From Rhodococcus maanshanensis NBRC 100610 (GTDB taxonomy: Bacteria; Actinomycetota; Actinomycetes; Mycobacteriales; Mycobacteriaceae), in assembly GCF_001894865.1 (NCBI RefSeq), contig NZ_BCXA01000024.1:1-64000 (forward strand): a stretch of 64,000 nucleotides of DNA, written 5' to 3'. The translations under genes and the position numbers were made by a program. This document shows positions 1 through 64,000 of this stretch, one piece after another. Under the pieces are notes generated by a model. It made no database searches, had not been told where the DNA came from, and saw nothing but the letters and a program-made list of their open reading frames with translations. Every line of letters begins with the position of its first letter. The stretch's first letter is position 1.

Positions 1-2
1 CC

Positions 3-419
3 AACTATCGGGTGTCGTTCTTCTACGACCTGGCCAAGGCCGCGGTCAGCCGGATGGCGTTCGCGCTTGCCCACGAGCTGGGCCCGCGCGGTGCGACCGC
101 GGTCCTGGTCACGCCTGGCTGGCTGCGGTCGGAGATGATGCTGGACAACTTCGGTGTCACCGAGTCGAATTGGCGCGACGCCACCGAGCGGATCCCGCAT
201 TTCGCCATCTCGGAGAGCCCGACCTATGTGGGCCGGGCTGTGGCGGCACTCGCGCAGGATCCCGACGTCGCGCGCTGGAACGGCCAGTCGCTCTCCAGCG
301 GGCAGTTGGCGCGGGAGTACGGCTTCACCGATCTCGACGGCAGCAGACCCGATGCGTGGCGTTACCTGGTCGAGGTCCAGGACCCAGGCAAACCGGCCGA
401 CACCACCGGGTATCGCTGA
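3..419 (+). CDS. SDR family oxidoreductase, C-terminal part (5' end outside window)
   Basis: The reading frame is open from the window edge, so the gene begins upstream. The visible part starts just before a YxxxK catalytic motif (Y-D-L-A-K), the proton-relay Tyr/Lys pair of short-chain dehydrogenases. It continues with the usual substrate-loop region (PGWLRSEMM) and a C-terminal helix. The Rossmann fold and the catalytic Ser would lie upstream. An internal GTG at 12 is unlikely to be the start because the YxxxK motif would then sit at the N-terminus. The substrate cannot be told from this fragment. The stop lies 4 bases from the end of the convergent accD3. Confidence 0.8.
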   Translation, partial: NYRVSFFYDLAKAAVSRMAFALAHELGPRGATAVLVTPGWLRSEMMLDNFGVTESNWRDATERIPHFAISESPTYVGRAVAALAQDPDVARWNGQSLSSGQLAREYGFTDLDGSRPDAWRYLVEVQDPGKPADTTGYR

Positions 420-423
420 CGGA

Positions 424-1917
424 TCAGCGCGGCAGCCCCAGATTCCGGTAGCGCGCGATCCTGGCCGCGTACCGATCAGCGGCTGGCTGATCGACCAGGC
501 CGTACAGCTCCCTGGCGATGGCCTCGCCGACCCGCTTGGAGAACCCGATCGGCTCGTCCGCCGCGTCCGGTGATTCCGGGATGATCGCGTCGATGATGCC
601 GTCGCGCAGCAGGTCCAGCGAGCGGATGCCCTGAGCGGCGGCCATCTGCGGCGCGTGCGTGGTGTCGCGGTGCACGATGGCGCTCGCGCCCTCAGGGGGA
701 AGCGGTGCGAGCCAACCGTTCTGCGCGGACAACACCCGGTCCGCGGGCAGCAGCGCGAGGGCGCCGCCGCCGGTGCCCTGCCCGAGCAGCACCGACACGG
801 TGGCCGTGTCGAGGGTGACCAGGTCCGCCAGGCAGCGCGCGATCTCCGGGGCGAGGCCCTTCTCCTCGGCCTCCTTCGACAGCGAGGCGCCGAGCGTGTC
901 GATGACCAGCACCAGTGGGATCCGCAGTTCCTCGGCGAGTTTCATCGCCCGCCTCGCCTCGCGGAGCGCGGCCGGTCCCATCGTGTGTGCCGGGGACTGA
1001 CCGCTGCGGTCCTGGCCGAACAGCACGCACGGCGCGCCCCGGAACCGCGCCAGCGACACCAGAACGGTCTTGTCCGCCTCGCCCTGCCCGGTGCCGCTGA
1101 GCGGGATCTGCTCGGTGGCCGCGTACCGCAGCAGCTGCCGGATACCGGGCCGGTCGGCCCGGCGCGAGAGCATCACCGACTGCCATGCGGGCACGTCCGG
1201 GATGTGGGCGGGCTCGGGATTCGGGTCCTGCCACTGCCCGGTCTCGCCGGTCATCACCCGCAACGCGCGATGAACGAGGTGCCGCAACCAGTGCGGCGAC
1301 ACCACACCGTCGATGACCCCGCTGTTGTAGAGGTTCTCGGCGGTCTGCACGCCCTCGGGGAACTTCTCGCCGTACAGCGCCTGGTAGACCCGAGGACCGA
1401 GGAAACCGATCAACGCGCCCGGCTCGGCGATCGTGACGTGCCCGAGCGAACCCCAGGAGGCGAACACCCCGCCGGTCGTCGGGTTGCGCAGGTACACCAG
1501 GTACGGCAGGTGCGCGGCCTTGTGCACGGTGACCGCCGCCGCGATCTTGATCATCTGCACGAAGGCGAGGGTGCCCTCCTGCATCCGGGTGCCGCCCGAC
1601 GTCGGGGACGCCAGCAGCGGCAGACCCTCGGCGGTCGCCCGCTCGATCGCGGTGACTATCCGCTCGGCGGCGGCGACGCCGATGGACCCCGCGAGGAAGC
1701 CGAACTCACAGGCGATCACCGCGACCCGGCGACCCCTGACGGTTCCGACACCGGTGATCACGGACTCGTCGAGGCCGGTCTTGGCGGCGGCCGCGTCGAG
1801 GTCCGCGCGATACGAGCTGTTGGCCTCGACCGGCACCGGCGGCCGGTCCCAGGGCTCGAAGCTCCCGGCATCGAGTACCAGGTCCAGGATCTGCTGGGCC
1901 GACAGGCGCACGGTCAT
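424..1917 (-). CDS. accD3: Acyl-CoA carboxylase carboxyltransferase, AccD3-like
   Basis: The 497-residue protein has a carboxyltransferase fold of the acetyl/propionyl-CoA carboxylase type. The N-terminal half carries the glycine-rich acyl-CoA site (SPTSGGTRMQEG, NPTTGGVFASWG) and the second half holds a further carboxyltransferase-like region. In this family the enzyme transfers carboxyl from biotin to an acyl-CoA in the cytoplasm. The length is almost the same as M. tuberculosis AccD3 (Rv0904c, about 495 aa), and the genome order towards echA6, the Rv0906-like gene and ctpE supports that name, although here about 15 kb of other genes intervene before echA6. No biotin-carrier gene is nearby. 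The ATG start at 1917 gives a normal-length protein. Confidence 0.82.
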   Translation of the reverse strand: MTVRLSAQQILDLVLDAGSFEPWDRPPVPVEANSSYRADLDAAAAKTGLDESVITGVGTVRGRRVAVIACEFGFLAGSIGVAAAERIVTAIERATAEGLPLLASPTSGGTRMQEGTLAFVQMIKIAAAVTVHKAAHLPYLVYLRNPTTGGVFASWGSLGHVTIAEPGALIGFLGPRVYQALYGEKFPEGVQTAENLYNSGVIDGVVSPHWLRHLVHRALRVMTGETGQWQDPNPEPAHIPDVPAWQSVMLSRRADRPGIRQLLRYAATEQIPLSGTGQGEADKTVLVSLARFRGAPCVLFGQDRSGQSPAHTMGPAALREARRAMKLAEELRIPLVLVIDTLGASLSKEAEEKGLAPEIARCLADLVTLDTATVSVLLGQGTGGGALALLPADRVLSAQNGWLAPLPPEGASAIVHRDTTHAPQMAAAQGIRSLDLLRDGIIDAIIPESPDAADEPIGFSKRVGEAIARELYGLVDQPAADRYAARIARYRNLGLPR

Positions 1918-1926
1918 GGCCCGACC

Positions 1927-3150
1927 CTATCGGCCGAACGCCTCGCGCCAGGACACCGTCTTGCCGACCCGCAGGATCGAGCGCTGGTAGATCTTCGCGG
2001 CGACGAGCGAGAGCGCCGCGGTCACCGCGATCATCAGCACGATGGTGCCGATCACCTGCGCCGGGTCGGTCACCCCGGCCGCGATCCGCAGCGGCATCAG
2101 GATCGCAGAGAACGGCGGGATCCAGCTCAGCACGTTGCTCAGGGTGCCGTCCGGGTTGCCGACCGCGGAGAAGGCGGAGAAGAACATCGCCATGATCAGC
2201 AGCATCAGTGGCATCGTCGTGGAGTTCACGTCCTCCTGGCGCGAGACCATCGAGCCTGCCGCGGCGTAGAGCACCGCGAAGAACGTGAAGCCCAGGACGA
2301 ACCAGCCGAGGGTGCCGACGAACACGCCGATCGCCGTGCCGGTGACGGTCAGGACCCCGGTGGCGAGTCCGGCGCCGACCCCGGCGACGCCATATGCGGT
2401 CAGCTGCACCAGCCCGACCGCGCCGATGCCGATGACCTTGCCCCACAACAGTTGCAGCGGGCGCAGGGTCGACAGCAGCAGCTCGACCACCCGGCTGGAC
2501 TTCTCCTCGACGACGCCCATCGCGACGTACATGCCGAAGCCGAGGATCTGCATGTACAGCAGGGTCACCGCCGCGATGGACATCGCGATGCGCTGGCCCT
2601 CCTCCGGGTCGGGCGGATCGATCGCCTCGACGGTGACCACGGCCGCGCCGATGTCCGCACTCAGCTGCGCGACGTCCACGCCCTGGGCCGTCAGTGCCCG
2701 CTGCTGTGCCTGGCCGGTGACCGCGATGTCGATGACGGTGCGGAGCGCGGCGTCGATCTCGGATTCGGTGACCGCGGTGGCGGATCCGTCCGGATTCGGG
2801 ATGAGGGCCACGTCCAGGTCGCCGCTGCCGACGCGATCTCGGGCGGTCTGTTCGTCGGGGATCTCGGACACCTCCACGGGCGTGCCCACCTGCTCTCCCG
2901 CGGTCACAAGGACGGGGGACAACGACTGGTCCCCGACCAGTCCGATGGCGGCGCGGTCGGCGTCGTCGCCGCCGGAGAAGATCGAGTACCCGACGATGCC
3001 GCCGACGATGGCGATCAGGATGACCACGTTGCTGATCAGGAAGCTCTTCTTGCGGACCTGGGTGAGGAACTCGCGCTTGGCGACCAGGCGTACTGCGCGG
3101 GCGGTCGACAGTGTCTTCTGGTCGTTCCGCAGGCTCCACTCCCTGGTCAT
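1927..3150 (-). CDS. ABC-2 type transporter permease (NatB-like)
   Basis: About 407 residues. There is one membrane segment near the N-terminus (SFLISNVVILIAIVGGIVGY), a long extracytoplasmic domain of roughly 150 residues, and then about five membrane segments. This is the topology of NatB/ABC-2 export permeases. The start is the ATG at 3150, which overlaps the ATPase stop as ATGA, so translation is coupled. With the ATPase it should form an exporter; the substrate is unknown, but the NatAB family includes sodium and peptide exporters. Confidence 0.85.
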   Translation of the reverse strand: MTREWSLRNDQKTLSTARAVRLVAKREFLTQVRKKSFLISNVVILIAIVGGIVGYSIFSGGDDADRAAIGLVGDQSLSPVLVTAGEQVGTPVEVSEIPDEQTARDRVGSGDLDVALIPNPDGSATAVTESEIDAALRTVIDIAVTGQAQQRALTAQGVDVAQLSADIGAAVVTVEAIDPPDPEEGQRIAMSIAAVTLLYMQILGFGMYVAMGVVEEKSSRVVELLLSTLRPLQLLWGKVIGIGAVGLVQLTAYGVAGVGAGLATGVLTVTGTAIGVFVGTLGWFVLGFTFFAVLYAAAGSMVSRQEDVNSTTMPLMLLIMAMFFSAFSAVGNPDGTLSNVLSWIPPFSAILMPLRIAAGVTDPAQVIGTIVLMIAVTAALSLVAAKIYQRSILRVGKTVSWREAFGR

Positions 3151-4049
3151 GCCGCGACCACCTCTCGGAACAGTTCGGTGAGGGACGGGCGGTGCAACGA
3201 GAACTCGTGTACCGGGCCGGTTTTCAGGGCGGCGGCGAGGATCGCCTGGTCGTCCGCGCCTGGCTCGAGCGTGAGCACGGTGCGCCCGTCGGTGTGACTG
3301 ACCGCGCTCACCCCGGCCAGGTGCTGTGCCCAGTCCGCGCCCGCACCGGGGGCGTGGACGACGAGCTGGGCACTCTCGCCGCCGCGGAGTTCGTCGACGG
3401 TGCCGATCGCGCGCATCTTGCCGTGCTTGATGATGCCGACGCGGTCGCACAGTCGCTGCACCAGGTCGAGCTGGTGGCTGGAGAAGATCACCGGCACCCC
3501 GGTCTTCGCCTTCTCGATCAGCACGTCGCTCATCACGTCCACCGCGACCGGGTCGAGCCCGGAGAACGGCTCGTCCAGGACCAGCACCGCCGGGTCGTGC
3601 ACCAGCGCCGCGGCCAACTGGACCCGCTGCTGGTTGCCCAGGCTCAGTGAGTCCACGGTGTCACCGATGCGTTCGGCGATGCCGAGCCGCTCGGTCCAGC
3701 GGGTCACCGCCGACCTCGCCTCGGTGCGTGAGAGTCCGTGCAGTTCGGCGAGATACGAGAGCTGGGCGCCGACCTTCATCTTCGGGTACAGGCCACGCTC
3801 CTCGGGCATGTATCCGATGGTGCGGCGCACGTCCAGGTCGACGGGTCGGCCGCCGAGCCGCACCTCGCCGGAATCGGCGGACAGCACCCCGAGCGCGATC
3901 CGCATGGTGGTGGTCTTGCCGGCGCCGTTGCTGCCGACGAATCCGAAGATCTCGCCGGGGCGCACCTCGAAGCTGAGGTCGTCGAGCGCGACCACGTCGC
4001 CGTAGCGCTTGGAGATGCGGTCGATGGTGAGGGTGTGGCTGTCGGTCAC
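3147..4049 (-). CDS. ABC transporter ATP-binding protein (NatA-like)
   Basis: The 300-residue nucleotide-binding subunit has Walker A (GSNGAGKTT) near residue 40, a signature region (LSLGNQQRVQLAAAL), Walker B (VLVLDEP) and the H-loop (FSSHQ). The C-terminal extension of about 80 residues is typical of ABC-2 exporter ATPases. The start is taken as the GTG at 4049, which overlaps the upstream stop as GTGA. A longer open frame reaches back to 4529, but that part has no family similarity and lies inside the upstream membrane gene. Confidence 0.9.
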   Translation of the reverse strand: MTDSHTLTIDRISKRYGDVVALDDLSFEVRPGEIFGFVGSNGAGKTTTMRIALGVLSADSGEVRLGGRPVDLDVRRTIGYMPEERGLYPKMKVGAQLSYLAELHGLSRTEARSAVTRWTERLGIAERIGDTVDSLSLGNQQRVQLAAALVHDPAVLVLDEPFSGLDPVAVDVMSDVLIEKAKTGVPVIFSSHQLDLVQRLCDRVGIIKHGKMRAIGTVDELRGGESAQLVVHAPGAGADWAQHLAGVSAVSHTDGRTVLTLEPGADDQAILAAALKTGPVHEFSLHRPSLTELFREVVAA

Positions 4050-4600
4050 GCTGCCTCCATGGGGAATTCGTCGGACTCGGGATCGGGATCGGGGCGGCTC
4101 CAGGCCAGGATCATCGCGGGGGAGCAGCCGCCGATCATCAGCGTGGTGAGGGTGAGCAGCCCGCCGGTGTAGGCCATCGTGGTGTGGCTTCCCTCGGTGG
4201 CCACGCTGCCGACGATCAGGTAGATCACCGGGATCATCACCAGCGACTGGGTGATGCTCAGGCCGGTGGAGCGGGCCGCGTTCTGCTGCTGCACCTCCCA
4301 CTCGTCGAGGGTCCCGGACGGCGCGTCGCCGAGGCGGCCGGAGACGATCTGCAGCGAGGTCCAGATGGGGAAGAACAGCAGGCAGGCGGGCAGCCACAGC
4401 AGCGGGCCGCGCTCGAAGAAATGGCAGAGCACGCCGACCGTGAGCATGAAGGCGAAGGTCGCGGCGAGCGCGATCACCAGGATTCGGCGGCGGTGCCGGG
4501 TACGCCAGCCGGGCAGCATGTGCCGCCACTTCTCGGAGTTCGCGAGGAACCTCCTGGCCCGGTGCGCCTGATAGCGCTCGACGAGGTTCAGCTCAGGCAT
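4046..4600 (-). CDS. Membrane protein of the XRE/ABC operon
   Basis: This 184-residue protein has about four hydrophobic segments and a charged N-terminal cytoplasmic stretch rich in Arg. It is not recognised as a named family. It lies between an XRE regulator (8-base overlap) and the ABC ATPase (4-base overlap), so it belongs to the same transcription unit. Small integral proteins in this position often act as accessory subunits of such transporters; that role is inference. Confidence 0.75.
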   Translation of the reverse strand: MPELNLVERYQAHRARRFLANSEKWRHMLPGWRTRHRRRILVIALAATFAFMLTVGVLCHFFERGPLLWLPACLLFFPIWTSLQIVSGRLGDAPSGTLDEWEVQQQNAARSTGLSITQSLVMIPVIYLIVGSVATEGSHTTMAYTGGLLTLTTLMIGGCSPAMILAWSRPDPDPESDEFPMEAA

Positions 4601-4880
4601 CTCGGTTCACTCCTGACTCGCGTGGTCGGTAGAGCTCGGTGGACAGCGGGGTGAACTCGGTCCGCGAGAACACCGCCTCGATCGGCAGGCCGAACACCTC
4701 GCAGATCCGCATCGCCAGGTCGAGGCTCGGGAAGTGGTCGCCGCGTTCGAGCGCGCCGACGGTCTGCGGGTTCACCTCGATCAGTTCCGCCAGCCGGGCC
4801 CTGCTCAGCGAGCGCTCGGCCCGCAGCACCGCGATGCGGTTGAAGATGGGGCGCGATTCGCCGCGTCGTACCGGGCTCAT
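4593..4880 (-). CDS. XRE-family helix-turn-helix regulator
   Basis: The 95-residue protein has one HTH_3 domain at about residues 14-68 (LSRARLAELIEVNPQTVGAL as the DNA-reading part). It resembles the short Cro-like regulators that precede small membrane/ABC operons in actinobacteria and Firmicutes. It is the first gene of the operon running down to 1927 and probably regulates that operon. An imperfect palindrome lies just upstream of its start at 4890-4907. Confidence 0.88.
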   Translation of the reverse strand: MSPVRRGESRPIFNRIAVLRAERSLSRARLAELIEVNPQTVGALERGDHFPSLDLAMRICEVFGLPIEAVFSRTEFTPLSTELYRPRESGVNRDA

Positions 4881-4889
4881 GCATCAGAT

Positions 4890-4907
4890 TGTTGGGAAAA
4901 CACAACA
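4890..4907. promoter_or_regulatory. Candidate operator upstream of the XRE regulator
   Basis: TGTTG and CAACA half-sites are separated by 8 bases, in an AT-richer patch 10 bases upstream of the XRE start codon. The position suits autoregulation by the XRE protein. This is based on symmetry and position only. Confidence 0.35.
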
Positions 4908-4968
4908 GTCTGTCAAGTAGTTCCTATGGTCGGAGAACGAGTCCTACTCGATGTAGTACGGTTCGCCC

Positions 4969-5520
4969 ATGCGCGTCGGCCCAGGTGAGAAGCTCTCTCG
5001 CCGTGTGCGCTGCGCGTCCGTCGGCTCGACCACCGCGGCCGTGGCCGTCGCAGCGCACGGCGCGGGCGGTGGCGGACTGCCGGCCGGGTCCACCCTCATG
5101 CTCCTCGTCGGCTTCTCCGCGGTGCTGGTCGCCGTGATGGCCGCAGTCCCCGCGCTTCGCCGCGGGGGGCCCGCTCTGGTCCCGATCCTGGCGGTCGGGC
5201 AGCTCGGCGCCCACACCACGCTGGCGTTCGGCGGCGCCCACCACGCGGACATGGCCGCGGGTCCGATCGGCGGCCTGAGCGCGCAGATGCTCGCCGCGCA
5301 CGCCCTCGCGATCGGCGTCTGCGCCGCGCTCATCGCGGCGGCGGAACGGATCGGGCCGCGCACCGAGGCCGCGCTGCGCGCGGTCGTCGCCGCACTCGTC
5401 GTCGCCATCCCCGTCCTCGAACGACCCCGCAGCTGGCGGCCCGTCGCCGAGGTGCACCCGCTCGTGTCCGCGCTCTGCCGCGTATCGGTCTCGCGGCGCG
5501 GCCCACCGCTTTTCGTCTGA
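4969..5520 (+). CDS. Integral membrane protein, putative copper-locus partner
   Basis: The 183-residue protein has about four hydrophobic helices rich in Ala and Val, and a His-rich loop (AFGGAHHADMAAGP) between helices. The family is not recognised by name. Similar small membrane proteins occur beside PepSY/CopC genes in actinobacteria. The gene lies about 100 bases upstream of the PepSY gene on the same strand, so a role in copper or heme handling is plausible but inferred. The start is an ATG at 4969 with no clear ribosome-binding site. Confidence 0.65.
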   Translation: MRVGPGEKLSRRVRCASVGSTTAAVAVAAHGAGGGGLPAGSTLMLLVGFSAVLVAVMAAVPALRRGGPALVPILAVGQLGAHTTLAFGGAHHADMAAGPIGGLSAQMLAAHALAIGVCAALIAAAERIGPRTEAALRAVVAALVVAIPVLERPRSWRPVAEVHPLVSALCRVSVSRRGPPLFV

Positions 5521-5627
5521 TCACACCTCACCCCACCGCGTAACCACGGCCGTCTCGGCCGGGGCGCGGTCTCTCGCGGTTCCCATGGGTCCCGCGCACC
5601 CAAAGTCTGATCGACGAAAGCGATGTC

Positions 5628-7028
5628 ATGACCATCACCACCGAACCCGGTGTGCCCAAATCCTCGCCGCCGGGCACCGAATCCTCGGCGCTGCGCAAGC
5701 TCCTGCTGCGGCTGCACTTCTACGCCGGCGTGTTCGTCGGCCCGTTCCTCCTGGTCGCGGCCCTCACGGGATTCGTGTACGCGTTCGCGCCGACGCTGGA
5801 GAAGCTCGTCTACGGGAGCTACCTCGAGGCGCCCGCGACGGATCACCCGCTGCCGGCGTCCGAGCAGCTACGGGCCGCGCTCGACGGCCGCGACCCGTCC
5901 GCGGTCCTGTCGTTGCAGACCGCCGAGGCGGGCGGGTCGACCCGCGTGGTGTTCGACGACCCCGGCGTCGGCTCGGGGGAGACGACGGTGTTCGTCGACC
6001 CGGGCAGCGGCAAGGTGCTCGGCGCGCTGGCGACGGACTCAGGGGACCTGCCGCTGCGGGCCTGGCTGTCGGCCCTGCACAAGAACCTGCACCTGGGTGA
6101 GGTCGGCAACCTCTACAGCGAGATGGCCGCGTCCTGGCTCGGCGTGATCGTGCTCGCCGGCCTCTACCTGTGGTGGGCGAAGTACCGCCGCGACCGCGCG
6201 AACGGCCGGGGCCGGTTGCTGACGGTTGACCGGTCGCTGACCGGCCGCAGGAGCACGCTGAACTGGCACGGGGTCGTCGGTGCCTGCGCGGCGCTCGGGT
6301 TGATCTTCCTCTCGATCACCGGGCTGACCTGGTCGGACAACGCGGGCAAGAACGTGAAGACGCTCCGCACGGAGATGAGCTGGACCACCCCGAAACTGGA
6401 CACCGCGATCGGGGCGGCCCCTGCGGCACCCGCCGGCGAGCACACCGGCCACGGCGCCCCGGCCGCCCCGGTCGCCGACGGCGCGCCGGTGGACCCGTCG
6501 GCCGTGGACGGCGTGTTGGCCGTCGCACGGGACCACGGCCTGACCGGATCGCTGTCCGCGACGATCCCGGCCAGCGCCGCGAAGGCGTGGACGGTGAAGG
6601 AGGCCGCGACCGGGGGCGATTCGATCGCGGTCGACGGCGCGACGATGCAGGTCACCGACGAGCTCCGATTCGCGGACTGGCCGCTGGCCGCCAAGCTCAC
6701 CTCGTGGGGGATCGCAGGCCACATGGGCACCCTCTTCGGGATCGCCAACCAGCTGCTGCTCGCGGCACTGGCGCTCGCACTGATCACGCTGATCGTGGGC
6801 GGCTACCGGATGTGGTGGCAGCGACGTCCCCGTCGCTCGGAGGGCTTCGCGCTCGGCACCGTGCCGCGCCGCGGCGCCCTGCGGCGGCTGCCATGGCCCG
6901 CGATCGGTGGCATCGCGGTGGTCGCGGTTGCCGTCGGCATCTTCGTGCCACTGCTCGGCCTCTCGCTGCTCGGCTTCCTGATCGTGGACGTATTGCTGGG
7001 GCTGCGTTCGAGGTGGCAACCGGCATGA
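5628..7028 (+). CDS. PepSY-TM domain membrane protein
   Basis: The 466-residue protein has the PepSY-associated TM layout: an N-terminal RLHFYAGVFVGPFLLVAALTG helix, an extracytoplasmic PepSY-like region around residues 85-140, a conserved LHKNLHLGEVG stretch, further TM helices (SWLGVIVLAGLYLWW; HGVVGACAALGLIFLSITGL), a second extracytoplasmic region with a His-rich segment (EHTGHGAP), and two or three C-terminal helices. Members of this family sit in iron, heme or copper loci, often as reductase-like or carrier components. It overlaps copC by 4 bases (ATGA) and leads a four-gene operon with copC, PCu(A)C and a Dyp peroxidase. Confidence 0.88.
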   Translation: MTITTEPGVPKSSPPGTESSALRKLLLRLHFYAGVFVGPFLLVAALTGFVYAFAPTLEKLVYGSYLEAPATDHPLPASEQLRAALDGRDPSAVLSLQTAEAGGSTRVVFDDPGVGSGETTVFVDPGSGKVLGALATDSGDLPLRAWLSALHKNLHLGEVGNLYSEMAASWLGVIVLAGLYLWWAKYRRDRANGRGRLLTVDRSLTGRRSTLNWHGVVGACAALGLIFLSITGLTWSDNAGKNVKTLRTEMSWTTPKLDTAIGAAPAAPAGEHTGHGAPAAPVADGAPVDPSAVDGVLAVARDHGLTGSLSATIPASAAKAWTVKEAATGGDSIAVDGATMQVTDELRFADWPLAAKLTSWGIAGHMGTLFGIANQLLLAALALALITLIVGGYRMWWQRRPRRSEGFALGTVPRRGALRRLPWPAIGGIAVVAVAVGIFVPLLGLSLLGFLIVDVLLGLRSRWQPA

Positions 7029-7597
7029 GGCGGGCGGCGATCGCCCTGCTGCTGGCCCTAAGCGCGGTCGTGCTCACCGCACCCGTGGCGTCGGCGCACT
7101 CCGAGCTGCTGTCCACGTCTCCCGCTCGGGACGGCGTGCTGGCGGAACCGCCAACCGAGGTGGTGCTGACCTTCTCCACAGCGGTGCAGTCGACCGGTGC
7201 CGCGGTCGTGGTCACCACCGCCGACGGGACCCGTCTCGACGACGGCCCGGTCACGCGCGACGGCGCCAGGATGATCCAGCGGGTGAAGGCCGGCTCCGGG
7301 GCCGTGGACGTCCGCTGGCGGGCGGTGTCCGAGGACGGGCACCAGCTCACCGGGACCTTCGGCTACCAGGTGGGCGCGCCCTCCGGGGACTCGGCCGCCG
7401 CGACGACGCCTGCGCCGGTATCGGCTGCGCAGGCGCCCGCCGAGCGGCCGCCTGCCGCGGAATCATCGCCGCTGTACCGCCGCCTGCTCGGGCCGGCCGC
7501 CCTGGTGATCGCCGGGCTCGTGCTCGCGATCGTCGCGTGGCGCTCCGGAAAGCACTCCAAGACAAACGAACCCGTATCGAAGGAACCTCAATCATGA
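7025..7597 (+). CDS. copC: CopC domain copper-resistance protein, membrane-anchored
   Basis: The 190-residue protein has a signal peptide ending ...VASA and a mature N-terminal His (HSELLSTSPARDG), the usual CopC copper ligand. A second conserved His lies in EDGHQLTG. A Pro/Ala-rich linker leads to one C-terminal TM helix and a basic tail, so it is anchored on the outside of the membrane. It should bind copper in the cell envelope. ATGA overlaps on both sides show operon membership. The start at 7025 is fixed by the signal peptide and the overlap. Confidence 0.9.
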   Translation: MRRAAIALLLALSAVVLTAPVASAHSELLSTSPARDGVLAEPPTEVVLTFSTAVQSTGAAVVVTTADGTRLDDGPVTRDGARMIQRVKAGSGAVDVRWRAVSEDGHQLTGTFGYQVGAPSGDSAAATTPAPVSAAQAPAERPPAAESSPLYRRLLGPAALVIAGLVLAIVAWRSGKHSKTNEPVSKEPQS

Positions 7598-8118
7598 GCA
7601 ACAACCTTTTCTCTCGCCGGCGGATGCTGGCCGCGGGCGCCGCACTGTCCATGGGACTCGCCCTCGCCAGCTGCTCGTCGGACTCCGACAACGCGGCCGA
7701 GAGCGCGCGGCCGGCGGCCGAGTCGGTGACCCTGACCGAGTCCTGGGTGAAGGCGGCCGACAGCGGGATGACCGCCGCCTTCGGCACCCTCGTCAATGAA
7801 TCGGGGACCGAAGCGACCCTGGTCTCGGTGAGCAGCCCGATCTCGCCTGCCGTCGAGGTGCACGAGATGGCGATGGGCCCCGACGGGGCGATGGTGATGC
7901 GGAAGAAGGAGGGCGGGGTGTCCATCCCCGCCTCGGGTACGCACAAGCTCGAGCCAGGGGCGGACCACATCATGTTCCTCCGCCTGCCCGCTCCTGTGAA
8001 GGCGGGCACCGACGTGCCGCTGACGCTCACCTTCGGTGACGGGTCCACCTCCGAGACCACGGTCCAGGTAAGGGATTTCACCGGGGCCAACGAGAGCTAC
8101 GAAGGGAATCATGGCTGA
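7594..8118 (+). CDS. PCu(A)C-type copper chaperone lipoprotein
   Basis: The 174-residue protein has a twin-Arg-like start (SRRRML) and a lipobox (LALASC), so it is a lipid-anchored exported protein. The PCu(A)C domain shows the His/Met copper site: an HEMAM segment, a downstream MVM/MRKKEGG segment, and H-I-M in the ADHIMFL motif. The family loads Cu(I) onto CuA/CuB centres of cytochrome oxidase. The start at 7594 overlaps the copC stop. An upstream in-frame extension into copC is ignored. Confidence 0.92.
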   Translation: MSNNLFSRRRMLAAGAALSMGLALASCSSDSDNAAESARPAAESVTLTESWVKAADSGMTAAFGTLVNESGTEATLVSVSSPISPAVEVHEMAMGPDGAMVMRKKEGGVSIPASGTHKLEPGADHIMFLRLPAPVKAGTDVPLTLTFGDGSTSETTVQVRDFTGANESYEGNHG

Positions 8119-9319
8119 GCTGAGCCGGCGCCGCCTGCTCAGCGCCGGTGCCGTCGTTCTCGGCGGCACCGGCCTGGCCTGGGGCGCACGCGAGGTCACG
8201 CTCGACCAGGGGCCGCAGGCGGCGCCGCCTGCGCCAACCGAGCCGGAGGTCGAGCCGTTCTACGGCGCGCATCAGGCGGGCATCGCCACGGCGCCGCAGG
8301 CGCACTCGACGTTCGTTGCCCTCGATCTCCGACCGGAGGTGGACCGGGCCGCGCTGATCCGGTTGCTGAAGGTGTGGACCGAGGACGCGGCCCGGCTCAC
8401 CGAGGGCAGGGCGGCGCTGGCGGACACCGAACCGGACCTGGCCACCGAGCCGACCCGGCTCACGGTCACGGTCGGCTTCGGCCCCGGAGTGTTCCGGGCC
8501 GGGAACGTCGAGCACCTGCGCCCCGCCTGGCTGCGTCCGCTGCCCCCGTTCGCGGTGGACCGACTCGAGGACCGGTGGAGCGGAGGGGATCTGCTGCTCC
8601 AGGTCGGCGCGGAGGATCCGGTCACCGTCGCGCACGCGCTGCGGGTGTTGCTCAAGGGCGCTGCGGGATTCGGCACGGTGCGCTGGACCCAGCGCGGCTT
8701 CCGCCGGGCCCGCGGCACGCAGGCCCCCGGCACCACGATGCGGAACCTGTTCGGTCAGGTGGACGGCACGGCTAACCCCTCGCCGGGTACCGCGGACTTC
8801 TCGGATCTGGTCTGGGACACCGGGGCCGGGCAGGCGTGGATGGCGGGCGGAACCTCGGTGGTCATCCGGCGCACCCACCTCGACCTGGACGAGTGGGACA
8901 AGGTGGACCGGCCGGGGCGCGAGCAATCGGTGGGGCGCAGACTGTCGGACGGGGCGCCGCTGACCGGCGACTCGGAACACGACGAGCCCGACTTCGCGGC
9001 TGTGGGCGCGAGCGGGTTCCCGGTGATCCCGGAGTTCTCGCACATCGCCAGGGCCAGGTCGGCGGACCCGCGGCAGCGGATCCACCGACGCGGGTACAAC
9101 TACGACGAGGCGCCTGCCAGTGGCGAGATCTCGGACTCGGGCCTGATCTTCGTCTGCTATCAGGCCGACGTCGATGCCCAGTTCGTGCCCATCCAGCAAC
9201 GCCTTTCGGAGCTGGACATGCTGAACCAGTGGACCACGCCGATCGGGTCCGCGGTGTTCGCGATCCCGCCCGGCTGCGCCAAGGGTGGCTACATCGGTCA
9301 GCAGCTCCTCGGTAGCTGA
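8111..9319 (+). CDS. Dyp-type peroxidase, Tat-exported (EfeB-like)
   Basis: The 402-residue protein begins with a Tat signal (SRRRLLSAGAV). The GxxDG signature is present as GQVDGTANP, the proximal heme His is in EFSHIARAR, and the distal Arg region is RIHRRGYNYD. The family consists of heme peroxidases with dye-decolourising activity, and EfeB members are exported and linked to iron or heme. The gene overlaps the PCu(A)C gene by 8 bases. A heme peroxidase in a copper operon suggests envelope oxidative or metal stress. Its stop directly abuts the stop of the convergent ABC-F gene, with no spacer. Confidence 0.92.
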   Translation: MAELSRRRLLSAGAVVLGGTGLAWGAREVTLDQGPQAAPPAPTEPEVEPFYGAHQAGIATAPQAHSTFVALDLRPEVDRAALIRLLKVWTEDAARLTEGRAALADTEPDLATEPTRLTVTVGFGPGVFRAGNVEHLRPAWLRPLPPFAVDRLEDRWSGGDLLLQVGAEDPVTVAHALRVLLKGAAGFGTVRWTQRGFRRARGTQAPGTTMRNLFGQVDGTANPSPGTADFSDLVWDTGAGQAWMAGGTSVVIRRTHLDLDEWDKVDRPGREQSVGRRLSDGAPLTGDSEHDEPDFAAVGASGFPVIPEFSHIARARSADPRQRIHRRGYNYDEAPASGEISDSGLIFVCYQADVDAQFVPIQQRLSELDMLNQWTTPIGSAVFAIPPGCAKGGYIGQQLLGS

Positions 9320-10960
9320 TCAGGCTTCGGTGAGCTGACCGCCGTCCATCCGCCACCGGCGGGTGCTGCGCATCGTGTCCAGCATCCGCCGGTCGTGGGT
9401 GACCAGGAGCAGCGTGCCCTCGTACTCGTCCATCGCGCGTTCGAGCTGCTCGATGGCCGGCAGATCCAGGTGGTTGGTCGGCTCGTCGAGGACCAGCAGG
9501 TTCACCCCGCGGGCCTGGAGCAGAGCCAGTGCGGCCCTTGTCCGTTCGCCGGGCGAGAGCGAGCTCGCCGACCGCAGGACGTGCGCGCCGCGCAGGCCGA
9601 ACTTGGCGAGCAGGGTGCGCACCTCGGCGTCGGGCCAGTCGGGAACCTGGGCGCCGAACGCCGACGCGAGGGCTTCGTCGCCCTCGAACAGTCCACGGGC
9701 CTGGTCGACCTCACCGACCGCGACGCCGGACCCGAGCGCCGCGGTGCCCTCGTCGGGGACCAGCTTGCCGAGCAGCAGACGCAACAGTGTCGTCTTGCCC
9801 GAACCGTTCGGCCCGGTGATGAGAACCCGGTCGCCCCATTCGATCTGGGCGCTGATCGGCCCCAGTCGGAATGTTTCACGCTGAACAACCGCGCCGCTGA
9901 CGGTGGCCACCACGGTGCCGCTCCGCGGGGCGTCCGCGATCTGCATGCGCAGCTCCCACTCCTTGCGGGGCTCCTCGACAACCTCGAGCCGTTCGATCCG
10001 GCGCTGTGTCTGCCTGGCCTTCGCGGCCTGCTTCTCGGTGGACTCGGAGCGGGCCTTGCGTCCCATCTTGTCGGAGTCGGCGCCCTTGGCCTTCCGTCGT
10101 GCGTTGCGGACACCGTGCTCGAGCCAATTGCGCTGCATCTGAGCGCGATCCTCGAGACCGGCCTTGGTGTCGGCGTACTCCTCGTAGCGTTCCCGCGCAT
10201 GCTGCCGGGCGATGGCCCGCTCCGCGAGGTATGCCTCGTAGCCGCCGTCGTACACCGCGATCTGCTGCTGGGCGAGGTCGAGCTCGACGATCCCGGTCAC
10301 GGTACGTGCCAGGAACTCTCGATCATGGCTGACCACCACGATGCCGGTCCTGGCCTCCGCGACGAACCGTTCGAGCCGCTCGAGGCCGTCGAGATCCAGG
10401 TCGTTGGTCGGTTCGTCGAGCAGCAGCACGTCGTATCGGGAGAGCAGCAGCGAGGCCAGCCCAGCCCGTGCCGCCTGGCCGCCGGACAGCGCGGTCATCT
10501 CCGCGTCGAGCCCGACGCCGAGGCCGAGGTCGCTCAGCACCTTCTCGGCGCGCTCGGACAGGTCGGCGCCGCCGAGGCCGAGCCACCGCTCGAGCGCGTG
10601 CGAGTACCGGTCGTCACCGCCCTCCTCCGCGAGGGCCTCCGCGGCCGCGTTCATCTCCTCCTCGGCCCCGGTGACACCGGTGCGCCTGCCGAGGAATCCC
10701 TCGACACTCTCGCCGGCGAGGCGCTCGGGTTCCTGCGTGAGATAGCCCACGGTGGCGTGCGGCGGGCTGAGCGTCACCGCGCCCTCGATGTCGGCGGTGC
10801 TGTGGCCGGACAGGATGGAGAGCAGGGTCGACTTGCCCGCGCCGTTGGCGCCCACCAGCCCGATCACGTCGCCGGGGGCCACGACGAGGTCGAGCCCGGA
10901 GAAGAGGGTGCGCTCGCCGCGGGATGCGGACAGCCCGTCGGCGTGCAGTGTTGCGGTCAT
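9320..10960 (-). CDS. ABC-F family ATPase (duplicated NBD, no membrane domain)
   Basis: The 546-residue protein has two nucleotide-binding domains. The first has Walker A GANGAGKST, signature LSGGQAARAG and Walker B LLLDEPT; the second has GPNGSGKTT, LSPGERTRAA and LVLDEPT. They are joined by a charged helical linker at about residues 245-330. No TM segment is seen. ABC-F proteins act on ribosomes; some give resistance to antibiotics that bind the large subunit, others are housekeeping factors. Which group this one belongs to cannot be decided here. The start is the ATG at 10960, because the longer frame upstream lacks NBD similarity. Confidence 0.9.
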   Translation of the reverse strand: MTATLHADGLSASRGERTLFSGLDLVVAPGDVIGLVGANGAGKSTLLSILSGHSTADIEGAVTLSPPHATVGYLTQEPERLAGESVEGFLGRRTGVTGAEEEMNAAAEALAEEGGDDRYSHALERWLGLGGADLSERAEKVLSDLGLGVGLDAEMTALSGGQAARAGLASLLLSRYDVLLLDEPTNDLDLDGLERLERFVAEARTGIVVVSHDREFLARTVTGIVELDLAQQQIAVYDGGYEAYLAERAIARQHARERYEEYADTKAGLEDRAQMQRNWLEHGVRNARRKAKGADSDKMGRKARSESTEKQAAKARQTQRRIERLEVVEEPRKEWELRMQIADAPRSGTVVATVSGAVVQRETFRLGPISAQIEWGDRVLITGPNGSGKTTLLRLLLGKLVPDEGTAALGSGVAVGEVDQARGLFEGDEALASAFGAQVPDWPDAEVRTLLAKFGLRGAHVLRSASSLSPGERTRAALALLQARGVNLLVLDEPTNHLDLPAIEQLERAMDEYEGTLLLVTHDRRMLDTMRSTRRWRMDGGQLTEA

Positions 10961-11021
10961 GGCGACGATTGTCTCAGTCGCGCGGGGAACAAGGCTCCGA
11001 CGGCGGGGGTTGATCCGTTGC

Positions 11022-11873
11022 ATGACCTCTGTGAGCCCTGTCCCGAACGTGACGTTGAACGACGGCAACACCATCCCGCAGCTCGGCTTCGGGGTGTGGC
11101 AGGTGCCCGACGACGAGAGCTACACGGCCGTCACCAGCGCGTTGAGCATCGGCTACCGGAGCATCGACACCGCGGCCATCTACGGCAACGAGGTCGGTAC
11201 CGGCCGGGCGATCGCGGACTCCGGGGTGGCGCGGGACGAGTTGTTCATCACGACCAAGCTGTGGAACGGCGCAGGGGAGACCTGGACGGCGGACTCGGTT
11301 CGCCGCGAGTTCGACGCCTCCCTCGAGCGGCTCGGCCTCGACTACCTCGACCTGTACCTGATCCACTGGCCCCGCGCGGTGCGCGAGGACTACATCGCCA
11401 TCTGGCGTGCCTTCGCCGAGCTGAAGGCGGAGGGGCGAGTGCGCTCGATCGGTGTCTCCAACTTCCAGACCGCGCAGCTGAGCCGGATCATCGACGAAAC
11501 GTCCGTTGTGCCTGCGATCAACCAGATCGAGGTGCACCCGGACTTCGCGCAGCCGGAGCTGCGTGCCTTCCATGCCGACCACGGCATCGTCACCGAGGCG
11601 TGGTCGCCCCTCGGCCAGGGCGGTGCGCTGCTCGACGACCCGGCGCTGGCCCGGATCGCCGAGAAGCATCAGCGTTCCACCGCGCAGGTGGTGCTGCGAT
11701 GGCACCTCCAGATCGGCAACGTCGTCATCCCGAAGTCCGTGACGCCGTATCGGATCCGGCAGAACATCGAGGTGTTCGACTTCGAGCTCGATGCGGACGA
11801 CCTCGCCGCGATCGCCGGCCTCGACGTCGGTAACCGGCTGGGACCGGACCCGGACGAGTTCGACATGGGGTGA
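11022..11873 (+). CDS. Aldo/keto reductase
   Basis: The 283-residue protein has the full AKR (alpha/beta)8 signature set: GFGVWQVPDDE at the N-terminus, the catalytic Asp-Tyr-Lys-His residues in DTAAIYGNE, TKLWN and IHWP, and the C-terminal NADPH-binding segment IPKSVTPYRIRQN. The length is usual for the AKR5-like mycobacterial group. It reduces carbonyl compounds with NADPH in the cytoplasm. The ATG at 11022 places the first strand correctly; an earlier in-frame start would add 90 residues with no similarity. Confidence 0.92.
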   Translation: MTSVSPVPNVTLNDGNTIPQLGFGVWQVPDDESYTAVTSALSIGYRSIDTAAIYGNEVGTGRAIADSGVARDELFITTKLWNGAGETWTADSVRREFDASLERLGLDYLDLYLIHWPRAVREDYIAIWRAFAELKAEGRVRSIGVSNFQTAQLSRIIDETSVVPAINQIEVHPDFAQPELRAFHADHGIVTEAWSPLGQGGALLDDPALARIAEKHQRSTAQVVLRWHLQIGNVVIPKSVTPYRIRQNIEVFDFELDADDLAAIAGLDVGNRLGPDPDEFDMG

Positions 11874-11900
11874 TCCCCGCGGCGGCCCGGCGTCGGACGG

Positions 11901-12266
11901 TCAGAAGTTCATGGTCAGGTTGTGGCGACCGGATTTCATCCAGCCGGTGACCACGGCCCGCTCCGCCTGCTCGGCTGTTCCGCCGCACGCGACGACGAGT
12001 CGGAATCGCTCGGCGTCATAGGACGTGTACGAGTACTCCCGCATCCATCCGTGGCCGCCGACCGGGTTGTCGAGTTCCGCCCACCCGGATTCGCCCTTCT
12101 CCACGACCACCCACACCGCCACCGGTGGCGAATTCCGCGGACCCTGCTTGCAGCTCACCGTCCCGAAGACGGTCCGTGGGGTCAGCGCCTGTGCGGCCGG
12201 TGCCGCGAGGACGGCCGGCACAGCGATGAGGGCGGCGGCAGTGGCGGCAAGCTTGAGGAAACGCAT
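11901..12266 (-). CDS. Small secreted protein of unknown function
   Basis: The 121-residue protein has a clear Sec signal peptide (LKLAATAAALIAVPAVLA..AQA). The mature part of about 94 residues contains two Cys (VSCKQG and VVACGG) that could form a disulfide. The family is not recognised. It stands alone between the convergent aldo/keto reductase and the divergent membrane protein gene. Confidence 0.72.
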   Translation of the reverse strand: MRFLKLAATAAALIAVPAVLAAPAAQALTPRTVFGTVSCKQGPRNSPPVAVWVVVEKGESGWAELDNPVGGHGWMREYSYTSYDAERFRLVVACGGTAEQAERAVVTGWMKSGRHNLTMNF

Positions 12267-12371
12267 CTGGGTCCTCTCGGTCGCACGGGACTCTCGGCAA
12301 CACCAAGCACTGATCCTAGCCAGCGTCCGCACGACTGCGTGCTCAATACCGGCACTAATGTCGGGGACACC

Positions 12372-14219
12372 ATGCGCGCAGAAACGCTCCCCGCAGACCG
12401 GCCCCAGGCTCCGGTCCCGGAGCAGACCGCCGACGGGCGGTCCCGGGTGTCTCGCTGGTGGCCGCTGTCCGGCACCCGGGTCCTGCAGATCGCGTTCGCC
12501 CTGATCGGGCTGCAGTTGGTGGTGCGCGGCCTGGTCCTGAGCCGCGGTTATTTCTACTGGGACGACCTGATCCTGACGGGCCGGTCCGGATCCATGTCGC
12601 TGCTGTCGCCTCAGTTCCTGTTCTACGACCACGACGGTCACTTCATGCCTGCCGCCTTCCTCGTCGCCGGGATCGCAACCAGGTTGGCGCCGTACAACTG
12701 GCTGGTGCCTGCGCTGATTTTGCTCGTGCTCCAGGCGCTGGCGTCGTTGGCCTTGCTGCGACTGCTCCTGCTGATTCTCGGTCGCCGCCCGGCCGTCCTC
12801 GTCCCGTTGGTGTTCTACCTCTTCTCGCCGCTGACCCTGCCCGCCTTCGCCTGGTGGGCCGCCGGCCTCAACGCGTTGCCGCTGCAGATCGGTCTCGCCT
12901 GGGTGGCGGGGGACGCGATTCGGTTGTGCCGCACCGGCAGTGCGCGCTACGCGATCTCCGGGTTCCTGGTGTTCGCCGCGTCGTTGCAGTTCTTCGAGAA
13001 GGCGGTGCTGGTTCCCATGGCGGCCTTCGTCGCGGTCGCGTTGGTCTACCGGGTCGACGGCCGGGCGCGGCCGATTCGCGCGGCGGCCACCAGGGGGGCG
13101 CTCCTCTGGGCGCCCACGCTGCTCCTCGCGGTCGTGTGGTCGCTCATTTACCGCCTCACCGTCACGATCGATCTCGCCCGGTACGACCGCGCGTCGGCGA
13201 CCGAGATGCTCTGGCACGCGACGTCGAAGGGACTGCTGCCGACGCTCTTCGGTGGCCCATGGACCTGGGACCGCTGGCCACCGAGTCCGCCGTGGGCGGA
13301 CCCGCCCGTGGTGCTCATCGGCGCGAGCGGGGTCCTCGCCGCCGCCGTTGTCGTCGCGACGATCGTCTGGAAGCGCCGGGTCGCGTGGGTTTGGATCGCA
13401 GTGGGGGCCTATGTGTTCGCCTCCATCGCGGCGATGGTCGTCACCAGGTCGGGTGCGGATACGACCTTCGAGCTCGGGCAGACGCTGCGCTACCTGACCG
13501 ACAGCGCCGTCATCATCGCGATCGCGCTGGCCGTCATCCTGCGTGCCCCCGCCCGAACGGCAAGGGCGGGTTCGGGGCGTGGACCGGCGCCGGCGGTGGC
13601 ACTGCTGTCCGCATTCGTCGCAGGCAGCCTCGTCTCGACCGCGACCTTTGCCGACAGCTGGCGGGACGACACGACGCGTGACTACCTGGCCAACGCGCGG
13701 TCCGCGCTCGCGGCGCATCGCGATGTGCCGCTGCTGGAGCAGCCGACCTCGATCTGGGTGCTCCTGCCCGTCGCTCATCCCCACAACCTGGTCAGCCACG
13801 TCCTCGGGCCGTTGCCGGATCGCCCCGAGTTCGCGGCTGCCACCCCGGAGCTGCGCATGCTCGACGACGACGGCAGGCTGGTCGACGCGGAGGTGACCTG
13901 GGTTCGGACCATCGATCCGGGTCCGGAGCCGGGCTGTGGGCACCGCATCGGAACGGACATCTCCGAGCTGCCGCTCGACGGACCGCTGGCCGGCTGGGAG
14001 TGGACCGTTCGGCTGAACTACCTGGCCTCGGCGGACGGTGAGATCACGGCATCGCTCCAGCAGGGGGACCCGGTGACGGTTCCCGTTCGGCGGGGACCGA
14101 ACAGTGTCTTCGTCCGGCTGACGGGAGGCGGTGGTCTGCTCGAGATCCGCGCGATGGATCCGGACCTGACACTGTGCGTCGGTTCCGGACCCGTTGGTGT
14201 GGTGGTGCCGAGTCGGTGA
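12372..14219 (+). CDS. Large polytopic membrane protein with C-terminal soluble domain (possible GT-C-like)
   Basis: The 615-residue protein has about 10 hydrophobic helices in residues 35-430 and then about 180 soluble residues. Near the first extracytoplasmic loop it has an aspartate pair (YFYWDDLIL) followed by YDHDGHFMPA, which recalls the acidic catalytic loop of GT-C glycosyltransferases acting on polyprenyl-linked sugars. That assignment is inference; no specific family is recognised. The ATG at 12372 follows a roughly 100-base gap from the divergent secreted-protein gene. Confidence 0.7.
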   Translation: MRAETLPADRPQAPVPEQTADGRSRVSRWWPLSGTRVLQIAFALIGLQLVVRGLVLSRGYFYWDDLILTGRSGSMSLLSPQFLFYDHDGHFMPAAFLVAGIATRLAPYNWLVPALILLVLQALASLALLRLLLLILGRRPAVLVPLVFYLFSPLTLPAFAWWAAGLNALPLQIGLAWVAGDAIRLCRTGSARYAISGFLVFAASLQFFEKAVLVPMAAFVAVALVYRVDGRARPIRAAATRGALLWAPTLLLAVVWSLIYRLTVTIDLARYDRASATEMLWHATSKGLLPTLFGGPWTWDRWPPSPPWADPPVVLIGASGVLAAAVVVATIVWKRRVAWVWIAVGAYVFASIAAMVVTRSGADTTFELGQTLRYLTDSAVIIAIALAVILRAPARTARAGSGRGPAPAVALLSAFVAGSLVSTATFADSWRDDTTRDYLANARSALAAHRDVPLLEQPTSIWVLLPVAHPHNLVSHVLGPLPDRPEFAAATPELRMLDDDGRLVDAEVTWVRTIDPGPEPGCGHRIGTDISELPLDGPLAGWEWTVRLNYLASADGEITASLQQGDPVTVPVRRGPNSVFVRLTGGGGLLEIRAMDPDLTLCVGSGPVGVVVPSR

Positions 14220-14316
14220 TCGGACTGGGTGATCCGCGCATGGGGATTCGACGATTCGCGCACCAGGGTCACAATTGGGTATTCGGTGCGGTCTGAACGC
14301 TCGTCCGGATGCCATC

Positions 14317-14961
14317 ATGCCCGCTATGACGTGGGTTATCGCACACGCGGATTCGGTTCCGCCGCTCCAGTGTCCCGACATCTCCCGGCTGCATTGGATC
14401 GGGTCGTCAACCGTTGGACCGGAGTTCGTGCACCCGCCCGAGAGGCGCGTCGTGGAGTGGTTGTTCGGGGAGGGCTGTGGCGTGCGGCGCGAGAGCGCGT
14501 CGGTGTCGGCGCTCGAGGTGACCTTCACCCCGCCGAGATCGGTTCTCCGCGCGGCATTCGGAGGAAGATTGCGCGACCGCCTGGATGCGGTGCTTGCCGC
14601 CCACGAGCACGCGGTCGAGGAGACGTTGGCGACTTGGGAGCGGCACGCGACGGCCGTCAGGTTCGACACCTGTGCGGGAGTCGAGTGGTGTCCCGCTGTG
14701 GGTCTGGCCGGGCTGTCGGAGATCGAGATCTGCGTCGAGCGCCAGCTGATCTGCACCCGCTTGCACGTGTCCACCGTGGCGCTGACCCTGGACGACGCCC
14801 GGTGGCGCACGCTCGTGGTGGAGCGGTTCCTGGACTGGCAGACGCACGCCTGGTCCCAATACCAGCGCCTGCTCACCTTGGGCGTGCGGCGGTCGCTCGG
14901 TTGGGGATTCGAGTTCGCTCCGCTGACGCGAACGCACCAGGTGGTGGCCGACGCGGGCTGA
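14317..14961 (+). CDS. Degenerate TrwC-relaxase-like domain protein
   Basis: About 214 residues. Several stretches follow the TrwC/TraA relaxase N-terminal domain in order: VTFTPPRSVLRAAF (relaxase TFSPPKSVS type), HEHAVEETLATWERHA, LHVSTVALTLDDARWRTLV (relaxase LHTHvv..DGkWRTLD type) and QYQRLLTLGVRRSLGWGF. The His triad motif is altered (LHVST instead of LHTH) and no N-terminal catalytic Tyr region is evident, so nicking activity is probably lost. The helicase half of a relaxase is absent. The start could be ATG 14317 or 14326; a TTG at 14275 is less likely. It stands alone before an AraC gene. Confidence 0.6.
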   Translation: MPAMTWVIAHADSVPPLQCPDISRLHWIGSSTVGPEFVHPPERRVVEWLFGEGCGVRRESASVSALEVTFTPPRSVLRAAFGGRLRDRLDAVLAAHEHAVEETLATWERHATAVRFDTCAGVEWCPAVGLAGLSEIEICVERQLICTRLHVSTVALTLDDARWRTLVVERFLDWQTHAWSQYQRLLTLGVRRSLGWGFEFAPLTRTHQVVADAG

Positions 14962-15012
14962 TCGACTGCCCGCGGGGTCAGTGCCGTTGCGTTATGGTTC
15001 CTACTGAAACTC

Positions 15013-16014
15013 ATGTCGGGGGGCACGGGCGACACGGGGGAAGAATTGAACGATGGCATGGCGACGCTGCAGACCACCGGTCTGACGCAGCGGTTTCATG
15101 GCGGGCTTCACATGCGCGGGGCCGACGGGATCGAGATGCTCTCGGGGATCTGCCGATTCAGCGCCGAGCAGCCGTCACAGTTCAGAGCGACCATGGGGTC
15201 GACGGACTTCGGGACCATCCGCGTGAATCGGATGAAGTCGACTGCGGTCAGGGGTGTCCGCACGCGGACGCTGCTGGATGACGAGATGGGTGACTATGTC
15301 TCGGTGGCGACCATCCGATCGGGCACCGTTGGCGTGGAACAGGATCGGACCTCGGCTCGAGGCGCAGCGGGAGATCTCACATTCGTCGACTTCGGGCGTG
15401 AGTTCGAGCTCGACGTGGCCGCAGGCAGCGAGGTCGTCTTCGTCTATCTCCCTCGCCTGCTGCTCACGGAGAGGTCGATCGACACCCGAAGGCTCACCGG
15501 CGCCGTCATTCCCGGATCGCCCGTCGGCAGCGCGCTGGCGGGGATGCTGGAGCCGCTCACCCGCCACCACCCGAACACCCTCGCCGAACAGTCGCTGATC
15601 GAGCACGCGATCGTGGATCTGGCGCTTGCGGTGATCCAACCATCGGCCGACGAGGAGCCCGCGCCCGAGGAGATGGCCGTCGGCAACCGGGCCCGGGTGT
15701 ACGACTTCATCGAACGCAATTTCACCGACCCGACGCTCAGCGTCGATCGCGTCGCCGCCGGGATCAACGTCAGCCCCCGCTACCTCCACAAACTCATGGA
15801 GGGCGACGGCATCTCGGTCTACGGGATGATCCGCAGGCGGCGGGTCAGGCACGGCATCGACCTGCTCTCGGACCCTGCCGCGGCGCACCTGTCGGTCGGC
15901 CAGATCGCGCGCAGGAGCGGGTTCACCGGGTTGAGCCAGTTCGGCCGCGCCGTCAGGGACCTCGCCGGTGAGTCGCCGCGGCAGATCCGGCAACGGGCCG
16001 TGGCCTCGGCCTGA
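15013..16014 (+). CDS. AraC-family transcriptional regulator
   Basis: Up to 333 residues. The C-terminal 100 residues form the paired HTH of AraC (LSVDRVAAGINVSPRYLHKL; LSVGQIARRSGFTGLSQFGR). The N-terminal region matches the AraC-binding-like domain 'AraC_binding_2' type seen in actinobacterial regulators (cupin-like, positions 40-200). ATG 15013 is the longest start. ATG 15058, 14 bases after a GGGGGAAG ribosome-binding sequence, is a good alternative. The target is unknown; the next gene is convergent. Confidence 0.88.
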   Translation: MSGGTGDTGEELNDGMATLQTTGLTQRFHGGLHMRGADGIEMLSGICRFSAEQPSQFRATMGSTDFGTIRVNRMKSTAVRGVRTRTLLDDEMGDYVSVATIRSGTVGVEQDRTSARGAAGDLTFVDFGREFELDVAAGSEVVFVYLPRLLLTERSIDTRRLTGAVIPGSPVGSALAGMLEPLTRHHPNTLAEQSLIEHAIVDLALAVIQPSADEEPAPEEMAVGNRARVYDFIERNFTDPTLSVDRVAAGINVSPRYLHKLMEGDGISVYGMIRRRRVRHGIDLLSDPAAAHLSVGQIARRSGFTGLSQFGRAVRDLAGESPRQIRQRAVASA

Positions 16015-16029
16015 CGGCGGGGTGTCCCG

Positions 16030-17118
16030 CTACCGGCCGGTGCCGCCCAGGTGCTCGATCAGCTCCGCCGCGGCCGCCCGCCCGCCGCGGTTCGCCCCGA
16101 TCGTGCTCGCGGACGGGCCGTACCCGAGCAGGTGGATGCGCGGGTCGGACGCGACCTGCGTGGCCAGCCGCCCGGTCATGGTGATCCCGCCGCCCGGCCC
16201 GCGCAGCCGGAGCGGGGCCAGGTGGTCGAGCGAGCTGCGGAAGCCGGTACACCAGAGGATCACGTCGGCGCTGCGTTGCGTGCCGTCCGCCCAGCGCACC
16301 CCGTCCGCGGTGATCTCGCTGAACATCGGCAGTCGCGCGAGCGCGCCGCGGGCGCGGGCGGCCCGGATCGCCGGGGTGACCGGCAGCCCGGTCACCGACA
16401 CCACCGAGCCGGGCGGCAGGCCGCGCCGTACCCGGTCCTCGACCACCGCGACCGCGGCCCTGCCCTCCTCCGCGGTGAACGGTTCCTCCCGGAACTGCGG
16501 GACGCTGCGGGTCACCCAGGTGGTGGAGGTGACCAGGGAGATCTCGTCGAGCAGTTGCACGGCGGAGATGCCGCCGCCCACGACGACCACGTGCCGACCC
16601 TCGAACTCGGCGGCGTTCTGGTAGTCCCTGGTGTGCAGCTGGCGCCCCTGGAACAGCTCGGCTCCCGGGTAACGCGGGATGAAGGGGCGCTCCCAGGTGC
16701 CGGTGGCGTTGATGATCCCGCGGGCGGTGACGGTGCCGGAGTCGGTCTCGAGGGTGAGCAGACCGTCGCCCGCCTGATCGCACACCACCCTGGTGTGCAC
16801 CGGCCGGTGCACCGGCAGTTCGAAGCGGCGCTCGTACTCGGCGAAGTACCGCGGCACCGCCTCCGCGGCGCGCACCTCGGCGGGCGCGGTGCCGTCCAGG
16901 ACATCGGTGAACGGCATGCCGGGCAGGTCGTGCACACGATTGACGGTGCTCAATGTCAGTGAGGGCCAACGAAACTGCCACGCGCCGCCGGCGCCGCCTG
17001 CGTGGTCGAGGATCATGAATCCGGCATCGGGCTCGAGTCCGAACCGGCGCAGGTAGTAGCCCGCGGACAGGCCTGCCTGCCCGGCGCCGATGACCACGAC
17101 ATCTGACCGTGTCTGCAT
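16030..17118 (-). CDS. FAD-dependent monooxygenase / pyridine nucleotide-disulfide-type oxidoreductase
   Basis: The 362-residue protein has two dinucleotide-binding motifs: GAGQAGLSAG at the N-terminus for FAD and GGGISAVQ at about residue 170 for NADPH. It also has ATGTWERP and WCTGFR segments characteristic of the CzcO/flavin-containing monooxygenase-like family. It is cytoplasmic, with unknown substrate. The start at 17118 follows a good ribosome-binding sequence (GGGAGG). It is divergent from echA6 with about 40 bases between the starts. Confidence 0.88.
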   Translation of the reverse strand: MQTRSDVVVIGAGQAGLSAGYYLRRFGLEPDAGFMILDHAGGAGGAWQFRWPSLTLSTVNRVHDLPGMPFTDVLDGTAPAEVRAAEAVPRYFAEYERRFELPVHRPVHTRVVCDQAGDGLLTLETDSGTVTARGIINATGTWERPFIPRYPGAELFQGRQLHTRDYQNAAEFEGRHVVVVGGGISAVQLLDEISLVTSTTWVTRSVPQFREEPFTAEEGRAAVAVVEDRVRRGLPPGSVVSVTGLPVTPAIRAARARGALARLPMFSEITADGVRWADGTQRSADVILWCTGFRSSLDHLAPLRLRGPGGGITMTGRLATQVASDPRIHLLGYGPSASTIGANRGGRAAAAELIEHLGGTGR

Positions 17119-17157
17119 GGTGGCAACCTCCCGGGTGAGAACGGTACGGTCAATCAC

Positions 17158-17889
17158 ATGATCGGGACCAGCCGCGACGGTGATGTGGTGACCATCGAGC
17201 TCCAGCGAGAGGAGCGGCGGAACGCTCTGAACACCGAGCAATGCGTGCTCCTGCGCGATGCCGTCGACGAGGCCGTTGCCCTCGGGGCGCGGGCGATCGT
17301 GCTGACCGGGCAGGGCTCCTCGTTCTGTGCGGGCGCCGACCTGTCCGGCGACGTGTACGCGGACGGCTTCACCGACACCCTGCTCGAGATGCTGCACACC
17401 ATCGACGGGGCGCCGATCCCGGTGATCGCGGCGGTGAACGGCCCCGCGGTCGGTGCGGGCACCCAGCTCGCCCTCGCCTCGGACCTGCGGGTCGTCGCCC
17501 CCGATGCCCATTTCGCGATCCCCGCCGCCAAGCTCGGCATCTCCGTCGACACCTGGACCGTGAAGCGGCTGGTGTCCCTCGCCGGCGGCGGGCCGGCCCG
17601 CACGATGTTGCTCGGAGCCGAGTCGCTGTCCGCCGAGGAGGCGCTGACCGCGGGCCTGGCGAACAAGATCGGTGATCTCGCGGCCGCGCAGGACTGGGCA
17701 AAGCGCATCGCGGCGCTGGCCCCGCTGTCGCTGCGGCACCTCAAGATGGTGTTCAACGACGACGGCACCCAGGACGACCCGACTCCCGAACAGCTGAGCG
17801 CGCTGCAGGCGGCATGGCGCAGCGAGGACATGGACGAGGCCCGCCAGGCTCGGTGGGAGAAGCGGCAGCCGGAGTTCAAGGGCCGATGA
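17158..17889 (+). CDS. echA6: Enoyl-CoA hydratase family protein, EchA6-like
   Basis: The 243-residue crotonase fold has the oxyanion-hole segments FCAGADL and GPAVGAGTQLALA. The position where hydratases carry the catalytic Glu (PEI.LG) reads IPAAKLG, and the second Glu region reads DTWTVKRL, so both catalytic acids look absent. This fits M. tuberculosis EchA6 (Rv0905), described as a non-catalytic acyl-CoA-binding protein that feeds FAS-II for mycolic acid synthesis. The downstream Rv0906-like gene and ctpE give the same order as in M. tuberculosis. Confidence 0.88.
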   Translation: MIGTSRDGDVVTIELQREERRNALNTEQCVLLRDAVDEAVALGARAIVLTGQGSSFCAGADLSGDVYADGFTDTLLEMLHTIDGAPIPVIAAVNGPAVGAGTQLALASDLRVVAPDAHFAIPAAKLGISVDTWTVKRLVSLAGGGPARTMLLGAESLSAEEALTAGLANKIGDLAAAQDWAKRIAALAPLSLRHLKMVFNDDGTQDDPTPEQLSALQAAWRSEDMDEARQARWEKRQPEFKGR

Positions 17890-19004
17890 GAATCGGGATC
17901 AAGAGCGCCATCGCGGCCGCGGCAGGCCTGGCAGGGGTCGCCGCGCTCGTGCGCGTCGGCACGGATCTGTCCTCGGCGATGGGTGCCTCGACCACGGCGA
18001 TCGTGCCGCACGCGAAGGGCTCCGCCCGATACCGCGGCAAGCGGTTCCACAACACCGAACCCAGCAGCCAGTTCGTGACCACCGGCCCGAGCATCGTGAC
18101 CTCGTTCCTCACCCGCGGCCGGCTGGGTCGTCCGCGGAGCCCGATCCCGCTGGCCACCCCGCTCGCACCCGCGCGGCCCGCCGAACTGGCCGTCACCTGG
18201 TACGGACACTCCAGCGCGCTGATCGAGATCGACGGGCACCGGGTGCTCACCGACCCCGTCTGGAGCCAGCGGGTCTCGCCCTCCCGGCTGATCGGGCCCG
18301 CCCGGCTGCATCCGACCCCGGTCGGGATCGAGGCCCTGCCGCAGATCGATGCCGTCGTCGTCTCGCACGACCACTACGACCACCTCGACAAGACCACCGT
18401 AATGGCCCTGGTGCGCACCCAGCGCGCCCCGTTCGTGGTGCCGAAGGGTATCGGGGCGCACCTGCGGCACTGGGGGGTGCCGGACGATCGGATCGTCGAG
18501 CTCGACTGGGACGAACAGGCGACGGTCGGTGCACTGACCCTCACCTGCACCGAGGCGCGGCACTTCTCCGGCCGCGGGCTGGTGCGCAATCCGACGCTCT
18601 GGTCGTCCTGGGTGATCGCCGGACCGCAGCGGACGGTGTTCTTCGGTGGTGACACTGGTTACACCCCGAGGTTCGCGGAGATCGGCACGCGGCACGGCCC
18701 GTTCGACCTGACGCTGCTCCCGGTCGGCGCCTATGACGAGCACTGGCCGGACATCCACATGAACCCGGAGGAGGCGGTCCGGATGCACGCCGATCTCAAC
18801 CGGGGCGAGCCCGGATCCGGCGTGCTGGTGCCGGTGCACTGGGCCACCTTCAACCTGGCCTTCCATCCGTGGGCGGAGCCGGTGACACGGCTGCTGGCGG
18901 CGGCGGGCGAGGTCGACACGAAGGTGAGCGTGCCGATGCCGGGACAGCGGATCGACGTGCTGCGCCCGGCCTCGCAGCGGCAGTGGTGGTTGCGGCTCGC
19001 CTGA
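17886..19004 (+). CDS. Metallo-beta-lactamase-fold hydrolase, NAPE-PLD-like (Rv0906-type)
   Basis: The 372-residue protein has an N-terminal hydrophobic helix that may anchor or export it. The MBL metal motif is HxHxDH (SHDHYDHLD), with further ligands in EARHFSGRG, FFGGDTGY and VPVHWATF. The N-terminal segment (RGKRFHN) and WYGHSS are typical of the NAPE-PLD-like branch that cleaves phospholipid phosphodiester bonds. It is coupled to echA6 by an ATGA overlap. The position matches Rv0906 between echA6 and ctpE. Confidence 0.87.
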   Translation: MRIGIKSAIAAAAGLAGVAALVRVGTDLSSAMGASTTAIVPHAKGSARYRGKRFHNTEPSSQFVTTGPSIVTSFLTRGRLGRPRSPIPLATPLAPARPAELAVTWYGHSSALIEIDGHRVLTDPVWSQRVSPSRLIGPARLHPTPVGIEALPQIDAVVVSHDHYDHLDKTTVMALVRTQRAPFVVPKGIGAHLRHWGVPDDRIVELDWDEQATVGALTLTCTEARHFSGRGLVRNPTLWSSWVIAGPQRTVFFGGDTGYTPRFAEIGTRHGPFDLTLLPVGAYDEHWPDIHMNPEEAVRMHADLNRGEPGSGVLVPVHWATFNLAFHPWAEPVTRLLAAAGEVDTKVSVPMPGQRIDVLRPASQRQWWLRLA

Positions 19005-19048
19005 GCGAGGGGCGGCGGGTGTCCCCGGGTCTGACATAGCCTGGCGGC

Positions 19049-21541
19049 ATGGCCCCCGACGAGAATTCCGGCGACGGTGTGACGGTCGCAACACTGACGG
19101 CAGGCGAGGTCGACGTCTCGACCGGATTGACCGCGGCGCAGGTATCGCGCCGGGTGGCGGATGGGCGGACCAATGACGTGCCCGGTCGCGCGAGCCGGTC
19201 GGTCAAGGAGATCGTCCGCGCCAATGTGTTCACCCGGATCAACGCGATCCTCGGCGTGCTGCTGATCATCGTGCTGTCCACCGGCTCGGTGATCGACGGC
19301 ATGTTCGGGCTGCTGATCATCGCGAACAGCGCGATCGGCATCATCCAGGAGGTCAGGGCCAAGCAGACCCTCGACAAATTGGCGATCGTCAGTCAGGCCA
19401 AGCCCCAGGTCCGCCGCGACGGCGCTTCGGTGTCGGTGGCACCGAACGAGGTGGTTCTCGACGAGATCATCGAACTGGGCGCGGGCGATCAGATCGTGGT
19501 CGACGGCGCCGTGGTCGAGGGCGAGGTCCTCGAGGTCGACGAATCGCTGCTGACCGGCGAGGCCGACCCCGTCCACAAGCGGCCGGGCGAGCAGGTGCTC
19601 TCGGGCAGTTTCGTGGTGTCGGGCAGCGGCGCCTACCAGGCCACGAAGGTCGGCAAGGACGCGTACGCGGCGAAGCTGGCGGCGGAGGCGAGCAAGTTCA
19701 CACTGGTGCATTCCGAACTGCGCAGCGGTGTCGACAAGATCCTCAAGTTCATCACGTACCTGATGATCCCGGCGGGTCTGCTGATCATCTACAACCAGTT
19801 GTTCGTCAGCGAGCAGAATCTGGGCTCGGCGCTGAACGGCATGGTCGCGGCGCTGGTCCCGATGGTTCCGGAGGGTCTGGTGCTGATGACCTCGCTGGCC
19901 TTCGCGGTCGGCGTTGTCCGGCTCGGGCGCAGGCAGTGCCTGGTTCAGGAACTGCCCGCGATCGAGGGGCTCGCCCGAGTCGACGTGGTGTGCGCCGACA
20001 AGACCGGCACGCTGACCGAGAACGGGATGCGGTTGTCGGAGTTGCGTTCTCTCGACGGGGACGATGCCTCGGCCCGCGACGCGCTCGCGGCGATGGCGGG
20101 GAGCGATCCCCGTCCGAACGCGAGCATGCTCGCGATCGCGGAGTCCTGTGACGGCGATCCCGGCTGGACCAGTACGGCCATCGCGCCGTTCACCTCCGCC
20201 AAGAAGTGGAGCGGTATCTCATACGGCGACAACGGGAACTGGGTACTCGGCGCCCCGGACGTGCTGCTCGACCCCGAGACCGACACCGCCCGTGAGGCCG
20301 AGGAGATCGGCGCGAAGGGCCTGCGCGTGCTCATGCTCGGCAGCAGCGACCTGCCCGTGGACGACGGCGCGGCACCGGGTCAGGTGACGCCGAGGGCGCT
20401 GGTGGTGCTCGAGCAGCGGGTGCGGCCCGACGCCAGGGAGACCCTCGAGTACTTCGCCGATCAGCACGTCCAGGTCAAGGTGATCTCCGGGGACAATGCG
20501 GTTTCGGTTGGCGCGGTTGCCGGTTCGCTCGGTTTGCCCGGCGGTGACCGTCCGGTCGACGCGAGGGAACTCCCTACCGAGCGGGAGGCGCTGGCCGACA
20601 CCCTGGACACGGCAACCACCTTCGGCCGGGTGCGGCCGGATCAGAAGCGCGAGATGGTGGGAGCGCTGCAGTCGCGCGGCCACACGGTGGCGATGACCGG
20701 CGACGGCGTCAACGACGTGCTCGCTCTCAAGGACGCCGACATCGGGGTGTCGATGGGCTCGGGCAGCCCCGCGACCAGGGCGGTTGCCCAGATCGTGCTG
20801 CTGGACAACAAGTTCGCCACGCTGCCGTACGTGGTCGGCGAGGGGCGCCGGGTGATCGGCAACATCGAGCGCGTCTCGAACCTGTTCCTCACCAAGACCG
20901 TGTACTCGGTGTTGCTGGCGTTGCTCGTCGGGCTTTCGGGGGTGCTCTCGCAGTTCTTCCACTTCGAGCCGATGCCGTACCCGTTCCTGCCGCGGCACGT
21001 CACGATCGCGGCCTGGTTCACGATCGGCATCCCGGCGTTCATCCTGTCGCTTGCGCCGAACAACGAGCGGGCACGCAGCGGGTTCGTCCCGCGGGTGATG
21101 CGGTTCGCGGTCCCGTCCGGCCTCGTCATCGGCGTCGCAACGTTCGTGGCCTACGCCCTGGTGTACGCGGGTCCGGAGGCCACCGAGACGCAGCGGGTGC
21201 AGGCTGGAACCACCGCCCTGATCACCCTGATCATGATCGCGCTGTGGGTGCTGGCCATCGTGGCGCGGCCGTACACGTGGTGGAAGGTGCTGCTGATCGC
21301 CGGGTCGGTCGGCGGATATCTCATCCTGTTCGGGCTGCCCTTCACCCGCGAGTTCTTCAAGCTCGACCCGTCGAACATCGGGGCCACCACCACCGCGCTC
21401 GTCTGTGGCGCGGTCGGCATCGTGCTGGTCGAGGTGTCGTGGTGGATCTCCGGTGCGATCCACGGCGAGCAGCGGCGGCTGTTCGCGCAGCCGGATGTCG
21501 GCGGCGTGACCGGCGCGGATGACCGGGATCCGGTGGCGTGA
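19049..21541 (+). CDS. ctpE: P-type ATPase, CtpE-like
   Basis: The 830-residue protein has an actuator motif [10 protein letters not shown], a PEGL motif in TM4 (MVPEGLVLM), the phosphorylation motif DKTGTLTEN and the hinge [21 protein letters not shown]. Several C-terminal helices follow. CtpE (Rv0908) of mycobacteria is reported as a calcium-uptake ATPase; metal specificity here is taken from that homology. The ATG at 19049 lies 45 bases after the upstream gene. Confidence 0.92.
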
Positions 21542-21628
21542 CCACTGGATGTCTGTGAGACTGGGGACGAAGCGGGGCAACGCCCCGGCGACCCAAGGTG
21601 CCCGCTCGGCACCGGAGGAGGACACGCT

Positions 21629-21817
21629 ATGAGCTTCATGGACACCCTCAAGGGACTGTTCGGCAAGGGCAAGCAGGCCGCCGCCCAACACTCCGACAAG
21701 ATCGAGGACGCCGTCGACAAGGCGGGCGACTTCATCGACCAGAAGACCGGCGGCAAGTACGCGCAGCACGTCGACAAGGCCCAGGATGCGGCCAAGAAGA
21801 TCATCCCGAACGAGTAG
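21629..21817 (+). CDS. Rv0909-type antitoxin-like small protein
   Basis: The 62-residue protein is Lys/Asp/Ala-rich and predicted helical (MSFMDTLKGLFGKGKQAA...). A strong ribosome-binding sequence (GGAGGAGG) precedes the ATG. It resembles the Rv0909/CsbD-like helical antitoxin family by length, composition and position directly after ctpE. In M. tuberculosis the partner Rv0910 follows at once; here the Rv0910-like gene is about 10 kb away at 31949. A stand-alone stress protein is the alternative. Confidence 0.78.
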   Translation: MSFMDTLKGLFGKGKQAAAQHSDKIEDAVDKAGDFIDQKTGGKYAQHVDKAQDAAKKIIPNE

Positions 21818-21839
21818 CCGAGCCCACCCAGGAGCCGCA

Positions 21840-22223
21840 ATGCCCGATCCTTCCCCGTACACGGTGGAGCTGCTGTTCGATCGGGATTGCGGCTTCTGCG
21901 TCCGTAGCGCGGAGTTCCTCGGCCGCATCGACCGCCGCGGCCGGGTCAGTACGTTCGCGCTGCAGCAGCGCGGCGCACCGGAGCGGTTCGGCGTTGACAC
22001 CGATGCCGCGCTCGAGCAGGCGTGGGCGGTGGACTCGCGCGGCGACCGGTACGCGGGTGCGGGCGCCATCAATGCCGCGCTCTCGGGGGTGCTCGGCACC
22101 CGAATCCCGTTGTTCGTCTACCGGATCTGGGGTATTCGGCAACTCCAGGACCGCCTGTACAGCTGGGTGGCGGCCAACAGGCACCGTCTGCCGGGTAAGG
22201 GTGGAAGCTGCGCGATAGACTAG
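21840..22223 (+). CDS. DCC1-like thiol-disulfide oxidoreductase family protein
   Basis: The 127-residue protein carries the DxxCxxC signature of the DUF393/DCC family (FDRDCGFCVRSAEFL) near the N-terminus, giving a thioredoxin-like redox pair. The rest fits the family, with a conserved YRIWG region. The start at 21840 follows a CAGGAG ribosome-binding sequence. It is followed 3 bases later by the antiporter gene, so the two are likely co-transcribed. Confidence 0.88.
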   Translation: MPDPSPYTVELLFDRDCGFCVRSAEFLGRIDRRGRVSTFALQQRGAPERFGVDTDAALEQAWAVDSRGDRYAGAGAINAALSGVLGTRIPLFVYRIWGIRQLQDRLYSWVAANRHRLPGKGGSCAID

Positions 22224-22226
22224 CCG

Positions 22227-23816
22227 ATGACCCTCACCTGGCTGTTCCTCGTCGTGATCGTGGCCCTGGCCGTGACGGGGTTCGCCAAGCGGTTCGACCT
22301 CCAGGTCCCGCTCGTGCTGGTCGCCATCGGGGGCGCCGCCTCCTTCATTCCCGGTCTCCCGCGCCTGGACCTCTCGCCGGAGCTGATGCTCGGCGTCGTG
22401 CTGCCGCCGCTGCTGTACTCGGCGGCACTCGACTTCTCCTTCAGCACCTTTCGGCGAAATCTCGCCCCGATACTGCGGCTCGGCATCGGCATGGTGGTCG
22501 TCACCACCTTCGCCGTCGGATGGTTCGCCAACTGGTTGGTGCCGGAGCTCACCCTTGGAGCCGCGCTCGTTCTCGGCGCCGTGGTGGCGCCCCCGGACGC
22601 CGTCGCGGCCGTCGCGGTTGGCCGGAAGCTGGGTCTGCCGCGTCGCATGATGGCCATTCTCAAGGGCGAGTCCCTGGTCAACGATGCTGCGGCGCTGACC
22701 CTGTTCGCCCTTGCGACCGCGGCGGTCACCGGCAGGAAGATCGCGATCGGGTCGCCGGTGCTGTACTTCCTCTACGAGGTCGTGGGCGGAGTTCTTGTCG
22801 GCCTTGCCCTTTCGATTGCCGTCCGGTTCGTCCGCGCGCGGATCGAGGACTCGCCGATGGAGACCGTGCTGGGGCTGTTGCTGCCTTTCGCCGCGTACTT
22901 CGCGGCCGAGGAGATCCACGCCTCCGGCGTGCTCGCCGTCGTCACGGCGGGGTTCGTCCTCGGACGCGACATCGGGGACGAGTCCGTCTCGACGCGGCTG
23001 CAGGAGAGTGCGGTGTGGCCGACGATCGACCTGGTGATGGAGACCTTCGTCTTCGCCTACATGGGTTTGCAGCTGAGGTTCGTGATCGAGGACGTACGCG
23101 ACGAGGGGCTGCCCGTTCATCACATCTTCGCGTACGGGTTGGCGGTCCTCGCCCTGGTGATCCTGATCCGCCCCGCGTGGATCTTCGCCACCCAGGCCAG
23201 GAGTGAGGGCTGGCGCCAGAACCTGGTGATCTCCTGGGCGGGGATGCGCGGCGTCGTCACCCTCGCCGCCGCGTCAGGCGTGCCACTGACGACCCTGGCG
23301 GGCGACCCGTTTCCCGGCCGCGGCGTCATCGTGGCGATCGCCTTCACGGTGGCGGTGGGGACACTGTTGATCCAGGGCCTGACGCTGCCGCTGCTGATCC
23401 GGCGGCTCGACGTGGCCGATCCCGATGAGGAGCAGCGACTCGGCGAGCAGATGGCACTCGCGCGGCGGATCTCCCACGATGCGGCCGCGCAGTCCCTCGA
23501 GGAAGCGCTGCGGGATCCGCCCGCCGGGTTGCCGACCGCGGAGCTGTCGGCGCTCGTCGAGCGGGTCAGGAAGGTGTCCGAGGCCAGGGCGAACATGGAT
23601 CGCGCCGAGGAGGTCAGCGAATACGAGGCAAAGGCGCTGCGGGCGAACGCGGTCTTCAACCGGCTGCGGCGTGGGGTTCTCCAGGATCAGCGGGCGGCGC
23701 TGATCGCGGCCAGGAACGCGGGTGAACTCGACGACGAGGTGTTGCGGGACGTGCTCGACGGGCTCGACATCGAAGAGGTGGCGGCCGAGTCGAGGGTGCG
23801 GCGGTCGCGGTGGTGA
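22227..23816 (+). CDS. CPA1-family Na+/H+ antiporter
   Basis: The 529-residue protein has about 11-12 TM helices over the first 400 residues and a cytoplasmic, charged C-terminal tail of about 130 residues. Ion-site motifs of CPA1 exchangers are visible: VVAPPDAVAAVAV, KGESLVNDAAAL and SWAGMRGVVTLAAA. The protein should exchange Na+ or K+ for H+ across the membrane for pH and salt homeostasis. The ATG is at 22227. Confidence 0.92.
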   Translation: MTLTWLFLVVIVALAVTGFAKRFDLQVPLVLVAIGGAASFIPGLPRLDLSPELMLGVVLPPLLYSAALDFSFSTFRRNLAPILRLGIGMVVVTTFAVGWFANWLVPELTLGAALVLGAVVAPPDAVAAVAVGRKLGLPRRMMAILKGESLVNDAAALTLFALATAAVTGRKIAIGSPVLYFLYEVVGGVLVGLALSIAVRFVRARIEDSPMETVLGLLLPFAAYFAAEEIHASGVLAVVTAGFVLGRDIGDESVSTRLQESAVWPTIDLVMETFVFAYMGLQLRFVIEDVRDEGLPVHHIFAYGLAVLALVILIRPAWIFATQARSEGWRQNLVISWAGMRGVVTLAAASGVPLTTLAGDPFPGRGVIVAIAFTVAVGTLLIQGLTLPLLIRRLDVADPDEEQRLGEQMALARRISHDAAAQSLEEALRDPPAGLPTAELSALVERVRKVSEARANMDRAEEVSEYEAKALRANAVFNRLRRGVLQDQRAALIAARNAGELDDEVLRDVLDGLDIEEVAAESRVRRSRW

Positions 23817-23848
23817 GCACCCCGGCGCGGCTCGGGCACAATCGGATC

Positions 23849-25075
23849 GTGATCCGGACCAGAGCGATTCTCGCCGCGATCGCGTGTGCCGCGCTCGCCG
23901 CAGGCTGCTCCGACGCCCCCGCCGAGTCCGCGCGCGACGCCGTGACCCCGACCGCGGACGCGGCCGCCGCGGTCACGGCGGCCCCGGCACCGGTCGGCGA
24001 CGAGCGAGGGGCGCTGATCGGGGACCAGTCGCTCGCCGAGACCGCGGCGGTCAGCCCGAACGGGCCGGTCACCGCCCGCAAGCTCGTCTACCGCTCCACC
24101 TCGGGCCTGGACGGCAGTGGAACCGAGGTGTCCGGCACGGTCTTCGTCCCGCCGGGCGCCGCGCCGGACGGCGGGTGGCCGATCGTCTCGGTCGGGCACG
24201 GCACCACCGGCGTCACCGACGAGTGTGCGCCCTCGCAGTACCCCGACCTGCTCGGGGCCGTCGGTATGGTCACCGCACTGCTCGAGCAGGGCTACGTCGT
24301 CGTCGCCTCCGACTATCAGGGGCTCGGCACGCCGGGTCCGCACCCGTACTTGGAGCCGAAGTCCGCCGCCCACAACCTGATCGACGGGGTCAGGGCGGCG
24401 CGGGCCGCGGTGCCGAACACCTCGAACCGCTGGGCGGCGCTGGGCCTCTCGCAGGGCGGACAGGCATCCTGGTCCGCGGCCGAACACGCGGCCGGATACG
24501 GCGACGGGCTCGAGTTCGTCGGCGCGGCACACCTGTCCCCGGCGGCGGACCTGTCGCACATCGCCGACGACCTCGGCGGAATCTCGCTGACGCTGCCACA
24601 GCAGATCTTCCTGCCGATGCTGCTCGCCGGCAGCGAGGCGCAGCACGCGGGCCTCGATCCGGCGAGCTACATCCGGGGCGCGCTTGCGGACAGTCGCGAG
24701 GCCTTGATGGCGTGCGGCCCGCAGGCGGCCGAGCGGAAATGGGATGCGGCGGTGCGGATCACCCGGGCGGACAGTCTTCCGCTGACCAGTGCCGACACCG
24801 ATCGGATGCGGGCATGGCTGGAGCGGATCGCATTGCCGCAGCAACGCACCGAGGCGCCGATGCTGGTGGTGGTCGGGGAATCCGACGACCTGATCCCCGC
24901 GGACTGGACCAGGGTGGCGGTGACGAAGGCCTGTGCGCTGGGCGACGTGATCGCGCTGGAGTCGCGGCCGGGCGAGGGGCACGCCGATGCGCGGGCCAAC
25001 CCGGGGGCGGTGGCCTGGATCGCGGACCGGTTCGCGGGGGTGCCCGCGCCGAACACCTGTCCCGGTACCCCGTGA
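23849..25075 (+). CDS. Secretory lipase/esterase lipoprotein (LIP family)
   Basis: About 408 residues from the GTG at 23849. The signal peptide ends in a lipobox (LAAGC), so it is a lipoprotein. It has an alpha/beta hydrolase fold with nucleophile elbow GLSQGG; a likely acid is in GESDDLIP and the His in GEGHAD. The segment DYQGLGTPGPHPYL is the hallmark of the secretory lipase family common in Nocardia and Rhodococcus. An earlier GTG at 23810 would put 13 residues before a proper signal peptide and overlap the antiporter gene. Confidence 0.87.
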   Translation: MIRTRAILAAIACAALAAGCSDAPAESARDAVTPTADAAAAVTAAPAPVGDERGALIGDQSLAETAAVSPNGPVTARKLVYRSTSGLDGSGTEVSGTVFVPPGAAPDGGWPIVSVGHGTTGVTDECAPSQYPDLLGAVGMVTALLEQGYVVVASDYQGLGTPGPHPYLEPKSAAHNLIDGVRAARAAVPNTSNRWAALGLSQGGQASWSAAEHAAGYGDGLEFVGAAHLSPAADLSHIADDLGGISLTLPQQIFLPMLLAGSEAQHAGLDPASYIRGALADSREALMACGPQAAERKWDAAVRITRADSLPLTSADTDRMRAWLERIALPQQRTEAPMLVVVGESDDLIPADWTRVAVTKACALGDVIALESRPGEGHADARANPGAVAWIADRFAGVPAPNTCPGTP

Positions 25076-25119
25076 GCGTCTCGCGGTCGGCGACCGCCCG
25101 GCTGTCGTAGCGTCTACAC

Positions 25120-25494
25120 ATGACCGCGACCAGCCCGATCGACCGACTCCGTGAGCTGTGCCTGCGGATGCCGGAGGCGACGGAGCGGATCAGTCACGGC
25201 GAACCGGCCTGGTTCGTCCGCAAGGCCCCGCAGTTCGCGACCCTGGCCGATCACCATCACGACGACCGGCTGGCCTTCTGGGCGGCGGCGCCTGCCGGGG
25301 CGCAGTCCGATTGGGTGGCCCGTGACCCGGAGCGCTTCTTCGTGCCGCCGTACGTGGGTGGGCGTGGCTGGATCGGGGTGTACCTCGACCGTCCGCAGGA
25401 CTGGGACGACATCGCGGACATCGTCGAGGACGCGTACCGCACGGTCGCCCCGCGCAAGCTGCTCGCCCTGCTCGACGAGGGTCGGGACCGGTGA
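25120..25494 (+). CDS. MmcQ/YjbR family protein
   Basis: The 124-residue protein has the YjbR-type double-wing fold signature: LPEA-like MPEATERISHGEPAWFVR near the N-terminus and a GWIGVYLD..DWDDIADIVEDAYR C-terminal part. The family binds DNA non-specifically in E. coli; its biological role is unclear. It overlaps the sensor kinase gene by 4 bases (GTGA). Confidence 0.85.
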   Translation: MTATSPIDRLRELCLRMPEATERISHGEPAWFVRKAPQFATLADHHHDDRLAFWAAAPAGAQSDWVARDPERFFVPPYVGGRGWIGVYLDRPQDWDDIADIVEDAYRTVAPRKLLALLDEGRDR

Positions 25495-26693
25495 CCGGCA
25501 CCACCGCCGCGGTTCTCCTGGTCATCGTCGCCGCGGCCCTCGCGCTCGGCGCGTGGTGGCTGCGCAGCCGCAGGACGCTCACCACGCCCGCGGAGCGGGC
25601 CGTGCACGCCACTCTGCACACGGCCGCCCTCGCGGCGAAACCGCTGCGCCGCGGCCTCGACACCACGTCCGCGGCCGAGGCCGCCCCGCATCTGCAGGCG
25701 CTGATCGGTGCCGATGCGGTCGCGCTGGCATCCGCGGACGGTGTGCTGCTGGCCTGGAACGGACCGCACGCGGACCTGGCCGAGCGGTTCCTGGCGGTCG
25801 GGCTCCGGGCGGTTACCGGTGAGCGACGGGTGCTGGTCGAATCGGCCGAGCTCGGCAAGCCCGAGGTCGGGGCGTTGATCGCCCAACCGCTGCTCATCGA
25901 GGATTCCGGGGTCGTCGGCGTGTTGGGCGTGGTGACCGCGGGGGAGCCGGGCCCCGGCCTGCTCGGGGCGATCACGGAGGTCGCCCGGTACGCGTGCAGC
26001 CAGATCGAGCTGGCCGAACTCGACGCGTCAAGGGTGCGACTGGACCGGGCCGAGGTGCGCGCCCTGCGCGCTCAGATCAGCCCGCACTTCATCTACAACG
26101 CGCTCAACACGGTGGCGTCCTTCGTCCGGACCGATCCGGACCGGGCCAGGGAGCTGATCCTCGAGTTCGCCGACTTCACCCGGTACTCGTTCCGGTCCGC
26201 GGGCGAGTACACCCTGCTGGCCGACGAACTGCGCAACATCGACCGGTACCTGACCCTCGAGCGGGCCCGGTTCGGCAAGGACCTCGAGGTGCGCCTGCAG
26301 GTCGCGCCCGAGGTGCTGGGCGTCGTGCTGCCGTTCCTTGCGCTGCAACCCCTGGTGGAAAACGCAGTGCGGCACGGGATCTCGAACAAGCCGGAGGGCG
26401 GAACGGTGAGCATCGTCGCGGCGGACGAGGGCACCGACTGCGTCATCAGCGTGGAGGACGACGGCGTCGGGATGGATCCCGAACTGTTGCGCTCTGGTTC
26501 GCTGGACGCGGTCGAGTCCGGCGGCGACCGGCCGAGCGCCAGGGAATCCGCCCACGTCGGCCTGGCGAACGTGGACGACCGACTGCGTGCCGCGTTCGGG
26601 AACGACTACGGGCTGGTGGTGGAGACGGCGCCGGGTGCGGGCACCAAGGTGAGCATGCGGGTGCCGAAGTTCCGTCCGGGAATCCGGGCCTGA
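25491..26693 (+). CDS. LytS-type sensor histidine kinase
   Basis: The 400-residue protein has one N-terminal TM helix, a GAF-like region at about residues 50-165, then a His_kinase domain with the phospho-acceptor His in AQISPHFIYNALN, followed by HATPase_c (ENAVRHGI as N-box; EDDGVGM as G1). This is the LytS/YehU class, which signals to LytTR regulators. It is followed by the cognate LytTR regulator and two membrane genes including a symporter, which suggests control of carboxylate uptake. Confidence 0.92.
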   Translation: MTGTTAAVLLVIVAAALALGAWWLRSRRTLTTPAERAVHATLHTAALAAKPLRRGLDTTSAAEAAPHLQALIGADAVALASADGVLLAWNGPHADLAERFLAVGLRAVTGERRVLVESAELGKPEVGALIAQPLLIEDSGVVGVLGVVTAGEPGPGLLGAITEVARYACSQIELAELDASRVRLDRAEVRALRAQISPHFIYNALNTVASFVRTDPDRARELILEFADFTRYSFRSAGEYTLLADELRNIDRYLTLERARFGKDLEVRLQVAPEVLGVVLPFLALQPLVENAVRHGISNKPEGGTVSIVAADEGTDCVISVEDDGVGMDPELLRSGSLDAVESGGDRPSARESAHVGLANVDDRLRAAFGNDYGLVVETAPGAGTKVSMRVPKFRPGIRA

Positions 26694-26736
26694 GCGTGAC
26701 GGCGGGAGGGTTCACCCATGGCACGATGGTTCCGTT

Positions 26737-27558
26737 GTGACGCAGAACTCCGAAGGGCCGACGATCGCCCCGCTGACCGTGCTTGCCGTCGACGATGAGC
26801 GCCCCGCCCTCGACGAGCTGGCCTACTTGCTGCGCGCCCAAGACGCGGTCGGCGACATCCTCACCGCGAGCGACGCCACCACCGCGCTGCGGGTGATCAA
26901 GGACCGTCTCGGCAGGTCAGCGGCCATCGACGCGGTGTTCCTCGACATCAACATGCCCGGCCTCGACGGGCTGGAGCTGGCCGGGGTGCTCGCCGCGTTC
27001 GCCGATCCGCCCGCGGTGGTGTTCGTGACCGCGCACGACGATCGCGCGGTCGCGGCGTTCGACCTCGGCGCCGTCGACTACCTGCTTAAGCCGTTGCGCG
27101 AGGAGAGACTGGCGGAATCGGTCCGCAGGATCGTCGCGCTCAAACAGCAGCACGAACGCCGCGCGGGCGCGGGCAGGCCCGAGCCGGACGCGGACGAGGT
27201 GATCCCGGTCGAACTGGGCGGCGTCACGACCCTGGTTCCCCGGTCCGCGGTGGCCTGGGTGGAGGCCGACGGCGACTACGCCAGGCTCCACACGGCGACC
27301 GGATCGCATCTGGTGCGGATCCCGATCTCGGCCCTGGAGAGCCGCTGGGAACAGGCCGGATTCCTGCGGGTGCATCGCTCGTACCTGGTGTCGCTGCCGC
27401 TGGTCACGGGGATCCGCAGCGTCGGCAACGGCACGGTGGTGTGCCTGCGGGCCGTCGGCGACGGCCCGGCCGTTGAGCTGCCGGTGAGCAGGCGGCACAC
27501 CAGGGAGCTCAAGGATCGGCTGGTGCGCGCGCCACGGCAGAGCTGGACCGGCCGGTGA
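26737..27558 (+). CDS. LytTR-type response regulator
   Basis: The 273-residue protein has a receiver domain with the acidic pocket (VDDE), phospho-acceptor Asp in VFLDINMPG and Lys in YLLKPL, and a C-terminal LytTR DNA-binding domain (WVEADGDYARLHT; FLRVHRSYLV). The GTG at 26737 is the likely start. It forms a pair with the kinase upstream and overlaps the next small membrane gene by 4 bases, so it is transcribed with the transporter it probably controls. Confidence 0.92.
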   Translation: MTQNSEGPTIAPLTVLAVDDERPALDELAYLLRAQDAVGDILTASDATTALRVIKDRLGRSAAIDAVFLDINMPGLDGLELAGVLAAFADPPAVVFVTAHDDRAVAAFDLGAVDYLLKPLREERLAESVRRIVALKQQHERRAGAGRPEPDADEVIPVELGGVTTLVPRSAVAWVEADGDYARLHTATGSHLVRIPISALESRWEQAGFLRVHRSYLVSLPLVTGIRSVGNGTVVCLRAVGDGPAVELPVSRRHTRELKDRLVRAPRQSWTGR

Positions 27559-27929
27559 CCGCGCCCGGGGGAGCGCCGAGGGCCAGGGAACGGGTGGTGC
27601 TGGCCAAGCGGCACGGCGCCCGGATCGTGCGCACCAGGGTGGAGGTCCAGGAGCAGACCGAGGTCGGCGACGCGATGATCCGCGGACTGGTCCGAGCCCA
27701 GCTGGGGCTGGCCCTCCGGCTGGCCCTGCTCGCCGCCGGGCTGTTGTCCGCGGTGCCGCTGCTGATGATCGCCTTCCCCGGGCTCGCCGAGGTGGAGGTG
27801 CTCGGGATCCGGCTGCCCTGGTTGGTCCTCGGGGTGCTGGTGTACCCGATGCTGCTGATCGTCGGCAGGCTCTTCATCGGGCGCGCGGAACGCAACGAGC
27901 AAGAGTTCGTCGACCTGGCCGACGACTGA
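27555..27929 (+). CDS. Small membrane protein preceding the first symporter
   Basis: The 124-residue protein has a basic N-terminal region and two hydrophobic helices, ending with an acidic tail (EFVDLADD). It has the size and placement of the DUF485 proteins that precede ActP symporters, but the sequence is divergent and I do not call the family firmly. GTG start overlapping the regulator stop. Confidence 0.75.
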   Translation: MTAPGGAPRARERVVLAKRHGARIVRTRVEVQEQTEVGDAMIRGLVRAQLGLALRLALLAAGLLSAVPLLMIAFPGLAEVEVLGIRLPWLVLGVLVYPMLLIVGRLFIGRAERNEQEFVDLADD

Positions 27930-27935
27930 ACGCGG

Positions 27936-29714
27936 TTGGTAGCCACGGTGTCCGGACAGCCCATCCCGGTGGCCACGGTGCTCGGCCTGCTGGCCGCGGC
28001 GGTGGCGACGGTTGCCATCGGTGTCTACGGGGTCCGGCTGGCGCGAACCACCTCCGACTTCCTTGTCGCCTCCCGCAGCGTCGGTCCACGCTGGAACGCC
28101 GCCGCGATCTCCGGTGAATACCTTTCGGCTGCATCGTTTCTCGGTGTCGCCGGGTTGATAGCCAAGTACGGCGCGGACGCCCTCTGGTATCCGGTCGGCT
28201 TCACGGCGGGCTACCTGGGGTTGCTGCTGTTCGTGGCCGCACCGCTGCGCAGGTCCGGTGCCTACACGGTCCCCGACTTCGCCGAATTCCGTTTGGGATC
28301 GACACGACTGCGCAAACTCGCCATGGTGGTCGTTGCGGTGATCTGCATCCTGTACATGGTTCCGCAGTTCCAGGGTGCGGGACTGACGGTCGGCATCCTG
28401 CTCGGCATCCCCACGTGGGTCGGCGCTGTCGCGGTCGCGCTGATCGTCATCGCGAACGTGGTCGGCGGCGGAATGCGCTCGATCACCTTCGTGCAGGCGT
28501 TTCAGTATTGGCTCAAGCTGACCGCGGTCGCGGTGCCTGCCCTGGTGCTCGCGGCGCATTTCCTCGGTGAGGAGCACGATCTCGGCTCGCCCGCCCCGCC
28601 CACCGTCGCGGAGCGCACCACGGTGGGGATCACCACCGATGTCGTCGTCCAGGTGTCGGAGCCGGTCGCCGTCGGCGTCCGCGGAACCCTCGACGGTGCG
28701 GAGGTGGACGGCACGGTCACCCTTGGGCCGGGTGAGCACGAGCTCGGCTCGGGCACCGCGCTGATCCTCGAGGCGGGCTCGCCGGTGCCTGTGGTCGCGG
28801 GCGCACCCGCCACCGACGCCGACTGGCTCGAGCCCGGCTCCGGGCTCGGCGGTGAGCACCCGCTCTTCCAGGTGTACTCGCTGATGGTCGGGATCTTCCT
28901 CGGCACGGTGGGGCTGCCGCACGTGCTTGTCCGCTTCTACACCAACCCGGACGGCCGCACGGCCAGGAGGACCTCGCTGGCGGTGATCGGTCTGCTCGGG
29001 CTGTTCTACCTGTTCCCGACCCTGCTCGGGGTGTTCGCCAGGCTGTGGGTGCCGCAGCTGCTCATCACCGGCACCTCGGACGCGGCGGTGTTGTTGCTGC
29101 CCGGGTCGGTGCTGTCCGGCCCAGGCGGTCAGTTGCTGGCCGCACTCGTCGCGGCCGGGGCGATCGCCGCGTTCCTGTCGACCTCCTCGGGGCTGCTGGT
29201 CAGCGTCGCGGGCGTGCTGAGCACCGACGTGCTGCGCGGCCGGGTCCGCGACTTCCGGGTGGCGGCGGTGCTGGCGGGCGTGGTGCCGCTGCTGCTCGCG
29301 CTCGGCATGGTGTCCGTCGACCTGTCCAGGACTGTCGGGCTGGTGTTCGCCGTCGCGGCGTCCACCCTGTGTCCGCTACTGGTGCTCGGTATCTGGTGGC
29401 GCGGGCTGACGGCGGTCGGGGCGGCGGCCGGGATGGTCACCGGCGGCCTGGTGGCCGGGGCGGCGGCGCTGCTGACCGCGGTCGGCGGGGCGCCCGGCGG
29501 CTGGGCGGAATGGACACGGACCGGCTGGTCCGGGGCGGTGGTCGGTTATCCGGCCGCGGTGAGCGTGCCGCTGGCGTTCCTGATCATGGTCCTCGTCAGC
29601 CGGGTCACCCGCGGCCAGGTGCCGCAGGACATCGGGCGGACCTTCACCCGCATGCACGCGCCGGAACGGCTCGGTGTCGGCAGGGACAGGGAGACGGACC
29701 TCCGGTCCCTGTGA
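27936..29714 (+). CDS. Sodium/solute symporter, cation-acetate type, with extracytoplasmic insert
   Basis: The 592-residue protein of the SSS family has about 13 TM helices. Conserved motifs include SGEYLSAASFLGVAGL, GAGLTVGILLG-like TM and GLPHVLVRFYT. Compared with the second symporter at 30283, it has an extra soluble stretch of about 85 residues (about 220-305) between TM helices, rich in Gly, Val and Thr and likely outside the cell. The start may be TTG 27936 or GTG 27948. It is likely to import short carboxylates with Na+. Confidence 0.88.
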   Translation: MVATVSGQPIPVATVLGLLAAAVATVAIGVYGVRLARTTSDFLVASRSVGPRWNAAAISGEYLSAASFLGVAGLIAKYGADALWYPVGFTAGYLGLLLFVAAPLRRSGAYTVPDFAEFRLGSTRLRKLAMVVVAVICILYMVPQFQGAGLTVGILLGIPTWVGAVAVALIVIANVVGGGMRSITFVQAFQYWLKLTAVAVPALVLAAHFLGEEHDLGSPAPPTVAERTTVGITTDVVVQVSEPVAVGVRGTLDGAEVDGTVTLGPGEHELGSGTALILEAGSPVPVVAGAPATDADWLEPGSGLGGEHPLFQVYSLMVGIFLGTVGLPHVLVRFYTNPDGRTARRTSLAVIGLLGLFYLFPTLLGVFARLWVPQLLITGTSDAAVLLLPGSVLSGPGGQLLAALVAAGAIAAFLSTSSGLLVSVAGVLSTDVLRGRVRDFRVAAVLAGVVPLLLALGMVSVDLSRTVGLVFAVAASTLCPLLVLGIWWRGLTAVGAAAGMVTGGLVAGAAALLTAVGGAPGGWAEWTRTGWSGAVVGYPAAVSVPLAFLIMVLVSRVTRGQVPQDIGRTFTRMHAPERLGVGRDRETDLRSL

Positions 29715-29770
29715 GCGGTTGACGAGTCCCTGGACTCGTCAACCACTCACAGGCGGCGCAGCCGCCTGTG
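29711..29770. terminator. Double hairpin after the first symporter
   Basis: The first stem pairs GGTTGACGAGTCC (29717-29729) with GGACTCGTCAACC (29732-29744) and extends by GTGAG/CTCAC with one mismatch. The second pairs CACAGGCGGC (29748-29757) with GCCGCCTGTG (29761-29770). They share bases 29748-29750, so they are partly exclusive. The first includes the symporter stop codon. There is no T-tract, as is usual for high-GC actinobacteria. It is likely a terminator between the two symporter units. Confidence 0.7.
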
Positions 29771-29821
29771 CCGTTCGTCGTGTCGTGGCGACCGCCCGGC
29801 GCGCGATTCGACGGTTCGGCG

Positions 29822-29862
29822 TGTGACCGTCGCCACAGCCTGTCCCTGTGACCTGTGTCTCA
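29822..29862. promoter_or_regulatory. Two candidate Crp/GlxR-type sites upstream of DUF485-actP
   Basis: TGTGA-N6-CCACA at 29822-29837 and TGTGA-N6-TCTCA at 29847-29862 each differ by one base from the TGTGA-N6-TCACA consensus of actinobacterial Crp/GlxR. They are spaced by exactly 25 bp. They lie 62-102 bases before the DUF485 start. Acetate-uptake genes are known Crp/GlxR targets in Corynebacterium; the assignment here is inference. Confidence 0.45.
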
Positions 29863-29923
29863 TTAACGTCTGTGCCCTGCCGGTCCTCACGGGATCTGGC
29901 CCCCACTGACCGAGGAGTCCGCA

Positions 29924-30286
29924 GTGACCACAGCCGACCTGATCCCGGAGAGGTCGCCCGAGCGACCGACCCCGGACGCACAGGCCTTCATCGACATGCA
30001 GGCCAGTCCCGAGTTCCAGGAGTTGCGTAGCCGGCTGCGGCGCTTCGTCTTCCCGATGACGGCGTTCTTCCTGGCCTGGTACGCGACCTACGTGCTGCTG
30101 GCTACCTACGCGACCGACTTCATGGCCACCAAGGTGATCGGCAACGTCAACCTCGGGGTCGTCCTCGGGCTCGGGCAGTTCGTGTCGACCTTCGTGATCA
30201 CCGCGCTCTACGTGAAGTTCGCGAACCGCGAGCTCGATCCCCGCGCCACCGCGATCCGCGAAGAGCTGGAAGGACCGGCCAAGTGA
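29924..30286 (+). CDS. DUF485 membrane protein, ActP partner
   Basis: The 120-residue protein has two TM helices and the DUF485 core (SPEFQELRSRLRRFVFPMTAFFL...). GTG start with a GAGGAG ribosome-binding sequence 8 bases upstream. It overlaps actP by 4 bases. The yjcH/actP pair is standard for acetate permease operons. Confidence 0.92.
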   Translation: MTTADLIPERSPERPTPDAQAFIDMQASPEFQELRSRLRRFVFPMTAFFLAWYATYVLLATYATDFMATKVIGNVNLGVVLGLGQFVSTFVITALYVKFANRELDPRATAIREELEGPAK

Positions 30287-31917
30287 CCACTCTCGCAGCG
30301 GGTGCGGCCTCGGTCGGCAACCCGGCACTGAACATCGCGATCTTCGTGGCGTTCGTCGTGATCACCATGACCATCGTGATCCGCGCGAGCCGCACCACCA
30401 AGAAGGCATCCGACTTCTACACCGGCGGCGCCCAGTTCTCCGGCCCGCAGAACGGCTTCGCCATCGCGGGCGACTACCTGTCCGCAGCCTCCTTCCTCGG
30501 CATCGCGGGCGCCATCGCGGTCTACGGCTACGACGGGTTCCTCTACTCGGTCGGCTTCCTGGTCGCCTGGCTGGTGGCGCTGCTGCTGGTCGCCGAATTG
30601 CTCCGCAACACGGGCAGGTTCACGATGGCCGACGTGCTCAGCTTCCGGCTGCGCGAGCGCCCGGTCCGGATGGCGGCCGCGCTGTCCACGCTGGTGGTCT
30701 CGCTGTTCTACCTGCTCGCCCAGATGGCGGGCGCGGGCGGGCTCGTCGCACTGCTGCTGAACATCAACGGCAAGGTCGGTCAGGGCATCGTCGTCGCGGT
30801 GGTCGGGGTCCTGATGATCGTCTACGTACTCGTCGGCGGCATGAAGGGCACCACCTACGTGCAGATGGTCAAGGCGGTGCTGCTCATCCTGGGTGCCGGA
30901 ATCATGTTCGTGCTGGTGCTCTTCGCGGTGAAGGGCAACTTCTCGCAGCTGCTCGCGGACGCCCAGGCGATGGTCAACGGCTCCGCCAACGAGGCGGTCG
31001 CCGGCCGCGACATCCTCGCGCCCGGCGCGAAGTACGGCATCAGCTCCATGTCGCGGCTGGACTTCATCTCACTCGGCCTCGCCCTTGTGCTCGGCACCGC
31101 AGGCCTGCCGCACGTGCTGATGCGCTTCTACACCGTGCCCACCTCGAAGGAGGCCCGGCGGTCGGTGACCTGGGCGATCGGCCTGATCGGGGCGTTCTAC
31201 CTGTTCACCCTCGTGCTCGGGTACGGCGCCGCCCGCATGGTCGGGCCCGACAAGATCCTCGCGGCACCGGGCAAGGAGAACTCCGCCGCGCCGCTGCTCG
31301 CGTTCGAGCTCGGCGGCACCATCTTCCTCGCCGTCATCTCGGCGGTGGCATTCGCGACCATCCTCGCCGTCGTGGCAGGCCTGGCGATCACCGCCTCGGC
31401 CTCCTTCGCCCACGACATCTACGCCAGCGTCATCAAGCGGGGCAAGGCATCCGAGGAGCAGCAGGTCCGGGTCTCGAGGATCACCGTGGTGGTCATCGGG
31501 CTGGTCTCGATCGTCCTCGGCATCCTCGCCATGGGGCAGAACATCGCCTTCCTGGTCGCGCTCGCCTTCGCCGTCGCGGCCTCCGCGAACCTGCCGACGC
31601 TGCTGTACTCGCTGTTCTGGAAGAAGTTCAACACCACCGGCGCCCTGTGGAGCATCTATGGCGGCCTGATCAGCTGCCTCGTGCTGATCGTGTTCTCGCC
31701 CGCGGTGTCCGGCAAGGCCTCGTCGATGTTCCCGAGCGCCGACTTCGACTTCTTCCCGCTGGCGAACCCGGGCATCGTCTCCATCCCGCTCGCCTTCCTG
31801 CTCGGCGTCGTCGGCACCTACGTCGGACGCGCGAAGCAGGAGAGCGCGGCGAAGCAGGCCGAGATGGAGGTTCGCTCCCTCACCGGGGTCGGCGTCGAGA
31901 AGGCCGTCGCCCACTAG
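30283..31917 (+). CDS. actP: Cation/acetate symporter ActP (MctC-like)
   Basis: The 544-residue SSS-family transporter has about 13 TM helices. Diagnostic motifs are AGDYLSAASFLGIAGAIA, LAQMAGAGGLVALLL and GLPHVLMRFYTVPTSKEARRS. It should take up acetate and similar monocarboxylates with Na+. It is the second symporter of this type in 4 kb; the first lies downstream of the LytS/LytT pair. The two differ in the extracytoplasmic insert seen only in the first. Confidence 0.93.
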   Translation: MTTLAAGAASVGNPALNIAIFVAFVVITMTIVIRASRTTKKASDFYTGGAQFSGPQNGFAIAGDYLSAASFLGIAGAIAVYGYDGFLYSVGFLVAWLVALLLVAELLRNTGRFTMADVLSFRLRERPVRMAAALSTLVVSLFYLLAQMAGAGGLVALLLNINGKVGQGIVVAVVGVLMIVYVLVGGMKGTTYVQMVKAVLLILGAGIMFVLVLFAVKGNFSQLLADAQAMVNGSANEAVAGRDILAPGAKYGISSMSRLDFISLGLALVLGTAGLPHVLMRFYTVPTSKEARRSVTWAIGLIGAFYLFTLVLGYGAARMVGPDKILAAPGKENSAAPLLAFELGGTIFLAVISAVAFATILAVVAGLAITASASFAHDIYASVIKRGKASEEQQVRVSRITVVVIGLVSIVLGILAMGQNIAFLVALAFAVAASANLPTLLYSLFWKKFNTTGALWSIYGGLISCLVLIVFSPAVSGKASSMFPSADFDFFPLANPGIVSIPLAFLLGVVGTYVGRAKQESAAKQAEMEVRSLTGVGVEKAVAH

Positions 31918-31948
31918 CGGCGCGTTGACTGTTCGCTACGATTCGTCA

Positions 31949-32380
31949 ATGGCGAAGCTGAAGGTGTCGATCGATGTGCCGTTGTCCCCGCAGGAAGCGT
32001 GGGAGAAGGCAAGCGCTCTTGACGAATTCGAGAAGTGGCTCTCGATTCACGACGGCTGGCGCTCCGAGATCCCCGAGCAGTTGACGAACGGGACCACCGC
32101 GGAGTCGGTGGTCTCGGTCAAGGGGATGCGGAATCGGATCAAGTGGGTCATCAAGGAGTACAACCCACCCAGGACCCTGCTCCTGAAGGGGGACGGCAAG
32201 GGCGGCGTCAAGGTGAACCTCACGCTCTCGGTGACGCCAAAGGGTGACGGCGCCGAGGTCGGTTTGAACATCGACCTCGGCGGGGCGCCGCTGTTCGGCC
32301 CGATCGGGTCCGGCGTGGCGCGCGCCCTCAAGGGCGACATCGAGGGCTCGCTGCGCACGTTCGTCGCCCTCTACGCCTAG
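31949..32380 (+). CDS. Rv0910-type SRPBCC protein (toxin homologue)
   Basis: The 143-residue protein follows M. tuberculosis Rv0910 closely along its length: MAKL..SIDVPL start, EEAW-like QEAWEKAS, VKGMRNRIKW, GDGKGGVKV and GAPLFGPIG. The fold is START/polyketide-cyclase-like. Rv0910 is annotated as a toxin neutralised by Rv0909. The start is the ATG at 31949; an upstream in-frame TTG/GTG would add 8 residues. The Rv0909-like gene is 10 kb upstream rather than adjacent. Confidence 0.88.
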   Translation: MAKLKVSIDVPLSPQEAWEKASALDEFEKWLSIHDGWRSEIPEQLTNGTTAESVVSVKGMRNRIKWVIKEYNPPRTLLLKGDGKGGVKVNLTLSVTPKGDGAEVGLNIDLGGAPLFGPIGSGVARALKGDIEGSLRTFVALYA

Positions 32381-32386
32381 GTCGGC

Positions 32387-33208
32387 TTAGACCAGGAGCT
32401 TGGCCCGCAACATGTTCACCGCGTTCTGGTCCAGTCCGAGCCCGTCGCGCACGTAGCGGTCGAAGCTGCCGTACAGCCGTTGGACCTGATCGAACGCGGC
32501 GTCGAGCCAGGACTGTTCGACGGCGTCGCTGCGGCCGAGGAAGGTGTTGCTGGCCAGGAAGTCCGCGTTCACCGTTGCCCGGGGGACACCGAGGATGGTC
32601 AGCAGGACGGCGGTCGCCCATCCGGTGCGGTCCTTGCCTGCGCTGCAGTGGTAGACGACAGCGCCGCTCTTGTGCTGCGCGATGGCCGTGAGCAGGTCGC
32701 GGAACGCGGCGTCGGAGCCCTGGAAGGTGACCATGAACGGGTAGTCGATGCTCTGGCCGATGTCCGAGGAACCCTTGACGTGCGCGTCGATGATGGCCCG
32801 CCCCAGCGTGATCGGCACGAACTCGTGGAACCCGAGCCCGTTGTTCAGGCTCACCACATCGGCGACCTTGTACTCGACCCCGGCGGGCAGGCGGTCGGGT
32901 TCGTCCTTGCGCTCCATGGCGTTGCGCAGGTCGACGTCGAGGGTGACGCCCGCCGCGGTGAGCTTCGCCTGGTCGGAGTCGGTGAGCTTGCTCAACCTGT
33001 TCGACCGGTACACGAGGTCCTCGCGCACCCGGCGCCCGTCGGCGGTCAGGTAGCCGCCGATGTCGCGGAAGTTCTTGGCCCCCTCGAGTTGGATGTCGGG
33101 GGCGGCGGGCTGGGCCGAGGCGACGGCCGGGACCAGCAGACCTGGCGAGAGCACGACTGTCGCTGCCAGCAGTGAACCGATCAACCGTGCCCGAACTCCG
33201 CGTGTCAT
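32387..33208 (-). CDS. Secreted tyrosine phosphatase, PtpB-like
   Basis: About 273 residues with a Sec signal peptide (LIGSLLAATVVLSPGLLVPAVASA). The mature part begins with the lipid/tyrosine phosphatase N-terminal motif GAKNFRDIGGY and carries the P-loop HCSAGKDRTG (CX5R). This is the Y_phosphatase3 family, including M. tuberculosis PtpB. The ATG at 33208 puts the signal at the start. The 3' end is 6 bases from the convergent SRPBCC gene. Confidence 0.88.
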   Translation of the reverse strand: MTRGVRARLIGSLLAATVVLSPGLLVPAVASAQPAAPDIQLEGAKNFRDIGGYLTADGRRVREDLVYRSNRLSKLTDSDQAKLTAAGVTLDVDLRNAMERKDEPDRLPAGVEYKVADVVSLNNGLGFHEFVPITLGRAIIDAHVKGSSDIGQSIDYPFMVTFQGSDAAFRDLLTAIAQHKSGAVVYHCSAGKDRTGWATAVLLTILGVPRATVNADFLASNTFLGRSDAVEQSWLDAAFDQVQRLYGSFDRYVRDGLGLDQNAVNMLRAKLLV

Positions 33209-33319
33209 CCCTGTCCGCCCCTTCGTGATCTCGTGCACCCGGCCGCCCCGCCGGCGATCCGAGGGGAGGCTACGGCAGATCGACGACCGGTACCGGCGTT
33301 CGATCGGAATCCGGCTGCG

Positions 33320-34228
33320 TCAGCTGAGGACCGGGACCCCGGCGGTGTCGGCCAGCCAGGTCTGGGCGAGCCGTTCGAGCGTGCCGTCGGCATAGAGCGC
33401 GTCGACGGCCGCCGAGACGCATGCCGTCATCGGGCTGTTCTTCTCGAGCACCAGGCCGAAGAACTCGGTGACCGTGTTGGGGCGCGGGAACTGGCCGATG
33501 AGCGTGCTGTTGGGCAGATCGGTGGCGGTGATCTGGAATCCGGTCGGGATGTCGACGACCAGTGCGTCGATCGTGCCCGCCGCCAGTGCGGCCTTCGCCT
33601 CGTCGTTGGTGGCGAACTCGACGGGCGGCTGCGACGGCCGGATCGTCCCGGTGATCGAGGCCAGGCTGGTGGAGCCGCTCTGCGCGCCGAGCCGGAAGGG
33701 GGCGAGCCCGTCGAGGGAATCGATCGCCGCGGCCGGGGTGCCCTTCATCGCGACGATGGACTGCGCCACCGCGTAGTACGGCGACGAGAAGTCGACGGCA
33801 TCGCGCCGATCGCCCACGATGGTGACCTGGTTGATGTCGAAGTCGAACTTCTTCTCGCCCGGCGCGATCGCCTCGCCAAACGGCACCCGGATGAACTCGA
33901 CCTGATCCGGGCGGTACCCGAGCTTTTCGGACACCGAGCGGGCCACGGCGCCCTCGAATCCCTTGCCGTTCGACGGGTCGTTGTCGACGATCCAGGGCGC
34001 GTAGGCCGGTGAATCGGTGGCGATGGTGAGGGCGCCGTCGGCCTCGGTGGCCCCGCTGTCCGGGCCACAGTTACCGATCGCGGCGGTGGTGGGCAACTTG
34101 GTGTACGCCTCGGGAATCGACGTCGGCCCCGCCTCGGACTCGGCTCCGGCGGAACACCCGCCGAGGATCAGCGCGGACACCGCGGTGAGGGAGGCGAGGA
34201 CGGCGGGGCGACGGCCGATTCTGGACAC
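33320..34228 (-). CDS. Amino-acid ABC transporter substrate-binding lipoprotein (SBP_bac_3)
   Basis: The 302-residue protein has a lipobox (LILGGC) and the family-3 solute-binding fold: LTIATDSPAYAPW, GFEGAVARSVSEKLG, VTIVGDRRDAVDFSSPYY and GQSGSTSL-like AQSGSTSLA. It probably binds glutamine, glutamate or another polar amino acid. No permease or ATPase is adjacent, so it is an orphan receptor here. GTG start. Confidence 0.88.
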   Translation of the reverse strand: MSRIGRRPAVLASLTAVSALILGGCSAGAESEAGPTSIPEAYTKLPTTAAIGNCGPDSGATEADGALTIATDSPAYAPWIVDNDPSNGKGFEGAVARSVSEKLGYRPDQVEFIRVPFGEAIAPGEKKFDFDINQVTIVGDRRDAVDFSSPYYAVAQSIVAMKGTPAAAIDSLDGLAPFRLGAQSGSTSLASITGTIRPSQPPVEFATNDEAKAALAAGTIDALVVDIPTGFQITATDLPNSTLIGQFPRPNTVTEFFGLVLEKNSPMTACVSAAVDALYADGTLERLAQTWLADTAGVPVLS

Positions 34229-34280
34229 CCGGACATAGTGCCCAGATTCGGGAAGCAGAGCAATAGGAACGGTCGGTATG

Positions 34281-35435
34281 TCAGCGTCCGACGGTCAGCA
34301 GGTGGAACGTGGTCTTCCCCGCGATGCCGAAGTTGTCGTCGGCCACCAGCACGAGGGTGCGGGTGCCATCCGGCCGGGTGGGGCCCCAGGTGATGCCCTC
34401 GATGCACTCCGGGCTCACGCCTGCCGCGGCGAAGTCGAAGACCAGCTCCTTGCGCATGGTCCGTTCGGTGCCGTTCAGTGCGGCCTTCCCCGCGACGTTC
34501 TCGGCCCCGTGGACGCCGGTCCGGTAGATCCTGACGGAGAACCCGCCTGCCGCCGAGACGTTGCGCTCGAGCACCAGGTAGTCGGAGTCGCCGATCGCCA
34601 GGATCTCGCCGATCCCGTTCACCGAGGAGACGGGGTTGAAGGGCTCGCCAGGCGCGAGGCGGATCGGGTCGACCTCGTAGACGAACTCGCCGCGTTCCGC
34701 GCCGGTGGCCCGGTCCAGTCGCAGGAACCGTGACCGGCTGCCGACCTGGTCCGAGATGGCCGGACCGTCCTGGGCCAGGGCGTTCTCGCCTGCGGCGGTG
34801 ATGGTGCTCCCGGCGCGGTCGACGGTCATGGCCTCGAAGCCGAGGTTGTCCCGGAATCCCGACGGCGGGGCGGCCTTCGGGGTGTACGCCTCGGGCAGCG
34901 CGTAGTCCCGCAGGAACCTGCCGTCGCGGGCGGTCTCCCGGACGAATCCGGGCAGGCCGATCCGCGCGGATCCCTCGCTGGTGTACAGGAGGGAGCCGGA
35001 GCCGGGCAGGTAGCGGATCGACTCGGTGTCCGCGGTCTTGGGGGCGAACGGGGTCTGGTTCGTGTCGAGCAGGGCGGTCTGGCCCGTGAACTCGGCGGTG
35101 GTCAGCCTGCCGGCCTGGTCGAGGGGCAGGCGCAGCGAGTAGTAGCGGACCGGACCCTGTTCGCCGCGGTTGTCGCTGATGGCGACGTATTCGCCCCGCT
35201 GCGCGTCGTAGTCGATGCCGGACAGTCCGCCGATCGGGAAACCGTCGAAGGGGGTGCCGGTGGGCACTGTCACCGAGTTGACGTAGGTCAGCTCGAGGTG
35301 GCCGTCGGCGGACCCGCTGGAACCGGCGGATCCGAAGTCCGGGACGGCGTTTGCCGCCGGTGTGGCGCACAGGAGGAGGGACGCGGACGCTGCGACGGTG
35401 CCGACGAGACGAACTCGCCTTCGGGTGGAGCGCAT
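34281..35435 (-). CDS. Secreted esterase-like/phytase-like domain protein
   Basis: About 384 residues with a signal peptide (RLVGTVAASASLLLCATPAANA). The mature region matches the 'esterase-like activity of phytase' family: GGLSGIDYDAQRGEYVAISDNRG, DTESIRYLPGSGSLLYTSEG, NLGFEAMTVD and CIEGITWGP. The predicted structure is a beta-propeller. The substrate is not certain. The ATG at 35435 is chosen over 35456, because the signal peptide then begins with the basic n-region RSTRRR. Confidence 0.82.
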   Translation of the reverse strand: MRSTRRRVRLVGTVAASASLLLCATPAANAVPDFGSAGSSGSADGHLELTYVNSVTVPTGTPFDGFPIGGLSGIDYDAQRGEYVAISDNRGEQGPVRYYSLRLPLDQAGRLTTAEFTGQTALLDTNQTPFAPKTADTESIRYLPGSGSLLYTSEGSARIGLPGFVRETARDGRFLRDYALPEAYTPKAAPPSGFRDNLGFEAMTVDRAGSTITAAGENALAQDGPAISDQVGSRSRFLRLDRATGAERGEFVYEVDPIRLAPGEPFNPVSSVNGIGEILAIGDSDYLVLERNVSAAGGFSVRIYRTGVHGAENVAGKAALNGTERTMRKELVFDFAAAGVSPECIEGITWGPTRPDGTRTLVLVADDNFGIAGKTTFHLLTVGR

Positions 35436-35568
35436 CACCAGATTGCTAACCAGCACGAAAGACCCACTCTCGACTCAGTTTTCGGCGCCGGAACGGCGCG
35501 CGATCCCTGAGCACCGTAGGTAGGCGCCGGGAGTGGTGCGTCCCGCGTCTCCCGCTGGGTGGAACCGA

Positions 35569-36765
35569 TCAGCAGTGGGTGGGGGCCGGCTCGCCGCGGA
35601 AGCGAGCCTCGACGTAGTTCCAGGCTTCGCCGAAGCCGGCCGCGGCGGTGGTCATGTGCTCGGCGATGTCGTACGGCACGAAGGTCAGGTTCGCCCCTGC
35701 CGCGCAATACCGGTGGGCGACATCGGCTACCGCGTCATAGGGGGTCAAGCCGTCGTACATGCCGTGCCAGATGTAGATGGGCACGGTCGGGATCGTCGGG
35801 TAGTAGCGGAGGCTGTTCTCGCGTAGGACGCTGAGCGCCTCCGGACTTCCCAACAGGCTGGTCGAGGCGGCGAGCTGTTCCGCGTTGCGGAACACGCCGT
35901 GGAAGAGCAGGAATCGCCGGCACTCGTTGGTCACCCAGTCGCGGAACCACAGGCCCGTCGGGTTCAGCTGCGCCGAGACCGGCAGCCGCTCGGGATACTC
36001 GCGCTCGAGTCCCATGGCCGCGGCGAAGGCGAGGCCGAAGCCCGGATGTGGGTTGAGGCCGAGGCCCTGCACCATCTCCCAGAGGTCCGCCGGGATGCCG
36101 CCCGCGGCCACCCCGGCGAGCTTCAGCTCCGGTGCGTAGGTCGGTTGCAGCGCCGCCGCCCATGCACTCGCCATGCCGCCGCCGGAGTATCCGGCCAGGG
36201 CGACCGGACTGTTCGCGAGACCGAGCTCGGCCACCTTCTGCACGGCGCGAACGCTGTCGAGCGTGATCAGGCCGCCGAGTTTGGCGGCACCGTAGGCGCC
36301 GGTCGGCCCGATGTGATCGGGCACCGACACCGCCCAACCGCGGTTGATCGGCAGGTACATGCCGGGGGCGTCCTGCAGCTCGCCGTTGAACAGCGCCCGC
36401 GACGGGTTGCACTTGGTGCCCAGCGAATTGATGATCGCCTGGTAGGAGACCAGCGGCGGGTTCTTGATGCCGTGGGGCAGGAACACCGTGGTCATGCCGA
36501 GGATGGGTTTGCCGGTGGAGTTCGTCGACCGGAACGCGACCTGCCAGCCGTCGCTGTTCGCGTACAGCGAGGCGTCGATGGGGCGGACCCGGACCACATC
36601 GCCAGGACGCAGATTCGCGAGGTCGGGCGGGGCCAGATAGAACGGGTCCGGATCGGGCGTTGGGTAGAGGGGGCCAGCCGGCGTCGCGGTCGCGGGCAGG
36701 GCCAGACCCGCCAGCAGGAGCAGGACACCGAACGTTGTTGTCAAAAAGCGGAGGCGTTGACGCAT
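35569..36765 (-). CDS. Secretory lipase (LIP family), exported
   Basis: The 398-residue protein has a Sec signal (TTTFGVLLLLAGLALPATA). Secretory lipase features are DLANLRPGDVVRVRPI at the N-terminus, the nucleophile elbow GYSGGG, and a His in AEHMTTA. Two Cys pairs (TKCNPSR; NECRRF) could be disulfides. It is a second LIP-family enzyme in the window (the other is at 23849) and differs in lacking the lipobox. Confidence 0.88.
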   Translation of the reverse strand: MRQRLRFLTTTFGVLLLLAGLALPATATPAGPLYPTPDPDPFYLAPPDLANLRPGDVVRVRPIDASLYANSDGWQVAFRSTNSTGKPILGMTTVFLPHGIKNPPLVSYQAIINSLGTKCNPSRALFNGELQDAPGMYLPINRGWAVSVPDHIGPTGAYGAAKLGGLITLDSVRAVQKVAELGLANSPVALAGYSGGGMASAWAAALQPTYAPELKLAGVAAGGIPADLWEMVQGLGLNPHPGFGLAFAAAMGLEREYPERLPVSAQLNPTGLWFRDWVTNECRRFLLFHGVFRNAEQLAASTSLLGSPEALSVLRENSLRYYPTIPTVPIYIWHGMYDGLTPYDAVADVAHRYCAAGANLTFVPYDIAEHMTTAAAGFGEAWNYVEARFRGEPAPTHC

Positions 36766-37009
36766 GCTCGGGGCTCCCTCGCATCGGTCCAAGTGCAGTG
36801 ACGGGCGAACGCGGTGACGAACGTGGCGCGGGCGAACGCGTAACACGCTAACCCAAGGCGCCGACGAGGGCAGCGCGTCGAGACGAAAAAATCCGTCCTG
36901 ATCACCTTGTCTGCCGTCCAGGTGGCAACCAGTCGGGTGGTCGGTTTCGGGGCCGAACCGGGTGCATCGGCGATATATTCATAGACGGGGGTCGCCTGGA
37001 AGGAGACCC

Positions 37010-37993
37010 GTGACGCAATTCGACAGGACCGTCGAGGTTGCGCTCGAGCCCGACGCGGCGTTCGAGCTGATCAGTCGTCCGGAACGGCTGCGCCGATGGC
37101 TGACCGTGGCCGCGAGGGTCGATCTGCGCGAGGGCGGGCGGTATCGGTGGACGGTGGTGCCGGGCCACTCCGCCTCAGGGACGTTCACCGAGGTCGTGCC
37201 CGGCCGACGACTCAAGCTCCGGTGGTGGTGGGAGGACAGCGACGACCTGCCACCTGGCAGTTCCACGGTGGCGTTGACCCTGACCCCCAAGAACGGTTCG
37301 ACCGAGATCCGGTTGGTACACGACGGACTGACCGAGGCGCAGGAGCCGAGCCACGCCGAGGTGTGGAATCACTACCTCGACCGGCTGGCCGTCGCAGGCC
37401 GGGACGGCGATGCGGGACCCGACGACTGGGCGGTCGCCCTCGAGCCGAGTGACGAAATCACCGGTGCCGAGGCCACGCTGGTCGTGCTGCAGGAGGTGCT
37501 GCGCGGTCTCACAGCGGACGACCTGCAGCGCCGGACGCCCTGTCGCGATTTCACGGTCGCCGCGCTGGCCGAACACCTGCTCGGGTCGATCAGGAGCCTC
37601 GGGTCGGCAGGGGGAGGGACCATGCCCGCCGCCGACGCGCCCGGTGACGTGGAGGTCCGGGTTGCCGACGCCGCCCAGGCGGCGACCGAGGGATGGCGCC
37701 ACCGTGGCCTCCAGGGCACCGTGACACCGGGATCGACCGCGATGCCCGCGACCACTGCGGTGAGCATCCTGGCCATCGAATTCCTTGTGCACGCCTGGGA
37801 TTTCGCCACCGCAACGGGGCAACGGCTCGATGTGCCCGAGCAGCTGGCGAGCTACGTACTCGGACTGGCGCAGAGCACCATAAGTCCGCAGTCCCGGGAG
37901 AGCGGGGCCTTCGGGGAACCGGTGCCCGTCGGAGACGATGCGGGGCCGCTCGAACGCCTCATCGCGTTCACCGGCCGGTCGCCCTCGCCCTGA
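37010..37993 (+). CDS. Fusion of SRPBCC (AHSA1-like) and maleylpyruvate isomerase/TIGR03086-like domains
   Basis: The 327-residue protein has residues 1-130 forming an activator-of-Hsp90-like SRPBCC domain (VEVALEPDAAFELISRPERL; WWEDSDDLPPGSSTVALTL; HDGL). Residues 150-327 form a DinB-like four-helix domain of the TIGR03086/mycothiol-dependent isomerase type (RTPCRDFTVAALAEHLLGS; FLVHAWDFA). GTG start after an AAGGAG ribosome-binding sequence. The two domains are usually separate proteins. Function unknown, perhaps small-molecule binding or mycothiol-linked detoxification. Confidence 0.85.
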   Translation: MTQFDRTVEVALEPDAAFELISRPERLRRWLTVAARVDLREGGRYRWTVVPGHSASGTFTEVVPGRRLKLRWWWEDSDDLPPGSSTVALTLTPKNGSTEIRLVHDGLTEAQEPSHAEVWNHYLDRLAVAGRDGDAGPDDWAVALEPSDEITGAEATLVVLQEVLRGLTADDLQRRTPCRDFTVAALAEHLLGSIRSLGSAGGGTMPAADAPGDVEVRVADAAQAATEGWRHRGLQGTVTPGSTAMPATTAVSILAIEFLVHAWDFATATGQRLDVPEQLASYVLGLAQSTISPQSRESGAFGEPVPVGDDAGPLERLIAFTGRSPSP

Positions 37994-38018
37994 TCGGGCG
38001 CCTGTCTGGCGGTGGTGG

Positions 38019-38047
38019 TGTGGTGCCCTCGGCAGGATTCGAACCTG
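38019..38047. repeat. attL: 29-bp copy of tRNA-Arg 3' end
   Basis: Identical over 29 bases to 46734-46762 (starts TGTGGTGCCCTCGG, ends ATTCGAACCTG). This copy is a fragment; the full tRNA is at the other end. It marks the left junction of the integrated element. Confidence 0.92.
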
Positions 38048-38073
38048 TTACTTTTAATCCCTCGTTCAGTGTG

Positions 38074-38108
38074 ACCACCAGGGAAAACATGGTGTTTTAC
38101 CTGGTGGT
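38074..38108. repeat. Long inverted repeat next to attL
   Basis: ACCACCAGG-g-AAAACA pairs with TGTTTT-a-CCTGGTGGT around a 3-base loop, giving 15 paired bases and one mismatch. It sits between the attL core and the arm-type repeats. It could be a terminator that blocks read-through from the host side, or part of the recombination site. Confidence 0.7.
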
Positions 38109-38131
38109 TGGACACTGTACCGTTGGCCTTG

Positions 38132-38182
38132 ATTAGGCACAAGTGGACACGTCGCCACACTGGTTTGGCACGTATTAGGCGC
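38132..38182. promoter_or_regulatory. Candidate left arm-type integrase sites
   Basis: GGCACGTATTAGGCGC at 38167-38182 is matched at the right end by GGCACGCATTAGGCGC (46674-46689). A related ATTAGGC lies at 38132-38138. GGACAC occurs about 22 bases before the long repeat at both ends (38145 and 46653). Such direct repeats flanking the core fit arm-binding sites of a tyrosine integrase. They also overlap the integrase promoter region. Confidence 0.6.
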
Positions 38183-38196
38183 AGGGTGGGGCAGGA

Positions 38197-39324
38197 ATGG
38201 CAAGCAATCGACCGAAACGCGGATTCGGTGCCCCCCGCAAACTGAAGTCTGGCCGCTGGCAAGCCCGCTACACCGGCCCTGACGGGCTGGCGCACAAGGC
38301 CGCAACGACGTTCGGGGCATATGACGATGCTGTCGCGTGGCTCGCTGGCGAGCGGCGCAGGATCGACCTGGACACCTGGACCCCGCCGGCGACACGAGAC
38401 CTTGACGCCGGCGTGCTGGGCAACCAACCGCCGGCCCTCACGTTGGCCGTCTATGCAGAGCGTTGGTTTGCTGAGACTGAGGGGCGTCACAAGCCGCGTA
38501 CCCGCGCGTTGAACCGGGGCTACCTCGACAATGTGATCCTTCCTGAACTGGGCGCAGTGTCCGTTACCGCGCTGACGGTTCAACAGGTGCGGGCCTGGTT
38601 TGCCGGCCTTGAGTCCTTCCCGACGCGGAACTCCAATGCCTACTCGCTACTCCGAACGATCCTCAACCAGGCACTTGATGACGAACTGATCGCGGCCAAC
38701 CCTTGCCGAGTGAAGCGGGCAGCGGTAAAGCGTCGTGTAGTTGAGCCAATCGCGTTGACCGCAAGTGAGATTCGCGCCATGGCTGACGCTATGCCGGAAC
38801 GGTGGCGGGCACTTATCCTGGTGGCCGGCTTCTCCGGGTTGCGATGGGGTGAGCTTGTGGCGCTCAGGCGGTCCGATTTCGTGCTCAAAGCTGACGACTG
38901 CTCGGTCACGGTGTCGCGCGCCGTGGTGCGAATGAAGGGTGAGTTTGTCATCGGCGCGCCCAAGTCTCGGGCAGCGCTGCGAACCGTCCCGTTGCCGTCA
39001 GCGTTGCGTCTGATCATTGCGGCGCACATCGAGGAGTTCGCCCTACCTGGGCGGGCTGGCTTGGTGTTCCCCTCGGTGTCGGGTCAGGTGGTGCACGACA
39101 ACTCGGTGCGGCCGGCGTTCAAGCGGGAAGCTAAGAAGATTGGGCACCCGGCCCTGAGGTTCCACGACTTGCGGCACTCTGCGGCAACTTTGTTCGCTCA
39201 GGCCGGCGCGACGCTGGCCGATCACATGATGTTGATGGGGCACACGTCGTCAGCGATGAGTGCCCGGTATACGCACAGCACGGCGGCACGGAACAGGGCA
39301 CTAGTTGAGGGGCTTTGGGAGTAG
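38197..39324 (+). CDS. int: Tyrosine-type site-specific integrase
   Basis: The 375-residue protein has an N-terminal arm-binding region (KSGRWQARYTGPDG), a SAM-like core-binding domain at about residues 85-165 and a catalytic domain. The catalytic set is visible: Arg in GFSGLRWGEL, Lys in the beta-hairpin (GAPKSRAALR), HDLRHSAAT, GHTSSAMSARYTHS with the nucleophile Tyr. It should integrate and excise the element at the tRNA-Arg 3' end. It lies 150 bases from attL. Confidence 0.95.
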   Translation: MASNRPKRGFGAPRKLKSGRWQARYTGPDGLAHKAATTFGAYDDAVAWLAGERRRIDLDTWTPPATRDLDAGVLGNQPPALTLAVYAERWFAETEGRHKPRTRALNRGYLDNVILPELGAVSVTALTVQQVRAWFAGLESFPTRNSNAYSLLRTILNQALDDELIAANPCRVKRAAVKRRVVEPIALTASEIRAMADAMPERWRALILVAGFSGLRWGELVALRRSDFVLKADDCSVTVSRAVVRMKGEFVIGAPKSRAALRTVPLPSALRLIIAAHIEEFALPGRAGLVFPSVSGQVVHDNSVRPAFKREAKKIGHPALRFHDLRHSAATLFAQAGATLADHMMLMGHTSSAMSARYTHSTAARNRALVEGLWE

Positions 39325-39644
39325 GCCGGCTGTGATCGGCGCTGGTCAAATCGGCAATATCCACGGGTTTGCCGGTATGACTTGCATTACATTATTCCTT
39401 GCGCATCCCTGACCATCCTTGATCAAGCTTGGACATTCTTGCGCAATTTTGCGCGCTGAACTGTTCGCGCCCAATGCAATTCGTGTGGTTATCTGAAATG
39501 TGCGTGATAGCGTGTGAATTGAGCGGACAAGATACGCCACTGGCCGGCATGAGACCTAACTAGGTAGCCGGGTGGGTACGTCGCCATTCCTTCGCCCTCG
39601 CAAATCAGCGGGGCCGCATCGACGCACACAGAAGGCGTACACAC
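39325..39644. other. 320-bp non-coding control region of the element
   Basis: I see no convincing gene here. The stretch is clearly AT-richer than its surroundings. It contains TTGCGCA-type repeats at 39399-39405, 39439-39445 (part of palindrome TTGCGCAA) and a variant TTGCGCG at 39449-39455. It lies between int and the HTH genes, where an early promoter, operators or an origin would be expected. No repressor gene is seen on the opposite strand. Confidence 0.5.
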
Positions 39645-39821
39645 ATGTCTAAGGCACGACTGTCCACAATCGCTGAGGCCGCAGAGACCTTGAGCGTCAG
39701 TACCCGCACAATCCGCCGTTACATCGCGGCTGGCCGATTCACGGCATACCGGGTTGGCCCCCGACTTATCCGCGTAGACCTCTCAGAACTGGATACCGCG
39801 CTGCGTCGCATGGGCGCGTGA
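39645..39821 (+). CDS. Small HTH protein, excisionase-like
   Basis: The 58-residue protein has one MerR/HTH_17-type helix-turn-helix spanning nearly the whole length (STIAEAAETLSVSTRTIRRY then IAAGRFTAYRVG). This is the usual form of excisionase/recombination directionality factors and small phage regulators. ATG at 39645, no strong ribosome-binding sequence. It is followed after 3 bases by a second HTH gene. Confidence 0.8.
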   Translation: MSKARLSTIAEAAETLSVSTRTIRRYIAAGRFTAYRVGPRLIRVDLSELDTALRRMGA

Positions 39822-39824
39822 GCT

Positions 39825-40097
39825 GTGTACACGGGATCAATTCCTGACTACCTCCTGCCTGAGGAGATGAGGTCATTCAAGCCTCTATGGCTGAGGGAAG
39901 AGGACGCCCTCAAGGTTATTGACCGTGGCGCAAGCACCTTGAGGCGCTGGCGGTACCGGGGCGAGGTTAAGGCGCAAAAGTCATTCGGTCGCTGGCTGTA
40001 CGAGCGCAGCTCTCTTGAGGCGTGCGAGCGGGAACAGGTGAGGCGCTACGAAGAACGCCCTTTCCCTGGTCGTAGTCGTAAGCAAGACAATTCTTAG
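39825..40097 (+). CDS. Second small HTH-like protein
   Basis: The 90-residue protein has a winged-HTH/MerR-like pattern (WLREEDALKVIDRGASTLRRW then RYRGEVKAQKSFGRWLYERS) and a basic tail. GTG at 39825, or a later ATG at 39867. The pattern is like HTH_17 excisionases, so either this or the preceding gene may be the excision factor and the other a regulator. Confidence 0.65.
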   Translation: MYTGSIPDYLLPEEMRSFKPLWLREEDALKVIDRGASTLRRWRYRGEVKAQKSFGRWLYERSSLEACEREQVRRYEERPFPGRSRKQDNS

Positions 40098-40111
40098 AAT
40101 GGAAATTAGAG

Positions 40112-40321
40112 ATGCAATCAAGCCGAGTCGGCTACCAATTTCGCATCACCAACTACGTTCACGAGGAAGGGCCGCGCCTGCGGCTGCGGAACGTGAACTC
40201 GAAGCGCGTTGATGTATCCCTGACGCCAGACGAGGCATACCAACTACAGGACTCCCTTAGTGACTGCCTGGACGAGCACGAGCGTAACGAACTGCGGAAC
40301 TGCAAGGGGGCCGGCAGGTGA
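40112..40321 (+). CDS. Small protein of unknown function
   Basis: The 69-residue protein has an N-terminal beta-rich half (YQFRITNY; RLRLRNVNSKRVDVSL) and an acidic helix (TPDEAYQLQDSLSDCLDEHE). It is not recognised. The helical pattern 'LTxxEAxxLxxxLxxxL' is similar to that of the reverse-strand gene at 45792-45950. It overlaps the next gene by 4 bases (GTGA). Confidence 0.6.
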   Translation: MQSSRVGYQFRITNYVHEEGPRLRLRNVNSKRVDVSLTPDEAYQLQDSLSDCLDEHERNELRNCKGAGR

Positions 40322-40506
40322 AGCAGTCACACGACTTCATCGAGGTACTGATGAAAGAGTCCAGGATGACGCGAAAGCAAGTGCTCAATTGCCTCGATGA
40401 ACTGGAATCGCACAACCTGGTTATGCCGCTAACGCCCGACAGGGATTGGAGCGTAGGCGTGTGGATGCCGACTCTCAACAGCTTCTCGGGAGTCTCGTTT
40501 GGCTGA
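40318..40506 (+). CDS. Small winged-helix-like protein
   Basis: The 62-residue protein contains FIEVLMKESRMTRKQVLNCL and LESHNLVMPL, the pattern of a short wHTH used in phage replication modules. GTG start coupled to the previous stop. Its end overlaps the likely TTG start (40499) of the next gene. Confidence 0.55.
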   Translation: MKQSHDFIEVLMKESRMTRKQVLNCLDELESHNLVMPLTPDRDWSVGVWMPTLNSFSGVSFG

Positions 40507-41131
40507 CAAGTTCGTAGTAATCCCAGACGACATATTCGATATCGACATGTCCTCGCCGGCCTCCGACTGTACGCATTGATGACCAAGTACGCGGACAGCC
40601 ATACGCGGGAAGCATGGCCCTCGCGGGCAACTCTCGCTCAGGGCCTGGGCCTCAGCAGACCGGCAAGCGTTGACCAGTACGTCAAAGAGCTTGAGGCGGC
40701 AGGCCTGATCAAGGTTCAGGCGCGGTGGAAAGACCGGGACGGCAACCACTCATTTGAGAAGTCCGCCACTCACAAAGAGCGCGGTTCGAGCCTATACAGT
40801 GCTCAGGGGGTGGTACGTCAAACCGCACAAGGGTAGTACGCCGGAGCGCACAAGGGTAGTACCGCAGACCGAACAAGAACTAGAACCAATTAACTATCAA
40901 CAGGGGCCGGCACCCATTCCTGACGACTGGACGCCAAACGAAGCACATCGACAGCTAGCCAAGTCCAAGGGCCTTGACGTGGAAGCGGTCGCAGCGAAGT
41001 TCAACAGCTGGGCAATCAATGGTGGCAAGAAGCTTGTCAGTTGGGATGCTCGGTTCACGGCATGGCTTCACGATGAGAAGCGCAGGCCTCAAGTCGCAGG
41101 CAGCACCGGCGGCAGGCTATGGCAGGAGTAA
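40499..41131 (+). pseudogene. Frame-disrupted replication-initiator-like wHTH protein
   Basis: Three blocks of one protein lie in different frames. Block 1 (TTG 40499, after GGGAG) reads ADKFVVIPDDIFDIDMSSPA and stops at 40579. Block 2, in another frame from about 40561, reads LRLYALMTKYADSH..AWPSRATLAQGLGLSRP...YVKELEAAGLIKVQARW, a winged helix, and stops at 40836. Block 3 returns to the first frame to 41131 (DDWTPNEAHRQLAKSKGLDV...WDARFTAWLHDE), a C-terminal motif typical of phage replication proteins. Around 40805-40875 are three imperfect repeats of 24, 23 and 23 bases with G-runs, where frame is lost. It is either a decayed gene or one affected by homopolymer sequencing error. Confidence 0.72.
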
Positions 41132-41135
41132 CTAC

Positions 41136-41282
41136 ATGGCGAAGTGGGTATCTCTGCCAATCAAGCCGGGGATCACACCTAAGCGTGAAAGGTACGGCGG
41201 CAGCGACCGCTACCTGATCAAAAGGGCTTCGCGTAAGGCAATCCCTCAAGTGGAGCCTGAAAGTCCCTCAGTGTGTAAATGA
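41136..41282 (+). CDS. Short basic protein of unknown function
   Basis: A 48-residue protein, Lys/Arg-rich (KPGITPKRERYGGSDRYLIK). A GGAG ribosome-binding sequence lies 8 bases upstream of the ATG at 41136. The family is not recognised. It lies directly after the disrupted replication-type gene. Confidence 0.5.
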   Translation: MAKWVSLPIKPGITPKRERYGGSDRYLIKRASRKAIPQVEPESPSVCK

Positions 41283-41309
41283 GCGGTCGACATTGGGGGA
41301 GGGGGTGAA

Positions 41310-41429
41310 ATGTCACTACGAACTAGGCGACCGGCCCACTTCTGGCGGGGAGTGATCCTCTCCCCCCGGAGGGCATACCCCATCACGCGCGAGGGAAGGC
41401 ACCGATTAATCATGAATTGCGAGGGTTGA
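41310..41429 (+). CDS. Possible 39-residue basic peptide
   Basis: ATG 41310 follows an unusually long purine run (GGGGGAGGGGG) that could act as a ribosome-binding site. The peptide is Arg-rich (SLRTRRPAHFWRGVILSPRR). It ends 3 bases before the next start. It may be a real gene or a leader; nothing further supports it. Confidence 0.35.
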   Translation: MSLRTRRPAHFWRGVILSPRRAYPITREGRHRLIMNCEG

Positions 41430-41432
41430 AGC

Positions 41433-41705
41433 ATGGAAAGAGTGAGTGTCACTCTGTTTGACCGGATTGAGGCGCTGCGGGCTGCGCTGGCTGTCCACGA
41501 TGGGGACCGGGAGGAGTTGCATCGGGTGATCCTTGATTGCGGCGATCGGTACGGCGGAATTGATCGGCTGATCTACGCAATGGCTCTTGAGCTGGATTTT
41601 GCGTATGGGTGCGGCTTTGGCGACAGCGGGCCGGATCAGATCAACAGTCTGATTGAGCTGCACCAGGTCGCGCTTGATGTTGCGGCGCGGGGTGATGTTC
41701 GGTGA
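41433..41705 (+). CDS. Small acidic helical protein before portal
   Basis: The 90-residue protein is predicted all-helical and acidic (FDRIEALRAALAVHDGDREELHRVIL). It overlaps the portal gene by 4 bases (GTGA). The position before portal is where a small terminase subunit would sit in phages, but no HTH or terminase motif is seen. Unassigned. Confidence 0.6.
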   Translation: MERVSVTLFDRIEALRAALAVHDGDREELHRVILDCGDRYGGIDRLIYAMALELDFAYGCGFGDSGPDQINSLIELHQVALDVAARGDVR

Positions 41706-42973
41706 AGTTGCCGATCAAGTTTGGCGGTGCGGGCGGCGGCAAGCTGCGTTCAGTCCGCATGGATGAGTCCGGATTCATGGTGGCGTCAGACGACGGGACG
41801 GTGATGGACCGGACTTCTGAGCAGTTGTGGGCTGAACAGCCGTATCTGCGAACTGTCGTCACCTTCCTTGCCCGCAACGTGGCACAGCTCGGGTTGCAGG
41901 CATTCAAGCGTGACGCTGAGGGTTCACGTGAGCGACTGCGGGACCATCCCCTGGCTGCAATGCTGAAACGCCCGAACGAGGATCAGACCGGCTATGAGCT
42001 GCTGTATGCGCTCGTTGCGGATCTGGCGCTGTTCGATGTGGCATACCTGCTGGTTGAGGACCGGGCCGCCGACGGGGCCGGCGTGAAGTTGCGGAACATT
42101 CCGAACGGCTGGGTCAAGGGAACCGAGGACTCGACACCATTTCGTGCTGGCGCGTACTTGGTGCAGATGAACGGCGCTGAGGGCGAGCCCGTCAAGGTTG
42201 CCGCCGAGAACATGCTCGTGTTCCACGGATGGAACCCTGCTGATACGCGTATGGGCATGAGTCCCGTAAAGGCGCTCAACGCGACGCTGCGCGAACAGAT
42301 CCACGCACAGACGTTCCGTGAACAGCTATGGGAACGCGGAGGGCGAGTGGGCACATACCTGACGCGTCCCAAGGATGCGCCTGACTGGTCCAACGAGGGC
42401 CGTACTCGGTTCAAGAGTTCATGGGCTGCGGCATGGTCCGGCAGCCGTGGCAGCAAGGCCGGCGGCACACCAGTGCTTGAAGATGGAATGGAACTAAAGC
42501 GTGTTGGTTTCAGTGCCAAGGAAGAGGAATACGTAGAGGCGTCCAAGCTGGCGCTGACGACGGTTGCCGCTGTGTACCACGTCAACCCGACGATGATTGG
42601 CGTACTGGATAACGCCAACTACAGCAACGTGCGTGAGTTCCGGCGGATGCTCTACGGCGACACGCTGGGGCCGATCATGGCGATGATCGAGGACCGGCTG
42701 AACGAGTTCCTGGTGCCACGATTCGCGGACGTTGAGGGCGCATACGTCGAGTTCAACCTAGGTGAGAAGTTGCAGGGTTCGTTTGAGGAACAGGCCGCCG
42801 TGCTCAGTGCGGCAACGGGCGTGCCGTACATGACGCCGAACGAGGCCAGGGCCAAGCTCAACCTTCCCGCTGTCGCGGGCGGTGACGAGCTGGCAAGGCC
42901 GCTGAACATGGCGACGCCGGAACAGGTAGCCGCCGGCAACAACGGGGAAGAGGTGGCGGCTGATGCTGCATAA
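41702..42973 (+). CDS. HK97-family phage portal protein
   Basis: The 423-residue protein shows portal hallmarks: PYLRTVVTFLARNVAQLGL, LLVEDRAADGAGVKLRNIP, FHGWNPADTRMGMSPVKALN, VYHVNPTMIGVLDNANYSNVREFRRMLYGDTLGP and the late MTPNEARAKLNLP segment. Twelve copies would form the DNA channel at a capsid vertex. Complete in length. It overlaps the protease-capsid gene by 11 bases. Confidence 0.93.
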   Translation: MKLPIKFGGAGGGKLRSVRMDESGFMVASDDGTVMDRTSEQLWAEQPYLRTVVTFLARNVAQLGLQAFKRDAEGSRERLRDHPLAAMLKRPNEDQTGYELLYALVADLALFDVAYLLVEDRAADGAGVKLRNIPNGWVKGTEDSTPFRAGAYLVQMNGAEGEPVKVAAENMLVFHGWNPADTRMGMSPVKALNATLREQIHAQTFREQLWERGGRVGTYLTRPKDAPDWSNEGRTRFKSSWAAAWSGSRGSKAGGTPVLEDGMELKRVGFSAKEEEYVEASKLALTTVAAVYHVNPTMIGVLDNANYSNVREFRRMLYGDTLGPIMAMIEDRLNEFLVPRFADVEGAYVEFNLGEKLQGSFEEQAAVLSAATGVPYMTPNEARAKLNLPAVAGGDELARPLNMATPEQVAAGNNGEEVAADAA

Positions 42974-44675
42974 GGACCATGACGGTGCGATGTTGAAGGC
43001 CGGCCCCGATGACGGTTTGGAAGAGGGCCAGTTTCTCGCCTACGCAAGCGTGTTCGGCAATCGGGACTCGTACGGCGATGTTGTCGAGCCGGGCGCGTTC
43101 ACCAAGTCGCTGACCGATTGGCGGGCCAAGGGCGCACCTATCCCGCTGCTGTTCGGTCACAACATGGAAGATCCCGATTTCAATATCGGGCACGTCGTCA
43201 TGGCGGAAGAGGACGGGCACGGCCTCAAGGTGCTCGGGCAGCTGGACCTTGAGTCACCCAAGGGCCGGCAGGTGCATCGGATGCTCAAGGGCCGGCGCGT
43301 GGGCAACCTGTCGTTTGCTTATGACGTGCTCGACTCCAAGCCTGCCAAGAGTGCGGAACTGGGCGAGTACGTGAGCTTGAAAAGCCTTGCTCTTCACGAA
43401 ATTAGCGTGGTGACCGTGGGAGCGAATCGCTCAACGGCGGTCCTCGCAGTCAAGGGTGGCGACGCCACCAACGTAACCAAGGATGAGGTTGTCATGAGTG
43501 TTTCTCTCAAGGATCAGCGGGCCGGCGTCGTCACCAAGGCGCAGGCAATCGTTGATGGTGCCAAGGCTGAGGGCGTTGAGCTGACCGCCGAACAGGCCGC
43601 CGAGCTTGACGGCCTGGTCGATCAGGTCAAGGCGTTTGACGAGCAGATCAAGGCGTCTCTCGACTCTCAGGCGCTTGTCGCGGCAGTCGAAGCATTGGGT
43701 AAGGGCATTGAGCCGGCAATGGATCAGGAAAAGGGCAACATGAACGTGAGCACCAAGGGCCGGTTTCTGGGGCTGACTGGCAAGTCGGGCGCTGAGGCGG
43801 CAACCAAGCTGGCGGGGCAGATGCTCGGATCTGCCGGTGGCGTCAAGTCGCTGACCGCTGCGGGTAGCTCGGTTACCGGCGTTCCGCTGGTCGCTCAGTC
43901 GCCCATCGAACTTGACCGCGTACCGACCAGCGTCCTTGAGGTGCTTGGTGTGGTCACTCATTCCACGCCTGAGTACACGTACCTGCGTCAGACGGTCCGT
44001 ACCAACAACGCGGCACCGTGGGCCAGCGGCAACAAGCCTGAGAGCAGGTACGCCGTTGAAAGTGTGCCCGGCAAGCTGACGGTGATTCCGCATGTCAGCG
44101 AGGGCATCGACAGGTACACCCTGATCGACAACGCGGCACTTGGTGACTTCCTCAAGGACGAAATGATCGACGGCCTGATGCACGCCGTTGAGGCTCAGGT
44201 TCTCAGCGGCAACGGTACGGGCGTCAACATGAGGGGCGTCCTCAACACGTCGGGCGTTCTCTCGCAGGCGTTCACCACTGACCTCGTGACGACAACCCGC
44301 AAGGCGGTTACTGCCCTTGAGACCGGCGGACGCAAGCCGGGCGTCTTCGTCCTCAGCCCGACTGACTGGGAGGCGCTGGAACTGGCGCGCAACACCAGCG
44401 GCGCGTTCGACCTGGCGCACTCGGCTGTTGATCGTTCGGCGCGCAAGCTGCATGGTGTGCCGGTCGTCGTGTCCACTGCGCTGCCGGCCAAGGTCGCAAT
44501 GCTGATGGACCTGGACGCGGTGAAGGTCGATACCGATACTCACGGCCTGGTCGTTGAGTGGGGCGTCAAGGGCGATGACTTCGGCCAGAACGCTAGCCGG
44601 CTGTTGGTTGAGGGCCGGTTTGGCGTGTCGGTGCTGCGTCCGACTGGTGTTGTGAAGATCGCAACGGCGGCGTAG
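42963..44675 (+). CDS. Fused HK97 prohead protease and major capsid protein
   Basis: The 570-residue protein joins two head proteins. Residues 1-170 form the prohead protease (AYASVFGNRDSYGDVVEPGAF; His in LLFGHN; Ser in NLSFAYDV; ALHEISVVTVGANRST). Residues about 178-265 form a helical delta/scaffold-like region, and 270-570 the HK97 gp5 capsid fold (PLVAQSPIELDRVPTSVLEVLGV; NGTGVNMRGVLNTSG; VLSPTDWEALELA; LLVEGRFGVSVLRPTGVVK). An internal ATG at 43494 with GGATGAGG 5 bases before it starts a normal-looking stand-alone capsid protein (MSVSLKDQRAGVVTKAQ); another at 43740 has AGGAAAAGGG. Confidence 0.93.
   Translation: MLHKDHDGAMLKAGPDDGLEEGQFLAYASVFGNRDSYGDVVEPGAFTKSLTDWRAKGAPIPLLFGHNMEDPDFNIGHVVMAEEDGHGLKVLGQLDLESPKGRQVHRMLKGRRVGNLSFAYDVLDSKPAKSAELGEYVSLKSLALHEISVVTVGANRSTAVLAVKGGDATNVTKDEVVMSVSLKDQRAGVVTKAQAIVDGAKAEGVELTAEQAAELDGLVDQVKAFDEQIKASLDSQALVAAVEALGKGIEPAMDQEKGNMNVSTKGRFLGLTGKSGAEAATKLAGQMLGSAGGVKSLTAAGSSVTGVPLVAQSPIELDRVPTSVLEVLGVVTHSTPEYTYLRQTVRTNNAAPWASGNKPESRYAVESVPGKLTVIPHVSEGIDRYTLIDNAALGDFLKDEMIDGLMHAVEAQVLSGNGTGVNMRGVLNTSGVLSQAFTTDLVTTTRKAVTALETGGRKPGVFVLSPTDWEALELARNTSGAFDLAHSAVDRSARKLHGVPVVVSTALPAKVAMLMDLDAVKVDTDTHGLVVEWGVKGDDFGQNASRLLVEGRFGVSVLRPTGVVKIATAA
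44576..44626. repeat. 51-bp direct repeat, copy 1 (inside capsid gene 3' end)
   Basis: Identical to 45302-45352 over 51 bases (begins TGACTTCGGCCAGAACGC, ends GGTTTGGCGT). This copy is in the coding frame of the capsid C-terminus and looks original. Confidence 0.93.
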
Positions 44676-45273
44676 GCAGTTGAGGTGCGGGCGGTCGGTA
44701 CAGCTCGACTGCCCGTCCACGGAGGTCAGACACAGCCTGGCCCAACTTGGTGATGCTCTCGATCATCTGGCGAACCTTGTTGGCGATAGCTTTGCTGTCG
44801 GAGTCGAGAACGTCGGCGAGCGTGACGCACTCCAAGAACGCTTCACCTATTGCTTCAAGGCAGCGGCGGGTCTCTACGTCAGTTGCAAGAAGGTCGGCTG
44901 TGATCAGGGCGCGATCGAAGTCCGCTGTGAGAGTGAGGACGTTCGAGTAGAACTCCGCGATGCTGACTACCTTCGTCAAGGACTCCGATTCATGCGGTGC
45001 GTTGGCGACCTGAGCCATTTGGGCGCAGATGCTGGTCAGGTTCGGCATCCAGAGCGTCGAGACATGCAGGACCTCCACAATCGAACTTCGCTGCTGGTTG
45101 CGTACTCGCTCAAGTTGTTCGGCGTTGAACCGAGATTCTGTTGACGATTGCGAATCTGCAAACTGGCGGGCTGAGCGACGCAACGTGAGCCAGTTAGCCA
45201 CTGCTGACACCACGACAGCGATTGAGGCCACAGAGGTTGTGGCAAACGCACCCCATCCGGGCGTGTAGTACAT
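44593..45273 (-). CDS. Cargo gene: membrane-anchored coiled-coil-type protein
   Basis: The 226-residue protein has one N-terminal TM helix (TTSVASIAVVVSAVANWLTL), then a long helical region (SARQFADSQSSTESRFNAEQLERVRNQ; several amphipathic helices) and a Pro-rich tail. The last ~27 residues are encoded by the antisense of the capsid gene 3' end. No family is recognised. It is on the opposite strand to the head genes and is bracketed by the 51-bp repeats. ATG 45273 or GTG 45282. A superinfection-exclusion or defence role is a guess based on location and shape. Confidence 0.68.
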   Translation of the reverse strand: MYYTPGWGAFATTSVASIAVVVSAVANWLTLRRSARQFADSQSSTESRFNAEQLERVRNQQRSSIVEVLHVSTLWMPNLTSICAQMAQVANAPHESESLTKVVSIAEFYSNVLTLTADFDRALITADLLATDVETRRCLEAIGEAFLECVTLADVLDSDSKAIANKVRQMIESITKLGQAVSDLRGRAVELYRPPAPQLPTPPLRSSQHQSDAAPTRQTGPQPTAG

Positions 45274-45301
45274 ACTGACCACTTTCTCATGCAGGCAGCG
45301 C

Positions 45302-45352
45302 TGACTTCGGCCAGAACGCTAGCCGGCTGTTGGTTGAGGGCCGGTTTGGCGT
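45302..45352. repeat. 51-bp direct repeat, copy 2 (capsid fragment)
   Basis: Perfect copy of 44576-44626, located upstream of the cargo gene start and just before a terminator. It is not part of an intact capsid gene here; sequence after GGCGT differs from copy 1. Confidence 0.93.
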
Positions 45353-45364
45353 CTGGATGAAACG

Positions 45365-45411
45365 AAAGTGGCCCGCCACTGCCCTTGATTTGGGTTGTGG
45401 CGGGCCATTTT
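45365..45411. terminator. Bidirectional rho-independent terminator
   Basis: TGGCCCGCCAC (45369-45379) pairs with GTGGCGGGCCA (45397-45407), with a further CCC/GGG inside the loop. It is flanked by AAA on the left and TTTT on the right, so it can end transcription from both sides: the head operon from the left and the 45419-45703 gene from the right. Confidence 0.88.
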
Positions 45412-45418
45412 CCGTGTA

Positions 45419-45703
45419 TCAGGCCGGAATCGGGTGGATGGAGTCGATATCGGGTGCGATCGTCACCAGCCCTCCGATAGGCATCACAATCGGAACCGAG
45501 TTGCCCGCAACAAAGAGCGTCAAGGTGGTGACCGTTCTCTCAGCTACAGGGAACAGGGATTCATGCTCGACCTTGGTGAGGACGCCTGTGACGACGGTTT
45601 CGCGCACTACGCCGTCCGCCACCTCGGTGCCGATGGATGCCTTGAGGTACTGCCCGACGTGCTCGGCGCTGAGATCGTCGGTTGCAATTTCTGTGGTTGC
45701 CAT
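45419..45703 (-). CDS. Small protein of unknown function (element)
   Basis: The 94-residue protein is predicted beta-rich in the second half (TLTLFVAGNSVPIVMPIGGLVTI) after an N-terminal ATTEIATDDLSAEHVGQYL segment. The ATG at 45703 is preferred to an upstream extension rich in Cys. Ends at the terminator. No family recognised. Confidence 0.55.
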   Translation of the reverse strand: MATTEIATDDLSAEHVGQYLKASIGTEVADGVVRETVVTGVLTKVEHESLFPVAERTVTTLTLFVAGNSVPIVMPIGGLVTIAPDIDSIHPIPA

Positions 45704-45734
45704 GCCGGGCAAACTACACGGCAGGACCGACAGG

Positions 45735-45768
45735 ACAGCCCCACACCTGACCATCGGTGCGGGGCTGT
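45735..45768. terminator. Hairpin between two reverse-strand element genes
   Basis: ACAGCCCC-a-CACC pairs with GGTG-c-GGGGCTGT around an 8-base loop (45735-45768). It lies just downstream of the 45792-45950 gene in its reading direction. No T-tract. Likely terminator. Confidence 0.65.
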
Positions 45769-45791
45769 TCGTGTCTCAGCGTGCGACTCAG

Positions 45792-45950
45792 CTAGCCGTT
45801 CAATAGCTCGCCAAGGATCGAGTGCAGGTGCTCAGCCTGCGCCCGCGTGAGGTCAACGGACAGGTCGCGGCTGAGAGTAAGGATCACGTCGTTACCGTCC
45901 TCGCGTGCAGACGGATCGAACGCGGAAGTGTTGCTGTGATTGATGAGCAT
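45792..45950 (-). CDS. Small acidic protein (element)
   Basis: A 52-residue protein, ATG at 45950 with an AAGGA ribosome-binding sequence 4 bases upstream. Content: NDVILTLSRDLSVDLTRAQAEHLHSIL. The pattern of a short beta segment plus a helix 'LTxxxAxxLxxxL' resembles the 40112-40321 product. Function unknown. Confidence 0.6.
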   Translation of the reverse strand: MLINHSNTSAFDPSAREDGNDVILTLSRDLSVDLTRAQAEHLHSILGELLNG

Positions 45951-45962
45951 TTGTTCCTTCAT

Positions 45963-46279
45963 AGTTGATTGGGTACGTCTAGAAACCAGCGGAGCACCCA
46001 CGGGTGCCGGTGTCGTAAACCCCACCCCGGAACAACCCACGAACCATGCCCCGTTATCGCGTCACGGCAACGCCAGTAGCCCACCCGCTAGAAGCGGACA
46101 GGCTGGCGCTGACCCGACCCAAGGTGTGCACCCCGCTAGGTCGAGCGCCTGTGCCGGTTCACAGGATTACGAACACCGGGAATCGCTGGTTGGCGTCGGG
46201 CGACTCGGAAGACGACGAGCGGGAAGGGACCCACTCCGCACCCCCACGGCGTTGATTCCGCGGAGGACGGGGCAGGTCG
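45963..46279. other. 317-bp stretch without a convincing gene
   Basis: No frame here has a good start signal and protein-like composition. A short hairpin GCACCC/GGGTGC is at 45994-46007. The region separates two small reverse-strand genes and may hold the promoter for the 45792-45950 gene. Confidence 0.4.
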
Positions 46280-46435
46280 CTACGCGGGGTAGAGCCGTTC
46301 GGCGGTGGCGATGGTGCCCAGTAGTTCGTCCGGGTGATCGATGGCAAGCATCGACAGCAGGCGGAACGCGAGGTGTCCGGTCGGGTCAGCGCCAAGGTGG
46401 GCGCCCAGGGTGTCGAGGACTTCGCTGGTGGTCAT
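46280..46435 (-). CDS. 51-residue protein coupled to a small membrane protein
   Basis: The protein is predicted helical and soluble (TSEVLDTLGAHLGADPTGHL; LLSMLAIDHPDELLGTIATA). Its ATG at 46435 overlaps the stop of the upstream 49-residue membrane protein (ATGA), so both are made together. No family recognised. Confidence 0.6.
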   Translation of the reverse strand: MTTSEVLDTLGAHLGADPTGHLAFRLLSMLAIDHPDELLGTIATAERLYPA

Positions 46436-46581
46436 GCGACGTACCAGCCGAGGGCGAACGCGAGGCGCAGAACGCTATTCGTGGCGACATAGGCCACAGG
46501 TAGGACCAGGATTGCGGCGGTAACTTCACGCGCGCTGTGCGACCTCTTGGGGTGCGTGGATAGACTTCGGGAACGGTGCAT
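46432..46581 (-). CDS. 49-residue single-TM protein (element right end)
   Basis: Basic N-terminus (MHRSRSLSTHPKRSHSAREV) then one hydrophobic helix (TAAILVLPVAYVATNSVLRLAFALGWYVA). An AAGAG ribosome-binding sequence lies before the ATG. Forms a bicistron with the 51-residue protein. Could be a small toxin, holin-like or membrane-sensor peptide; this is not shown. Confidence 0.58.
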   Translation of the reverse strand: MHRSRSLSTHPKRSHSAREVTAAILVLPVAYVATNSVLRLAFALGWYVA

Positions 46582-46652
46582 GGCGGGTCTCTTCCGTCGT
46601 GGTCCGAGGCCCTGGCTGGTGTTGGTAGCACCTGCTAGGGCCGTTCTTGTTT

Positions 46653-46689
46653 GGACACACGTACGGGGGATTCGGCACGCATTAGGCGC
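46653..46689. promoter_or_regulatory. Candidate right arm-type integrase site
   Basis: GGACAC (46653) followed 21 bases later by GGCACGCATTAGGCGC (46674-46689), the same layout and orientation as at the left end with one difference in the 16-bp repeat. It lies 45 bases from the attR core. Confidence 0.6.
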
Positions 46690-46733
46690 GATGCCAGTTT
46701 TGGTAGCTAAAAATAGCACCTGACCTGCGAATA

Positions 46734-46762
46734 TGTGGTGCCCTCGGCAGGATTCGAACCTG
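46734..46762. repeat. attR: 29-bp core within tRNA-Arg
   Basis: Perfect match to 38019-38047. It covers the T-arm, acceptor 3' strand and CCA end of the tRNA gene, so integration keeps the tRNA intact at this end. Confidence 0.92.
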
Positions 46763-46811
46763 CGACCTACCCTTTAGGAGAGGGTTGCTCTATCCCCTGA
46801 GCTACGAGGGC
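46736..46811 (-). tRNA. tRNA-Arg (anticodon CCT)
   Basis: The complement reads GCCCTCGTAGCTCAGGGG... through a 7-base anticodon loop CTCCTAA (anticodon CCT) on an ACCCT/AGGGT stem, then GGTTCGAATCC in the T-arm and GAGGGCACCA at the 3' end. The acceptor stem GCCCTCG/CGAGGGC is complete and CCA is encoded. It decodes AGG codons and serves as the attachment site. Confidence 0.96.
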
Positions 46812-46877
46812 CTCCGGCCCGCAGAGCACCTGCGGGCCGTATTGCACGGTTGGAGTGTAGCGGGTTCGGGTTGACGC

Positions 46878-47330
46878 CTAGCCGTTCGCCCGGCCGACGA
46901 CCCGGCGGTGGAGTAGTTCGAGGCCGGCCACGATCGCCGCAGCCATCAGCACGTGCATCAAGATCAGCGCGGTCTTCGTGATGCCGTCGGTGTCGGCCAT
47001 CGCGGCGAGGGCGATGGTGAGCAGGGGCAGCGCCGCGCCGACCACCTGGCCGACCCGGATCATCGCAGGCCAGCGCAGGGACAGCAGCACGACCAGGCCG
47101 ACGCCGATCGCGGTCGGCAACGCCGAGATCCCCACGATTCCGGTCGCGGAGATCGGTTTGGCGGCGCCCTGGTCGATGACCTCGAGCGAGCCGCCCGCGA
47201 TCCATGCGATCAGGTAGATCGCGAGATTGCCCACCACGGCGGCCGCGGTGGTGGCGAGGGTCGCCTGCCACCGGCCCAGGCTGAGCGTCGTCGGGGCGGG
47301 GGAGGTGGTCGGATGCAGGATGGTCGACAT
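46878..47330 (-). CDS. Four-helix membrane protein, DUF6069-like
   Basis: The 150-residue protein has four TM helices (LATTAAAVVGNLAIYLIAWI; GISALPTAIGVGLVVLLSL; GAALPLLTIALAAMA; ALILMHVLMAAAIVAGLELL). Size and layout fit DUF6069. Start ATG 47330 with GAGGAG before it. Divergent from the oxidoreductase at 47465, sharing a palindromic operator. Confidence 0.72.
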   Translation of the reverse strand: MSTILHPTTSPAPTTLSLGRWQATLATTAAAVVGNLAIYLIAWIAGGSLEVIDQGAAKPISATGIVGISALPTAIGVGLVVLLSLRWPAMIRVGQVVGAALPLLTIALAAMADTDGITKTALILMHVLMAAAIVAGLELLHRRVVGRANG

Positions 47331-47392
47331 GGCGTGCTCCTCGGCGCGGGGGTCTCGCTGCGCGGGTTCGCGCTGCGTGAAGAGAGCTTGCA

Positions 47393-47412
47393 ACCTCAAC
47401 CATTGTTGAGGT
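47393..47412. promoter_or_regulatory. MerR/SoxR-type palindromic operator
   Basis: ACCTCAACCATTGTTGAGGT is a perfect 8+4+8 palindrome. CCTCAA...TTGAGG half-sites are typical of MerR-family (SoxR-like) operators, and on the reverse strand a TTGACC -35-like element overlaps it. It sits between the DUF6069-like gene and the oxidoreductase gene and could control both. No MerR gene is in the window. Confidence 0.62.
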
Positions 47413-47464
47413 CAAGGCGGGTCCGGCGAGGAATTACTCGCCGCGTTTCGAGGTTGTCCAAGGA

Positions 47465-48412
47465 ATGAGCACTACCGAATCCATTGTTGCGAATGCGTTC
47501 GGAGGGCCGGAGGTCCTCGCGGTGTCAGAGGAGGAGCTGCCCGCTCCCGCTCCCGGTCAGGTCCTCGTGGAAATGCGCGCGATCGGCGTCAATCCCATCG
47601 ACTACAAGCTCTACAGCGGCGCCCTCGGCGCCAACGAGTCCCGGCTGCCGCTACACCTGGGCGCCGAGGGATCGGGCGTGGTGCTCGAGGTGGGAGCGGA
47701 CGCGGCAGGGCCCGCCGGTCCGATCTCGGTCGGCGACGAGGTGATCGCCTACCCGGGCGAGGGTGCCTACACCCGCAGGCTGGTGCTTCCCGCGGATTAC
47801 GTCTTCCCGCGGCCCGAGGCGCTGTCCTGGGAACAGTCCGCCGGGCTGATGTTGGCGGGGACCACCGCGTCCGAGGCGATCGTCGTGACCGGGGTCGTCG
47901 ACGGCGAGACGCTGCTGATCCACGGGGCCGCCGGCGGCGTCGGTTCTCTCGCCGTACAGCTGGCGGTGGCCAAGGGCGTCACGGTGATCGGAACCGCGGC
48001 GCAGTCCAACCACGAGTACCTACGGGGCCTCGGGGCGATCCCCGTGACCTACGGGGACGGGCTGGAGTCCCGGGTGCGCGCACTGGCCCCGAATGGCGTC
48101 GACGCGGCCTTCGACACGGCGGGAACGGATGAGGCGGTGGATGTTTCGCTCGCCCTGGTCGCCGACCGCAAGCGCATCGTCACCATCGTCGCGTTCGGCC
48201 GGGCCCAGCAGGACGGCTTCGTGGCGATCGGCGCGGGCAATCCGGACACGCCCCGGATCCGGAAGGCCGCGCGCCTCGGCCTGGTCGGGGCGGCCGCCGA
48301 CGGCAAGCTCGACGTCGTTGTGGCCAAGACCTTTCCGCTCACGGAGGCCGCCCGCGCACATGCCGAGCTCCAGCGACCGCATCCGCGCGGCAAGTTCGTC
48401 CTGATCCCCTGA
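47465..48412 (+). CDS. NADP-dependent oxidoreductase (quinone oxidoreductase type)
   Basis: The 315-residue medium-chain dehydrogenase has an N-terminal GroES-like domain (GGPEVLAVSEEELPAP; IGVNPIDYKLYSG) and the NADPH-binding motif HGAAGGVGSLAVQLA. No zinc-ligand cysteines are evident. It should reduce quinones or enals in the cytoplasm. The stop codon lies in a small tandem repeat. Confidence 0.9.
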   Translation: MSTTESIVANAFGGPEVLAVSEEELPAPAPGQVLVEMRAIGVNPIDYKLYSGALGANESRLPLHLGAEGSGVVLEVGADAAGPAGPISVGDEVIAYPGEGAYTRRLVLPADYVFPRPEALSWEQSAGLMLAGTTASEAIVVTGVVDGETLLIHGAAGGVGSLAVQLAVAKGVTVIGTAAQSNHEYLRGLGAIPVTYGDGLESRVRALAPNGVDAAFDTAGTDEAVDVSLALVADRKRIVTIVAFGRAQQDGFVAIGAGNPDTPRIRKAARLGLVGAAADGKLDVVVAKTFPLTEAARAHAELQRPHPRGKFVLIP

Positions 48413-48429
48413 TCCCCTGATCCCCTGAT
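48402..48429. repeat. Short tandem repeat over the oxidoreductase stop
   Basis: TGATCCCC is repeated three times (48402-48425) and followed by TGAT. Every unit contains TGA and the second supplies the stop codon. Confidence 0.8.
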
Positions 48430-48553
48430 GGCCCGGCGCTCCGGCGCCGAGAATCCGCTGAGCCGCCGTCGCCAACCGCCCGTCGCGCAGGTCACGGGGG
48501 AGTAGATTGGCAGATGGTGCTCGCCAGGCACCCACAGTGGAGGCGTAATCCCC

Positions 48554-48661
48554 ATGACACCAGACGAACTCATGACAACGGCCTGTCACCGTGCAACGGA
48601 ATCGGTCGTCGACAACTGGGGCGGGCCCTTCGGCGCGGTCATCGCCGGCCTTCCCTACTGA
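48554..48661 (+). pseudogene. Truncated nucleoside-deaminase-like N-terminus
   Basis: A 35-codon frame with GGAGG upstream of ATG 48554 reads MTPDELMTTACHRATESVVD.. ending GGPFGAVIAGLPY. The GGPFGAVI motif and its distance from the start match the N-terminus of guanine/cytidine-type deaminases (about 150 residues). The zinc-site part (HAE, PCxxC) is missing. A stop falls 2 bases before the next gene. It is likely a deletion remnant. Confidence 0.6.
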
Positions 48662-48662
48662 C

Positions 48663-49628
48663 ATGGCGCCGCCGGATGCCTCTGCGTCACGACCTTCACC
48701 GGCGACAGTGGTCATCACCCAGCGACTTCGTCCGGGTCTCGAGCCCGCATTCCGGCGCTGGCAGGACGAGGTGGACACGGCGGCGGCGTCCTTTGCCGGA
48801 TTCCTCGGAACCGATGTCGCCCGGTCGCCTGGCACCGAGTCGGAGTGGACGGTGGTGTACCGATTCGACGCCGCCGATAACCTGAAGCTCTGGCTCGACA
48901 GCGAGACACGGCGAGCATTGATGGTTCGGGCCGGGGAGTTCTTCGAGGAATCGCCATCCCAGTACGTGCTGATCGACGAGGGCCGCGACGATGCGGTGAC
49001 GGTCGCCGTATCGCACCCGCCGGTGCCGGGCAGGGAGGCGGAATTCCTCGCCTGGCAGCAGCGAGTCATAGAGGCGGAGAAGGCGTTTCCCGGCTTCCGT
49101 GGATCGGAGTTGCATCGCCCGGTGCCGGGGATCCAGGAGGATTGGATCATCCTGTTCACCTTCGACTCGTCGGAGGACCTCGAGCGGTGGCTGTCGTCGT
49201 CGGAGCGGGCGGCGCTCCTGGCGGAGGGCAGGGAGTTCCGTGGCTTCACGGTCAAGCGGATCGCGAATCCGTACGGGTCGTGGTTCCCGGCGGGCGGGCC
49301 GGGCGCGGCGCCCGCGGCCTCGTGGAAGACAGCCCTTTCGGTGCTGGTCGGGCTTTACCCGACGGTGGTCATCCTCACCGTCGCCATCGCCGAGACCTGG
49401 CCGGGCGCGCCGCTCTGGCTCAGCCTGCTGATCGGCAACATCGCGTCGGTTTGCCTCCTGACGTGGGTCGTCATGCCGGTCGTGACCAGGGTGTTGCACT
49501 TCTGGCTGGAACCGGAGGACGGCGAGCGGGGCACCGACGCGCGCGGCGCGGCGATCTCGGTGGGCGTGCTGACGGTGTTCGCGGCGGCCTTCTGGCTGGT
49601 CACGACGGTGCTGTGGACGCTGCCCTAG
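48663..49628 (+). CDS. Tandem ABM-domain protein with C-terminal membrane helices
   Basis: The 321-residue protein has two antibiotic-biosynthesis-monooxygenase (ABM) ferredoxin-like domains: residues 14-110 (VVITQRLRPGLEPAFRRWQ; FLGTDV) and 115-205 (VTVAVSHPPVPGREAEFLAW; FPGFRGSELH). Three TM helices follow. This double-ABM-TM layout is known in actinobacteria but its reaction is unclear. The start ATG 48663 is 1 base after the deaminase remnant. The 3' end overlaps the convergent SDR by 29 bases. Confidence 0.85.
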   Translation: MAPPDASASRPSPATVVITQRLRPGLEPAFRRWQDEVDTAAASFAGFLGTDVARSPGTESEWTVVYRFDAADNLKLWLDSETRRALMVRAGEFFEESPSQYVLIDEGRDDAVTVAVSHPPVPGREAEFLAWQQRVIEAEKAFPGFRGSELHRPVPGIQEDWIILFTFDSSEDLERWLSSSERAALLAEGREFRGFTVKRIANPYGSWFPAGGPGAAPAASWKTALSVLVGLYPTVVILTVAIAETWPGAPLWLSLLIGNIASVCLLTWVVMPVVTRVLHFWLEPEDGERGTDARGAAISVGVLTVFAAAFWLVTTVLWTLP

Positions 49629-50421
49629 CCTTCCCGATCGTGCGGGCCAGGATCGGGCGCACGATCGGCTCCACGATGCCGCCTGCGCGCACGAGCACCC
49701 GGGTGAGCGGGTCGATCGCGATGTGGTGGCGGCCCTTGTCGATGCCGGCGATCACGGCCGCCGCCACCACGTCCGCGGAGACCGGGGTGATCGCGCCCGA
49801 CACCGCCACGGTCTCCGGCGGTTTGCGGGAGTTCTCCACCTCGAAGCCCGGGGTGTCGGTGTCCGGGGGATACAGCACGGCGACCGTGACCCCCGCGGGC
49901 CCGACCTCGTAGCGCAGGCAGTGCGCGAGCTGGTGCACCGCGGCCTTGGTCGGTCCGTAACCGGTGTATCCGACGACCCCGATCATGCCCGCCGTGGAAC
50001 TGGTCAGCACCAGGTGGCCGCGACCACGGGACACCATCCCGGGCAGCACCGCCCGCGCGGCGTGCACCGCGCCCAGGTAGTTCAGTCGCATCTGCGACTC
50101 GAATTCGTCGATCGGCACCTCCAGGAACCGCCCGGGCAGCGCGGTCCCGGCACAGGCGATGAGGACGTCGCAGGGGCCGGAGCGCCGCTCCAGTTCGTCG
50201 ACCGCCTTCTGGAGTCCGTCCGGATCGGTGACGTCGGCGGACGCCCAGGCCGCGCCGATCGGCTCGGCGGTGGCCCGCAGCGGTTCCTCGCCGCGGGCGA
50301 TGATCGACACGGCGGCGCCCCGTGCCCTCGCGGCACGGGCGACCGCGGCACCGATGCCCTGCGAGCCTCCCGTCACCATGACGTGCGCGCGCTGCCAGTC
50401 GAACGGGGTTCTCTTCGCCAC
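49600..50421 (-). CDS. SDR oxidoreductase, 3-ketosphinganine-reductase-like
   Basis: The 273-residue protein has TGGSQGIG for NAD(P) binding, catalytic Ser in TSSTAG and YxxxK in YGPTK. The long C-terminal part (YPPDTDTPGFEVENSRKPPETVAVSG) is the hallmark of the 3-ketodihydrosphingosine reductase-like SDR branch. The substrate in this organism is not known. GTG start at 50421. Confidence 0.88.
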   Translation of the reverse strand: MAKRTPFDWQRAHVMVTGGSQGIGAAVARAARARGAAVSIIARGEEPLRATAEPIGAAWASADVTDPDGLQKAVDELERRSGPCDVLIACAGTALPGRFLEVPIDEFESQMRLNYLGAVHAARAVLPGMVSRGRGHLVLTSSTAGMIGVVGYTGYGPTKAAVHQLAHCLRYEVGPAGVTVAVLYPPDTDTPGFEVENSRKPPETVAVSGAITPVSADVVAAAVIAGIDKGRHHIAIDPLTRVLVRAGGIVEPIVRPILARTIGKARAASTAPS

Positions 50422-50536
50422 TGCGCGAGCGTACGACTTCGGTCACAAATGGTGGTCGGTTCTGTCATTCGGTTTCGGGGCGGCACTGCGTAGTGTGCGA
50501 GGGAGTATTCACATCGAGTCGATTAGAGGTGTCCGG

Positions 50537-51577
50537 GTGCGAGTCGGAATGCAGATCACCTACAGCGGCGGGTTCGCCGAGACGGTCGCGGAGGTCGCCG
50601 ACCTCGAGCGCGCCGGCCTCGACATCGCGTTCATCGCGGAGGCGTACTCCTACGACGCGGTCAGCCAGCTCGGCTTCCTCGCGGCGAAGACCTCGCGGAT
50701 CGAGCTCGCGTCGGGCATCTTCCAGATCTACACCAGGACGCCGTCGCTGATGGCGATGACCGCCGCGGGCCTCGACTTCGTCTCGGACGGCCGGTTCGTG
50801 CTCGGTCTCGGTGCGTCGGGACCGCAGGTGATCGAGGGCTTCCACGGCGTGCCGTACACCGCTCCGCTCGGCCGGACCCGCGAGATCGTCGACATCTGCC
50901 GGCAGGTGTGGAGGCGCGAGAAGGTCCAGTACGACGGCAAGTACTACCAGATCCCGCTGCCCGCGGACAAGGGCACCGGACTCGGCAAGCCGCTCAAGCT
51001 GATCAACCACCCCGTGCGCGATCGCATCCCGATCGTCATCGCCGCGCTCGGCCCGAAGAACGTCGCGCTGACCGCCGAGATCGCCGAGGGCTGGCAGCCG
51101 ATCTTCTTCGATCCCGAGCGCGCGAACGACGTGTGGGGCGAGTCCCTCGCGCAGGGCAAGGCCAAGCGCGACCCCAGCCTGGGCGAGCTGCAGATCTACG
51201 CGGGCCCCGCGCTGGCGATCGGCGACGACGTGGACCACCTGCTCGAGTGGGTCAAGCCGAGCCTGGCCCTCTACATCGGCGGCATGGGCGCGAAGGGCAA
51301 GAACTTCTACAACGACCTGGCCTGCCGCTACGGCTACGAGAAGGAAGCCGCCTCGATCCAGGAGCTGTACCTGTCCGGCAAGAAGGCGGAGGCCGTCGCG
51401 GCCGTGCCGGACGAGCTCGTGCGCGCGATCTCGCTGATCGGCCCCGCCGGATACGTCAAGGAGCGGGTCGCGGCGTTCGCCGAGGCGGGCGTCACCACGC
51501 TGACCGTGAGCCCGTTGGCGGGCGATTCCGCCGGCCGCGTCGCGCTGATCGACCAGTTCCGCAAGCTCGTCGACTGA
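50537..51577 (+). CDS. LLM-class F420-dependent oxidoreductase
   Basis: The 346-residue protein is a luciferase-like monooxygenase-fold protein: MQITYSGGFAETVAEVADLE, IAFIAEAYSYDAV, RFVLGLGASGPQVIEGFHGV and GRTREIVDICR. The sequence type matches mycobacterial F420-dependent enzymes rather than FMN luciferases. The start is the GTG at 50537, so the protein begins just before its first beta strand; a longer upstream frame has no similarity. A strong hairpin follows the stop. Confidence 0.9.
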   Translation: MRVGMQITYSGGFAETVAEVADLERAGLDIAFIAEAYSYDAVSQLGFLAAKTSRIELASGIFQIYTRTPSLMAMTAAGLDFVSDGRFVLGLGASGPQVIEGFHGVPYTAPLGRTREIVDICRQVWRREKVQYDGKYYQIPLPADKGTGLGKPLKLINHPVRDRIPIVIAALGPKNVALTAEIAEGWQPIFFDPERANDVWGESLAQGKAKRDPSLGELQIYAGPALAIGDDVDHLLEWVKPSLALYIGGMGAKGKNFYNDLACRYGYEKEAASIQELYLSGKKAEAVAAVPDELVRAISLIGPAGYVKERVAAFAEAGVTTLTVSPLAGDSAGRVALIDQFRKLVD

Positions 51578-51578
51578 C

Positions 51579-51641
51579 CGTCGAGTGTGCACCTCCCGTC
51601 GTCGCTCATCGGGCGATGCACCGGGAGGTGCACACTCGACG
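51579..51641. repeat. Perfect 20-bp inverted repeat after the LLM gene
   Basis: GTCGAGTGTGCACCTCCCG (51580-51598) is the exact reverse complement of 51622-51640, and one more outer pair extends it. The 23-base loop holds a further small inverted TCGC/GCGA. It starts 2 bases after the LLM stop. It may be a terminator; the arms are unusually long and perfect. Confidence 0.85.
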
Positions 51642-51679
51642 CGCCTGCGCGGCCGGCCGCCGGTGCCTATTGTCAGGGC

Positions 51680-52465
51680 ATGCGCCCCTTGATGGTCGCG
51701 ACCGTCCGTTCGGAGTGGGTGCGAGCGTGGCGGTGGCCCGCACAGGTGCCGATGACGGTGCTTGGCAATGCGGCGCTCGTCTGCGTCGCCTGGTTCGTCA
51801 TCCCGCGCAGCTGGCTGTTCGACTTCACCGGCGCGTGGGGCTTCCCGATCGCCCTGGCCGGGTGGATGTACGCCGACGTGTCCGCGACCAACGTGCTGGG
51901 ACAGGACCCCGCCGACGCGCTGAGCGTGCTGTCCGACGGCGCTGCGCTCGAACGGCTGCTGCGGGCCAAGACCATCGTGCTGTGGCTGATGGTGGCACCG
52001 GCCTGCGCGGCGGTCGCCCTCGCTCTCGGGGTCGCCGAACACGACCTGACGCTGGCCGCCCTGATGATGGTCGGGCTGTGCGTGATCCCGCTCGGTCCGC
52101 TGGCGCTGTCCGGCTGGGTCGGCGTCGTCTTTCCCTATCACCAGCGGTCCCTGCGCTGGCGGTGGGCGAACCGGCGCCGGTTCCGGTCGGTCGTGGCGCG
52201 CTGGCTGATCCTGGTGGTGCTGCCGTACGGGGTGTTCCCGGCCGCGATCGTCGTGGTCCTCGCGGTGCCCCTGCTGATGTTCCACCTGCTGCCCCCGTTC
52301 GACGTCGGGGCGGTGCTGACCGCGGACGGACGGGTCGGGTTCGTGTTGTCGGCGAGCGTGGTGTCGGTGCTCGCCTGGTTCGCGGCGATCCGAGGGACGG
52401 CGTTCCTGGCGGGTCGCCGGGCGGGGCGCCTGACCGATTACCTCGGCGACGCCGAGCGGGGCTGA
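51680..52465 (+). CDS. Polytopic membrane protein of unknown function
   Basis: The 261-residue protein has about six TM helices, with an N-terminal RSEWVRAWRWP segment like those of ABC-2-type permeases. No ATPase is adjacent. ATG 51680 is the first plausible start after the long inverted repeat. Not recognised further. Confidence 0.72.
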   Translation: MRPLMVATVRSEWVRAWRWPAQVPMTVLGNAALVCVAWFVIPRSWLFDFTGAWGFPIALAGWMYADVSATNVLGQDPADALSVLSDGAALERLLRAKTIVLWLMVAPACAAVALALGVAEHDLTLAALMMVGLCVIPLGPLALSGWVGVVFPYHQRSLRWRWANRRRFRSVVARWLILVVLPYGVFPAAIVVVLAVPLLMFHLLPPFDVGAVLTADGRVGFVLSASVVSVLAWFAAIRGTAFLAGRRAGRLTDYLGDAERG

Positions 52466-52552
52466 GGCCGGCTCCACTCGGGGTATCTCGGGGTGTGAAT
52501 CTGGGTGTCTTCCTGGATGTGTCGGCCCGGCAGGCAGGCGAGCATCGGTGGC

Positions 52553-54064
52553 ATGGAGAAAACACGCGTTCGGTGGCTGCGGGTGATCGGTGGCCTGTTC
52601 GCCGCCGTCGCCATCGTGTTCGGTGTGGTGGCCGGCGGTGTCGTCTATGCGTGGCAGAGCGCCAGGGTGGACACCGTGGGTCAGGTGCGGTTCGACCGGC
52701 CCCTGTCGATTCCACCACTCGCGGCATCCACCGTCGTCCCGGACGGGACCAGGGTGTTCGACCTCGAACTGCGCAGCGGCACCACCGACCTCGGACACGG
52801 CCCCGGCACCGAGACCTGGGGCGTGAACGGCTCCTACCTCGGCCCCACGGTGCGCGCGGAGCGCGGCGAGCCGGTCCGGATGAAGGTGCGAAACGGGCTC
52901 GACGAGGCCAGCACGCTGCATTGGCACGGCATGCACCTGCCCGCGGCCATGGACGGCGGGCCGCATCAGATGGTCGATCCCGGCACCACCTGGTCGCCGC
53001 ACTGGACCGTCGATCAGCCCGCGGCCACGCTGTGGTATCACCCGCACCTGCACGGGGCGACAGCCGAGCACGTCTACCGCGGCGTCGCGGGCATGTTCCT
53101 CGTCGACGACCCGGCCGGGCCGGTCCTGCCGGACCGATACGGCATCGACGACGTCCCGGTGATCGTGCAGGACAAGAAGTTCGACGGGGACCGACTGGAC
53201 GACGGCGCGGCGATGTTCAGCGACACCGGGGTGCTCGGCGACGAGGTGCTCGTGAACGGCACTCCCGGGCCATATCTCGACGTCACCACGGAGCGGGTGC
53301 GGCTGCGGCTGCTCAACGCGTCCAACGCGCGGGTGTACCGGTTCGGGTTCGACACCGGACTCGGATTCGCGCTCATCGGTACCGACGGCGGGCTGTTGCC
53401 GAAACCCGTTGGGATGAGCAGCCTTCAACTCTCGCCCGGTGAACGCGCGGAGATCGTGGTCGCCGTTCCGGCGGGCACGTCCCCGGTGTTGCGTAGTTCA
53501 CCGCCCGACCTCGGTGCGGATTTCTGGGGCACCCGGTTCGGAGGTGGTGCGGACACCATGGACATCCTGCAGCTGCGTGCGGCCGACCGGCTCGACTCGA
53601 ATGCCGTCGTTCCGAGTTCTCTTGCCGCGCAACCCGATCTGGGGTCCCCGAGCGTGACCCGGCGGTTCGACCTGACCAGTTCGACGCAGATCAACGGGAA
53701 GCCGATGGACATGGGACGGATCGACGAGGTGGTCACGGTCGGGACGACCGAGGTATGGGAGGTGCGCAACGTGAGCGGGGGAGTGCACAACTTTCACGTC
53801 CATGACGTGCAGTTCCAGGTGCTCGGCACGGACGATCCCGCGCTGACCGGGCCGAAGGACACCGTCTATGTGCCGCCCGGGCGCACCCTGCGACTGCTGA
53901 TGCGGTTCACCGACTTCTCCGATCCGTCGACCCCGTACATGTTCCACTGCCACCTGCTCCGGCACGAGGACAACGGGCTGATGGGACAGTTCGTGGTCGT
54001 GGAACCGGGCCAGCAGCCGGTGCCGCCGTTGCCGCAGGCGGGCGCCGTGCGCGGCCACCACTGA
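52553..54064 (+). CDS. Multicopper oxidase, membrane-anchored or exported
   Basis: The 503-residue protein has one N-terminal hydrophobic helix (VIGGLFAAVAIVFGVVAGGVVYAW). Copper motifs are complete: HWHGMH, WYHPHLHG, HNFHVHDVQFQVL and FHCHLLRHEDNGLMG. The layout matches CotA/CueO-like oxidases, which oxidise Cu(I), Fe(II) or phenols at the cell surface. Together with the copper locus at 5-9 kb this gives two envelope copper systems in the window. Confidence 0.93.
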   Translation: MEKTRVRWLRVIGGLFAAVAIVFGVVAGGVVYAWQSARVDTVGQVRFDRPLSIPPLAASTVVPDGTRVFDLELRSGTTDLGHGPGTETWGVNGSYLGPTVRAERGEPVRMKVRNGLDEASTLHWHGMHLPAAMDGGPHQMVDPGTTWSPHWTVDQPAATLWYHPHLHGATAEHVYRGVAGMFLVDDPAGPVLPDRYGIDDVPVIVQDKKFDGDRLDDGAAMFSDTGVLGDEVLVNGTPGPYLDVTTERVRLRLLNASNARVYRFGFDTGLGFALIGTDGGLLPKPVGMSSLQLSPGERAEIVVAVPAGTSPVLRSSPPDLGADFWGTRFGGGADTMDILQLRAADRLDSNAVVPSSLAAQPDLGSPSVTRRFDLTSSTQINGKPMDMGRIDEVVTVGTTEVWEVRNVSGGVHNFHVHDVQFQVLGTDDPALTGPKDTVYVPPGRTLRLLMRFTDFSDPSTPYMFHCHLLRHEDNGLMGQFVVVEPGQQPVPPLPQAGAVRGHH

Positions 54065-54169
54065 ACATTTGGGAAAGTTCCGGGTCGAATCCGAATGAGG
54101 ACCGTTCCTGGCCGCAATCGGCGTGAGACTCGAGGTGTCGCTCAGTCAACCCGAAACGAAGGACAGGTC

Positions 54170-54544
54170 ATGGACATCAAGCTCGAACTGGTCGCGATCC
54201 CCGTCACCGACATCGACCGGGCCAAGGAGTTCTACGTCCGCCTCGGTTTCAACGCGGACCACGACCACACCGTCAACGAGGACCTCCGCTTCGTCCAGCT
54301 CACGCCGCCCGGGTCGGCCTGCTCGATCTGCATCGGCAAGGGCATCACCGATGCCGAGCCCGGCTCTGTCGTCGGCATGCAGGTGGTGGTCAAGGACATC
54401 GAGGAAGCCGAGCGCGAGTTCAAGAGCCGCGGCATCGACATCACCCCGATCGACCGCCAGCCGTGGGGCAACTTCGTGTACTTCAGCGATCCCGACGGAA
54501 ACAAGTGGGCGGTCCAGGAGATCGTGGTCCCGGACCTCGGGTAG
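54170..54544 (+). CDS. VOC-superfamily (glyoxalase-like) protein
   Basis: The 124-residue protein has a paired beta-alpha-beta-beta-beta fold: VAIPVTDIDRAKEFYVRLGF and VVVKDIEEAEREFKSRGI...VYFSDPDGNKWAVQE. The start ATG 54170 has an AAGGACAGG ribosome-binding sequence. Substrate unknown; common as detoxification or resistance enzymes. Confidence 0.9.
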   Translation: MDIKLELVAIPVTDIDRAKEFYVRLGFNADHDHTVNEDLRFVQLTPPGSACSICIGKGITDAEPGSVVGMQVVVKDIEEAEREFKSRGIDITPIDRQPWGNFVYFSDPDGNKWAVQEIVVPDLG

Positions 54545-54576
54545 GTGACCAGCGCAACAGCGATCGGTCCGCAACA

Positions 54577-54590
54577 GTGACCTTTGACTC
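54577..54590. promoter_or_regulatory. Weak DosR-like motif upstream of the USP gene
   Basis: GTGACCTTTGACTC resembles the centre of the DosR box (GGGACTWWAGTCCC) at most positions. It lies 67-81 bases before the USP start. Weak by itself; considered because a DevR homologue is 2 kb away and USPs are classic DosR targets. Confidence 0.3.
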
Positions 54591-54657
54591 TGACGGCGCG
54601 CAGGCAAATTCAGGACAATGGTCCGGGCAGACCAATCGTGATCGTGAAGGGAGAACC

Positions 54658-55560
54658 ATGAGCGCAGGAAAGCCCATCGTGGTGGGTGTGGACGGATCGG
54701 AGTCCTCGACGGCGGCGGTGGCGTGGGCGGCACGCACCGCGGCGATGAGGAAGACGCCGCTGGTCCTCGTGTCGGTGGTGCACGTTCCTGCGTACTACTA
54801 CTCCGAGCCCTATCTCGCCCGAGGCTACGGAGACGACCTCAAGAACGCGGGCCGCGCCCACCTGGACTCCGCGGCGGTGCTCGCCGCGCAGGCCGTGGAC
54901 GGCCTCGCGCCGGTCGACATCAGCACCAAGCTGCACGAGGGACAGATCGCGGAGACGCTGCTGCAGTACTCGGACGGCGCGACCATGATCGTGCTCGGGT
55001 CGCGAGGTCTCGGGGAGTTCACCGGCGCGCTGATGGGGTCGGTCACCGTCGCGGTGTCCTCGCACTCGACGGCTCCGGTCGCGGTGGTCCGCGGCCGCAC
55101 GCTGGACGGCAGGCCGCCGACCGAGGGCCCCGTCGTCGTCGGGGTCGACGGCTCGGAGGTCAGCGAGGCGGCCGTCGGGGTCGCGTTCGAAGAGGCCGCG
55201 ACCCGGCACGCCACGCTGGTCGCGGTCCACGTCTGGAGCGACGTGTCGGTCCAGCCCTCGCTGGGGGCGACCGCCGACGACCCGCACTGGAGCGGGATCC
55301 AGTCGTTCGAGGAGGCGGTGCTGTCCGAGCGGCTCGCCGGCTGGACCGAGCGATACCCCGACGTCCCCGTGCAGCGGGTCGTGGCAAGGGATCGCCCGGT
55401 CCGGGTGCTCAGCGAGTACGCGGAGCGCGCGCAGGTGCTGGTGGTCGGCAGCCACGGCCGCGGCGGTTTCAAGGGCATGCTGCTCGGCTCGACCAGCAAT
55501 GCGCTGATGCGTACCGCGGACTGCCCCGTGCTCATCGTCCGCCCGACGGACACGCCCTAG
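54658..55560 (+). CDS. Universal stress protein, tandem USP domains
   Basis: The 300-residue protein has two UspA domains. Domain 1 starts VVGVDGSESS and has the ATP-binding GSRGLGEFTGALMGSV; domain 2 starts VVVGVDGSEVS with GSHGRGGFKGMLLGST. This is the M. tuberculosis Rv2005c/Rv2623 type that binds ATP and is induced by hypoxia through DosR. A GGGAGA ribosome-binding sequence precedes ATG 54658. Confidence 0.93.
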   Translation: MSAGKPIVVGVDGSESSTAAVAWAARTAAMRKTPLVLVSVVHVPAYYYSEPYLARGYGDDLKNAGRAHLDSAAVLAAQAVDGLAPVDISTKLHEGQIAETLLQYSDGATMIVLGSRGLGEFTGALMGSVTVAVSSHSTAPVAVVRGRTLDGRPPTEGPVVVGVDGSEVSEAAVGVAFEEAATRHATLVAVHVWSDVSVQPSLGATADDPHWSGIQSFEEAVLSERLAGWTERYPDVPVQRVVARDRPVRVLSEYAERAQVLVVGSHGRGGFKGMLLGSTSNALMRTADCPVLIVRPTDTP

Positions 55561-55583
55561 CCCGACGCGCGGGCGGTCGGGAC

Positions 55584-55820
55584 TCAGCCGAAGTCCGCAA
55601 GACCGCCCGCGCGGAGCTGGGCCCACGCGTCGGCGGGGTGCACCCCGCGACGGACGGCGTCGTTCTCGATGAGCACCCCGAGCAGCACCGAGTTCATGAA
55701 CGCGAGGCCCTCCGCCTGGTGCTGGGTGGTCTTCGCCTCCGTCCACCGCATGACGTTGCCCCGCTTGGCGGCCGCCGCCATCTCCAGCACCGCGTCGAAC
55801 ATCGCCGACGTCTCGCTCAT
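55584..55820 (-). CDS. Small protein coupled to the desaturase
   Basis: The 78-residue protein is largely helical (MFDAVLEMAAAAKRGNVMRW; AFMNSVLLGVLIENDAVRRG). Its ATG overlaps the desaturase stop (ATGA), so it is co-translated. Family not recognised. Confidence 0.7.
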   Translation of the reverse strand: MSETSAMFDAVLEMAAAAKRGNVMRWTEAKTTQHQAEGLAFMNSVLLGVLIENDAVRRGVHPADAWAQLRAGGLADFG

Positions 55821-56773
55821 CGCACGGACTCCTTCTCCTCGTCGCGGGCGGCCGCGCGCGCGAGCGCGCGATCGCGGGCGTCCTCGAATCGCTCCGCGTC
55901 GGCCTGCAGGTCGACGAGAAAGCGCTCCAGCCGTTCACGCTGTTCCTCACCCTCAGCGGTGAAGTCGTTGCGCTCGAAGATCTTCCAGGTGCGCAGTACC
56001 GGCAGGACCACGTCGTCGAGGTGCTGGCGGAGGTCGTAGATACCGCCCTTCGCGATCAGCACCGCGTTGCGGCGGAAACCCGGCATCCCGGAGCCCGGCA
56101 TCTGGAAGTTGGTCAGCACCTTGGTGATCGCCCGGATGGTCTGATCGGGTGCCACGTCGAGGGCGGCCCCGCAGATGTTGCGATAGAACATCATGTGCAG
56201 GTTCTCGTCGGCCGCGACGCGCGCGAGCATGCGGTCCGCGATCGGGTCACCGCAGGCCTTGCCGGTGTTGCGGTGCGAGACCCGGGTCGCCAGCTCCTGG
56301 AACGTCACGTACGAGACCGAGTCGAGCAGTCCGGCGTTCCCCCCGGACGCGAATCCGTTGGTCATGTGGGACATCCTGGCGTTCTCCAGCGCCACCGGGT
56401 CGACGCCGCGGGTGACCACCAGATAGTCCCGCATGACGATCGAGTGCTTGTTCTCCTCCGCCGTCCACCGGCCCACCCAGGTGCCCCAGGCCCCGTCGAG
56501 GGAGAAGTGCTCGGCGATCTCGCGGTGGTACGAGGGCAGGTTGTCCTCGGTGAGCAGGTTCGTGATCATCGCGGCCTTCGCGGTGTCGCTGAGCGTGGAC
56601 TGGCCCGGGTCCCAGTCGGTGCCACCGAGCGCGGCGAAGTTCTGCCCGTCGTCCCACGGCACGTAGTCGTGCGGATGCCAGTCCTTGGTCATCGACAGGT
56701 GCCGGTGCACGTTCTCCTCGGCCACGGCCTCCAGTTCGTGCAGCAATTCGAGCTCGGTCAGTTCGCGGGTCAC
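55817..56773 (-). CDS. Acyl-ACP desaturase, DesA1/DesA2-like
   Basis: The 318-residue protein carries the two di-iron motifs of plant-type soluble desaturases: [13 protein letters not shown] and [12 protein letters not shown], with an early Glu in [13 protein letters not shown]. tuberculosis DesA1 and DesA2 belong here and act in mycolic/fatty acid unsaturation. It needs O2 and a ferredoxin-type donor. It is divergent from devR, with 101 bases between starts. Confidence 0.92.
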
Positions 56774-56836
56774 GGTCGATCCCCATTCGCAGTGCCGGTG
56801 GTCCGCGTCAAGGATTCCCGGGACCGGTGGACCGGG

Positions 56837-56856
56837 CTAGGGCCGAAGGTCCCCGA
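56837..56856. promoter_or_regulatory. DosR/DevR-box-like palindrome upstream of devR
   Basis: CTAGGGCCGAAGGTCCCCGA keeps the GGG-C...GTCCC core of the DosR box (TTSGGGACTWWAGTCCCSAA). It ends 18 bases before the devR ATG and lies in the devR-desaturase divergent promoter. A weaker GGGAC-containing element is at 56819-56832. It suggests autoregulation. Confidence 0.55.
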
Positions 56857-56874
56857 TGTGCTGGGATCGATGCC

Positions 56875-57525
56875 ATGAGCATGCGGATCTTCCTGGTCGA
56901 CGACCACGAGATCGTACGCCGCGGTCTGGTGGACCTGCTCGCGGGCGTCCCCGACTTCACCGTGGTCGGCGAGGCGGCCTCGGTGGGTGAGGCGCTGGTG
57001 GCGGTGCCGAAGGCGGAGGTCGACGTCGCGGTGCTCGACGTCCGGTTGCCCGACGGCAGCGGCGTCGAACTGTGCAGGGACCTGCGCTCGGCGCAGCCGG
57101 ACCTGCGATGCCTGATGCTCACCTCGTACTCGGACGACGAGGCGCTGTTCGACGCGGTGATGGCCGGTGCCTCGGGGTACCTGCTCAAGCAGATCCTCGG
57201 CACGGACCTGGTCGCGGCCATCCGGATGGTCGGGGCAGGCGGCTCCCTGATCGACGCCGATGCCACCGCCGCGGTGCTGGGCCGGATCCGCGCGCAACGC
57301 GATCAGGGCGCCGCGGTGTCCGGGCTGTCGGAGCAGGAGCGGGCCGTGTTCGAGCTCATCGGCGAGGGGCTGACCAACCGGGAGATCGGCGGGCGCCTGT
57401 TCCTGGCAGAGAAGACCGTGAAGAACTACGTGTCCCGGATTCTGGCGAAGCTCGGCATGCAGCGACGGACCCAGGCCGCCGTGCTGGCCACCGAGCTGCG
57501 GGGCAGGCCGGGACGGGACCGCTAG
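56875..57525 (+). CDS. devR: DevR/DosR-like NarL-family response regulator
   Basis: The 216-residue protein starts [20 protein letters not shown] and closely follows M. tuberculosis DosR throughout. The phospho-acceptor Asp is in [11 protein letters not shown] (residue 55) and the LuxR-type HTH reads [37 protein letters not shown]. It is expected to drive a hypoxia/NO dormancy regulon. Start ATG 56875, giving MSM; the upstream frame extension is not family-like. It is convergent with devS, sharing stop-codon bases. Confidence 0.92.
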
Positions 57526-59150
57526 CCGGGCCCGCCCATCGGCACCCGCCAGGTCAGGACGGTTCCGCCGCCCGCCGCCGCGGTCACCTCGCACCGCCCG
57601 GCGCACGTGGCCGCGCGACGGTCCAGGTTGGCCAGTCCGCTGCGTGGCTCGTCGCCCGCCATGCCGACCCCGTCATCGGTGATCGCGATCGTGAATTCGT
57701 CTGCGGCGGTGATGGATACGGCGATGGACGACGCGCTCGCGTGCCGCCGGGCGTTGCTCAGGCCCTCCCGCAGCACCGCCTCGGCGTGCGGGTGGACCGG
57801 CGCAGGGACCAGGGTGTCGATCGGTCCGGAGAACTGGACCGTCGGGGTGACCGCGGACTGTGGGGTGACCTCGCCGATCACGTCGAGCAGCCGCCTGCGC
57901 AGGCTCGTCTGGGTGGCGGCGTCGCCGGTCTGCAGGTCGAAGATCGTGGTCCGGATCTCCCGCACGGTCCGGTCGAGCTGCTCGACGGACCTGGCCAGCA
58001 CCTCGCCCTCGGGCGCGGGCAACGCGATGCTCTGCAGGCTCATGCCGGTGGCGAACAGGCGCTGGATGACGTTGTCGTGCAGGTCCCTTGCGATGCGGTC
58101 GCGGTCGGCGAGCACGTCGAGCAGCCGCTGCTGATTCTGCCGGTGCGCGAACTCCAGCGCGACCGCGGCCAGGTCCGCCATCGAGGCCAGCCTGCTGAGC
58201 TCGTCGGGTTCCCAGCCGTGTGCGCCTGTGCCGAGGGTCACCACCAGCGCGCCCTCGATGTGCTGCGGCCCGGACACGGGGAGGACCGCCGCCGGGCCCG
58301 AGCCCGAGGCGGGCTCGGTGAGCTGGGCCCGGCCGGTCCGGAGCGCCTCCGGGACAGGTGTGCCCGCGAGGACCGTCACCCCGTCGCCGTGCCGGTGGTC
58401 GGTGGTGGCCGCGACGATCGCCGTGCCGGACGAGGCATCGAGCAGCGTGACCGTCTCCGCGGAGGTCAGCTCCCTGACCCGCCGCACCAGCAGGTCGAGG
58501 GTCTCAGGGACGGACCCGCCGATCAGCAGGCTGGAGTTGATCGCCGCCACCGCGCGCAGCCAGCGTTCCCTCGTGCGGGACTCCTCGAACAGCCGCGCGT
58601 TGTCGACGGCGAGGGCCGCTGACTCGGCGAGCACGGTGAGGATCACCTCGTCCTCGTCGGTGAACTCCGGCGCGTCCCGCTTCTCGGTGAGGTAGATGCT
58701 GCCGAACGCCCGGCCGCGGACGATGATCGGGACGCCGAGGAAGCTGCTCATCGGCGGGTGGTTCGGCGGGAACCCGACCGACGCCGCGTGCCGGTCGAGT
58801 TCGCGGATCCGAACCGGCCGGGGGTCGTCGATGAGCAGCCCGAGCAGCCCGCGGCCCTCGGGCAGGTGGCCCATCGTCGCGCGTTCGTCCGCGCCGATCC
58901 CCTCGTAGACGAACTCGGACAGGCCGCCGCCGGGTGCTCGGACGCCGAGGGCGCCGTATCGGGCGCCGAGGAGCTGGGTGGCCGCCTGCACGATCCGCTG
59001 CAGGGTGGGGTCGAGTTCGAGACCCGCCCCCACCACGAGGGTCGCGCGGAGCAGGTCGCGCAGTTTCTCGGGTGACGTGACGACCTCGCTCAGCCGTCCG
59101 TGGACGTCGCTGAGCAGGGCGTTCAGGCCGTCGGCTGGAATTTCGACCAT
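57522..59150 (-). CDS. devS: DevS/DosS-like sensor histidine kinase
   Basis: The 542-residue protein has GAF-A (residues 40-190), GAF-B (200-335), then HisKA_3 with [17 protein letters not shown] (His 358) and HATPase_c ([16 protein letters not shown]). GAF-A follows M. tuberculosis DevS closely. The heme ligand His149 of DevS corresponds to His131 here (GFPPNHPPM), with Asn where DevS has Tyr before it. A heme-based redox/O2/NO sensor is therefore likely. It is encoded opposite to devR rather than in the same operon. Confidence 0.92.
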
Positions 59151-59231
59151 GGGCCGCAGCGTAGTCGCTGTAACGGAAACAGACCGGTTCCGATGCTTTT
59201 GGTAGCTAACCCTTCGGTAAAAGGAGCCTCA

Positions 59232-59873
59232 ATGAAGCAGCGATTCACCGTCCGCCGCCGGATTGCCGTGGCCCTCACGTCCGCAGCAGCCGCCACCACA
59301 ATCTTCACCGGGACGGCCGCCGCCGCACCCGCCGCCCAGCCCACCGCCGACCTCGGCGCGGCCGCCTCCGGGCTGCGCGCCGCGGCCGCGGGCAACGCCG
59401 ACGCGGAGGCTGCGATCGAGCGGCTGATCGCCTCGCCGCAGGATGTGGCGAAGGGACTCGGCAAGCCCGTGCTCACCCTGCCGGGGCAGATCTTCCCGGT
59501 GCCCGCCTACTCCGACACCGGACAGGGCGGCGAGGTCCTCGGCCAGCTCTACGGCTCGGGGGTGGCCACCAACATGAACAACGAGTTCCGCTTCGGCTTC
59601 TTCGGCGGACCGGGGAGCATCGCCGACAACCAGACGGGCGCCGAGCTGAACGTGGTCTGGTACAGCCTGGCCAACGGAACGAGCGGCATCACCCGGCTCG
59701 ACCAGAACAACAAGGTCGTCCCCACCGTCATCTCCACCGCACCGCTGAACGTCGGTAAGGGCATGGTCGTCGGCGCGGTCTACGGCTCGCTCTGGCACAA
59801 GGTCGGCCCGAAGGCGGAGGACGTCGTCAAGAGCACCATCTGGATGCCGAGCATGGGCATGGTGATGAGTTAG
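59232..59873 (+). CDS. Secreted protein of unknown function
   Basis: The 213-residue protein has a signal peptide (RRRIAVALTSAAAATTIFTGTAAAA) and an AAGGAG ribosome-binding sequence 5 bases before ATG 59232. After an Ala-rich helical part the mature protein has a beta-rich region (MNNEFRFGFFGGPGSIADN; ELNVVWYSLANGTSGITRL). The family is not recognised; it does not show MspA porin motifs. Overlaps the convergent gene by 4 bases. Confidence 0.78.
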   Translation: MKQRFTVRRRIAVALTSAAAATTIFTGTAAAAPAAQPTADLGAAASGLRAAAAGNADAEAAIERLIASPQDVAKGLGKPVLTLPGQIFPVPAYSDTGQGGEVLGQLYGSGVATNMNNEFRFGFFGGPGSIADNQTGAELNVVWYSLANGTSGITRLDQNNKVVPTVISTAPLNVGKGMVVGAVYGSLWHKVGPKAEDVVKSTIWMPSMGMVMS

Positions 59874-60598
59874 CAGCAGGTCCCGGGACTCTCACGGGTG
59901 TCCCACCAGTGGGTCCACCGGTCCGCGAGGGTCGCGAACTCCTCGGCGCCCCGGCCGTAGACGCTCAGGATCATCTGGGCGCCGCCGCCGGGGCGCTGCT
60001 CGTTCTGTGGCTGGATCGCGAGCACCAGCAGCCCGGGTCCGAGCGCGTCGACGGTCAGCCCGAGCTGCTTGGGCGAGCGGAACCAGACCGTGCCGCTGAT
60101 GGCATCGCCTGTCGCGACGAGGGCGGTGTACGCGGACCCGGGCGGCCCGGTGATCCCCGCCACTCCCAGCAACTCCATCGCGGTGGCACCCGAGGTCGGG
60201 CCGTCGAGGTAGAGGGTGTGTCGTTCGGCGAGATCGTGGCGCTCCAGCCCGAACTTCAACTGCTGCAGAAACGTCGTCCAGCCCTCGGTGATGTCCTCGT
60301 ACCAGTCGTCCCACTCCGGGTGGGACCCCTTGGCGGATCGGGTGATCCGTACGATCGAGCCCTCGACGGCTGGCCTCACGGTGAACCGGTCGCCGCCCTG
60401 GAGCGTCAGCGTCGATGCAGCGGCATCCGCCTCGACGCCGTCGATGTAGATCTCGCGGATCTCGTCGTCGAGCCCGCCGGGGCCGTCGTACTCCCATCCG
60501 TGCCAGCGCCGGATGAGCGCGGGATCGCGCAACGCCTGCCATACGCGTTCCGGTTCGGACGCGATGGTGGTCTCGATGACGATCTCGGGCTCGGTCAT
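59870..60598 (-). CDS. SRPBCC-domain protein (AHSA1-like)
   Basis: The 242-residue protein begins with the AHSA1-type domain (IVIETTIASEPERVWQALRDPALIRRWHGWEYDG) and has a second related half. It ends in a CC pair. It probably binds a hydrophobic ligand. ATG at 60598. It is one of three SRPBCC proteins in the window. Confidence 0.82.
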   Translation of the reverse strand: MTEPEIVIETTIASEPERVWQALRDPALIRRWHGWEYDGPGGLDDEIREIYIDGVEADAAASTLTLQGGDRFTVRPAVEGSIVRITRSAKGSHPEWDDWYEDITEGWTTFLQQLKFGLERHDLAERHTLYLDGPTSGATAMELLGVAGITGPPGSAYTALVATGDAISGTVWFRSPKQLGLTVDALGPGLLVLAIQPQNEQRPGGGAQMILSVYGRGAEEFATLADRWTHWWDTRESPGTCC

Positions 60599-60860
60599 GA
60601 CTCCGATTCTGCTGCATCGAGGTCGTCGAAACCAGGCCGAGAACGGTTGAACATGTTGAAAAACAAATGATTTCGCGTCGCCGATTTGCGGTCGGCCGGC
60701 CGCCTACGCACGCGAAATGTGGGCGGTCGGAGGGACTCTGGAATAGGGTCGTGCGAGGCCGTCGGGTGAGTTGGCCGCCTGCCGGGGGTGTGGGCAGGTT
60801 CTAGTGAGCACAGGCGTACTGAAGGAAATGTGAGAGCACTTCGATTCAGGGGGCGTTGCC
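60599..60860. other. 262-bp promoter region before the DXS unit
   Basis: No gene seen. The left part is AT-rich around AACATGTTGAAAAACAAATG and could hold the promoters for both divergent genes. Confidence 0.4.
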
Positions 60861-60926
60861 ATGACCACCAGTTCAGTTCTGTCCGGAGTGATCGTACGAA
60901 ACCCGGATTCGACGTGGGGCCGCTGA
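60861..60926 (+). CDS. Possible 21-residue leader peptide before dxs
   Basis: ATG 60861 is preceded by an AGGGGGC ribosome-binding sequence and the frame ends at 60926, 1 base before the GTG of the DXS gene. The peptide reads MTTSSVLSGVIVRNPDSTWG plus R. Close coupling suggests a translated leader, but no family is known. Confidence 0.38.
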   Translation: MTTSSVLSGVIVRNPDSTWGR

Positions 60927-60927
60927 G

Positions 60928-62847
60928 GTGGCCGCCGTCGGACTGTCGGCCTGCGAGTCCGCGGTCGCCAGGAACGCCGCGGCAGGCGCGGGTGATCCCG
61001 GTGAATGGCCGTTGCTCGCGAAGGTCACGGCACCGGGCGATATCAGGGGCCTCGATCCCGGCGAGATCGCCGAGCTGTGCACGCAGATCAGGGGCTTTCT
61101 GATCCAGAAGGTGTGCGCCACCGGCGGGCACCTCGGCGGGAACCTGGGGGTTGTCGAGCTGACCGTGGCCCTGCACCGGGCCTTCGACTCACCACGCGAC
61201 GTCCTGATCTTCGACACCGGACACCAGACCTACGTCCACAAGATCCTGACCGGCCGCGGTGCCGACTTCGACGGGCTCCGGCAGGAGGGCGGACTGTCCG
61301 GCTATCCGAGCCGGGGTGAGTCCGCGCACGACACGGTGGAGAACTCCCACGCGTCGACCGCGCTCTCCTACGCCGACGGACTCGCGAAGGCGTTCGCGCT
61401 GCGGGGTGAGAAGGGGCGACGGGTCGTCGCGGTGATCGGGGACGGCGGGATGACCGGCGGCCTCGCCTGGGAGGGGCTCAACAACCTGTCCGTCCCGGGC
61501 TCGGGCCTGCCCGTCGTGGTGGTGCTCAACGACAACGGCCGTTCCTACGACCCCACGGTCGGGGGACTGGCGGCGCATCTGGGCGCGCTGCGGAGAGCAC
61601 GCCACGAGGACGCCTCCACCACCGAACGGTCGCCTGCTCCCCGGTTGGTCGCGAACACCGTGTTCGAGCACCTCGGACTCGCCTACATCGGACCGGTCGA
61701 CGGCCACGACGTCGCGGCCCTCGAGTCCGCGTTCGACCACGCGGGCTCGCTCGACCGGCCGGTCCTCGTGCACGTCGTCACCGCCAAGGGCAGGGGCTAC
61801 GAGCCGGCGGAAACCGATGACGCCGACCGGATGCACGGCATCGGGATCCTCGACCCCGCGACGGGCGCCGCCACGGCACCGGGAAAGTCAACGTGGACAG
61901 ATGTTTTCGGTGACGAGATCGTGCGGATCGGCGAGCGTCGTGCCGATGTGGTCTGCGTGACCGCGGCGATGTCGAAACCGGTCGGACTCGGCCCCTTCGC
62001 CCGGACCTTCCCCGACCGGGTCTTCGACGTCGGCATCGCCGAACAGCACGCCGTGTGCTCGGCCGCTGGTCTGGCGATGGGGGGACTGCACCCCGTGGTG
62101 TGCCTCTACGCCACCTTTCTGGGCCGGGCCTTCGACCAGGTGCTGATGGACGTCGCCCTGCAGCGGCAGCCGGTCACCTTCGTGCTCGACCGGGCAGGCA
62201 TCACCGGTCCCGACGGTGCCTCCCATCACGGCATGTGGGACACCGGGATCCTGAGCTTGGTGCCGGGGGTGCGCGTCGCGGCGCCGCGGGATCCGGCCTC
62301 GCTGCGTGAGCTCCTCGGCGAGGCCGTCGCCGACGACCGCGGGCCGACCGTGATTCGCTATCCCAAAGCGACAGCGGGACAGGATATCCCGGCGACCAGG
62401 CGGGTGGACGGTCTGGACATCCTGTACGACCCCGGGTCGCGGTCGCCCGAGGTGCTGCTGGTCGCCGCCGGGGTGATGGCCGGTCCCTGCCTCGAGGCCG
62501 CGGCACTCCTGCGCGGCTCCGGGATCGGCGCCACGGTGGTCGATCCGCGCTGGATCACCCCGATCAACCCGGCCCTGATCGAGTTGGCCGCGCGGCACCG
62601 CCTCGTCGTCACGGTCGAGGACGCCGCCCGCACCGGGGGCATGGGGGCACTTCTCGTGGAGGCCTGTGCCGACGCCGCCCTGACGACGCCCGTTCGGCCA
62701 CTCGGACTCCCGCGCGCCTTCATCGATCACGGCGGGCGGGGGGACCTGCTGGCCCGGCACGGCCTCACGGGGGAGCGGATCGCGGCCGCCGCAGCGCGAC
62801 TGCTCGCCGGGTCCTCGGACGAGCCGGATGATCCCGCGCATGAGTGA
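60928..62847 (+). CDS. dxs: 1-deoxy-D-xylulose-5-phosphate synthase-like (probable paralogue)
   Basis: The 639-residue ThDP enzyme has GGHLGGNLGVVELT at the N-terminus, ThDP/Mg site GDGGMTGG...NDN, domain II GIAEQHAV and a DXS-type C-terminal domain. It condenses pyruvate and glyceraldehyde-3-phosphate to DXP, the first MEP-pathway step. GGHLGGNLG differs from the usual GGHLGPNLG, and the Nudix partner suggests a second, specialised copy rather than the housekeeping one. GTG start. Confidence 0.88.
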   Translation: MAAVGLSACESAVARNAAAGAGDPGEWPLLAKVTAPGDIRGLDPGEIAELCTQIRGFLIQKVCATGGHLGGNLGVVELTVALHRAFDSPRDVLIFDTGHQTYVHKILTGRGADFDGLRQEGGLSGYPSRGESAHDTVENSHASTALSYADGLAKAFALRGEKGRRVVAVIGDGGMTGGLAWEGLNNLSVPGSGLPVVVVLNDNGRSYDPTVGGLAAHLGALRRARHEDASTTERSPAPRLVANTVFEHLGLAYIGPVDGHDVAALESAFDHAGSLDRPVLVHVVTAKGRGYEPAETDDADRMHGIGILDPATGAATAPGKSTWTDVFGDEIVRIGERRADVVCVTAAMSKPVGLGPFARTFPDRVFDVGIAEQHAVCSAAGLAMGGLHPVVCLYATFLGRAFDQVLMDVALQRQPVTFVLDRAGITGPDGASHHGMWDTGILSLVPGVRVAAPRDPASLRELLGEAVADDRGPTVIRYPKATAGQDIPATRRVDGLDILYDPGSRSPEVLLVAAGVMAGPCLEAAALLRGSGIGATVVDPRWITPINPALIELAARHRLVVTVEDAARTGGMGALLVEACADAALTTPVRPLGLPRAFIDHGGRGDLLARHGLTGERIAAAAARLLAGSSDEPDDPAHE

Positions 62848-63388
62848 GCGCACCGAACTGCGGTCCGGGGACGAGGTGCTGGCGATCTTCGACGACGCGG
62901 GCAGGCAGATCGGTACCGCGCCCAGGTCGCGGGTCTTCGCGGAGGGACTGTGGCTGGCCAGCGCCGGGGTCCTGCTGAGGTCTCTCGACGGTAGGTGGGT
63001 CTACGTGCATCGGCGCTCGCACAACAAGGAGGTGTTCGGCGGGCTGAATGATTGCATCGCGGGCGGTGGCGTCGACCCGGGGGAGAGTCCCGAGCAGGCC
63101 GCCCGTCGAGAGCTGGGGGAGGAGCTGGGGGTCACCGGTGTCACGCTGTCGCCGCTGGCGCGTATCTCCTGGGACGGGAGCTGGGCGGGACGACCGCTGC
63201 GGTGCCATCTCCATGCGTTCGAGGGCCAGTACGACGGGCCGATCCGGCACCAGGACCGGGAGATCGCGGGCGGCGGGTGGTGGACCGAGGCGGGCCTGCG
63301 GCGGCGCCTCGCGGACCCCTCGTGGCCGTTCGCGCCGCACAGCCGGGCCCTGCTCGGTGCCTCGCTGGGGTGGGCGACGGGCCGCTAG
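62840..63388 (+). CDS. Nudix hydrolase, YfcD/IDI-like
   Basis: The 182-residue protein starts EVLAIFDDAGRQIGTAPRSRV..EGLWLASAG, as in the isopentenyl-diphosphate-isomerase-like Nudix branch. The Nudix box is complete (GGVDPGESPEQAARRELGEE). ATG 62840 overlaps the dxs stop by 8 bases; ATG 62828 is possible. Linked to dxs, it may act on prenyl or phosphorylated intermediates. Confidence 0.85.
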   Translation: MSERTELRSGDEVLAIFDDAGRQIGTAPRSRVFAEGLWLASAGVLLRSLDGRWVYVHRRSHNKEVFGGLNDCIAGGGVDPGESPEQAARRELGEELGVTGVTLSPLARISWDGSWAGRPLRCHLHAFEGQYDGPIRHQDREIAGGGWWTEAGLRRRLADPSWPFAPHSRALLGASLGWATGR

Positions 63389-63394
63389 GCCGAC

Positions 63395-64000
63395 TCAGAA
63401 TTCGAACAGGTCCGCGGCGGCCGCCACCGCCAGCGGCGCTGCTGCGCTCTTGTCAGGGGAGAGATCGTGGCCGGTGCCCTCCACCAGCACGAGTCGCGTC
63501 GGTGTCGGCACCAGTTCGAGGGCGGCGCGCATCTCGTCCGGGGTCCCGAACGGGTCCCGGGTGCCGTGCACGAACACGCACGGAACGCGCAGGTCCGGTA
63601 GGTGGGCGGTTCTGGCCTTCTCGGGCTTACCCGGCGGGTGCAGCGGATACGAGAACAGCACCAGTCCGTCGCAGGATTCGGGGTGCTCCGCCGCGAGCAT
63701 GGTGGACTGGCGGCCGCCGTAAGAGTGTCCGCCGAGAATCATTGGGCCCGAAGTGAGTTCGCGAATCGCCTCCGCGGCGGCCGCGATGCCCTCGCGATCG
63801 CGATCCGCGGTGGACGGGCTCGGTGGGCCCTTCGGCCTGCGCTGTCGGAACGGCAGGTCGTAGCGGAGGACGAGCAGCCCGCGCTCCGCGAATTCCGTTG
63901 CCGCCCGCTGCAACATCTTGGCGTCGCGGTTACCGCCTGCGCCGTGTGCGAGCAGAAGGGCGCCGACCGGATCCCCTGCGGGCCGGTGGAGAACGCCGCT
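63395..64000 (-). CDS. Alpha/beta hydrolase, KANL3/Tex30-like (5' end outside window)
   Basis: The frame is open to the window edge, so the N-terminus is missing. It has an oxyanion motif LLAHGAGGNRDAKM, a nucleophile elbow LGGHSYGGRQ, the acid region HGTRDPFG and His in EGTGHDLS. This is the KANL3/Tex30 alpha/beta hydrolase-like family, common in mycobacteria. Substrate unknown. Confidence 0.85.
   Translation of the reverse strand, partial: SGVLHRPAGDPVGALLLAHGAGGNRDAKMLQRAATEFAERGLLVLRYDLPFRQRRPKGPPSPSTADRDREGIAAAAEAIRELTSGPMILGGHSYGGRQSTMLAAEHPESCDGLVLFSYPLHPPGKPEKARTAHLPDLRVPCVFVHGTRDPFGTPDEMRAALELVPTPTRLVLVEGTGHDLSPDKSAAAPLAVAAAADLFEF

What the first reader, a model, noticed from the sequence alone, without database searches (positions are those of the whole stretch)
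38019..46762. Compact 8.7 kb capsid-encoding satellite-like element in tRNA-Arg
Seen: perfect 29-bp att repeats, a full tyrosine integrase, HTH genes, portal and protease-capsid genes, but no large or small terminase, tail, lysis or repressor gene. Known: capsid-forming phage-inducible islands and the phiRv1/phiRv2 elements of M. tuberculosis carry head genes in about 10 kb and depend on a helper phage. Inferred: this is a phage satellite that makes its own capsid and takes packaging ATPase and tail from a helper. Having a portal but no terminase is notable.
Basis: partly seen in the sequence, partly recalled or inferred. Interest (0 to 1): 0.85.

Follow-up and report, generated by a model that had tools for sequence, protein, structure and literature searches.

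The report
Phage satellite with borrowed packaging site
An 8.7-kb parasite-of-a-virus sits in a bacterial tRNA gene, carries its own shell and DNA-entry-ring genes plus a copy of a phage's DNA-packaging signal, but no packaging motor or tail, so it probably takes those from a helper phage.

Summary
In detail: perfect 29-bp repeats bound an 8,715-bp, low-GC insertion in tRNA-Arg(cct), and a sister species has the empty site. It carries tyrosine integrase, HTH/Xis-like proteins, HK97-type portal and one fused protease-capsid gene; I found no terminase, connector, tail or lysis gene. New here: a cos site at about 41327-41390, upstream of the head genes. It matches the physical left ends of Gordonia phages (subfamily Ruthgordonvirinae). 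A matrix from five such phages alone scores it 31 bits (next best in the window 11; best of ten simulated 128-kb sequences 18.7). The closest phage portals (57-60%) belong to the same phages. Prescottella defluvii carries a sister element with the same core order, also without TerL, but with a small terminase, a serine integrase and a RelA/SpoT cargo gene. Portal and capsid are 75-76% identical with dN/dS 0.17-0.20, which argues against a fresh deletion. All 17 other portal places found in 301 family genomes have TerL adjacent. Best reading: a satellite that makes its own head and is cut and filled by a helper's terminase at the mimicked cos. Caveats: the replication gene is frame-broken and no resident helper was found, so this copy may be defective.

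The parts
38019..38047 (.). attL, 29-bp repeat
   Evidence: exact repeat; joined flanks match the empty site of a sister species
38197..39324 (+). tyrosine integrase, 375 aa
   Evidence: PF00589 2.9e-19; phrog_1 2.5e-60
39645..39821 (+). Xis/AlpA-like HTH_17 protein, 58 aa
   Evidence: PF12728 4.7e-10; phrog_66 excisionase 6.5e-9
39825..40097 (+). second HTH protein, 90 aa, shared with the Prescottella element
   Evidence: phrog_20602 4.1e-8; 63% over 76 aa to L021
40112..40321 (+). small protein g4, 69 aa
   Evidence: 46% over 39 aa to L021
40504..41131 (+). phage-type replication initiator, reading frame interrupted; 3 x 23-nt tandem repeats at 40808-40876
   Evidence: two ORFs in different frames match positions 26-76 and 173-255 of the same family phrog_1032; the L021 homologue is one ORF over 16-264; repeats
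41136..41282 (+). small protein g8, 48 aa
   Evidence: 67% over 36 aa to L021; no match in phage records
41327..41390 (+). cos site (core about 41327-41368, then CCCCATC block)
41433..41705 (+). g9, 90 aa, sits where TerL sits in full phages, overlaps portal start
   Evidence: 38% to the L021 homologue at the same place; predicted four-helix fold, mean pLDDT only 67
41702..42973 (+). HK97-family portal protein, 423 aa
   Evidence: PF04860 7.5e-73; TIGR01537 4.3e-41
42963..44675 (+). prohead protease - major capsid protein fusion, 570 aa
   Evidence: PF04586 and PF05065; TIGR01543, TIGR01554
44593..45282 (-). 229-aa protein of unknown function, probable cargo, inserted behind the capsid gene
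   Evidence: flanked by 62-nt copies of the capsid 3' end, 44572-44633 and 45298-45359; no convincing family, no match in phages or plasmids
45419..46719 (-). four short leftward ORFs (111, 82, 51, 95 aa) of unknown function
   Evidence: no convincing family (not each ORF in each library)
46734..46762 (.). attR, 29-bp repeat in the 3' end of tRNA-Arg(cct)

Best explanation
An integrative phage satellite of actinobacteria, in a lineage distinct from full phages. Shown by sequence: site-specific integration in tRNA-Arg with a tyrosine integrase; a head module of portal plus fused protease-capsid; a cos site of the Ruthgordonvirinae type upstream of that module, in the same orientation as in the phages; no TerL, TerS, connector, tail or lysis gene detected. 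Inferred: on infection by a helper of that type, the excised satellite DNA is amplified. Satellite capsid, protease and portal build a small head. The helper's TerS/TerL recognise the satellite cos, dock on the satellite portal (close to the helper's own) and fill the head with satellite DNA. The helper's connectors and tail bind the portal, and helper lysis releases the particles. The minus-strand genes behind the capsid look like exchangeable cargo (a RelA/SpoT protein holds that place in the sister element).
For: cos: blastn of window:41318-41412 against 50,697 phage records gave 10 records at E up to 10; all 7 Gordonia records are hit within record bases 3-42, the physical left end (the other 3 are Microbacterium phages, internal, 23 nt). 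A 42-nt matrix from five phages, without the window, scores 41327-41368 at 31.0 bits; next best in the window 11.2; maximum over ten simulated 128-kb sequences 18.7. A prophage not used for the matrix, L035, scores 35.6 about 1.3 kb upstream of its TerL. Portal: best phage relatives are the same group of Gordonia phages, 57-60%. Sister element in Prescottella defluvii with the same core order and no TerL; portal NG86 dN/dS 0.17, capsid 0.20; the two portals form a 100/100 clade on a 0.39 stem. Of 27 portal-bearing loci tested, 24 have TerL; the three without are the window, the sister and L062, a 4.5-kb contig that begins inside its portal. Empty attB in sister species G021.
Against: The replication gene is interrupted in frame, so this copy may be unable to replicate by itself. 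No helper prophage marker in the genome, although a helper may come from outside. Nothing shows excision, particles or transfer. The window lacks the TerS that the sister keeps. The sister's cos alone (16.6 bits) is below the best simulated score, and none of nine portal-less capsid loci scores above it. Small genes are less constrained than the head genes: g9 dN/dS 0.47, g8 0.63. The portal-bearing TerL-less type rests on two genomes: of the other 8 portal places in the order-wide search I examined 6 and all 6 have TerL; G659 and G718 were not examined.
Confidence: 0.72

Rival explanations
1. A remnant: a once complete temperate phage that lost TerL, connectors, tail and lysis genes by deletion and is decaying in the chromosome.
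For: Replication gene frame-broken; capsid 3' end partly duplicated; no resident helper found; single isolate.
Against: The same TerL-less order with 75-76% identical portal and capsid in another genus, with low dN/dS; portal clade on a long stem; intact att repeats and integrase; cos kept although its terminase is gone; different integrase and cargo around the same core.
Confidence: 0.15
2. A helper-interference island: its capsid and portal mix with helper subunits to redirect head size or poison assembly, as the CP-homologue Ccm does in cos-type SaPIs, rather than building a complete satellite head.
For: cos-type SaPIs combine cos packaging with a capsid homologue that redirects head shape (PMC8569155, start of abstract seen in a listing). 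Capsid-bearing relatives without portal exist.
Against: Portal, protease and capsid are all present and conserved. The 25 best-ranked phage matches of the whole fusion protein (91-98% covered) are only 37-39% identical, although 21 of 683 records reach 60-80% over parts; co-assembly with a helper capsid seems less likely than separate assembly (inference).
Confidence: 0.1
3. A satellite that the helper packages into helper heads by cos alone, the satellite head genes being idle.
For: cos is present; PICMI satellites do without capsid-remodelling genes (PMC10803314, start of abstract in a listing).
Against: Purifying selection on portal and capsid.
Confidence: 0.03

Closest known systems
Capsid-encoding candidate PICIs of Mycobacterium, including phiRv1/phiRv2 (PMC10654092, passages read)
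   Same: Small integrated element with integrase and major capsid gene, tRNA or other sites, some with replication genes; helper-dependent by inference. Ten integrase-plus-capsid loci without portal or TerL turned up here.
   Different: Those ten loci have no portal by HMM. The present element adds a portal and an identified cos that names a helper group. phiRv1/phiRv2 themselves were not compared by sequence here.
Capsid-forming PICIs (cf-PICI; definition as quoted in PMC10690885, passages read)
   Same: Own capsid, protease and portal; tails from a helper.
   Different: cf-PICIs also encode connectors and their own packaging set (TerL, TerS, HNH); none found here. This element would need the helper's terminase too.
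MulchRoom/MiniFlayer Streptomyces satellites (PMC10690885, passages read)
   Same: Actinobacterial satellites with portal and capsid genes.
   Different: They keep TerL, TerS, scaffold and adaptor, have direct terminal repeats, and no primase-like gene.
cos-type SaPIs such as SaPIbov5 (PMC8569155, start of abstract in a listing)
   Same: cos packaging; a capsid-protein homologue.
   Different: The SaPI remodels helper capsids; here portal, protease and capsid are all encoded. Staphylococcus against actinobacteria.
Gordonia phages of Ruthgordonvirinae (Vendetta, Schmidt, TinaLin, Dardanus, Catfish)
   Same: cos sequence and orientation, portal 57-60% identical.
   Different: Full 43-47-kb phages. 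Vendetta (annotation seen) has TerS-like gene and TerL between cos and portal, separate protease and capsid genes, connectors, tail and endolysin.

Membership tests
Phage satellite (candidate PICI: integrase plus major capsid gene) | integrase with att boundaries | tested here: met
Phage satellite (candidate PICI: integrase plus major capsid gene) | major capsid gene without a complete set of phage genes | tested here: met
Phage satellite (candidate PICI: integrase plus major capsid gene) | mobilised by a helper phage | not testable with these tools
   only the cos match bears on it
cf-PICI | capsid, protease and portal encoded | tested here: met
cf-PICI | own terminase large and small subunits and HNH | tested here: not met
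cf-PICI | head-tail connectors | tested here: not met
   no family hits among 16 ORFs; adaptor HMM silent
phiRv1-type element | capsid and protease genes in about 10 kb | tested here: met
   feature recalled
phiRv1-type element | serine integrase | tested here: not met
   tyrosine integrase; the Prescottella sister has a serine one. phiRv1 feature from a reference title in PMC10654092; phiRv2 not tested
cos-type satellite | cos sequence of a helper phage | tested here: met
   that the phage is a helper is inferred
Intact temperate phage | TerL, connectors, tail, lysis genes | tested here: not met
Deleted prophage remnant | relaxed selection or recent deletion | tested here: not met
   dN/dS 0.17 and 0.20 and a sister with the same gap; but the replication gene is broken

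The most novel reading that the evidence does not exclude
A further division of labour between satellite and helper: the satellite supplies the whole head shell and the portal, while the helper supplies the packaging motor, recruited by a copied cos and by a portal kept compatible with the helper's TerL, plus connectors and tail. g9, which stands in the place of TerL before the portal in both members, could be a dedicated adaptor for the helper terminase.
Probability: 0.35. Interest if true: 0.78.

Novelty: new variant of a known kind. Interest (0 to 1): 0.6.

Why it matters
Capsid-encoding small elements are described in actinobacteria, including phiRv1/phiRv2 of the tuberculosis group, but PMC10654092 (passages read) says that induction of such elements by phages has not been demonstrated. 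A cos copied from a cultivated phage subfamily turns 'needs some helper' into a named, testable helper group, and a portal without a motor tests how specific the portal-terminase contact is. The cos matrix also offers a way to find other satellites and pair them with helpers: it flags a 6.8-kb Rhodococcus pyridinivorans unit as well.

Tried and rejected
Scan of genome contigs with the capsid alone found no relative; with the two-portal alignment only the Prescottella contig. IMG/VR scans gave 10 and 50 loci; I looked at the neighbourhood of 32 loci, L043-L074, of which L043 is the genome contig, not at L075-L103. The Prescottella element reappears there (L044, L054, L152). The seven other IMG/VR portals at 51% or more (L045-L051) all have TerL (six by tblastn; L049 by HMM). 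g8 and the 229-aa protein have no match in phage records, the latter none in plasmids. PADLOC finds no defence family among the six window proteins given. DNA folding of the cos region is not more stable than shuffles (z 0.52). Promoter and terminator scans are no better than shuffles. Hidden terminase in the small ORFs: rejected; the weak phrog_57 hit of the Xis-like protein is read as shared HTH. Helper prophage in the same genome: not found, but phrog_2 is not the best family for this TerL type (Vendetta TerL: phrog_9 2.4e-77, phrog_2 1.8e-11; L151 TerL: phrog_2 only 2.1e-5), so a divergent TerL could be missed. The genome searches scored only a few candidates a genome (for example 5 of 10, 3 of 22), so their tallies are lower bounds. 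The first TerL HMM held one wrong-frame row from L028; it was rebuilt with 15 clean rows and a wider test set, which is the one cited. The portal tree used 28 chosen portals; the most divergent ones (L036-L038, L148) and several IMG/VR ones were left out. Structure prediction of g9 gave a low-confidence four-helix model (mean pLDDT 67), not searched further.
Full report
WHAT IS THERE. The element runs from 38019 to 46762, between identical 29-bp repeats 8,715 bp apart. The right repeat is the 3' end of an intact tRNA-Arg(cct) on the minus strand, 46736-46811. GC is 0.606 inside and 0.699 outside. When the two flanks are joined, the 645-nt empty site aligns over positions 2-645 at 86% with contig C5 of G021, one of the 5 other species of the genus searched; in the other 4 the best match spans only 74-84 nt, essentially the tRNA. 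So the unit is a real insertion.

GENES. Rightward: tyrosine integrase, Xis-like HTH, second HTH, small genes, an interrupted replication initiator, g8, g9, HK97 portal (PF04860, 7.5e-73) and one 570-aa protease-capsid fusion (PF04586 plus PF05065). Leftward, behind the capsid: a 229-aa protein and four short ORFs without a convincing family. Sixteen ORFs were scanned in Pfam, PHROGs or both, ten proteins (six of the window) in NCBIfam; no credible terminase, connector, tail or lysis gene appeared.

TERL TEST. HMMs of TerL (15 rows), portal (11) and head-tail adaptor (10) were run on 40 stretches. TerL rings in 25, of which 15 were not in its training set. Portal rings in 27. Of those 27, 24 have TerL; the three without are the window element, the Prescottella element, and L062, a 4.5-kb contig that begins inside its portal and so says nothing. 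The adaptor is silent in the window and in the Prescottella element.

THE cos SITE. blastn of window:41318-41412 against the phage collection gave 10 records at E up to 10. Seven are Gordonia phages (Schmidt, TinaLin and Dardanus twice each, Banquo once); all seven are hit within record bases 3-42, the left physical end. Schmidt has E 6e-3 (37 nt, 86.5%), the others only 0.9 to 3, so the position, not the E-value, carries the weight. The other three records are Microbacterium phages matched internally over 23 nt (E 0.9). Schmidt, TinaLin, Dardanus, Vendetta, Catfish and Gsput1 are Ruthgordonvirinae; Banquo's taxonomy was not looked up. Setting genome end beside genome start for five phages shows similar sequence on both sides of the cut, strongest in TCCTCTCCCCCCG and CCCCATC. 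Gsput1, whose record notes 5' extended cos termini at 1-16, starts about 28 nt further left as deposited and lacks the CTCTCCCCCC run. A 42-nt matrix from the five phages, without the window, gives 31.0 bits at 41327-41368; the next best place in the window, either strand, scores 11.2; ten simulated 128-kb sequences reach at most 18.7. The five phages belong to one subfamily, so they are not independent. In the same other loci were scanned. Three exceed 18.7: L035 (a family prophage, 35.6, about 1.3 kb upstream of its TerL), L151 (23.8) and L040 (23.4). The other 16 TerL-bearing prophage loci and nine portal-less capsid loci do not, so this cos type is confined to a subset.

A pattern drawn from window and phages occurs in 1 of 401 family genomes, namely here (by construction), with none for the reversed control. 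It occurs in 12 IMG/VR contigs. Seven have it at base 5-6; six of those have the lengths of known Gordonia phages, and the seventh, L176, has TerS and TerL 0.7 and 1.1 kb on. Of the 5 internal ones, 3 have TerS and TerL downstream, at about 0.1 to 5 kb (L170, L172, L174), and 2 (L167, L175) show none in the stretch held. In Vendetta the order is cos - other genes - TerS-like gene - TerL - portal; here it is cos - g9 - portal.

THE SISTER. Among 301 family genomes the portal search gave 19 places in 18 genomes (few candidates scored per genome). The seventeen other than the window and G091 all have TerL next to the portal (12 by tblastn; all 17 by HMM, though ten of these are training rows). 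G091 is Prescottella defluvii (NZ_JPOC01000053). Its element keeps hth2 - g4 - replication gene - g8 - cos-like block - TerS (PF23931, 1.1e-14) - g9 - portal - fused capsid, with no TerL. Around that core the modules differ: a serine recombinase and a RelA/SpoT-domain gene (PF04607 1.8e-19; PADLOC PDC-S33 3.8e-11). The window genome shows no TerS by PF23931. Portal and capsid are 76% and 75% identical, with NG86 dN/dS 0.17 and 0.20; g9 (0.47), g8 (0.63), hth2 (0.34) and the replication fragment (0.33) are less constrained. In a 28-row portal tree the two form a 100/100 clade with a stem of 0.39, next to the Ruthgordonvirinae and two family prophages (support 84/84). Since TerL is missing at the same place in both, the loss most simply predates their split, and the low dN/dS covers time after it. 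This is the main argument against a fresh remnant.

WIDER FAMILY. A class-wide search with the capsid matched in 20 of 394 genomes, 21 loci besides the window by my count of its rows; I fetched 12 of them. Ten have an integrase-like gene within 10 kb but neither portal nor TerL (L133-L140, L142, L147; element ends not mapped); L141 and L146 have TerL. L142 has two tape-measure-like pieces and L138 one short piece, so these may be deleted prophages. Two of the ten, L133 and L134, have the capsid in open frames of 585 and 600 aa that also match the protease part. These resemble the candidate PICIs defined in PMC10654092 (passages read) as integrase plus capsid. A 13,649-bp circular record of Rhodococcus pyridinivorans (L040) is two copies, 99.8% alike, of a 6.8-kb unit with integrase, capsid, TerS and a cos of this type. 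L151, from a 42-kb IMG/VR contig, has the same cos core about 0.4 kb upstream of a phrog_9 TerL but an unrelated portal (phrog_113). So cos type goes with the terminase rather than with the portal.

MECHANISM. Shown: integration site, gene content, cos, selection on head genes. Inferred: the helper's TerS/TerL cut at the satellite cos and fill a satellite-made head through the satellite portal, which is nearest among phage records to portals of the same phages (57-60%); connectors, tail and lysis come from the helper. That a small, perhaps T=3, head would fit 8.7 kb is an estimate from the HK97 volume, recalled and not tested.

AGAINST. The replication initiator is split: pieces in different frames match positions 26-76 and 173-255 of phrog_1032, while the sister has one ORF over 16-264. 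One break lies near three 23-nt tandem repeats (40808-40876). This could be decay or an assembly error, and it lowers the chance that this copy moves today. No resident helper was found by PF04860, phrog_2 or PF10145; phrog_2 is not the best family for this TerL type. The sister's cos alone scores 16.6, below the best simulated value; its weight comes from near-identity with the window over the same block and from the adjacent TerS.

NOVELTY. Capsid-encoding satellites are known. Listings of the paper library (one search showed 15 of 96) showed no description of a satellite with portal, capsid and cos but no terminase. The library lacks most subscription papers, and two papers I asked for by id, meant as the SatelliteFinder and the cf-PICI papers, were not held. 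I file it as a new variant of a known kind.

Noticed in passing
window 44572-44633 and 45298-45359: A 62-nt piece of the capsid 3' end (94% alike) is repeated behind the 229-aa minus-strand gene, just before an inverted repeat at 45364-45412; it looks as if that gene was inserted between capsid and terminator. The sister element has its RelA/SpoT gene at the same place.
   Followed up: partly
L040 (NZ_CP096036.1, Rhodococcus pyridinivorans Y6): A circular 13.6-kb 'plasmid' that is a tandem dimer of a 6.8-kb integrase-capsid-TerS-cos unit, perhaps a satellite circle caught outside the chromosome.
   Followed up: partly
L151 (IMGVR_UViG_2906783305_000001): 42-kb viral contig with the same cos core as the window but an unrelated portal family, next to a phrog_9 TerL.
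   Followed up: partly
window 40808-40876: Three 23-nt tandem repeats inside the replication gene region, iteron-like; period not a multiple of three, at one of the frame breaks.
   Followed up: no
L041 (pWTY27, Streptomyces sp. Y27), 10642-12102: Orphan major capsid gene in a 14-kb plasmid with TraA/TraB transfer genes.
   Followed up: no
L134, about 11242-11283 minus: Portal-less capsid locus with a cos-like block (12.4 bits, not significant alone) followed by the same AACTTTTT run as in the Prescottella element.
   Followed up: no
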